26,683 bases of DNA from a virus. Under the pieces are notes generated by a model. That model had not been told where the DNA came from, did no database searches, and saw only the letters and a list, made by a program, of their open reading frames with translations. A program made the position numbers and the translations under genes. Position 1 is the first letter of the stretch; every line of letters starts with the position of its first letter. This document shows positions 1 through 26,683 of the stretch, piece after piece. The stretch spans positions 1 to 26,683 of IMG/VR virus record IMGVR_UViG_3300034106_002091; one strand, 5' to 3'.

Positions 1-1
1 C

Positions 2-739
2 GCAACAGCCTTCGGCGACCTCTATAATCTTCGCGGAGCAGGACTACCCTTGTCTGACCCAATTGACCCCATCATTCGCCAAATTAACAAGGAGTATGCC
101 GACAAGTCGGTAGCCATCTATCACAACAATCGCTACTACATTGCCATCCCGTTAAACGCATCCATCTACAACAACGCCATATTGGTTTACAACTTGCTCA
201 ACCAAGGTTGGGAAAGCATTGATTTGATTGAACAGGAGGGCTGGGACGTGGCCAACTTCATTACCTCTAGTGCTGGTGGCGTTAATAGACTCTTTGCCAT
301 CAACCGATTTGGCGGCATCAATGAGGTGGAGTCCCGCGTTGATGACGTAGATAACATCTACACGTTCCCCGGCCTCCCATCCAAATTCTTCCACGTTGAA
401 TCGGAAGCGTTAACCCGTGAGTTTACATTCCAAAGCCCAGAACGCAAGAAGTTCAACAGCTTTGAAATTCACACGGAATCCAGCGAAAGCAACAACTCCG
501 ACGCTCTCATTGAGGGTGTGTCTGAGAATTTGGATAGTGAATTTGAGCTTGGCACCGTATCTGGCATCCTTGGTGAAGTCTTAGCGGTAGGTGAAGACGC
601 ATCTCTGCGTGGTAGAATCGGCAACATTCGGGCTTACGGAATGCAACTTAGATATACTCCGACTGCTGGACGACCCAAGTTGCGCTTAGTAAAGCTCACA
701 GCATCACCCACCTTCAGAGCGTTAACACAAGCCTCATAA
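2..739 (+). CDS. Phage tail/DNA-stabilisation-type protein, C-terminal part (gene runs off left edge)
   Basis: The reading frame is open from the first bases of the window, so the 5' end of the gene lies outside; a TTG at 50 is an internal codon, because the residues before it (GDLYNLRGAGLPLSDPI) read as normal protein. About 245 residues are visible. A stretch near residues 45-75 (RYYIAIPLNAS..., then VYNLLNQGWESID) resembles the beta-rich repeat of phage tail-tube or packaged-DNA stabilisation proteins of the P22 gp10 / T7 gp12 kind, where a strand ending in 'vYnl.n.aW.s.d' is common. The C-terminal part has strand-rich sequence ending GRPKLRLVKL. It is followed after one base by the fibre gene, consistent with a tail module. 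The family is a resemblance judged by eye; tail location is fairly safe, exact role is not. Confidence 0.6.
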   Translation, partial: ATAFGDLYNLRGAGLPLSDPIDPIIRQINKEYADKSVAIYHNNRYYIAIPLNASIYNNAILVYNLLNQGWESIDLIEQEGWDVANFITSSAGGVNRLFAINRFGGINEVESRVDDVDNIYTFPGLPSKFFHVESEALTREFTFQSPERKKFNSFEIHTESSESNNSDALIEGVSENLDSEFELGTVSGILGEVLAVGEDASLRGRIGNIRAYGMQLRYTPTAGRPKLRLVKLTASPTFRALTQAS

Positions 740-740
740 C

Positions 741-1541
741 ATGGCAATTCTATCCAAAGGAGCAACGATTGTTGCCGACACGCAAGTTAGTGCAACCAAC
801 CTCAATAACTTGGTTGATGCAGCTACGTTTGTATCGGGTGCGGTTGACAACACGACTACCCAGCTTTCGGGTGGGGCTATCATTGTTAAGGATGCTGGTA
901 TTACCCCAGCCAAACTAAGCACGGGTGGTCCTAGCTGGACAAGCGGCGGAACGGTGTCTGCCACAGCGTTTTCCGGCCCCCTTACTGGAGCTGTAACAGG
1001 TAATGTTACCGGCAACGTTAGTGGTTCATCTGGCAGCACTACGGGTAACGCAGCAACGGCCACCAAGATAGCAAGCATTACCAATTCTGACATTGTTCAA
1101 CTAACGGCAAGCCAGACGTTAACAAACAAGACGTTAACCTCACCAACCATTACAGGAACGGGAGCTATTGCCGGAAACTTTACAGGCCCAATTACGGGTA
1201 ATGTCATTGCCAGCATCGCCAACATTACGCTGCTTGATTTGGTTCCTGAATTTGGCTATGCCACAAGCGGAACCATCACCCTCAATCTTGCGGCTGCAAG
1301 TAACGCCAGAATCGAACTGAGCGGTAATAGCACGTTTGCGCTTTCCAGCATTGATAGCGGCCAAATAAACATTGTGGCCCTAAAGAACAACACAGGTGGA
1401 ACCATTACGACTAGCTGGCCAGCTTGGACCTCTGCTGGTGGTAGTTTCCCCGCTTCCCTAACATCGGGACAAGCAATGGTTGTTTCCCTCTATTCCTACG
1501 GCTCTACCACAGGTAGCGTTTACGCAGTTTCTTCCCTCTAA
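741..1541 (+). CDS. Small tail fibre / fibre-like virion protein
   Basis: A 266-residue protein of low-complexity, Gly/Thr/Ser/Asn-rich sequence with almost no charged residues in its middle. It contains tandem short units (SGPLTGAVTGNVTGNVSG, then ITGNVIASIANIT) and the phrase TLTNKTLTSPTITGTG, which recurs in many phage trimeric fibres and appendage proteins. The N-terminal 60 residues are more ordinary and could be the virion attachment part. The C-terminal 100 residues are strand-rich and end SYGSTTGSVYAVSSL, possibly a trimer tip. The ATG follows the previous stop by one base, and no Shine-Dalgarno site is seen. It probably makes a thin trimeric fibre or tail decoration; receptor binding is inference from position after a tail gene. 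Confidence 0.65.
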   Translation: MAILSKGATIVADTQVSATNLNNLVDAATFVSGAVDNTTTQLSGGAIIVKDAGITPAKLSTGGPSWTSGGTVSATAFSGPLTGAVTGNVTGNVSGSSGSTTGNAATATKIASITNSDIVQLTASQTLTNKTLTSPTITGTGAIAGNFTGPITGNVIASIANITLLDLVPEFGYATSGTITLNLAAASNARIELSGNSTFALSSIDSGQINIVALKNNTGGTITTSWPAWTSAGGSFPASLTSGQAMVVSLYSYGSTTGSVYAVSSL

Positions 1542-1545
1542 TTTT

Positions 1546-3732
1546 ATGCCTTACGACCCACAGACAGGCGAGTATATACCAGACGTTGGAGCACGCCCAG
1601 CTTTAACACTTGGCGGTTCAGGCAACTCATTTGGTTTTGACCCTGCACAAGCTACCCGCGACTATCTTGCGAGCATATCCAACCCAGATACGCTTAAAGC
1701 CCTATTGGGTGCTGAAGCTGCTGCACGTCCCGCCCTTGGTGGCCTTGGACTTAAAGATATTGGTCAATATTCGCAAGGCGTTGATCAGTTTGATGCAAAG
1801 GCGTTTCTTGCTGCTCGGCCTGACATCCTCAATAATTTCAATAACGACAAAGCCGGGTATTCCAATATGTATGGAAGCCTAGAGCAATACGCTAAGGCTG
1901 CTGCTGACGCCGAAGGACTTACGGCTAATTTTACAGTTAAAGAAGGAGGTTCAATTGATTTATTTAATGCCTTAAGCAAGGCTTCAAGTGGAGCGGAAGC
2001 GGCGGCAAATACAGCCGTTAGAACTGCTTCAACCGCTGACGTTAATGCCCTAGCCCCTCAACTTGCGGCTACTTACAATCAGCTTAATCCAGAGGTTCTT
2101 GCTAGTTTAAAACGAGCTGAAGCCCTCGCTACTCCCGGTGCTGACCCCTACGCTGGTATGCGTAGCGCGGTTGAAAACGCCAGACAATTTGGAGACTTGT
2201 CGTTTACCCCAGCTCAAGCGGCTTTGCTTGGAGCAGCCCCACAGGTGGGTCTAGGTGGATATAATGCCGCTCAAACCAATGCCGAGGGATACAACGCAGC
2301 AATGGGTCAATCTAGTGGTTATAAGGCTGAACAAGCTAAATCCCAAGGATACACGTCCGAGGGCTATACCCCACAAGGCTATAATGCAGCCCAAGCTTCC
2401 ACGGGTATGCAGACAGAAGCCGAGCGTTTGGCTCGTGGCAAACTCGGTGAATCGCTTTACAATCAAGCTTTGAATGCTGGCCCTAGCCAAGCTGCTCAAA
2501 CACTGGGTGGCCGTGCGGCACAATTTGCCGCCAGTACGGGTCAGCTTTCTCCTGAAGAACTTCGTAATGTTCAGCAAGGCACCCGTGAAGCCTATGCTGC
2601 GCGTGGCATTGAGATGAGCAATCCAGCCATTGCTGCTGAAGCTGCGGCTCGTTCTGGTGCAATGCGTCAACGTCAGGCTGAAGACTTGGCTCAAGCCGTT
2701 GCTCTCAATCAGGCTTACACCCAAGACCTCACCACCAATCGTAACTTTGGGACAGGTCTTTATGGTCAGGAAATTGGTCTTCAACAGTCCAATCAACAGG
2801 CCGCACTTCAGGCTGCGCTTGCCAATCAGCAAGCCAATCAGAATGTGGCTCTCGCTAATGTTGGAGCTACTAACACAGCCAATCAATTCACCGCTGGTCT
2901 TAAAGCTGATGCCAGTCAGTTTGGAGCAAATGCTGCCAATACAGCCAATCAATTCGCGGCTAATGCTGCTAATCAAGCAGCTTTGCAAAACGCTTTGCTT
3001 GGTTCTAATGCGGGTCAGTTTGGCGCAGATGCAGCCAACCAGATGTTCTTAGCTAACCAAGCGGCTACAAATACGGCCAACCAGTTTAGTGCTAACGCCA
3101 GAAATCAAGCCAACACCGCCAATCAAGCTGCAATCAATGCAGCTAGAATTTTTGGTGCAGACGCCGCAAATCAAACTCAGCTTACTAATGCTGAGCTTAT
3201 GGCAAAATATGCTCTGGCCAATCAGGGAGCCGCCAATCAATTCTCTTTGGCCAATCAGATCGCCAACCTAGATGTTGCTGCTCAAAACCGCACATTCTCT
3301 GCCAATCAGCAACAGGGTAATATCACCAATCTTGGGGTTCTTGGACAGGCTGGGGCCAATCAAGCTCAGTCCAATCGTGACTATGCTACTAATTTAGCAA
3401 CAGGCTATCGCAATGCAGCGTATGACCCAATGAGTGCGCTGCTTGGCCAGACAAGCAATGCTGCTCAAACAGCTGGTCAACAACAGAACTATGTTCTGGA
3501 CTTGGCTAAGACGTTCAACACCCCCACAACCTACAATCCAGACACGGGTATTAACTTGGCATTGGCTAACAACGCTAACATGACCAACAAGAGCATTGCG
3601 GAAACAGCCGCTAAAGCTCAATTGGATGCCGCTAGGATGGGTGCTTCTGCTACAAAAACTGCTGGTGTTGCTTCCGGTGTTGGTTCAATCTTGGGCGGAG
3701 CGGCTGGTGCAGCTGCTATTGTCGCCCTATAA
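1546..3732 (+). CDS. Repetitive A/Q/N-rich probable internal virion (DNA-ejection) protein
   Basis: 728 residues. The ATG at 1546, four bases after the fibre stop, is preferred to an in-frame ATG at 1480 that would lie deep inside the fibre gene. The first 150 residues have mixed composition. Around residues 238-285 there are six or seven units built on G-Y-x-A/S/P with Gln/Ala spacers. A globular stretch (about 285-390) contains many RxR/AAR segments, and residues 420-610 are a long, highly helical Ala/Asn/Gln array with repeated ANQ, NTANQF and GADAANQ. The C-terminus is a Gly/Ala hydrophobic tail (SILGGAAGAAAIVAL) that could enter a membrane. Such long helical, repetitive proteins next to two other large proteins are typical of podovirus ejection proteins that leave the capsid with the DNA. 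No enzyme motif is seen. The function is inferred from composition and position. Confidence 0.55.
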   Translation: MPYDPQTGEYIPDVGARPALTLGGSGNSFGFDPAQATRDYLASISNPDTLKALLGAEAAARPALGGLGLKDIGQYSQGVDQFDAKAFLAARPDILNNFNNDKAGYSNMYGSLEQYAKAAADAEGLTANFTVKEGGSIDLFNALSKASSGAEAAANTAVRTASTADVNALAPQLAATYNQLNPEVLASLKRAEALATPGADPYAGMRSAVENARQFGDLSFTPAQAALLGAAPQVGLGGYNAAQTNAEGYNAAMGQSSGYKAEQAKSQGYTSEGYTPQGYNAAQASTGMQTEAERLARGKLGESLYNQALNAGPSQAAQTLGGRAAQFAASTGQLSPEELRNVQQGTREAYAARGIEMSNPAIAAEAAARSGAMRQRQAEDLAQAVALNQAYTQDLTTNRNFGTGLYGQEIGLQQSNQQAALQAALANQQANQNVALANVGATNTANQFTAGLKADASQFGANAANTANQFAANAANQAALQNALLGSNAGQFGADAANQMFLANQAATNTANQFSANARNQANTANQAAINAARIFGADAANQTQLTNAELMAKYALANQGAANQFSLANQIANLDVAAQNRTFSANQQQGNITNLGVLGQAGANQAQSNRDYATNLATGYRNAAYDPMSALLGQTSNAAQTAGQQQNYVLDLAKTFNTPTTYNPDTGINLALANNANMTNKSIAETAAKAQLDAARMGASATKTAGVASGVGSILGGAAGAAAIVAL
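2257..2400 (+). repeat. Coding repeat: GYxA units in the ejection protein
   Basis: About seven imperfect units in 144 bases, each beginning GGN-TAY (Gly-Tyr) followed by Asn/Lys/Thr, Ala and Gln codons. Unit lengths vary (15-27 bases). The DNA varies mainly at third positions while the protein pattern is kept, so selection probably acts on the protein. Similar Gly-Tyr ladders are seen in other podovirus internal proteins. Confidence 0.7.
2806..3365 (+). repeat. Coding repeat: Ala-Asn-Gln helical array
   Basis: Degenerate repeats of GCCAATCAR (Ala-Asn-Gln) at irregular spacing, with larger units such as 'GCN AAY CAR TTY' (ANQF) followed by GANA or GADA. The array explains a long reverse-strand open frame here, which is an artefact of the codon bias. 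The expected structure is one long amphipathic helix or coiled coil. Confidence 0.7.
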
Positions 3733-4535
3733 TGCAATACCAAAACAAGATAGATTATGCTCATGCCCTCATTGAGCAAACGCTAAAGCGTGCCCAAAAT
3801 CCAGCAATCATGTGTTCCTTCGGTAAGGACAGCATGGTTGTTCTAGATTTGGTTCTAAGACACATCCGCAATATCCCGATTATATTCCACCGAGAGGCAT
3901 TCCAGCCGCATAGGTATCGCTTTGCGAACAGCGTCATAGATGGTTTTAACCTAACCGTTTACGACTATCCGCCACTATCAACCGAAATCCAAGAGCACAA
4001 CGGAGAGGTTGAAATAGTAAATTACTACCCAATTGGAAAGCAAACTTGCATGGTTCCAACTGGTATTCGTTCCCCGCGAGAAGGGGAACAGTTTGTTTGC
4101 GGCTTAAAAGACATCTACCTCAAGCCAACGGGTTCATTCAAATACCCTTGGGACTTTGTTTTTCATGGGCACAAGTCCACGGATAGCGACCCGATCTACG
4201 GGAGTGTTCCCTTGAATTCAGACATTGCCGTAAACCTTGAAAGCGCAAGCGCGGCCTTTCCCATTAGGATGTTTACGGATGACGATTTATGGCGATACAC
4301 CGAAGAGAACAATGTCCCTATCCACCACACCAGATATGTGAAGGAGAATGGTAAGTGGAAGGAGCGCGAGGATAAGAGCATGAATCCAGACTATTTCTCG
4401 GCTTGCACGGCCTGTATGAGCAAGTCTTCACCCAATTCTGTTCCGTGCCCAAAGATGGGTGGGGCTCTGGTTAGCAATGTTTCAGAGCAACTTCGTTGGG
4501 CTGCTAGAATGGACCCAGTTTACATGAGGCAGTAA
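3732..4535 (+). CDS. PAPS-reductase/ATP-pyrophosphatase family protein (CysH/CysD/DndC-like)
   Basis: 267 residues. The ATG shares its first base with the stop of the previous gene (TAATG). Residues 29-34 are SFGKDS, the PP-loop of N-type ATP pyrophosphatases (usually SGGKDS), preceded by a hydrophobic strand (AIMC) and followed by a helix. These enzymes activate a substrate with ATP (adenylation, releasing pyrophosphate) or bind PAPS. Cysteines at 106, 123, 225, 228 and 239 include a C-x2-C-x10-C group near the C-terminus that could bind zinc or an iron-sulphur cluster. The C-terminal ECGLH motif of true PAPS reductases is absent, so reduction of PAPS is not assured; a sulphur-transfer or DNA/tRNA-modification role (as for DndC or CysD) is equally possible. 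CysH-like genes are common phage auxiliary genes. The family call is firm, the substrate unknown. Its place among virion genes is odd. Confidence 0.8.
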   Translation: MQYQNKIDYAHALIEQTLKRAQNPAIMCSFGKDSMVVLDLVLRHIRNIPIIFHREAFQPHRYRFANSVIDGFNLTVYDYPPLSTEIQEHNGEVEIVNYYPIGKQTCMVPTGIRSPREGEQFVCGLKDIYLKPTGSFKYPWDFVFHGHKSTDSDPIYGSVPLNSDIAVNLESASAAFPIRMFTDDDLWRYTEENNVPIHHTRYVKENGKWKEREDKSMNPDYFSACTACMSKSSPNSVPCPKMGGALVSNVSEQLRWAARMDPVYMRQ

Positions 4536-4548
4536 CAACACTATTTTT

Positions 4549-6129
4549 ATGATTGGAAGCTCCGTAAATCCCGCCCTAGGTCGCATTGACTACTCCCCCA
4601 TTACACAGGGGGCGCAATCTGCTGCACAAAGCATCCAAGCAGGCGGCCAAGCATACGGCCAAATGTTCGCCAATCTTGGCCAACAAATCGGTAGTGGTAT
4701 CCAGAACTATCAGAAGAATAAAGAGGAGCGTGATTTTTTTGAGACAGCCGTAAGAAGCAAGATGGGTGAGGCGATTCAGTCCATGAATCAATTTAGGGCT
4801 AACCCAAAGCTCTATGGTAATAAGGCCCCGATTCGTCCTGAGATGCTGGAAAGCCTATCCGTTGAAGACATTCCAAAGGTGTCTATTGGTAAGCTAAAGT
4901 CATACGCTAATGAACTTGATGGCATCCTTCAAAAGTCCCGTGGGGCTTTGGCTGAGGCTAATGCAATTCGTCAGGCCGAGCGTGACATTTCAACCATTGC
5001 AAACGATAAATTCTTGAGTCAGGCTTTTTCTTCAACCCAAGGAATGCAGGTTCCGGCAGGGGTTAGCACAACCGTTAAGACAACATATCCAACCCCAACC
5101 AAGGAAGAGGGTCGAGCCAATCTTGCTCGTCTTAGCTACGGTAAAGCAGTGGAGGAGGGTGGCGTTGTTCCCGGTGTTAAATTTAATTTGCCACAATCTA
5201 AAGCTGTTCCAGAGGGTGTTAAACAATTTATTATAGTCAACCCGGTAACTGGAGCAGCTCAGTTAAACAATGACATTGTAAATAGCTTTAACAAAGAATA
5301 TGAACAGAAGTTAAATCAGGTTAAAGTCCTTGAGGGGATTGTTAAGAATGAAGCAAGACCTGTTTACGGAATGAGCGGAACATATACGCCACAAGTCACT
5401 GGTTCGCGCCCATTAAGCTCTGCTGAAAAGGTTGCATCCAACAATCTTTACACTAACGCTCAGTCGGAACTTTTGCGTTTTGCTGAAACCAAAAAGACAA
5501 TTGATGAGGCTCAGAAGTTTGTTGCCAAGGATGCTCAGGGCGCGACTCCCGCTGAAATTAAAACATTTGTCTCCAAAGACCCCAATCTCACCCCACTACA
5601 ATCTGCCTCATTTGAGTTGGTTACAAAGCCCGAGTTCCGTAATGCCACTGCTCAAGAAAAAACCGATAAAGTTCTTAATGAATACCTCAAACAAGGCGGA
5701 GAACTATCTCTTGAGTTCTTGGCTAAAGTTAAGACTGCATTTAAGACTGATGTTGAGAAAATTGATTTGGGCGGCGGTTTAACGGCCATTACTTTTGGAA
5801 ATAGCATTCAAGTTATTGATGCCAATAAAAATAATAAACCCGTTCCGCTTGGGGAAATAAAGAAATTTGAGCAAGATAACTATCAGGTGCTTCTCAACAA
5901 AGCGGCTAGCACCTATCCTTCTTGGGACAAGGTTCCAGATCAATACAAGGAACTGCTGGCTAGTTTAACAGCGGTGTATGGCGGTAAAGATTATTCGGGT
6001 ATGGCAATGTCTCCAGTTGTTGCCTTTAATAATCGACGTGAAGCACTTCGCGGCACACCATCTCCAGCAGCTCAAAACCCAATGCTGTCTCCTCCGAGCG
6101 GATTTACTCTTACTCAAACCCGGCGATAA
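4549..6129 (+). CDS. Probable internal virion protein, 526 residues, unknown function
   Basis: I recognise no enzyme domain. The N-terminus has Gly/Gln/Ala-rich amphipathic sequence (residues 15-55: QGAQSAAQSIQAGGQAYG, then ANLGQQIGSGIQNYQ) followed by charged helices (KNKEERDFFE) up to about residue 150. This is the pattern of phage internal virion proteins whose N-terminal helix lines a channel. Residues 160-420 alternate strands and charged helices. The C-terminus is Pro/Ser-rich and disordered (SPAAQNPMLSPPSGF). The start ATG is 13 bases after the previous stop, behind a T-rich spacer with no Shine-Dalgarno site. It sits between the 728-residue and 1137-residue proteins, and the three probably form one ejection set comparable to T7 gp14-gp16 or P22 gp7/gp16/gp20. 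That comparison is by size and order only. Confidence 0.5.
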   Translation: MIGSSVNPALGRIDYSPITQGAQSAAQSIQAGGQAYGQMFANLGQQIGSGIQNYQKNKEERDFFETAVRSKMGEAIQSMNQFRANPKLYGNKAPIRPEMLESLSVEDIPKVSIGKLKSYANELDGILQKSRGALAEANAIRQAERDISTIANDKFLSQAFSSTQGMQVPAGVSTTVKTTYPTPTKEEGRANLARLSYGKAVEEGGVVPGVKFNLPQSKAVPEGVKQFIIVNPVTGAAQLNNDIVNSFNKEYEQKLNQVKVLEGIVKNEARPVYGMSGTYTPQVTGSRPLSSAEKVASNNLYTNAQSELLRFAETKKTIDEAQKFVAKDAQGATPAEIKTFVSKDPNLTPLQSASFELVTKPEFRNATAQEKTDKVLNEYLKQGGELSLEFLAKVKTAFKTDVEKIDLGGGLTAITFGNSIQVIDANKNNKPVPLGEIKKFEQDNYQVLLNKAASTYPSWDKVPDQYKELLASLTAVYGGKDYSGMAMSPVVAFNNRREALRGTPSPAAQNPMLSPPSGFTLTQTRR

Positions 6130-6132
6130 TTT

Positions 6133-9100
6133 ATGCAAATCACAGCTCCTTCTGGTCGGACTTATCAATGGAACAAGCCCACTGAGCCAACCAAGGAAGA
6201 TTACGATGCTTTGCAACGCTATGATGATTCATTAAGCAATGCAAAGCCTGAACAATCTGGCCTTGGTCAAACTGCTGCTGACATAGGCATTGAGGTAGGG
6301 CTTGGTATTGGTGGTCAAGTAGCCGGGGCTGCTCTTGCTCCTCTTACGGGTGGGGCTTCCATTCCTGTCCTTGGTGGTATAGGCGCGGGCATTGGTAATA
6401 CACTTGTTCAGAAGGGCCAAATTCAGCGTGGTGAACGTCCCGACTTTTCATTTGGAGAACTAGCTTCTGCCATTGGGCTTGGTGCAATTCCCGGTGGTAA
6501 GGCTGCTCAAGCTGGCGGAAGTGTTTTAAAGAACATGGGTATGCGTGCAGCTCAAGGTGCTGGTGTGGCTGGAGCTGGAGAGATTGCTAAGGTTGCTATT
6601 GACGAAAAACGGCTTCCAACAGTTGAGGAGTTTTCCAAGGCTCTTGCTGGTGGTGCAGTGGTTGGCGGTGCGTTGGGTGGCTTGGAACAGTCGATTACAA
6701 CCCGTTTAACGAACAATCCCTTGTTTCGGGAGCAACGGATAGGGTCGCCAATAATTGATGCCTTAAAACGCATTGACGGCGATAAGAACGCTATTTCTGA
6801 AGAAGGCCGAATTCTAGTAGCTGAATTGGAAAAGAAACTTGGCGGCGTTAAGGATGCCACCGTTCGTGCCGATCTCAACTTCAAGATAAAAAAAGTGCTG
6901 TCTGGGGAGCTTAATCAAACAAACATTCCAGAAGACTTTGCAGCAACCACTATGGCTCTTCGCCAGACCATTGATGATGCTACGGGTAGGCTCAAGGAAC
7001 TTGGCGTGGTGGAACCGGGCGATGCCTTGTATAACACGATGACCAATAACGAGGGAAGCTACATCCGTCGTGCGTATAAAATCTTTGCCGTTCCCGGCTG
7101 GAAGCCAAGCGAAACATCGTTTAACAAGTGGGTTACGCAGAATGTTGAGAATGATATGCGAGATTGGTCGGGTCTTAAAACAACCAAGCTCCTTAGTGTT
7201 AAGGATGCTAACGATCAGATTGCCGCCGAACGCGCCAAGTTAACTCAAAAATACACGAATGCGGCCAATGAACTGTTAGACAGGGACAATGCTGCTGCGT
7301 TTATTACTCAGGGTAGAATCTCCACCAACTCTGGCATATTCAAGAAACGCAAGAACATTGACGAAGCCACCCGAGAGTTGCTTGGCCAGATTCAGGACCC
7401 TGTTTTCCTTGCTAGCGAAACGCTCAATCGCATGACAAACACGGAGGCAACCTACAAAGGGCTCAGCGAGGTGAGCCGTATTGGTTTGGCTTCGGGTATA
7501 TTCAGAAGCAACGCATCACTCCCCGGCGATGTGATGATTGCTCCAAAGGGCAACAAGCTCAATCCAATGAGCGGTTTATACACAACTCCAGAGTTTAAGA
7601 AAGCATTCGATCAATACACAACGAATGACCTTGGGCCAATTATGAGCAAAATGAGTGGGCTTGCTGTGCTATCTAGCGCGGCTAAAATCCCAAAGACTCT
7701 TGGCTCCTTGAAGGGTTGGGCGTCTAATTTGTGGGGCGGCTCGCTAGACGTAATTGCTCAGGGCCATGGCCTTGAGATGCTTAAGACTGGAAACTATGGT
7801 CAAGCTGCAAGAAACGCTGGCTATCAACTTGGGCTAATTAAACCGGATGGTTCAATTGCAGCTAAAGAGGCACAAGATTTTTACAAGGGAATGCTTAGGG
7901 AGAGGCTCATTCAACCCAACATTCAATTTGCTGACTTCCTCAATACCTTCAGGATTGCTGAGGGTGAAATTAAAAATCCGCTTCTTGCGAAAGCTGCAAG
8001 TAAAGCAAAGTCTGGATTGAGCACGGTAGGCAAGTTCTACTCCATGCCTGAGTCTTCAGCAAAGGCATTTAACCTTGCGGGAGAAATCAATGATTTGAGA
8101 CAAGCCTATCCCGGTATGTCAAAAGATGAGTTGTTCAGCAAGGCGGCAGAGCGTGTCCGCATGACCACTCAGGACTACGACAGCTTGCCGCAAGCTATCC
8201 GCAACTTCTCTTCTGTTGGGTTCTTAGACCCATTTGTTGCCTACACTGCTGACCGGTTCCGCGTTGTTTACAACACCTACAAGTTGGCGTTGCAAGACAT
8301 CAACAGTGGCAATCCAGCATTGCGTGATGCAGGGATAAAGCGCATGACTGCAATGACCACAACACTGGGGGCTGCTGGTGCTCTTGGATTGAATACCGAT
8401 CTTTCCAAAGAAGAAGAAGCAGCGGTAAGGAATCGGCTACCGGAATGGGACAAGGATTCTTTCATTAAGATTAACAAGGCGGACGACGGTTCATACACCT
8501 ACACCAATCTTAACTACAACATACCCCACACGTCCGTGATGGAGGCCGCGTTTGCTGCTCTCAACCAAGAGAACCCGCAGGATGCGATGAAGAAATTCAT
8601 CTCCGTTGCAAGCAAACAAGCCTTTGGCCAAAACCTTTTGCTTGCTCCACTAACTGAGGTTTACACGGGTAAGACCGGTAGGGGAGTTCCAATTAGCAGC
8701 GAGAACGACCCCGATTACAAACAGTTTGCCGACAAGTCAATATACTTTTTGGACAGCGCATTTACACCACTGGTAATCAAAGAAATCAACAAGGGCTATC
8801 GCGCACTTAAGGCTGAAGAAACTGGCGTTAAACCCTCTAGTCCAAATGCCACAAAGATTGACGACATCTTGTTGTCCAATCTTGCTGGTATCCGCATTCA
8901 GCGTGTCAATCCAAAGGAGCAGATGAAGTTTCAGGCTGCTGGATTCTCCCGTGATTTGGTCAACGATCAAATTGCTTTCTCTTCCGAGAAGCGCAGAGCC
9001 CTTGATGAAGGAGAGACGGCTAAAGCATTTGATAGGTTCTCTGGTCGCTACAAATCTACCTACGACAAGGTTGCGGGCGTTGTTAGCGATGCTCGCGTTC

Positions 9101-9546
9101 TTGGCCTTACAGACGACGAGATTGCTAGGACGCTCAAAGATGGGCGGGTTCCCACCGCTATTGCTCTTGGTGCAATTAACGGAACCTACGTTGCGCCTGA
9201 GCCCGACAACGAGAACTCACCCAAGATGCTTTACGAAAAGATTCAGGCATTACCAAAGGGCGAGCAGGAGCGGGCGTTGCGTCAGCTCATTTCACAGAAG
9301 CCTGACATTGGTAAGAGTCTAGTGTCTCGCTTTAGGCAGGATGTTAGAAACGAAGCACTCAACATTGGTGAGATGGACAAACTGCTCTTGGCTCAGTCCG
9401 CTGAGGACGGGGAGCGAGCCATGTTTATCAATCGCAAGCTGGCCACAATTCAGGAAGACTACAAGAAACAAATCTACCTGAATGACTTGCGTAAGAAGAA
9501 AATTTTAACCCCTCAAGTTGAAGTCCAGATGATTGCTTACAGGTAG
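6133..9546 (+). CDS. Large (1137-residue) probable ejection / internal core protein
   Basis: The largest gene in the window. The ATG lies three bases after the previous stop. Residues 45-105 are a Gly/Ala-rich hydrophobic stretch with a glycine-zipper look (GLGIGGQVAGAALAPLTGG, then PVLGGIGAGIG), and a second one follows near 110-190, both able to insert in membranes. From 215 to about 700 the protein is helical and charged, with no lysozyme or transglycosylase motif that I can see, unlike T7 gp16. Residues 700-760 contain RMTTQDYDSLPQAIRNF and GFLDPFVAYTADRFRVVYN, a segment type I associate with very large phage ejection or polyvalent proteins. The rest is helical, ending RKKKILTPQVEVQMIAYR. 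It is last in the late row; its stop is one base from that of the convergent early operon. A role in DNA delivery across the envelope is inferred from size, zippers and neighbours. Confidence 0.5.
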   Translation: MQITAPSGRTYQWNKPTEPTKEDYDALQRYDDSLSNAKPEQSGLGQTAADIGIEVGLGIGGQVAGAALAPLTGGASIPVLGGIGAGIGNTLVQKGQIQRGERPDFSFGELASAIGLGAIPGGKAAQAGGSVLKNMGMRAAQGAGVAGAGEIAKVAIDEKRLPTVEEFSKALAGGAVVGGALGGLEQSITTRLTNNPLFREQRIGSPIIDALKRIDGDKNAISEEGRILVAELEKKLGGVKDATVRADLNFKIKKVLSGELNQTNIPEDFAATTMALRQTIDDATGRLKELGVVEPGDALYNTMTNNEGSYIRRAYKIFAVPGWKPSETSFNKWVTQNVENDMRDWSGLKTTKLLSVKDANDQIAAERAKLTQKYTNAANELLDRDNAAAFITQGRISTNSGIFKKRKNIDEATRELLGQIQDPVFLASETLNRMTNTEATYKGLSEVSRIGLASGIFRSNASLPGDVMIAPKGNKLNPMSGLYTTPEFKKAFDQYTTNDLGPIMSKMSGLAVLSSAAKIPKTLGSLKGWASNLWGGSLDVIAQGHGLEMLKTGNYGQAARNAGYQLGLIKPDGSIAAKEAQDFYKGMLRERLIQPNIQFADFLNTFRIAEGEIKNPLLAKAASKAKSGLSTVGKFYSMPESSAKAFNLAGEINDLRQAYPGMSKDELFSKAAERVRMTTQDYDSLPQAIRNFSSVGFLDPFVAYTADRFRVVYNTYKLALQDINSGNPALRDAGIKRMTAMTTTLGAAGALGLNTDLSKEEEAAVRNRLPEWDKDSFIKINKADDGSYTYTNLNYNIPHTSVMEAAFAALNQENPQDAMKKFISVASKQAFGQNLLLAPLTEVYTGKTGRGVPISSENDPDYKQFADKSIYFLDSAFTPLVIKEINKGYRALKAEETGVKPSSPNATKIDDILLSNLAGIRIQRVNPKEQMKFQAAGFSRDLVNDQIAFSSEKRRALDEGETAKAFDRFSGRYKSTYDKVAGVVSDARVLGLTDDEIARTLKDGRVPTAIALGAINGTYVAPEPDNENSPKMLYEKIQALPKGEQERALRQLISQKPDIGKSLVSRFRQDVRNEALNIGEMDKLLLAQSAEDGERAMFINRKLATIQEDYKKQIYLNDLRKKKILTPQVEVQMIAYR

Positions 9547-9547
9547 G

Positions 9548-9787
9548 CTACTCTACCGGCTCCATCGCGTTAATCCCGTTCCCGCTCAGGTAGAATTGGA
9601 GGCCGCAATTGGCTCCTCCCACCACTTCACAATGGGCGGTCATTTCTTCGTTCACCCCCATCATCCTGAACTTGTAGTGTTTAGGTAGCTCCATGAGCCT
9701 CTTGTCGTCCAATTGAACTAAGACGCTTACCTTTTCTGGTAGGTTCTTAAACCAATAGAGCGGGTCGTTGGAGGATAGGTTGTTCAT
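9548..9787 (-). CDS. Small hypothetical protein (79 residues), last gene of early operon
   Basis: MNNLSSNDPLYWF... The protein is acidic to neutral with Cys at 53 and 61 and no recognised motif. The ATG is preceded by GGGAG seven bases upstream, a plausible Shine-Dalgarno site, and by a strongly structured 160-base leader, so its translation may be controlled by RNA folding. Its stop codon (CTA on the plus strand, 9548-9550) lies inside a small inverted repeat, GGTAG/CTACC (9542-9557), which also holds the stop of the convergent late gene. There is no T-run, so this is at best a weak bidirectional terminator. Function unknown. Confidence 0.6.
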   Translation of the reverse strand: MNNLSSNDPLYWFKNLPEKVSVLVQLDDKRLMELPKHYKFRMMGVNEEMTAHCEVVGGANCGLQFYLSGNGINAMEPVE

Positions 9788-9794
9788 AAATTAG

Positions 9795-9953
9795 CTCCCA
9801 TCTGCACCTAGAAGCATTGCTGCTTTCACGGATGAACCCGACATTCAGTGCAGACAGGATTTTGTGAGGGAGGCTCAAACTCCCATCTTCAGGATTGCCC
9901 CCACCTCGTCAGATGGGTAGCCCTGAAATGTTATTCTTTAACACCATCACAAA
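9795..9953 (-). ncRNA. Structured RNA: cloverleaf plus three-way junction in the leader of the 79-residue gene
   Basis: Read on the minus strand. Element A (9953-9861, 93 nt) is closed by a perfect 7-bp stem (TTTGTGA/TCACAAA). After a 2-nt spacer comes a 5-bp arm (GTGTT/AACAT, 7-nt loop). Next is a long arm (TTCAGG/CCTGAA, then CCCATC/GGTGGG with 6-nt loop), and last a 5-bp arm with 7-nt loop (GGGAG TTTGAGC CTCCC) abutting the closing stem, as the T-arm does in tRNA. Element B (9854-9801) is closed by TCTGCAC/GTGCAGA. It holds a CGG/CCG hairpin and a GAAAGCA/TGCTTC hairpin (one bulged A) with a GCAA tetraloop. AGATGGGAG occurs twice (9888-9880 and 9803-9795); the second copy overlaps the GGGAG before the ATG. 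CCCATCT at 9917-9911 can pair with either copy, giving alternative folds, one hiding the ribosome site. No anticodon loop or GG of a D-loop is present, so it is not an ordinary tRNA. The fold is inferred by eye. Confidence 0.5.
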
Positions 9954-10180
9954 GGTTTTTTGGCGTGACGGTAATAAGTGCCTCTTTTCCCGTCGGCGAC
10001 AACTCCTGCTTTCTTCTCTAGCGCACCTAGGGCAAGCCAAGCCTCAATTCGTGAGCGGGCTGTGGTTCTAGGGCATTTGTAGTTGTCTATGAAATCTTGC
10101 ATGGAAAACCATCCGTCCTTACGGGAAACGGTTTCTTCTGCCATTAGCTTGTCCATCTCAGACCAAGGGTTGGTTTTCAT
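9947..10180 (-). CDS. Small winged-helix-like DNA-binding protein (77 residues)
   Basis: Residues 24-57 (WFSMQDFIDNYKCPRTTARSRIEAWLALGALEKK) have the pattern of a winged helix: a helix that recruits ('FSMQDFIDNY'), a turn, a recognition helix (RTTARSRIEAWLALGAL), then a strand pair with RGTYYRH as the wing. The ATG overlaps the stop of the phosphoesterase gene (TAATG), so the two are translated in coupling. Its own stop TGA lies in the 5' strand of the closing stem of the downstream cloverleaf, so ribosomes finishing this gene would open that stem. Probably a regulator or DNA-architecture protein; no specific target can be named. Confidence 0.6.
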   Translation of the reverse strand: MKTNPWSEMDKLMAEETVSRKDGWFSMQDFIDNYKCPRTTARSRIEAWLALGALEKKAGVVADGKRGTYYRHAKKPL

Positions 10181-10911
10181 TAGTAGGTTTTTATGTTTGT
10201 GGGAGCGCGAAATTTGCCGTTGATGCCGCGCACTTGAAAGATGGAATAGCTTCCGTCGTCTTCTACCCAGCCATACACCCAGCCATGACTCCAGCGGAGT
10301 TTGCCGGTTTTCCTGTTGGCGTAGCCGGGGTTAAGATCGCACAAACAGCCTATGCAGCGGGCTTCCTGTGGCTTTAGACCGGGGGTCTGGTAGGACTCTA
10401 TGCTATGACAGTGGCCGAAAACTACGTTGCCGTAGATGCGGGAGTGGGAGGCGCAAGCTGACATACCCGTATGGAAGCCGTGAACCACGTTCAAATGGCC
10501 AATAGAAACAACCCCTAGGCGGCTATCGTAGGGGATTAGAGAGGCTTTGTTCCTCTTTGCCACTGCTTGTATGTCCTTCACCATTCTTTGCCCCAAATCG
10601 GCTTTAACGGCATCTGTTGATTCAGCCAAGTCCCATGCCCTTACGTCGTGGTTGCCTAGCATTAGGGTGTTGTCCTTGCCTCCCTTGAAGAAGGAGTCGG
10701 CAAATCGCGCCCCTACGTCAAAGTCATCCCTCATGCTGACAGCCCTGTCTTCCTCTGAGGCTCCCTTACGGATAGCCCCAAAGTCCCATAGGTCGCCAGC
10801 TATCACCCTTATCTCAGGGTTGAAGTCTTTGGTGAAGGCTAGGGCGGCGGCGGTGGCTTGAGGGTCTGCATGGTTGCCGTGAATATCTGCGACTATGACG
10901 AATTTCTTCAT
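10180..10911 (-). CDS. Calcineurin-like metallophosphoesterase
   Basis: 243 residues from the ATG at 10911. An upstream in-frame ATG at 10941 would overlap the HNH gene and adds no conserved sequence. Metal-binding motifs appear in the correct order: D9-x-H11 (ADIHGNH), G39-D40-L-W-D, G86-N87-H88-D89, H143 (VHGFH) and G165-H166-C-H168. Together they form the dimetal centre of calcineurin-like phosphoesterases. Phage members of this fold hydrolyse phosphoesters in nucleotides, RNA 2',3'-cyclic ends or proteins; the substrate cannot be told here. The C-terminal 60 residues contain three cysteines in CIGCLC and strand-rich sequence. It follows the HNH gene after one base and overlaps the small winged-helix gene. 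A protein of this type with intact active-site residues is expected to be active. Confidence 0.85.
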   Translation of the reverse strand: MKKFVIVADIHGNHADPQATAAALAFTKDFNPEIRVIAGDLWDFGAIRKGASEEDRAVSMRDDFDVGARFADSFFKGGKDNTLMLGNHDVRAWDLAESTDAVKADLGQRMVKDIQAVAKRNKASLIPYDSRLGVVSIGHLNVVHGFHTGMSACASHSRIYGNVVFGHCHSIESYQTPGLKPQEARCIGCLCDLNPGYANRKTGKLRWSHGWVYGWVEDDGSYSIFQVRGINGKFRAPTNIKTY

Positions 10912-10912
10912 G

Positions 10913-11272
10913 TTATTTGAGTTTAGCAGCTTTACGGACAAGTCGCTCCTCTGATGTCTTAATCTGGTGACAGGCTACACAAAGGGCTTGGTAGCCGTCC
11001 TTCTCCACAAACAGGCGTTCAATGAAGCTATCCCAGCTCACCCAGCCTTTGAGCGGGTCAACTACGGGATGGATGTGATCTATCTTTATGTCCTTATTCC
11101 CTACGCTCTTTGAGCACAGGGAACAGGTGTAGGTGTTTCTAGCGGTCCTAGCGTTTTTCTTTGAGGTGAACTTCGGTGCCCAACGAGACGAAGCCCTACG
11201 CAACGCCGACGTAATGAAGCTCTTCTTGCGAGCCGCAGTCCATTGACCATTGCAGTAGGGCTTGTCGTTCAT
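10913..11272 (-). CDS. HNH endonuclease, 119 residues
   Basis: Zinc-type HNH: C50-x2-C53, then D65-H66 with IDHIHPVVDP, and C98-x2-C101-H102 (CVACHQIKT). The spacing and the WDSFIERLF segment between match the many small free-standing phage HNH proteins, which nick or cut DNA, some during packaging and some as homing enzymes. The Asn usually found shortly before the second Cys pair (pattern 'eNlQ.lC') is replaced here (DGYQALC), which may lower activity or reflect a subfamily. The N-terminus is very basic (RKK, RR, KSK, RTAR), suiting DNA contact. It lies in the minus-strand early operon, one base before the phosphoesterase, and follows a 136-base non-coding stretch with strong hairpins. Confidence 0.85.
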   Translation of the reverse strand: MNDKPYCNGQWTAARKKSFITSALRRASSRWAPKFTSKKNARTARNTYTCSLCSKSVGNKDIKIDHIHPVVDPLKGWVSWDSFIERLFVEKDGYQALCVACHQIKTSEERLVRKAAKLK

Positions 11273-11280
11273 AGGTTAAA

Positions 11281-11398
11281 ACAGACCCCGCCGCATGGAA
11301 GGGCCGGAAATTTACGGCACCCTAAGCGTCCATGCGCTGTGTTCAGGCTTTCGCAACCCATTGGGAAGCTATACTCCTGAGACTCGGCTTGCAATAGC
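11281..11398 (-). other. Structured non-coding block upstream of the HNH gene
   Basis: There is no reading frame in 11273-11408. The minus strand can form CGCATGGA/TCCATGCG (11336-11329 with 11299-11292, perfect 8 bp). Inside it are AGGG/CCCT and CCG/CGG, and outside it ACAG/CTGT (11281-11284 with 11337-11340) after a 7-base bulge. Further upstream a second set occurs: GCTAT/ATAGC (11398-11394 with 11372-11368), and a CCCAATGGG mini-hairpin. It could be an RNA processing site, a translational control leader for the HNH gene, or a recognition site of the nuclease. No T-run follows, so it is not an intrinsic terminator. Confidence 0.35.
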
Positions 11399-11408
11399 AC
11401 GGGGAAAA

Positions 11409-11594
11409 TCATACGCTTTCTAAGGCGAAAACTAGGGCAATCTCTTTACTCTGAGCGTCGGTGAATCCACCTATTCCGTTGTTCCATTCCCAACACCAAA
11501 GCTCCCCAAACTGCCACATCTTAATTCTATACCCCATGTTGGAGAGCAGGCAGGCTTTGGCCTGAAGGATGGCGTAGGTGCGGGGTTGGTTCAT
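11409..11594 (-). CDS. Small hypothetical protein (61 residues)
   Basis: The start at 11594 is chosen because its ATG overlaps the upstream stop as ATGA, the rule in this operon; an ATG eight codons earlier lies inside the upstream gene. The sequence begins MNQPRTYAILQAKACLLS and has a Trp-rich middle (MWQFGELWCWEWNNG), which suggests a small compact beta fold like phage proteins that bind a partner surface. No known motif. It is the last gene before the structured block upstream of the HNH gene. Confidence 0.6.
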   Translation of the reverse strand: MNQPRTYAILQAKACLLSNMGYRIKMWQFGELWCWEWNNGIGGFTDAQSKEIALVFALESV

Positions 11595-11818
11595 GGCTGG
11601 TCTAAAACCCTTCTCCACGTCTCAACGTCGCACGGTTGGCCTGCGTAGCCCCGGCTTATTGCTGTGTTGATTTCTTCCTTTACTTGAGCCTTACTATGTG
11701 GGGCAAGTTTGGCCCACTGCTTGATGAGATGGTTAGCTACAATCCCCGGTGCTGCGCTCCTTCTTCCCAATGCGTAGCGGAAGGCAAAGACAAGAATGGT
11801 TCCTTCAGTTGGGTTCAT
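11591..11818 (-). CDS. Small hypothetical protein (75 residues)
   Basis: The ATG at 11818 overlaps the preceding stop (ATGA). The protein starts MNPTEGTILVFAFRYALGRRSAAPGIVANHLIKQW and continues with a second predicted helix (SKAQVKEEINTAIS). This arrangement, a helical pair followed by DVETWRRVLD, is common in small phage early proteins of unknown role that I have seen near replication genes. No catalytic or metal-binding pattern is visible. Confidence 0.6.
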   Translation of the reverse strand: MNPTEGTILVFAFRYALGRRSAAPGIVANHLIKQWAKLAPHSKAQVKEEINTAISRGYAGQPCDVETWRRVLDQP

Positions 11819-12237
11819 GGCGTGCCTTTCATGGCGGCGAGTGCGTGCCGAGCGCGGTTCTGCGCCCATGCTTGAAAGCTGTCGCTCATGTCGCCCCATG
11901 TGTCAGGCTTGGCGTTGGCGATGTTTGCAAGCTCGGCCTCGGCTTTCTCGGCGCGGGCAATGGCTTCGTTGCATCGCGGCTCTTGTTGCTGGATGATTTT
12001 ATACCTGTGCTCCAAAAGAAATTCACAATCAGCGATTCGTTTATTCGCGGCGGCGAGTTCGCGTTCGAGGGTGCGGGCGAAATCAGTCATCCACGCAATG
12101 TATGTAGGCTCTGAGTAGCCTCTATGCGCGATGGCGTCGGTGCGCGGGGTGGGCGTGGGCGTGAGGTCCGACTTAATTGGGAAAGGCCAAGGATAGTCCG
12201 ATGCTTTTACTGGCTTGGGTTGGTCGGGTGGGTTCAT
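11815..12237 (-). CDS. Coiled-coil hypothetical protein (140 residues)
   Basis: The N-terminal 30 residues are Pro-rich (MNPPDQPKPV..., TPTPTPRTDAIA). Residues 45-105 form a long heptad-like helix (MTDFARTLERELAAANKRIADC...EFLLEHRYKIIQQQ...AIARAEKAEAELANI). The phrase PRTDA followed by a helix with 'FARTLERELAAA' recurs in many small phage and bacterial proteins of unknown function. The ATG is preceded by the A-rich leader AAATAAAAAC with no Shine-Dalgarno site. The gap to the SWIM gene stop is four bases. Probably a structural adaptor or dimerisation protein. Confidence 0.65.
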   Translation of the reverse strand: MNPPDQPKPVKASDYPWPFPIKSDLTPTPTPRTDAIAHRGYSEPTYIAWMTDFARTLERELAAANKRIADCEFLLEHRYKIIQQQEPRCNEAIARAEKAEAELANIANAKPDTWGDMSDSFQAWAQNRARHALAAMKGTP

Positions 12238-12241
12238 GTTT

Positions 12242-12499
12242 TTATTTATTAAAACTAGCTATCACTGTGTTACCTAAGAACATCACTGCTGCGTTTATGT
12301 GTTTGCATCTCGTTCGTTGAGGGTTGCCGTATTCCACCACTTTCTTTGTCCGGTCCCATTCCTTCTGACAGCGAGTCATGAAGTCGGCGCAATTACAAGC
12401 TCCGTTTGGACAATTCTCGTCTAGGTCAATGGTGTATTTTACGTCCCGGTCGGCGGATTCGCATTCTATCTGCGAGCGTCCAATCAGTTCACACTTCAT
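12242..12499 (-). CDS. SWIM-type zinc-finger protein (85 residues)
   Basis: Starts MKCELIGRSQIECESADRD and carries C-x-C (GACNCADF) and, 25 residues later, C-x-H (RCKHINAAV), the CxCx(n)CxH signature of SWIM domains, which bind zinc and often DNA or protein. Two further cysteines lie nearby (ENCPNG, TRC). It is much shorter than cellular SWIM proteins and is essentially the bare domain. The ATG at 12499 is preferred to one 15 codons upstream because it overlaps the preceding 59-residue gene by only 11 bases. A role in replication or recombination is plausible given the neighbours; this is inference. Confidence 0.65.
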   Translation of the reverse strand: MKCELIGRSQIECESADRDVKYTIDLDENCPNGACNCADFMTRCQKEWDRTKKVVEYGNPQRTRCKHINAAVMFLGNTVIASFNK

Positions 12500-12668
12500 G
12501 GCCGGTGTCTGGAATGTAGTGTTCCAGCTCGTGAATGCGGGCAATGTTGAGGAGAGCGATAGAGCCCTTTTCCAGCCTTACAAGTGCGTTGTAAAGATCG
12601 GTGGGGTTCTCCGAATGAATGCAGTCCCCGAGCATGTGGTTGATTAACTGGTCGATTTTCTGTTTCAT
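12489..12668 (-). CDS. Small hypothetical protein (59 residues)
   Basis: The gene bridges the HNH and SWIM genes: its ATG overlaps the HNH stop as ATGA (12665-12668), and its stop lies 11 bases inside the SWIM gene. The product is MKQKIDQLINHMLGDCIH..., an all-helical, mildly acidic protein with a second helix ALVRLEKGSIALLNIARIHELEHY. A longer open frame in another phase covers the same DNA but has no coupling to neighbours and unnatural composition. Function unknown; helix pairing suggests a small dimer. Confidence 0.65.
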   Translation of the reverse strand: MKQKIDQLINHMLGDCIHSENPTDLYNALVRLEKGSIALLNIARIHELEHYIPDTGHEV

Positions 12669-12982
12669 AATAGGTAGCCTTGTTCCCTAGCCCAGCTAGG
12701 GTGATAGTGAATGTTGATGTGGCAGGAACGACAGGTTTGCAGCCATGTCGTTGTGTCATTGGTTTTGGAGCCCCGGCCTTCCTTGTGATGGATGTCCGTG
12801 GCTGGTTGGTTACAAATGGCGCAGAAGGGCGAATCCTTCAGAAAAATGCGCCTTAATTTGGTGTATTCCTTGTTCCTTGCCGATTGCTTGGAGCTTACTC
12901 GTTTCAGCCCCAAGCTCTTCTTCTTCTTCGGCAAGAAGTAGTTTACGCTACTCGCGGGTCGTAGTTGTTCTGGCGTCTCCAT
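12665..12982 (-). CDS. HNH endonuclease, 105 residues
   Basis: A basic N-terminus (KKKKSLGLKRVSSKQSARNKEY) is followed by C-x2-C (FCAICNQPATD), the IHHKEGRG catalytic strand and C-x2-C-H (TCRSCHINIH). The tail HPSWAREQGYLL matches a recurring family of phage HNH proteins ending 'NPxWAREKG'. The predicted ATG lies 40 bases inside the upstream nuclease gene; no better start is visible, so this is a long out-of-phase overlap. Its stop overlaps the next ATG. It is the second HNH gene in the operon and unrelated in detail to the one at 10913. It likely cuts or nicks DNA, with a role in recombination, packaging or host DNA breakdown unknown. Confidence 0.8.
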   Translation of the reverse strand: METPEQLRPASSVNYFLPKKKKSLGLKRVSSKQSARNKEYTKLRRIFLKDSPFCAICNQPATDIHHKEGRGSKTNDTTTWLQTCRSCHINIHYHPSWAREQGYLL

Positions 12983-13752
12983 AGTCGTGTGAGACAGAGG
13001 AAGTCTTTGTATGACTCCACAAGTTGCGCCCCGTCATACTTCACTACGTCAATGCGTCCCGGTTCGGTCGTAGAGATGTAGATGTTCATGCAGAGAGCAT
13101 CGGTGAAGAACAGGTCTTGGTAGTGCGCGATGTAGTAGGCCGCAAGTTGCATGGGGTGGGTTTCGCCGGGGAAGATGGGTTCTTCCGGCTTCGTCCGCTT
13201 ACTCTTCCAGTCGAGGATGCCTTTACCGTAGGGACTCTCAAAAACTACGTCCGTAGTCCCCGCGTAGCCTTGATGACCATTAACCAACACAGTTTCGGCC
13301 TTCGTCACCTTAATGCTAAGGCTCTCCAGCTTAGAGAAGGCGGGTTCTACTAGCTCAGACAGCATACAGCTACGCTCCTCAGTCAATGATACCTCATGGT
13401 CGAAGTATTCTTGACCCTTCAGCTTGCCCTCAATGGCCGCGTGAATGGTGGTGCCAAGGTCTGCTGCGCCCATGCCGTCTTGCTTGGACTTCTCTAGCAT
13501 GTTCCTAACGTAGTCCCCCATTTCCTCGCCGGGGTGAGGAGGGCTGGCGAAGCAGGTTTCGGCTACCTTGCCCATCTTCCAGCGTTCTAGGCCGGGAGAG
13601 GCGAGCATTTTGGTGTAGGCTGTAACGCTAGGCAGGAGCTTCTGCTCCCGTGCATCCTTCAGGTTGGTGGGACGGGTGGGGTTCTTGGCCCCCTTCTTTG
13701 TGGCCTGCGTGTGGCAAGGCTTACCGTCGAGTGTGTAATAGTGTTCGCTCAT
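12943..13752 (-). CDS. RecB/Cas4-like PD-(D/E)XK nuclease
   Basis: 269 residues. The motifs follow the RecB-type order: H104 in LGTTIHAAIEG, E153 (TKAETVL), D168 in YAGTTDVVFE, D181-x-K183 in GILDWKSKR, then Q202 and Y206 in PMQLAAYY. Together they form the one-metal nuclease centre and the QxxxY helix of RecB/Cas4/lambda-exonuclease-like enzymes. The four cysteines of a Cas4 iron-sulphur cluster are not evident. Phage members act as 5'-3' exonucleases in recombination or DNA degradation. It starts with an ATG in an ATGA overlap preceded by GGAGGAG, one of the clear Shine-Dalgarno sites of the operon. The C-terminal 40 bases overlap the HNH gene in another frame. The call is strong; polarity and partner are not known, although an OB-fold-like protein lies upstream. 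Confidence 0.88.
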   Translation of the reverse strand: MSEHYYTLDGKPCHTQATKKGAKNPTRPTNLKDAREQKLLPSVTAYTKMLASPGLERWKMGKVAETCFASPPHPGEEMGDYVRNMLEKSKQDGMGAADLGTTIHAAIEGKLKGQEYFDHEVSLTEERSCMLSELVEPAFSKLESLSIKVTKAETVLVNGHQGYAGTTDVVFESPYGKGILDWKSKRTKPEEPIFPGETHPMQLAAYYIAHYQDLFFTDALCMNIYISTTEPGRIDVVKYDGAQLVESYKDFLCLTRLWRRQNNYDPRVA

Positions 13753-13973
13753 GATTTCTCCTCCTCCCTTGCTGCGAGCATTGCGTCGGCTCCTCTGTAA
13801 GCTATTTTAGCTAACTCGATTGGAGAGGGTTGGCAGGTAGGGTCAGCTAGTGCACCCACCAACACCTGCCCCGCGAAGTAGTCGCGCAGGCTTAATCCGT
13901 CGTGGTGGGGTTGCCAGTTACCGTCGCGGGCAACCGTGGGAAACGCTGGTCCTCCGTCGTTAGTGGTTTTCAT
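13749..13973 (-). CDS. Small conserved phage protein (74 residues)
   Basis: The N-terminal half has the recognisable pattern GGPAFPTVARDGNWQ followed by GLSLRDYFAGQVL, which occurs in many prophage and phage small proteins of unknown function. The second half is helical (IELAKIAYRGADAMLAAREEE) and acidic at the end. It is translationally coupled on both sides by ATGA overlaps. The ATG is also preceded by an A-rich leader (AAAACAAACAACC) that lies in the end of the previous gene. No function has been established that I know of. Confidence 0.75.
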   Translation of the reverse strand: MKTTNDGGPAFPTVARDGNWQPHHDGLSLRDYFAGQVLVGALADPTCQPSPIELAKIAYRGADAMLAAREEEKS

Positions 13974-14146
13974 GGTTGTTTGTTTTTTTCTAGGTCTGCT
14001 GAGATTTCTTTGCTGAGAGCCGCAAGTTTTTGCAACTGCTCATGGAGCACATCGACTCCCTGTTCTTTTCCGTAAAGCCCTGCAAACTCACAGGCTCCTA
14101 AGAGTCTGCCTAGAGAGTGGGCCATTAGATAGTCGTTTTTGTTCAT
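13970..14146 (-). CDS. Small hypothetical protein (58 residues)
   Basis: MNKNDYLMAHSLGRLLGACE..., an all-helical protein with a hydrophobic N-terminal helix and a heptad-like C-terminal helix (LHEQLQKLAALSKEISADLEK). Its ATG follows the leader AAATAAAC, and its stop overlaps the next ATG as ATGA. The codon pattern and coupling support a real gene. About 12-40 bases upstream there is a hairpin (GACC/GGTC with GCGT/ACGC, 14159-14186) that could protect or control the start. Function unknown. Confidence 0.65.
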   Translation of the reverse strand: MNKNDYLMAHSLGRLLGACEFAGLYGKEQGVDVLHEQLQKLAALSKEISADLEKNKQP

Positions 14147-14227
14147 GTTTATTTAAGTGACCGCGTATTTTCGCACGCCCACGGTCGGGCTCGGAGGGTT
14201 CTGGTTTAAGTCGATACCGGCGACAAA

Positions 14228-14797
14228 TTAGTAAGGCTGTTCTTCGGAGGGTTCGTTGCTGGGTTCTGATGCCGCCAAGTTTCCAGATTGGAGCTTCTGA
14301 GCCACGCGGATGAGCATTGAGGCAGTTTGCCAAACTGAGTTCTCGTCAATATGGACGCCGCTCGGAATGAGAATGTCCACAGCCTTGTTAATGGCCATGC
14401 CTACCGTTACGCCTTCAATGCGGGTAGAACCCACCGATTGCGATTGGGTTGGAATGCCCGCAAAGGTTGGGGTGGGAGCTGGCATTGTTAGGATTGCCTC
14501 GCCCACTGGACTGATGATGGACTTATCACCCAAAACCACTTGACCCTTCCCCTGATAGTCGTCGCCGCGTTTGATGCCCATGCCGCCGAATTTAACGAGC
14601 TTTCCCTCAAGCGGAGAAAGATCGCGGCTAAACGAAGTGGCAGAGACTTCTACGCCATCCCCCGACAGGTTGGCTTTGTAAAAGGTTTTGCCTGTCTTAG
14701 TGCTCACGGCCTTACAGCCGCTCACATTTGCTTGGAAGGTGCCGGAGAAGAAAGTTCCCGGTGCCGAGTTTACGAGGTCTTGTAATGTCTTATTCAT
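14228..14797 (-). CDS. Possible OB-fold ssDNA-binding protein (189 residues)
   Basis: Residues 15-95 have alternating strands typical of an OB fold (GTFFSGTFQANVSGCKAVST..TFYKANLSGDGVEVSATSF, then LVKFGGMGIKRGDDYQGKGQVVL). Residues 100-125 are a Pro-rich linker. A helical part follows (NKAVDILI, then VWQTASMLIRVAQKLQ), and the C-terminus is acidic and ends EPSEEQPY, resembling the acidic tail that SSB proteins use to recruit partners (typically ending in a hydrophobic pair). It lies between the helicase and RecB-like nuclease, where a phage SSB would be expected. The homology is not proven; a structural search would decide. It overlaps the upstream gene by eight bases (ATGAATAA). Confidence 0.45.
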   Translation of the reverse strand: MNKTLQDLVNSAPGTFFSGTFQANVSGCKAVSTKTGKTFYKANLSGDGVEVSATSFSRDLSPLEGKLVKFGGMGIKRGDDYQGKGQVVLGDKSIISPVGEAILTMPAPTPTFAGIPTQSQSVGSTRIEGVTVGMAINKAVDILIPSGVHIDENSVWQTASMLIRVAQKLQSGNLAASEPSNEPSEEQPY

Positions 14798-15062
14798 TGT
14801 TTTTCAGGTTCCTGATTTCTTCGCAGATTCTACGAAAAGAGTTCTTCTGTTGCTGGGTGATTAGGCCGAGTTCGGCGCACATTGCTTCATAGGGGCAACC
14901 TTGGAGGCCGCGCCGATAGTCATACATTTCATCCCCGTCAATGATGTGGCCCACTTCAGGGCAATCCACAATCATAAAGTCGCCGTCGATAAAGCAGAAG
15001 TCCGTGGGGAGCACGGTCTCGCCGATTCCTAGCAGTCTTGTATTGTTTAGGTCGATTTGCAT
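14790..15062 (-). CDS. Hypothetical acidic protein (90 residues)
   Basis: MQIDLNNTRLLGIGETVLPTDFCFIDGDFMIVDC..., a strand-rich N-terminal half with repeated Asp-Gly turns (IDGDFM, IDGDEM), then CPYEAMCAELGLITQQQKNSFRRICEEIRN, a helix pair. Five cysteines, no zinc-finger spacing. The ATG is preceded by ACATAAACAA, the A-rich leader type of this operon. Function unknown; it lies between the clamp-motif microprotein and the OB-fold candidate, so a replication role is possible. Confidence 0.65.
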   Translation of the reverse strand: MQIDLNNTRLLGIGETVLPTDFCFIDGDFMIVDCPEVGHIIDGDEMYDYRRGLQGCPYEAMCAELGLITQQQKNSFRRICEEIRNLKNNE

Positions 15063-15066
15063 TTGT

Positions 15067-15240
15067 TTATGTTTCGTGGAATATCCACGTTGTATTTTTA
15101 TCTACCCGAAGAACGGAGAAGGGACGATTGATTGATTCTTGTCGAACTATTTCTTCTTTTTTTTCTTCAACTTTCGCAACTGGCTTCTCGGTAGCCTTTT
15201 CTATGCTAATTTCGTTGCCGAAAAGATCGTATTGCTTCAT
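15067..15240 (-). CDS. Microprotein with N-terminal sliding-clamp-binding motif (57 residues)
   Basis: Starts MKQYDLFGNEI. Residues 3-7, QYDLF, fit the bacterial beta-clamp-binding pentapeptide QxDLF (consensus QL[S/D]LF). The middle is highly charged (EKATEKPVAKVEEKKEEIVRQE) and probably disordered or helical; the end is strand-like (RPFSVLRVDKNTTWIFHET). The ATG overlaps the helicase stop (ATGA), with AGGA seven bases before it, so it is made along with the helicase. A plausible role is to tie phage DNA synthesis to the host clamp or to block the clamp. The phrase DLFGNEI also occurs at the N-terminus of some methyltransferases, but no such domain is present here. Confidence 0.65.
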   Translation of the reverse strand: MKQYDLFGNEISIEKATEKPVAKVEEKKEEIVRQESINRPFSVLRVDKNTTWIFHET

Positions 15241-16496
15241 GCCTGTTCCTCGTAAAACCAAGTGTGGGGAGCGAAGTATTTGATGCGGGAATAGGCCAAT
15301 GGTCCATCCCTGAGCTTCAATTGCAGTAGCTCATAGTCGTAGGTAGATTGCCCTAGTTCTTGGACGTTTCCAGTGTGGCTCTTGCTAGGCCGGTGGAGTG
15401 CAATGACTCTGTGCGCGTCCTCCTCGATAGACCCAGCATCACGGAAGTCAGACCTAGTTGGCGCACGATCTTCTCTTTCGTTGCTACGGTTGAGTTGTGC
15501 CGCAACCATAAGCACACATCCAAGGGTTTTGCGTAGCGGTATCATCGCCTTGCTTAGTTGCCCCATGCGTTCGTAGGCGGAGCCATCGGTGCCCCTGATG
15601 AGGCCGAGGTAGTCGATGATTACAAGCTGTGGCTTCCAAGAAGCCGCGAGTAGGCGGCAACGGCTCTCAATTTGCCCCACCGTCATATCCTTGTCGAACA
15701 CTCTCAGGTGTTGCTCGCCCAATCGCTTTAGAGCCTTAAAATACTCCTGTTGCCGGTCGGTCATTTCCTGATTGATTTGGCGCAGGTTAATCTTGGCCCG
15801 TTGTCCCGCGATTTGCTTCACCACCGCATTCGCTGAGGTTTCAAGGGTGAAGTAGGCCACTCGAAGCCCCCGGTTGAGGTTGTGCGAAGCAATTTGGGAC
15901 ATAAACGAGGACTTACCAATGGACGTTCTCGCCCCGACAACCACATATTCGTGCGCTTCCATCGGGCTGGAGAGCTTGTCGAAGCTAGGTAGGCCGGTAG
16001 TTACGAGGTCGCGGTTGTCCCGAGTGCCCGCAATTTCCTGTTCAGCCCACAATTTAACCTCCGTAATGAGCTGGGTAAGGCTCGGAGCCTCCGATTCTGT
16101 GGGTTTTAAGTGAGTTTGAAGCCCTTCCACGAGTGTTGACACCTCCTCAGCCTTCCCGCCCCGTAAAACGCAAGCAATCGTGTCCTGAAGGGCAGGCTTG
16201 AGCGTAGCCAACTGGCCCTCCCATATCAGGCTCTTCAATGCCTTCTTTCCGGTGACTGAGCTTTGGCAGGCTTTTTCCGCCGCAAATAGCTCATCGGCTG
16301 GACACTTATCGCCCAAAGCTAAGTAAACTGAGTTGCAGTCGGTGAGCTGGGCCTTAGAGCGCAGCCCCACAAGGGTCTGCCAGAGGAGGCGGTGGTTCTG
16401 TCCAAAGGCGGCGTTTGAAAGCCCCTGAGCTATGCCGTCGTCTATGAGTTCGGGGCAAGCTAGGCAAGCCCCGATGAAGATGGATTCTTTGTTCAT
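15237..16496 (-). CDS. Replicative DNA helicase, DnaB family
   Basis: 419 residues, a little shorter than cellular DnaB (about 470). Residues 1-125 form the helical N-terminal domain that begins like DnaB (ESIFIGACLACPELI). The RecA-like motor starts near 160. Walker A is GARTSIGKSS (188-197; canonical GARPSMGKT), followed by the catalytic-glutamate strand AYFTLE, Walker B VIIDYLGLI with D295, a Gln-containing sensor segment LMVAAQLNR, and the arginine region (APTRSDFRDAGSIEEDA, then HR). It should unwind DNA 5'-3' as a hexamer at the fork. It is joined by ATGA overlaps to a helix-turn-helix protein before it and the clamp-motif protein after it, a compact replication unit. The leader is A-rich (AAGAAAAAGAA). 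No primase or polymerase is seen in the window. Confidence 0.93.
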   Translation of the reverse strand: MNKESIFIGACLACPELIDDGIAQGLSNAAFGQNHRLLWQTLVGLRSKAQLTDCNSVYLALGDKCPADELFAAEKACQSSVTGKKALKSLIWEGQLATLKPALQDTIACVLRGGKAEEVSTLVEGLQTHLKPTESEAPSLTQLITEVKLWAEQEIAGTRDNRDLVTTGLPSFDKLSSPMEAHEYVVVGARTSIGKSSFMSQIASHNLNRGLRVAYFTLETSANAVVKQIAGQRAKINLRQINQEMTDRQQEYFKALKRLGEQHLRVFDKDMTVGQIESRCRLLAASWKPQLVIIDYLGLIRGTDGSAYERMGQLSKAMIPLRKTLGCVLMVAAQLNRSNEREDRAPTRSDFRDAGSIEEDAHRVIALHRPSKSHTGNVQELGQSTYDYELLQLKLRDGPLAYSRIKYFAPHTWFYEEQA

Positions 16497-16783
16497 TTCT
16501 TTTTCTTGTAACTAACATTTTCTAACGTGGGACAGTAGTTGTCTTTGTTTGCTTTCACCAAGCGATCAACCGAGGGAAAGCTAAGGTTGTGTATCTTACA
16601 TAAATCCTTGCGGCTTAACCCCCCTCGCCAGTCAAGCACAACGGCTAGGGCTTTCGGAGCATCAATTCTAGGCCGTGCCGCAAATTCCCGGCTCTTACCC
16701 TGTGGGATGGGGTTCTCTGAAAATCGTTTATAATATTTAGCCATCAAAAATCTGACGCTATCCATCGTTTCTGATATGTTCAT
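16493..16783 (-). CDS. Helix-turn-helix protein next to the helicase (96 residues)
   Basis: Starts MNISETMDSVRFLMAKYYKRF at the ATG overlapping the upstream stop. The N-terminal half is basic and helical; residues 50-85 (KALAVVLDWRGGLSRKDLCKIHNLSFPSVDRLVKANKD) have a clear helix-turn-helix pattern, with LSRKDLCKIHNL as the first helices and FPSVDRLVKA as the recognition helix. The tail is lysine-rich (SYKKKK). Its stop overlaps the helicase ATG. It could be an origin-binding or helicase-loading protein, or a regulator; location favours replication, but that is inference. Confidence 0.65.
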   Translation of the reverse strand: MNISETMDSVRFLMAKYYKRFSENPIPQGKSREFAARPRIDAPKALAVVLDWRGGLSRKDLCKIHNLSFPSVDRLVKANKDNYCPTLENVSYKKKK

Positions 16784-17019
16784 AGAGGTTTGACTCCGTT
16801 CTTTCGGCAATGCACCTGAATTGCGGCCCTACTTACGCCCAATTCCTTCCCGATTTGCTTAATGGGCATCCCGCTTTTTCGCATTTCGAGAATAGCGTCT
16901 ATCGTTTTGGCTGAGAGCTTGTTCGTTTTCCGGTCTTCTTCAATTGGTCCCCCACCTTCGCGCATTAAGCGCGGCGCATGGCGAAAGATTAGGTCTAGGC
17001 AGATAGACGCTGTGCTCAT
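16780..17019 (-). CDS. Helix-turn-helix DNA-binding protein (79 residues)
   Basis: Residues 39-75 (LSAKTIDAILEMRKSGMPIKQIGKELGVSRAAIQVHCRKNG) match the resolvase/Hin-type or sigma-region-4-like helix-turn-helix. The N-terminal 35 residues (MSTASICLDLIFRHAPRLMREGG) are helical and may dimerise. The ATG at 17019 overlaps the previous stop and has GGAGG nine bases before it. No recombinase catalytic domain is present, so it is a free DNA-binding domain, probably a regulator of early or late transcription. Confidence 0.75.
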   Translation of the reverse strand: MSTASICLDLIFRHAPRLMREGGGPIEEDRKTNKLSAKTIDAILEMRKSGMPIKQIGKELGVSRAAIQVHCRKNGVKPL

Positions 17020-17345
17020 GCTTCCTCCTCCCATTTCCCAATCGTGCGAAGAAAAGCGCGAGCACGTTGGGCGGCGGTGGCGTTTGCAACGTGACCCACT
17101 TCATTACTTGTTAAATCCCACCAATACTTTTCACGATTTTCTAAGACAATACCGCTAAGCTCTGCTGCAAATTGATTTACCTGTTCCGGCTCTAAGTGAG
17201 CCATAGCTTCGTGCATGGCGTTGAGGTCTTGGAGGTAGTCGGGAGGCGATTGTGGAAACACTTGACCGCGCATATCCATTTGAAATGGATTTGGCTTCCA
17301 CCCACACGCTTCCGCGATGGCTATTCTTTGTTTTTCAAGTTTCAT
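17016..17345 (-). CDS. Conserved small phage protein (109 residues)
   Basis: Begins MKLEKQRIAIAEACGWK and contains PPDYLQDLNAMHEAMAHL, a phrase found in a widespread group of small phage and prophage proteins ('iAeaCGW ... DYLnDLNAMHE'). The group has no established function that I know of. Residues 75-109 are helical and include WWDLTSNEVGHVANATAAQRARAFLRTIGKW. The ATG is coupled to the upstream stop and carries GGAG eight bases before it, within an A-rich stretch. Confidence 0.75.
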   Translation of the reverse strand: MKLEKQRIAIAEACGWKPNPFQMDMRGQVFPQSPPDYLQDLNAMHEAMAHLEPEQVNQFAAELSGIVLENREKYWWDLTSNEVGHVANATAAQRARAFLRTIGKWEEEA

Positions 17346-17626
17346 TTGTTTTCTCCAAAGTCTGCTGGGCCGCAAATAACCGCTCTCTTGAAATCTTCTG
17401 CCCTAAAAAGAATCGCTCCGTCCCAAGCAAGGATAAGAGCAGAATGCTTCTTAATTTCGCCGTGAATTTCGGTTACAATCGAAATGTATTCCTTTTGCTT
17501 TTCCGTGAATTCAGCCATAGAATTTACCGATGTCGTCTTGTAAATTTCTGTTCCGTCTTTGAAATAAATCGTGAGCTTTATTTCTGAGCTTTTGGGCTCT
17601 GTTTCTTTCTTTGAGAATAGGTTCAT
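17342..17626 (-). CDS. Hypothetical protein (94 residues)
   Basis: MNLFSKKETEPKSSEIKLTIYFKDGTEIYKTT... A charged, disordered N-terminus, then strands IKLTIYFKDG and a helix MAEFTEKQKEYISIVTEIHGEIKK, then strands ALILAWDGAILFRAEDFKRAVI. The mixed strand-helix-strand pattern suggests a small alpha/beta domain. It overlaps both neighbours by ATGA. No motif is recognised. Confidence 0.65.
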   Translation of the reverse strand: MNLFSKKETEPKSSEIKLTIYFKDGTEIYKTTSVNSMAEFTEKQKEYISIVTEIHGEIKKHSALILAWDGAILFRAEDFKRAVICGPADFGENK

Positions 17627-17856
17627 TTTGTTTTGTGTTGGTAGAGGTAGTGTCTTGCTAGGTGAAGCGGTGCTCCATGGTCTCGGCAGAGCTCTCGTAA
17701 GGTTTTCTGTGCTTTGAATAGGTCCGCAACTTTCATTGCGGCCCAGCCTCTTTTCGTAGGCAATCTTATTCTGGTCTTAATGACTGTTTCTTTAGGCATT
17801 AAGATGGTTTCTTCAGGGTTAATGCTTGTTTCTTTAGATGTTATGTCTTGTTCCAT
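17623..17856 (-). CDS. Small basic protein, first gene of the replication operon (77 residues)
   Basis: The first 30 residues hold a loose internal repeat (SKETSINPEETIL / MPKETVIKTRI). The remainder is basic and helical, KAQKTLRELCRDHGAPLHLARHYLYQHKTK, compatible with a degenerate helix-turn-helix. The leader AAAATAACAAACACCT precedes the ATG. It is the first coding region after the long structured leader 17857-18190, so its expression probably depends on that leader. Function unknown. Confidence 0.55.
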   Translation of the reverse strand: MEQDITSKETSINPEETILMPKETVIKTRIRLPTKRGWAAMKVADLFKAQKTLRELCRDHGAPLHLARHYLYQHKTK

Positions 17857-18190
17857 AGGTGTTTGTTATTTTCTGACAAGGTTTTGACGCCGCTACGCAA
17901 TTCGCGGCTAGTTAAGCTGCCAAATATCCGACAGAGAAGATTCCATAGGCCGTTAGGCCAATGTCTGAGAGTCCCGTTTGCACCACCCCAAAAGAATCAG
18001 GGCTTCGGTATGCGCTTAGCTGCCAAATGATCCTCCAGAGGGAGTTCCATACCGCCCTCCCTCGAATCTTCAAAGTTGGGGAACGGATTTTCGCGCTGTC
18101 CTAGCAAAGCTGAGTGTGTCGCCGTTTAAGGCGTCCGGTGGTAGTTGCCTTATACGCCCCCGGAACGGTGCGTTCTGCTTTCTGGGCAAC
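17857..18190 (-). other. 334-base untranslated leader of the replication operon
   Basis: I find no convincing gene on either strand. On the minus strand it lies between the terminator at 18191 and the first replication gene. It contains two copies of a hairpin domain (described separately), a TAAGGC/GCCTTA stem (near 18126-18151), a GGCC-TAAC-GGCC mini-hairpin (near 17948-17960), and GCCGC/GCGGC just before the gene (near 17890-17910). I see no good -35/-10 pair. It is therefore best read as the 5' untranslated part of a transcript that has passed the terminator. Confidence 0.45.
17912..18057 (-). repeat. Two diverged copies of a hairpin domain in the leader
   Basis: Copy 1 (17912-17947) and copy 2 (18016-18051), about 104 bases apart, share AGCTGCCAAAT, then ATCC, CAGAG, and TTCCATA at the other end (plus-strand reading), with differences in the middle. 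On the minus strand copy 2 is enclosed by CGGTATG/CATACCG (18057-18051 with 18015-18009) and contains CTCC/GGAG. Copy 1 can be enclosed by CGGC(c)TA/TAGCCG with one bulge. The ends and the 'TTTGGCAGCT' segment are constant while the centre changes, as expected of a repeated RNA domain. Each copy also contains a very short ATG-started frame (17 and 12 codons), so leader peptides are an alternative. Confidence 0.5.
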
Positions 18191-18225
18191 AAAAAAGCCC
18201 CAAGGTGGAACTAGCACCAAGGGGC
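18191..18225 (-). terminator. Intrinsic (rho-independent) terminator, leftward
   Basis: On the minus strand: GCCCC-TT-GGTG, 7-nt loop CTAGTTC, CACC-TT-GGGGC, then TTTTTT. The stem is 5 + 4 bp with a TT/TT internal loop, followed directly by six T. It stops leftward transcripts before the replication operon, so either antitermination or leakage is required for those genes. The loop is the exact complement of a hairpin loop 65 bases upstream. Confidence 0.8.
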
Positions 18226-18296
18226 ATTCTCAGGGAATCCGGCCTTAACGACCGAAAGACAAAAGTTTTCCTTTAGCTCTAGTTCAGCTACCTAAC
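18191..18296 (-). ncRNA. Candidate small RNA with complementary (kissing) loops
   Basis: The predicted transcript runs from just after the -10 box at 18303 to the terminator T-run, about 100 nt with no gene. Three hairpins can form on the minus strand. H1 is TAGCT-GAACTAG-AGCTA (18290-18274). H2 is TTCGGTC-GTTAA-GGCCGGA (18256-18238, including two G-U pairs). H3 is the terminator with loop CTAGTTC. The 7-nt loops of H1 and H3 are perfectly complementary, so they could form a kissing complex within one molecule or between two, similar in size to the ColE1 RNAI/RNAII loop contact. The contact would bear directly on terminator folding. The sequence facts are certain; that the RNA is made is inferred from promoter and terminator. 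Confidence 0.55.
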
Positions 18297-18302
18297 GAGG
18301 GG

Positions 18303-18311
18303 ATTATACCA
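18303..18311 (-). promoter_or_regulatory. Extended -10 promoter, leftward
   Basis: On the minus strand TGGTATAAT: a perfect TATAAT (18308-18303) with the TGn extension that removes the need for a good -35. A perfect TTGACA also lies upstream (18326-18321), but only 12 bases away, too near for normal sigma-70 spacing. The box overlaps the last codons and stop of the 82-residue gene. A start near 18296 would give a transcript that meets the terminator at 18191. Confidence 0.55.
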
Positions 18312-18552
18312 TAGGTTCGTTGTCAATTGGTTTGTTTTCGTCGCGTTCAAACTTTTCGGCCTCTTGAATGAGCCGTTCCAATTCCGTTTCAATCCATTGG
18401 TTGATCGCGTCCCTGTCGGTTATCGTAACCCCCGGTATTACCCCGTAGGGCAGGCAATAGCGTAAAACAGCCTGCAATTGGCCGACGTGGTAGGGGTAGT
18501 TTATGCGGCGGGTGCCGATAAATGCCGTGATGTGTTCTGGTTCTGTTTTCAT
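18304..18552 (-). CDS. Hypothetical protein (82 residues)
   Basis: MKTEPEHITAFIGTRRINYPYHVGQLQAVLRYCLPYGVIPG..., with an acidic helical C-terminus (INQWIETELERLIQEAEKFERDENKP). The middle looks like a compact alpha/beta domain. The ATG has an A-rich leader (AATAAAACAC) and lies five bases after the stop of the 34-residue gene. Its final codons contain the -10 box of the downstream promoter, so the C-terminal sequence NEPMV is under double constraint. Function unknown. Confidence 0.6.
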   Translation of the reverse strand: MKTEPEHITAFIGTRRINYPYHVGQLQAVLRYCLPYGVIPGVTITDRDAINQWIETELERLIQEAEKFERDENKPIDNEPMV

Positions 18553-18557
18553 GTGTT

Positions 18558-18662
18558 TTATTTTGTTGTTCGCTGATAGAGTTCAATTAACGCCCGCGCT
18601 AGGTGGTGAAATCCAGCCTTTTGTGCGCGTTCGGCGGCTAGTAGGTAGTCAAGGGGTGTCAT
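18558..18662 (-). CDS. Microprotein (34 residues), coupled to the membrane peptide
   Basis: MTPLDYLLAAERAQKAGFHH..., one amphipathic helix pair ending LIELYQRTTK. The start is supported by an ATGA overlap with the preceding 39-residue gene and by helical, non-random composition. It has no membrane segment. It could be a real small regulator of the lysis group, or a translated but non-functional link in the overlap chain; I favour the first mildly. Confidence 0.45.
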   Translation of the reverse strand: MTPLDYLLAAERAQKAGFHHLARALIELYQRTTK

Positions 18663-18778
18663 AAGTCCCAACTGTCGTCATCGTCTTTGCGCCAAATTTG
18701 CCAAAGGACAATTAGGCCGAGCAATTGGAGGATAATTAGAACGGCCAAACCTAGGCCGATTAGATTAGGGAGTGTCAT
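18659..18778 (-). CDS. Single-span membrane microprotein (39 residues), possible holin/lysis factor
   Basis: MTLPNLIGLGLAVLIILQLL... with one uninterrupted hydrophobic segment at residues 5-29, then WRKDDDDSWDL, a basic pair followed by four Asp. The predicted orientation has the charged tail in the cytoplasm. It overlaps the preceding gene by 14 bases and the next by ATGA. Being three genes away from an exported transglycosylase, it is a good candidate holin, antiholin or spanin-like component. No sequence family is recognised, so the role is inferred from topology and position. Confidence 0.6.
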   Translation of the reverse strand: MTLPNLIGLGLAVLIILQLLGLIVLWQIWRKDDDDSWDL

Positions 18779-18974
18779 TTTGTTTTGGTTGTTTAACGGG
18801 AAGTTTGAATATGAAAGCCCCTTCGCCCCTCATGGCATGATCGAACAGCGCATCAAGGCTTTCCCCAATAGGGATTCCATAGGCTTTACGCCACGCTTGC
18901 AGGCTTGCCAGTGTGCGAGGCTGCACAAGGCCCACAAGCCTCACCTTGGGCAGTCTATAGGGTCTAGGCGTCAT
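18765..18974 (-). CDS. Small basic protein with ribbon-helix-helix-like pattern (69 residues)
   Basis: The ATG at 18974 overlaps the stop of the 28-residue gene (ATGA), which favours it over an ATG 18 codons upstream. Residues 10-50 (KVRLVGLVQPRTLASLQAWRKAYGIPIGESLDALFDHA) show a strand, then 'RTLASLQAWRKAYG' and 'PIGESLDALFDHA' as two helices, the order seen in ribbon-helix-helix repressors. The basic N-terminus (TPRPYRLPK) fits DNA contact. It would be unusual in a lysis cassette and could be a local regulator. Confidence in the gene is good, in the fold moderate. Confidence 0.55.
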   Translation of the reverse strand: MTPRPYRLPKVRLVGLVQPRTLASLQAWRKAYGIPIGESLDALFDHAMRGEGAFIFKLPVKQPKQNDTP

Positions 18975-19057
18975 CTTAAGAGCCTCACGGCGAGGCAGAG
19001 GACTAATGCGCCTATGCTTAAGAGACAAAGCGCGGCGTTAAGAAGTAGGCGTGTCAT
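18971..19057 (-). CDS. Membrane microprotein (28 residues)
   Basis: MTRLLLNAALCLLSIGALVL..., with residues 4-24 forming one hydrophobic span flanked by Arg at both ends (TR, then VRLLR). It is started by an ATG overlapping the transglycosylase stop and ends by overlapping the next ATG. Its size is at the lower limit of known genes, but the coding couplings on both sides and the membrane character support it. It could act as a pinholin-like peptide that depolarises the membrane or helps release the exported enzyme; this is inference. Confidence 0.5.
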   Translation of the reverse strand: MTRLLLNAALCLLSIGALVLCLAVRLLR

Positions 19058-19440
19058 AAGTGTTTTTTGATTTTGGCCCAATAGGCGTTCAGATTGGCTA
19101 GTTTCTTCCCCGTTGCTTTCATGGCGTTGGGCCCGCCGTTCCAAATTCGGGCTTTTACCTCGTCGCTTTTTCCCTTGCCATAGTGTTCCGTGTAAAGCCG
19201 AAAGATTTGCCGTGATTTTTCGGCATCGAATCGGTCGTTTAAGGTGAATTTAGTCCCTGCGAATCGGTTAACGTCTCGCACGGTGATGGCCCAAATCTGA
19301 GCTATTCCCGCCGCACGTCCGCCGTCGCCTACGGCAAGCGGGTTTCCGTTGCTTTCTACACGGCAAACGGCTTCCCATAGCCCCGCCTTTACGGGCAGGG
19401 CAGAGCAGGCAAGACAGAGCATAAGCAAGGTGCGTTTCAT
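19054..19440 (-). CDS. Exported lysozyme-like lytic transglycosylase (endolysin)
   Basis: 128 residues from the ATG at 19440, which overlaps the preceding stop. The N-terminus MKRTLLMLCLACSALPVKA is a Sec signal peptide with cleavage likely after A19. The mature part starts GLWEAVCRVESNGNP; E29 in the RVESNGNP segment sits where the catalytic Glu of SLT/goose-type lysozymes is found, followed by GDGGRAAGIAQIW (the 'GxxQI' motif) and RIWNGGPNA (the 'YNxG' motif variant). It should cleave the glycan strands of peptidoglycan between MurNAc and GlcNAc in the periplasm. The signal peptide means export does not need a classical large-hole holin; two single-span membrane microproteins are encoded just downstream. 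A role at entry is less likely because it is not among virion genes. Confidence 0.8.
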   Translation of the reverse strand: MKRTLLMLCLACSALPVKAGLWEAVCRVESNGNPLAVGDGGRAAGIAQIWAITVRDVNRFAGTKFTLNDRFDAEKSRQIFRLYTEHYGKGKSDEVKARIWNGGPNAMKATGKKLANLNAYWAKIKKHL

Positions 19441-19649
19441 GCGTTGCCCTCCGCTTCTTTGATTTTTTGAACAGCATAATTTATCCACTCAATTTCGCGT
19501 TCATCTAAGCCGTCAAGAAATACGGATGCTCCGCCGGATTTTGTGCGTGCGCCTAAAGTGTGGCCCCGCAAGCTAAAGCGCGACCATTGTATCGCAAAGG
19601 ATTGCGCTGTTTCACGTTTTGGAAATGAAATTTCGGCTTTAGCATTCAT
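19437..19649 (-). CDS. Hypothetical protein (70 residues)
   Basis: The ATG at 19649 is chosen because it overlaps the previous stop (ATGA); an upstream ATG lies inside the neighbouring gene. MNAKAEISFPKRETAQSFAIQWSRFSLRGHTL..., with strands SRFSLRGHTLG and GGASVFLDGL and a C-terminal helix EREIEWINYAVQKIKEAEG. This resembles a small alpha/beta protein often seen in phage accessory gene rows. Function unknown. Confidence 0.6.
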   Translation of the reverse strand: MNAKAEISFPKRETAQSFAIQWSRFSLRGHTLGARTKSGGASVFLDGLDEREIEWINYAVQKIKEAEGNA

Positions 19650-19912
19650 TTCACGCCCTCCGCTTTGCTGATAACCGAACCAATTCGGGCGCGAATCCAC
19701 TCAGGGGATTCCCCGGCGTTGGCATAAACCAATTGCAACGCCGCAAGCAACTCGGGTGCGGCTGCAACCAATCGCATATTCGCAACGTTGGTGTCTTTGA
19801 AATTGGTTACGAATCTGCAAGAGGCAACAGTTTCGCCTAATGGCCCGTAAACAAGTTCCCCCGGCGCGTAATGCCACGGCCCCGGCGTGTGTGTGTGTGT
19901 GTGTGTGTTCAT
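19646..19912 (-). CDS. Conserved small phage protein with His-Thr N-terminus (88 residues)
   Basis: Begins MNTHTHTHTPGPWHYA and contains ANMRLVAAAPELLAALQLVYA, a combination (TPGPW ... 'ANArLIAAAPELLeAL') found in a very widespread family of phage and prophage proteins of unknown function. The His-Thr residues are encoded by a pure GT/AC dinucleotide repeat beginning directly after the second codon, so a one-unit change would shift the frame. It is the first gene of the overlapping chain that leads to the transglycosylase. Confidence 0.75.
   Translation of the reverse strand: MNTHTHTHTPGPWHYAPGELVYGPLGETVASCRFVTNFKDTNVANMRLVAAAPELLAALQLVYANAGESPEWIRARIGSVISKAEGVK
19887..19908 (-). repeat. 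Dinucleotide microsatellite (GT/AC, 11 units) at gene start
   Basis: A 22-base uninterrupted GT tract (AC on the coding strand) that encodes the Thr-His repeat. Eleven units is long enough to slip during replication; gain or loss of one or two units changes the reading frame, whereas three units add or remove two residues. Confidence 0.9.
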
Positions 19913-19929
19913 ATGTGTTCACCCCAAAG

Positions 19930-19958
19930 GCCCGCCCCATTAACGGGAGCGGGCTTTT
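19930..19958. terminator. GC-rich hairpin between ArdC and the lysis genes
   Basis: Plus-strand reading: GCCCGCCCC, loop ATTAAC, GGGAGCGGGC (one bulged base), followed by TTTT. In the leftward direction it is followed only by CTTTG. It is a good terminator geometry for rightward RNA and a weak one for leftward RNA, so it may act as an attenuator between ArdC and the downstream chain or stabilise the mRNA end. Confidence 0.5.
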
Positions 19959-19977
19959 GATTGGGTTTGAGGGTTAA

Positions 19978-20850
19978 TCAATCGGCGTGCGTTTCCATCT
20001 TTCCAAGGATGAAATCGGCGGCCCTTTGTCCCTGAGCGGCGGCGTGAATTACTAGCTTGGCGTCCTCTTTCAATTGTTTCAACCACCCCTGAATATAGGA
20101 GGCGGAAGCGGGCAGGGTGTTGTCAATCCCTGAAACGGCGCAAAGAAAAGCCGCGCCCATTTCCGCAACCAACTCTTCCTTGGCGTAGGTTTCCCCGCCA
20201 AACGCCGCAACCTCTGCAACGCCTTTTCGATTAAGGCGGCTTTCGTGCCCGGTTGCGTGCGTCAACTCATGGAATAGGGTGGAATAGTAGTTCCCCGACG
20301 TGTCAAATGTTTCGGCTTTTGGCATTTGAACGCTATCCGTTGAAGGGCGGTAATAAGCCCTATCCCCGCCGTGCGCCAATTTGGGAGCCCTTGGCATATT
20401 AGAAACAATCTTTTCCGCCTCTGCTACGGGGTTGAATTCCGTTCCCTCAATCTTTTCCGCCGCCCATTCTATGCCGTCGCATTGTTCAACGTTAAAAACC
20501 GTGTAATACTTCAAGAAAGGGATTTTCTTCGGCTTGCCGGTAGCGTCCTTTTCTGTTTTGCTATCAACCCAATTCCAAAAAACAACCGGCGTCCCCTTTT
20601 CCCCTTTCCGCACGCTTCCCTTTAGTTCGGCGGCTTGTTTGTAAGTAAGCCAAAACGGGCACGAATAAGGGGAAAAGGATAGCAGAAACCAATTTATGCC
20701 CCGGTAGGATTTGCGGCTTCCAAAGTTTGCAGGGTTTCCGCCGTTTTGCGCTTTCCACGGCTTGCGCCATGGAACGGTCCCCGCTTCCAACTGTAAAACG
20801 ATGCGTTCCGTGATAATGCTATAAACGTCTTTCTTTTCTTCCGTTTTCAT
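19978..20850 (-). CDS. ardC: ArdC-type anti-restriction protein
   Basis: 290 residues from the ATG at 20850 (MKTEEKKDVYSIITERIVLQLEAGTVPWRKPW); a longer frame upstream has no conserved sequence. Residues 5-130 are the N-terminal ssDNA-binding domain of ArdC (PWRKPW, NFGSRKSYRGIN, WLTYKQAAELKGSVRKGEKGTPVVF, then KYYTVFNVEQCDG). Residues 185-285 are a zincin metalloprotease-like domain with H194-E195-L-T-H198 in FHELTHATGHE and a downstream EELVAEMGAAFL that supplies the third ligand. Known ArdC proteins protect incoming single-stranded plasmid DNA from restriction, and related domains occur widely in phages. It lies first in the leftward early region, expected for a gene needed at entry. An A-rich leader (AAAAACACACA) precedes the ATG. 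Confidence 0.9.
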   Translation of the reverse strand: MKTEEKKDVYSIITERIVLQLEAGTVPWRKPWKAQNGGNPANFGSRKSYRGINWFLLSFSPYSCPFWLTYKQAAELKGSVRKGEKGTPVVFWNWVDSKTEKDATGKPKKIPFLKYYTVFNVEQCDGIEWAAEKIEGTEFNPVAEAEKIVSNMPRAPKLAHGGDRAYYRPSTDSVQMPKAETFDTSGNYYSTLFHELTHATGHESRLNRKGVAEVAAFGGETYAKEELVAEMGAAFLCAVSGIDNTLPASASYIQGWLKQLKEDAKLVIHAAAQGQRAADFILGKMETHAD

Positions 20851-20959
20851 TGTGTGTTTTTCCCTAGTCTTTTTCTGATGCCGTTGCGTGATGCATTGGC
20901 GATGTGGAGAGAGTGCGCGAGCGTGTGAGAGATTGCAAGCTTTTCTGCACAAAAAGATG

Positions 20960-20988
20960 AAGATAGTCCGCAACTCACATCCTTTCAA
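20960..20988 (-). promoter_or_regulatory. Candidate leftward sigma-70 promoter for ArdC and the early genes
   Basis: On the minus strand TTGAAA (20988-20983), a spacer of exactly 17 bases, and TATCTT (20965-20960). The -35 matches five of six bases and the -10 four of six. Transcription would start about 100 bases before the ArdC ATG. It is the best leftward candidate I find, though not strong. Confidence 0.35.
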
Positions 20989-21152
20989 CGGTTTAAAATT
21001 CAGCTCAGGCACCGGATTTGCGGCCCCTTCACCCTCACACCGTAAGAACAGAGCAAACCAACGGGAGAGAGCCTATTGAAAGAGAGAGAGCCAACAGCCA
21101 ACAGCCAAGCGCAGCCGATAGCTTGCCCTCATGCCCCTACTTGCAAGGTATA

Positions 21153-21200
21153 GGATGCCCCGGTGGAATGCCTCACGGAATGCCCGACAGAATGCCCGGA
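21153..21200 (+). repeat. Four 12-bp tandem direct repeats (iteron-like)
   Basis: Units: GGATGCCCCGGT, GGAATGCCTCAC, GGAATGCCCGAC, AGAATGCCCGGA, exactly in phase, with a fifth partial unit GAATC. The core GAATGCC is kept in three. Iterons of this kind bind replication initiators or partition proteins. They also produce a short coding-like Gly-Met-Pro ladder in one frame, which I do not regard as a gene. Confidence 0.6.
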
Positions 21201-21316
21201 GAATCTTGGCCCGCAATCTCAGCTTGTAATCCATTCCCCTTCCCTTAACAGATACCGCCTCACGCGTGCCCAATCGCGCACCAGGTCGCTGAGATTGTGT
21301 CTCAATAAGCTATAAG

Positions 21317-21388
21317 GCTAGGCTACTAGGCTAGTAGATCGCGCTAGGCTACTAGGCAAGGCTAGGCGCGGCCCGGTAAACCTAGCGC
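21317..21388 (+). repeat. CTAGG-rich repeats
   Basis: GCTAGGCTACTAGGC occurs perfectly at 21317-21331 and 21343-21357 (26-base period), followed by GGCTAGGC (21360) and an inverted copy CCTAGCGC (21381-21388) that pairs with GCGCTAGG (21341-21348). Dense CTAG is notable because this tetramer is rare in many genomes. Possible protein-binding or nicking sites. Confidence 0.6.
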
Positions 21389-21408
21389 AAGCCTCACGCC
21401 TACCCATA

Positions 21409-21448
21409 GGGGGGGAGGGGGGTCAAGGGTCGGGGGGGGGGGGTGGGG
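21409..21448 (+). repeat. G-rich tract with G-quadruplex potential
   Basis: Runs of 7, 6, 3, 12 and 4 G separated by single A, TCAA, TC and T on the plus strand. Five G runs with short loops satisfy the usual G-quadruplex rule (four runs of at least three). A 12-G homopolymer is unusual in phage DNA and could contain sequencing length error. Confidence 0.75.
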
Positions 21449-21481
21449 TTATTGTAATTGGTCAGAACGCCCCCATAAAAA

Positions 21482-21543
21482 AATATTCCAAATGGTCCCT
21501 CATGAAAGGAGGGAATATTCCAAATGGTCCTTCCTAAAAGGAG
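21482..21543 (+). repeat. 17-bp direct repeats, each followed by a small inverted repeat
   Basis: AATATTCCAAATGGTCC is present at 21482-21498 and 21514-21530, perfect, 32-base period. The first runs into TCCCTC/GAGGGA (6 bp, 21496-21514), and the second into TCCTT/AAGGA (5 bp, 21528-21542), so pairing is kept though bases differ. Operator sites or RNA hairpins just upstream of the rightward promoter are possible. Confidence 0.65.
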
Positions 21544-21550
21544 AACGTAG

Positions 21551-21585
21551 AACATAGTTGAAGAAGACAGGGAAACATAGTTGAA
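21551..21585 (+). repeat. 12-bp direct repeats upstream of the rightward promoter
   Basis: AACATAGTTGAA at 21551-21562 and 21574-21585, perfect, 23-base period (about two helical turns). The second copy ends eight bases before the -35 box, the expected place for an activator or repressor dimer pair. Confidence 0.65.
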
Positions 21586-21593
21586 CAAATGTC

Positions 21594-21623
21594 TTGACAG
21601 AAATTTTGGGGGCTCAGTACAAT
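21594..21623 (+). promoter_or_regulatory. Sigma-70 promoter for the packaging/late genes
   Basis: TTGACA (21594-21599), 18-base spacer, TACAAT (21618-21623). The -35 is perfect and the -10 differs from TATAAT at one base. The start would be near 21630, about 105 bases before the small terminase ATG. Upstream direct repeats suggest regulation by a phage or host DNA-binding protein. Confidence 0.65.
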
Positions 21624-21735
21624 CCATACGCAAGCGAAGGATAATGCTTAAAGACTTTTTTTCATTGTTTTTGTTTGGCATTCTATGTCTGGATTGTTTC
21701 AAGTATAAGTCGATTATGATCTATTTGTCTAAAGT

Positions 21736-22230
21736 ATGAGCCTAGAGAACATCAGCCCCGTTCTATTGTCCTCCCTAGTGGACAGTGATAGTCGCACCCT
21801 AGAGGCGCGGGAGCCGACGAAGGCTATGCTGTGCTTGGAGCAACTAGCGGAGGGGAATACGTGGGAAGAAATTGCTGAGGCTACGGGCTTCTCGTTCAAT
21901 CAGATTAGTAAGGTGAAGGCGCGGCATGAGGTTGCCATTGAGGTGAGACGGAAGCAGTTGGCGGCTGATGGGTTTGAAATGGCAGAGGGACTGAGGTTGT
22001 TGGCTAAACAGAAGCTAGAGATGCTGGCGAACAACCCAGATGCTTTGGCTAAGGTGAACATTCGGGACTTGGTTCTTTCCTATGGGATAGCCGTAGATAA
22101 GGGTATGCAGGCCCTAGGGGAGAACAAGGTGGTGGTGGAACACAAGGCTGGTAAGCCTAGCTTGGAGGATGCTATGAAGGCTATAGCGGATGCTAGGGCC
22201 GCGCTTCAGAAGGAGGCTATTAGCATATGA
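21736..22230 (+). CDS. terS: Terminase small subunit (probable)
   Basis: 164 residues. Residues 28-65 form a helix-turn-helix (AMLCLEQLAEGNTWEEIAEATGFSFNQISKVKARHE), as expected of the DNA-recognition domain. Residues 66-130 are long helices (VAIEVRRKQLAADGFEMAEGLRLLAKQKLEML, then ALAKVNIRDLVLSYGIAVDKGMQALGE) suitable for oligomerisation, and the C-terminus (LEDAMKAIADARAALQKE) could contact the large subunit. Small terminases are variable in sequence, so size, domain order and overlap with the large terminase (ATGA) carry the call. It should bind the packaging site and regulate the motor. The control region upstream is a natural place for that site. Confidence 0.8.
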   Translation: MSLENISPVLLSSLVDSDSRTLEAREPTKAMLCLEQLAEGNTWEEIAEATGFSFNQISKVKARHEVAIEVRRKQLAADGFEMAEGLRLLAKQKLEMLANNPDALAKVNIRDLVLSYGIAVDKGMQALGENKVVVEHKAGKPSLEDAMKAIADARAALQKEAISI

Positions 22231-23828
22231 TTTGGAGGAAACACGCCATTCTTGCGCCACCAACCAATGAGGAGATGGCGCGAATGCAGCCGGAGGCTCT
22301 GGCTAGTCTCTACGACATCTACCATCAGGCCATAGAGAACAGCATACGAGACCCTTACAGGTATGGGTTTAAACTTCCTCACTGGAAGAAAGCGGAGGAG
22401 TTGTTAGAGTCTTTCAATGAGATACTTGTGAGCGGCGGCAATAGATCGTCCAAGACAACGTGGGCAGCAACAGCCGTAGTTAAGGCCGCAATGGACAATC
22501 CCGGTAGTGTGATTATGTGCTTCGCGCAGAACGCAGACGTGTCTATTCGCCAGCAACAATGCGCCATATACGATGCTCTCCCTGAAGAGCTTAGAAAGAA
22601 AACCCTTAGTGCTGAGGAGAACATTAGCTACACGCGGAAGAATGGATTCTCCAAGAGTAGTCTAATTTTGCCGGGGACTAAGAGCCACATCATCTTCAAA
22701 ACCTATGCTCAATTTCTTAACAACGATACTATTCTGGAAGGCGCGGAGTTGGGCAGTCGTGAACCGGTATGGCTCAATCTTGGGGCTTGGTGTGATGAAT
22801 ACCTTATTGGCCCTGAGCTACTACGCACTCTGCGTTTTCGATTGGCTACCCGTAACGCCAAGGTTATTGTTACGTTCACTCCGATTGACGGTTACACGGA
22901 GGTGGTTAGAGACTACCTTGAGAAAGCAAGAACTGTTGAAACCAAAACGGCGGAACTCCTCAATGACAGACCGGTTCCGTTTATTCAGCACGCTGCGAAT
23001 GGCAATAGCGCAATCATTTACTTCCATTCAAAGGACAATCCGTTTGGCGGTTATGATCGTATTGCTCAGGACTTACAAGGCCGTGGTGAAGAAGAAATCC
23101 TAACGCGAGCCTACGGCGTTCCCACCAAGAGTGCGTCCACTAGGTTCCCTATGTTCTCGCGGGAGATCAATGTCATACCACATGACAAGATACCGCGTGA
23201 TAACGTAACACGCTACATGGTCCTAGACCCGGCTGGGCGCAAGAACTGGTTTATGTGCTGGATAGCCGTAGATGAAAGCGAAACCTACTACGTCTATCGT
23301 GAGTGGCCGGATGTTAATGTGGGAGACTGGGCCAAGTGGCATGGAGGACGATGGATAGGTGGAGATGGTAGCAAGGGGCTTGGCTACGGCATTAAGAACT
23401 ACGTTGACCTAATCATCCGGTCGGAGTCGGATGACAAGGAGGAGATACTGGATAGGCTCATTGACCCGCGCCTTGGAGCAGCCAAGTATCAGTCACAGAA
23501 CGGGGCGAGTTCTATCATTGAAGACTTGGCAGACAATGGGCTGACGTTCAATCCTGCTCCCGGTCTGGACATTGAGGACGGCATCCAAGCCATCCAAAGC
23601 AAGATGGCCTACAATCGTAAGGCCAAGATAGATAGTCTCAACCGCCCACGATTCTATGTCTCAGAGAATTGCCAGAACATCATCACTGCCCTTCAGGAAT
23701 ACACGGGGGACGGCGGAACGGATGAAGCATGGAAAGACCCGATAGACGTTATCCGCTATGCGTGCATTGACGGCATACGCTGGATGGATAAGACAATACA
23801 ACAACCAAAACGAAGGAGCGGATACTAA
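22227..23828 (+). CDS. terL: Terminase large subunit (packaging ATPase-nuclease)
   Basis: 533 residues. ATPase domain: Walker A S69-GGNRSSKT-77 after the strand EILV, the adenine-side segment YRYGFKLPHWKKAEELLES before it, and a Walker B-like strand VWLNLGAWCDE with D190-E191. A coupling segment IVTFTPIDGYTEVV follows. Nuclease domain: D334 in MVLDPAGRK begins the RNase H-like fold and D507 in DPIDVIRYA near the C-terminus is another metal ligand. It cuts concatemers and pumps DNA into the prohead through the portal encoded downstream. A strong Shine-Dalgarno AAGGAGG lies ten bases before the ATG, which overlaps the small subunit stop. Length is normal for podovirus/siphovirus terminases. Confidence 0.95.
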   Translation: MIWRKHAILAPPTNEEMARMQPEALASLYDIYHQAIENSIRDPYRYGFKLPHWKKAEELLESFNEILVSGGNRSSKTTWAATAVVKAAMDNPGSVIMCFAQNADVSIRQQQCAIYDALPEELRKKTLSAEENISYTRKNGFSKSSLILPGTKSHIIFKTYAQFLNNDTILEGAELGSREPVWLNLGAWCDEYLIGPELLRTLRFRLATRNAKVIVTFTPIDGYTEVVRDYLEKARTVETKTAELLNDRPVPFIQHAANGNSAIIYFHSKDNPFGGYDRIAQDLQGRGEEEILTRAYGVPTKSASTRFPMFSREINVIPHDKIPRDNVTRYMVLDPAGRKNWFMCWIAVDESETYYVYREWPDVNVGDWAKWHGGRWIGGDGSKGLGYGIKNYVDLIIRSESDDKEEILDRLIDPRLGAAKYQSQNGASSIIEDLADNGLTFNPAPGLDIEDGIQAIQSKMAYNRKAKIDSLNRPRFYVSENCQNIITALQEYTGDGGTDEAWKDPIDVIRYACIDGIRWMDKTIQQPKRRSGY

Positions 23829-24214
23829 TGGCTAAAGTAAAAATCATCACGCTGGCCGACAGGCTGGGCAAGACAGTTAACGAGCTGCTTAAAATTAAAG
23901 CGGCAAAACTAAAGGAGGGGCTGCACTACTCCGGTTACGGAAAGAACACCTACCTCACCGAAGAAGCCGTAGAGTTAATTGAGCTATCGCTTGAGGCTCC
24001 GCTTGCTGTTCCAAACAAAATTAGGGCAACGGTGTTGATGGAAGCCCGCAATCCACGATGGGTTTACGCAAAGCTAGAGGGGCATGAAGGCAAGGTGCCT
24101 GTTGCAATCCCTCGCAAACTCCGTGGTAAGCTGTTGGGCAAACGAATAAATGTTGACGCAATTACAGACTCATCCGGTGGAACTACCTATCGCCATGAAA
24201 TGCTTGGAGATTGA
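23828..24214 (+). CDS. DNA-binding-like protein between terminase and portal (128 residues)
   Basis: The ATG overlaps the terminase stop (TAATG), with AAGGAG nine bases upstream. Residues 5-55 (KIITLADRLGKTVNELLKIKAAKLKEGLHYSGYGKNTYLTEEAVELIEL) look like a winged-helix or MerR-type DNA-binding domain, with 'TLADRLGKTVNELLKIK' as the two helices and 'YGKNTYLTEEAVELI' as wing plus helix. Residues 65-128 are strands (IRATVLMEARNPRWVYAKLEGHEGKVPVAIPRKLRGKLLGKRINVDAI) compatible with a small beta barrel. The role is unknown; its place suggests a packaging accessory or late regulator. Confidence 0.6.
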   Translation: MAKVKIITLADRLGKTVNELLKIKAAKLKEGLHYSGYGKNTYLTEEAVELIELSLEAPLAVPNKIRATVLMEARNPRWVYAKLEGHEGKVPVAIPRKLRGKLLGKRINVDAITDSSGGTTYRHEMLGD

Positions 24215-24407
24215 TATTACATTGGACCGTAAGTGGCAGGACGAACAGATTGATCGTCTGTTGGGTTTTGAAATTTTGCAACGAACACTTCACGCTGAAT
24301 ACCAACCGATTGAAGCTGCTGTCCTAGCGGACAAGGTAGCAATTGATAAGGGTGCAGCCTACCGCATCATTCGCGCTATTGGACAAAATCTAAATGGAAA
24401 ACGATAA
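24195..24407 (+). CDS. Small helical protein (70 residues)
   Basis: The ATG at 24195 gives a 20-base overlap with the upstream gene; an earlier in-frame ATG (24150) would overlap more and is less likely. MKCLEIDITLDRKWQDEQIDRLLGFEILQ... followed by IEAAVLADKVAIDKGAAYRIIRAIGQNL, a helix-turn-helix-like pair. It overlaps the portal start by 14 bases, so translation is probably coupled to portal synthesis. Function unknown. Confidence 0.55.
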   Translation: MKCLEIDITLDRKWQDEQIDRLLGFEILQRTLHAEYQPIEAAVLADKVAIDKGAAYRIIRAIGQNLNGKR

Positions 24408-26505
24408 TCAAGAAGCACTTATTTACGTTCAGGATAAGCCAAATGTTATGGCTATCCGTAATGCGTATGAACGCACTACCACCGATCTCAATTTCTATTT
24501 TGACCAGTGTGCTGACGCCTATGATAATCGGCGCAACTTGTGGGCAGGGAAGTCCGAGGATTTACGCAAGGGCGGAAGCGATGCCTTCCCGTGGAAAGGT
24601 GCATCCGATCAGGAGGCCCATGTCATTAACGAGCGCATCAATCGCTATGTGGCGATGTTCATGTCTTCGCTCAACCGCGCTAACATTCGCGCCTATCCGG
24701 TTGAGTCTGGCGACATTGGCCGCGCCCGCGTTACAAGTGCGTTCCTAAAGTGGATGGTGGCTAGTTATATTCCTCAGTTCAAACGGCAAATGGAACTTGG
24801 GGCCAACTACCTCCTTGAGCGTGGCATCATGATTACCTATGTGGGCTGGCAAAAGGAAGACCGCATCTTCAAGCAGAAGCTCACACTAGATCAGCTTCAG
24901 CAAGTTAGTCCCGATTTGGTTAAAGCCATCTTGGAGAAAAAGTCCGACGACCAATTGGTTGAGCTTTTGAAAGGTCAATTCAATGGAATGACTGACAAGA
25001 AAGCCAAGCGTGCATTGAATGATTTGCGGAAGACTGGTAATGCTGAGTTTCCCATCATTCGGCGCAGCGTAGATTGCCCAATGGTTCAAGCCATTGCTCC
25101 CGATGGAGATGTTCTGTTTCCGTCCTACACCACTGACCCACAGAAAGTTCCCTATTGTTTCTGGCGCGTGTTGATGAGTGCCCAGCAGCTCAAGAATAAA
25201 ATTGCAACAGAGGGTTGGGATGAAAGCTGGGTTGATTATGTCATTGAAAATTGCGGCGAAGAAGGCGACCCAATCAACAACAATAACAACAACACCAATT
25301 TTACTTACAAATCTACGACGTATGACGCCAGTGAGTTGTTTGAAGTGATTTATTGCTATCAACGCCTAGTTGATGAGGACAACGCAGAGGGTATTTATTG
25401 CACCGTTTTCCATAGAAACGTAATTGGTAAGCAAAACGTAGAAGATTATGCAAAGCATGAGCTTCTAAACGGCTACGAAGACTACCCATTTGTTGTAACA
25501 AAGATTAGCGAGGACAACAAACGTCTCTACGATCTTCAAAGTTTTGCTGATTTACTCAAGGGCATCCAGTGGCAAACAAAGGTGGAGCGCGATAGCCGCA
25601 CAGACCGCAACTCGCTTGCTACCCTTCCGTGGATTGAGCATCCAATGGGCTTCCCGCCTAGCGATATTCGTCCCGGTGGGCTCCTTCCCTATCGCCGCCA
25701 AGGGGAGATTCGTTACGGCCCAACGCCGCAATACAATCCCGGCTCGGTGGAAATGGAAAACACCCTGCTTACGCAAGCCGACAAGCTAATTGGTTTGGAT
25801 GTTGGTAATCCATTGTCCACAATTCAACAGCAGTATTTCGTGGATAAGTTCCTGACTCACGTTAGGGACGTTCTGCGCCTGTCATACAAGTGCTATCAAC
25901 GCTTTGGCCCAGATCAAGTGTTCTTCCGCGTAACAGGCGTTTCCGACCCACAGAAGTTTAGCAAGGGAGACCCTAACGAGAACTTTGACATCATCATCAA
26001 CTACGACGTTCTGCACAACGACCCAGACAACGTGGAGACACAACTTGGCCAGTTTGTTCAATTGATGCAGCTTGATAGAAATGGCCGAATTGACGTTGAT
26101 GCCTTGCTTGAAATTAGCGGCTCAGCCATCAATCCAGTCATTGCGGACGCTATCCTGCGTCCACGCGAGCAAGCTCAAGAGCAAGTGGTCAAACAGGTCA
26201 CAGATGACTTGTCTAAGATTTACGCTGGCATTGAGGTGGGCGCACGTCCTAATGGTGCTCAAATCGCCATGCAAGTTCTCCAGCAATACAGCCAGCAGCC
26301 TGACGTTATGCAGCGTTTACAGCAGGATAAGGCATTTGCGGCTCGCTTCCAGAAGTATGCCCAGCAATACCAGTTCCAAATGCAGCAAACTCAGAACGCT
26401 GAGATTGGTCGTATTGGCACGGCTCCCGCCGAAATGGGCGGAATGCAAACACAAGGTATGCAGCAGGCTCCTTCTGGTATGGCCCCCGGCCCACAACAAT
26501 ACTAA
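24394..26505 (+). CDS. Portal protein
   Basis: 703 residues, the size of P22-type portals. The N-terminus (LNFYFDQCADAYDNRRNLWAG, then DAFPWKGASDQEAHVINERINRYVAMFMSSL) resembles the start of podovirus-like portals. The centre holds an acidic stem region (DRIFKQKLTLDQLQQV and on), the clip-like stretch YGPTPQYNPGSVEMENTLLTQADKLIGLD, and STIQQQYFVDKFLTHVRDVLRLSY. The C-terminal 120 residues are Gln-rich helices (QVLQQYSQQPDVMQRLQQDKAFAARFQKYAQQYQFQMQQ), like the barrel of P22 portals, ending in a Met/Gln/Gly-rich disordered tail. A six-Asn run lies near residue 295. It forms the dodecameric vertex ring through which DNA is packaged. It follows the terminase genes in the normal order. Confidence 0.88.
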   Translation: MENDNQEALIYVQDKPNVMAIRNAYERTTTDLNFYFDQCADAYDNRRNLWAGKSEDLRKGGSDAFPWKGASDQEAHVINERINRYVAMFMSSLNRANIRAYPVESGDIGRARVTSAFLKWMVASYIPQFKRQMELGANYLLERGIMITYVGWQKEDRIFKQKLTLDQLQQVSPDLVKAILEKKSDDQLVELLKGQFNGMTDKKAKRALNDLRKTGNAEFPIIRRSVDCPMVQAIAPDGDVLFPSYTTDPQKVPYCFWRVLMSAQQLKNKIATEGWDESWVDYVIENCGEEGDPINNNNNNTNFTYKSTTYDASELFEVIYCYQRLVDEDNAEGIYCTVFHRNVIGKQNVEDYAKHELLNGYEDYPFVVTKISEDNKRLYDLQSFADLLKGIQWQTKVERDSRTDRNSLATLPWIEHPMGFPPSDIRPGGLLPYRRQGEIRYGPTPQYNPGSVEMENTLLTQADKLIGLDVGNPLSTIQQQYFVDKFLTHVRDVLRLSYKCYQRFGPDQVFFRVTGVSDPQKFSKGDPNENFDIIINYDVLHNDPDNVETQLGQFVQLMQLDRNGRIDVDALLEISGSAINPVIADAILRPREQAQEQVVKQVTDDLSKIYAGIEVGARPNGAQIAMQVLQQYSQQPDVMQRLQQDKAFAARFQKYAQQYQFQMQQTQNAEIGRIGTAPAEMGGMQTQGMQQAPSGMAPGPQQY

Positions 26506-26508
26506 TTC

Positions 26509-26683
26509 ATGGACATTAAAAAACTAGAACAGCTTTCGCACAACGAAACCTTTGTTGATTTCCTTGAAGAAATTCACAGCACACGCGAAGCTCTTATTCA
26601 ACAGCTTCATGACGTAAGTGCTGATAGGATTCAGCAGATTAGCGGACGTATTCTCCAATGCGACGAAATCCTCGTAGCTGGTG
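26509..26683 (+). CDS. Start of a small virion-region gene (truncated by window end)
   Basis: The frame opens with ATG three bases after the portal stop and remains open to the last base (58 codons seen): MDIKKLEQLSHNETFVDFLE, then EIHSTREALIQQLHDVSADRIQQISGRILQCDEILVAG. All-helical, charged, coiled-coil-like. Short helical proteins between portal and scaffold/capsid are common in podovirus gene rows. No function can be named from this part. Confidence 0.6.
   Translation, partial: MDIKKLEQLSHNETFVDFLEEIHSTREALIQQLHDVSADRIQQISGRILQCDEILVAG

Follow-up and report, generated by a model that had tools for sequence, protein, structure and literature searches.

A candidate signal-peptide endolysin in an exchangeable gene slot, accompanied by conserved membrane microproteins, in the leftward operon of a tailed phage

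The window analyzed here comprises one entire linear IMG/VR virus record (26,683 bases). Its structural genes point rightward: they start at 21,736, leave the window at the right end and resume at the left end as far as 9,546. The non-structural genes point the other way, from about 20,850 down to 9,548. Comparison with near-complete relatives indicates that the window lacks about 12 kb of late genes, which would lie between its two ends. The stretch described below is best explained as the first half of the leftward non-structural operon of a 38–39 kb tailed phage, and the gene order suggests early transcription for this side and late transcription for the structural genes. The leftward set is headed by an ArdC-type antirestriction gene, and a chain of seven small genes starts 65 nt downstream of it. 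The chain, its surroundings and a second chain that served as a control are as follows.

19978..20850, minus strand: antirestriction gene of the ArdC type, at the head of the leftward set (PF18818, 1e-40; PF08401, 3.2e-35; phrog_7245, 2.5e-82)
19646..19912, minus strand: 88-aa 'HTPGPW' protein, first gene of the chain (phrog_1273, unknown function, 4.5e-12)
19437..19649, minus strand: 70-aa protein, ATGA overlap with the preceding gene (no PHROG at E≤1)
19054..19440, minus strand: LT-A, a lytic transglycosylase of the SLT family (128 aa) that starts with an export leader and is a candidate endolysin (PF01464, phrog_669)
18971..19057, minus strand: 28-aa single-span microprotein, m28 (conservation, pN/pS, predicted span 4–27)
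18765..18974, minus strand: 69-aa ribbon-helix-helix-like (RHH-like) protein, constant partner of m28 (alignment, pN/pS)
18659..18778, minus strand: m39, a single-span microprotein of 39 aa whose tail is acidic (conserved family, span 3–30)
18558..18662, minus strand: 34-aa protein, a module that some relatives carry as part of other ORFs
18304..18552, minus strand: 82-aa protein, 5 nt past the chain (gap +5)
18189..18304, minus strand: RNA element with kissing loops and a terminator-like hairpin, not part of the claimed cassette (covariation)
15067..17856, minus strand: second ATGA chain with a DnaB-like helicase, control (7 genes, 6/6 ATGA)

All seven minus-strand reading frames (88, 70, 128, 28, 69, 39 and 34 codons) are present where the sequence-only reading had placed them, and the junctions between them are, in order, −4, −4, −4, −4, −14 and −4 nt. 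Thus, all six overlap, five as ATGA and one by 14 bases, and the smallest genes would indeed escape ordinary length cut-offs. The same reading took the overlaps to suggest fixed stoichiometry, and here the evidence points the other way. ATGA is found at 14 of the 28 leftward junctions in the chosen CDS set of this phage, and the helicase chain (77, 94, 109, 79, 96, 419 and 57 aa, DnaB included) has it at 6/6 junctions. The gap ahead of the 39-aa gene also varies, being −14 in the window versus −4, +8 or +11 in relatives. Since ATGA overlaps are frequent on this strand, coupling alone is uninformative about lysis, and we rejected the overlaps as the mark of a special fixed-stoichiometry module. 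The 82-aa eighth gene lies only 5 nt behind the chain, which is therefore part of a longer operon. The 34-aa segment is fused in frame with the next gene in contig L005 and stands fused behind another segment in G004. Because neighbours vary and segments fuse, the chain is a mosaic of exchangeable small genes, and m28 with the RHH-like gene is the sole constant pair among the gene pairs examined. Searches of Pfam, PHROG and PADLOC with the 28-, 34-, 36-, 39-, 69-, 70- and 82-aa proteins (the 36-aa peptide being one of relatives, described below) returned nothing usable.

The 3′ end of the 82-aa gene contains a conserved TTGACA-12-TATAAT pattern, with TTGAC in 21 of 21 rows, and the kissing-loop RNA follows directly 3′ of this gene. 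The element has two hairpins, and their 7-nt loops are fully complementary in 16/16 distinct versions. All cells of the seven kissing pairs are paired, three of the pairs have changed on both sides, and the kissing-loop covariation score is 0.279 versus 0.151 in shuffles. Three divergent versions outside the alignment keep 8 to 10 nt complementary across the loops despite differing sequences; for chance level, at least one 7-mer match arose in 183 of 2,000 shuffles of one of these versions. A covariance model in which the kissing pairs were not encoded recovers the element in 12 distinct contigs of this phage group and in none of C75C1, G006, G014, L082, L096, L097, L099 and L102. The wider region has an unremarkable folding energy (z −0.80), and an Rfam search of the whole window gave nothing at gathering thresholds, with one sub-threshold, chance-level match for the element. 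Judged by covariation, the case for an independent, new RNA element is well supported.

The 128-aa protein matches PF01464 with 22.2 bits against a cut-off of 21.3 (E 1.1e-4) and the endolysin family phrog_669 (1.5e-6). The catalytic E29 as well as S30, G32 and N33 of the motif E-S-x-G-N are invariant in 22 of 22 aligned sequences, and so are the N-G-G-P surroundings. In an AlphaFold model (pLDDT 82.9), the predicted fold is that of the lysozyme superfamily: VIA-align gives Z values of 10.1 for the i-type lysozyme destabilase (8bbw), 8.6 for MltE and 7.1 for Slt70. Foldseek of the model against the PDB found none at E≤0.001, and phmmer against PDB sequences gave 0 matches. The PF01464 match, the invariant Glu and the fold similarity are shared with the SLT or family 1 lytic transglycosylases (MltE, Slt70). 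In contrast to these enzymes, the protein has only 128 aa including the leader and no lipobox was seen, and its best single fold match is destabilase, not a family 1 enzyme. The leader, MKR...LLMLCLACSALPVKA ahead of G, has a short hydrophobic core that stays below the span threshold, and its A-x-A-like site is kept in relatives. By its residues (MKRTLLMLCLACSALPVKA followed by G), the leader resembles a short, cleavable signal peptide more than it does a SAR anchor. The sequence-only reading had called an exported transglycosylase here; its family and catalytic residue are upheld, the model agrees with them, and the leader makes export probable.

In relatives, the position of this gene is an exchangeable slot that holds an exported SLT enzyme, an SLT enzyme without a leader or an exported enzyme with the motif 'PPESF'. 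Loci were first recruited by the transglycosylase itself, and a separate set was recruited by terminase. Since enzyme-first recruitment is biased, the regular presence of an enzyme is argued only from the second set, which is the best 80 of at least 599 stretches, counted over the 28 of these 80 with at least 4.5 kb upstream. A slot enzyme is present in 26 of these 28 contigs (seven exported SLT, 11 leaderless SLT and eight 'PPESF'), a 36-aa peptide occupies the slot in the other two, and none of the 28 has both or neither. The exported 'PPESF' enzyme shares both ends with the transglycosylase of the window in L024 and L026; a 36-aa-type block and a PPESF-type block stand head to head in L134/L026, which was treated as a probable chimera. 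When the 53 proteins of the near-complete relative G001 were searched against Pfam, 29 families matched and SLT was the sole muralytic one among the 25 listed, the other four having E values between 0.0034 and 0.01.

The late operon of relatives, outside the window, encodes a conserved pair of small hydrophobic proteins. The pair measures 132–138 aa and 51–55 aa in G001, G004, G007, G012, G013 and G015, and counterparts assigned by eye are a 55-aa member in G006 and proteins of 129 and 57 aa in C75C1. In G001, the larger protein passes the span threshold and the 51-aa protein does not. Neither has a Pfam family, the larger matches only a PHROG of unknown function, and tblastn with both gave no match in phage records. 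The pair may resemble 3-TM gene-transfer-agent holins. Because no Pfam, informative PHROG or tblastn match was found, the word 'holin' rests here on position, hydrophobicity and this possible likeness to 3-TM holins. The pair is a better holin candidate than m28 or m39. Every holin confirmed by experiment comes from the late transcript (PMC9239132).

No slot enzyme was seen in contigs with the 36-aa peptide (MKSLF...FLFASNRTR...). One of them, G015 (38,064 bases), is gap-free: when it is placed on the map of G001, its two ends meet and share 8 bases. It has no transglycosylase-alignment match at E≤1, no match to either enzyme model and no muralytic Pfam family at E≤0.003 among 45 of its proteins. 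The 36-aa gene is the sole compared gene of G015 that is present in 4/4 other such contigs and in 0/8 enzyme-bearing contigs. The peptide is amphipathic with no predicted span, and its pN/pS is 0.323 over five sequences (this and all later pN/pS values are averages over non-independent, related pairs and not a formal test). Its motif occurs in 10 viral-contig stretches, nine in this phage group and one on a 104-kb contig. As G015 has no slot enzyme, the enzyme is not indispensable unless the 36-aa peptide replaces it.

These contigs bear on the possibility that the transglycosylase is an accessory early-side enzyme, comparable to the antirestriction genes nearby, and that the true endolysin is an unrecognised one shared by the group, for example inside a large virion protein. 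The lack of the slot enzyme in the gap-free G015 and in four other 36-aa contigs would agree with this, as would the location of the slot opposite the late genes and amid exchangeable accessory genes. However, 26 of the 28 contigs that were recruited independently have a muralytic enzyme, swapped among three types and not lost, which is the pattern of a needed function, and no other muralytic Pfam family appears among the matches listed for G001, nor for G015; we regard an accessory role as unlikely. For the sub-group itself, we tentatively consider that the wall enzyme would have been lost, that the conserved 36-aa peptide in the same ATGA-coupled slot would lyse the cell in an amurin-like manner and that the late holin-like pair would have been kept, a scenario that we regard as unlikely. 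Such lysis would block wall synthesis or unleash host hydrolases, not degrade the wall. Set against the amurins, the single-gene lysis proteins of ssRNA and ssDNA phages (PMC10229422), the peptide is similar in occupying a muralytic slot with no other hydrolase seen. Unlike them, it comes from a tailed phage whose dsDNA genome also encodes a late holin-like pair; it is amphipathic, has no predicted span and no sequence link to amurins, and it is absent from the window.

A search of viral contigs for m28 gave 25 stretches. When the contexts from all searches were pooled, merging those with identical gene, downstream protein and 40 nt upstream, 25 distinct contexts remained, and in every one m28 had exactly 28 codons and an ATGA junction with the RHH-like gene. 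Read in its own frame, m28 has a pN/pS of 0.149 over 21 distinct sequences; the two alternative frames give 1.1 and 4.7. Frame +2 stays open along the whole m28 DNA, but we rejected m28 as a by-product of an overlapping frame on the values for the alternative frames. The RHH-like gene has a similarly low pN/pS of 0.144 over its first 60 codons. Its earlier description as a ribbon-helix-helix-like protein between the microproteins is plausible by sequence pattern; the family itself found no confirmation, as Pfam has no RHH match for the 69-aa protein and the model (helices 19–32 and 38–49, no strand, pLDDT 57.5) is too poor for a structure search. The constant adjacency and coupling of the two genes (25/25) could point to a toxin–antitoxin-like pair in which a small membrane toxin is controlled by an RHH repressor, and type I membrane toxins such as TisB are about the size of m28. 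Yet the peptide comes first and the RHH-like protein second in the gene order, the latter is kept without m28 in L019, L030 and L031, and PADLOC has no match for either protein, so that we hold such a pair to be improbable.

The description of m28 and m39 as real single-span membrane microproteins is confirmed, in that each has one predicted span and is under purifying selection. Frame-breaking changes were sought in relatives, and none was found that tells against either gene. The further claim that they are pinholin-like parts of a new lysis cassette fares differently. Pinholins of the phage 21 S68 type have two transmembrane domains, the first of the SAR type, and are partnered by a SAR endolysin, as in phage 21 and phiKMV. 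The similarity lies in small hydrophobic peptides, conserved and under purifying selection, near an exported muralytic enzyme. In addition, depolarisation of the membrane is all that an exported endolysin requires, a task that might be within reach of a small peptide, and m28 was seen in 0/5 fully covered contigs whose transglycosylase has no export leader, in a comparison over 22 contigs that mix transglycosylase- and terminase-recruited sources. However, m28 follows the RHH-like gene and not the enzyme. Its upstream neighbour in the 25 contexts is an exported SLT enzyme in four, an exported 'PPESF' enzyme in two, the 36-aa peptide in six and another gene in 13; thus, an exported enzyme directly precedes it in only six, and the other 19 have unrelated genes or the 36-aa peptide. 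It is missing from L019 and L020, which have an exported enzyme and keep the RHH-like gene; in L019 it is cleanly gone, with the preceding gene ATGA-joined straight to the RHH-like gene. It is likewise missing beside the exported 'PPESF' enzyme in a more distant clade (L096, L097, L099, L102 and G006). Both microproteins have one span and not two, the leader of the enzyme looks to be of the cleavable type, m39 also occurs with leaderless enzymes, the operon lies on the strand opposite to the structural late genes, and a conserved late membrane pair exists. We therefore think it quite unlikely that m28, m39 or both are pinholins or holins for the adjoining transglycosylase and that the chain is a lysis cassette; either might still modulate lysis.

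The m39 family comprises 25 distinct peptides among the loci collected, with pN/pS of 0.272 for seven sequences of 39 aa and 0.228 for 13 of 36 aa. It stands alongside every slot type, the leaderless SLT enzyme included, and matches no Pfam family at E≤1, DUF2730 (PF10805) included. As described in PMC9239132, the Mu releasin gp25 is predicted to be N-out and C-in with four residues outside and an acidic cytoplasmic part, and it acts on endolysins with a basic N-terminus. m39 is similar in its short outer N-terminus, one span and acidic tail, and differs in having 39 aa versus 99, no DUF2730 match, no apparent SAR endolysin beside it and an occurrence with leaderless enzymes as well. It might accordingly be asked whether m39 is a lysis regulator, either a mini Mu releasin or an antiholin, with the basic enzyme leader or the late holin as its target. 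An N-out topology with the acidic C-terminal tail inside would suit this, and Firehammervirus offers a gene overlapping the endolysin that limits lysis (PMC7692668). Nevertheless, no Pfam match supports the relationship, the enzyme leader looks cleavable and not like a SAR anchor, and m39 persists beside leaderless enzymes as well as beside the 36-aa peptide, although DUF2730 also occurs with cytoplasmic endolysins. A regulatory role of this kind appears to us to have little probability.

The explanation that we favour, and consider probable, is an exported signal-peptide endolysin in an exchangeable slot, with a late holin pair and accessory microproteins. The slot transglycosylase would be the sole lysis gene of the phage in this stretch, exported by Sec, with its leader cut off at A-x-A. 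The late pair (132 aa and 51–55 aa) would collapse the membrane potential, upon which the enzyme would act in the periplasm. m28 and the RHH-like protein would act as a regulatory pair, inseparable and coupled in translation, and m39 would be a separate small inner-membrane protein with an acidic tail. All three may serve accessory early-side functions (host takeover, exclusion or regulation) and would not be holins. Gene order, conservation, the exchange of the slot, the catalytic residue, the fold family and the existence of the late pair are observed; export, cleavage, timing, which proteins are the holin and what the microproteins do are inferred.

The nearest published case is the Campylobacter phage Fletchervirus F352, whose signal-peptide endolysin has a transglycosylase domain and needs a holin, with no lysis cassette (PMC7692668). 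Both systems place a transglycosylase domain behind a signal peptide, with a holin candidate elsewhere and no cassette. They differ in that the slot of the window is swapped among three enzyme types, one of them leaderless, or a 36-aa peptide; moreover, our system is known from genes alone, and no spanin or antiholin was identified in it. A terminase search of genome contigs for the host gave no relative, and the corresponding transglycosylase-alignment search gave only seven weak loci in unrelated MAGs. Searches of the open-licence PMC literature listed no paper that deals with this phage group or with the 36-aa replacement.

In summary, this lineage treats the gene of its muralytic enzyme as a plug-in, swapped between flanking ATGA junctions, and the forms exchanged include both predicted exported and non-exported ones. 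Meanwhile, tiny membrane genes that annotation usually misses stay under selection as the enzyme switches. Should the 36-aa peptide prove to be the lysis effector of its sub-group, a tailed phage would have provided an antibacterial peptide of very small size.

Two conserved features meet where the 82-aa gene, which lies 5 nt past the seven-gene chain, ends:

Window about 18328-18303, minus strand: TTGACA-12-TATAAT-like sequence in the 3′-terminal part of the 82-aa gene.
Window 18304-18189, minus strand: RNA-like element immediately behind it, with two hairpins and covarying loops.

The 7 nt loop of the first hairpin reads GAACUAG and that of the terminator-like hairpin CUAGUUC, and the kissing interaction between them shows covariation in all of the 16 distinct versions aligned, as well as in three divergent versions held out of the alignment. 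A search of the window against Rfam gave the element no family at the gathering threshold. In the sequence ahead of it, TTGAC is kept in 21/21 alignment rows; the spacing differs from that of a sigma-70 promoter.

The occupant of the transglycosylase slot is exchangeable, and in the gap-free relative genome G015, where no muralytic gene is detectable, it is a short peptide:

L172:19233-19343, plus strand: 36-aa peptide in the slot of G015.

In the related contigs L024 and L026, the gene for the 'PPESF' enzyme has the same first codons and the same last ~28 codons as the gene for the SLT enzyme, but another core, which indicates recombination inside the gene. The contig L134 (14838 b) carries the block of 28-aa microprotein, ribbon-helix-helix-like gene and 39-aa-family microprotein twice, as divergent copies lying head to head:

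L134, minus strand: 36-aa block.
L134, plus strand: PPESF block.

This arrangement is either an assembly chimera or an inverted duplication.

Two further genes belong to the virion region:

Window 3732-4535, plus strand: PAPS-reductase-like gene between virion genes.
L173:15381-19007, minus strand: large virion protein of G015 with a sub-threshold Hint-like match.

The homologue of the former in the near-complete relative G001 matches PF01507 (4.5e-9), and the Hint-like match of the latter is to PF13403 (1.2e-4; 22.9 bits against a threshold of 28.4 bits).

Lastly, the non-structural operon of the more distant relative G006 holds a further small ORF:

G006 674-778, plus strand: 34-aa hydrophobic microprotein ORF.

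Its presence suggests that hydrophobic microproteins of this kind are common in the phage group.
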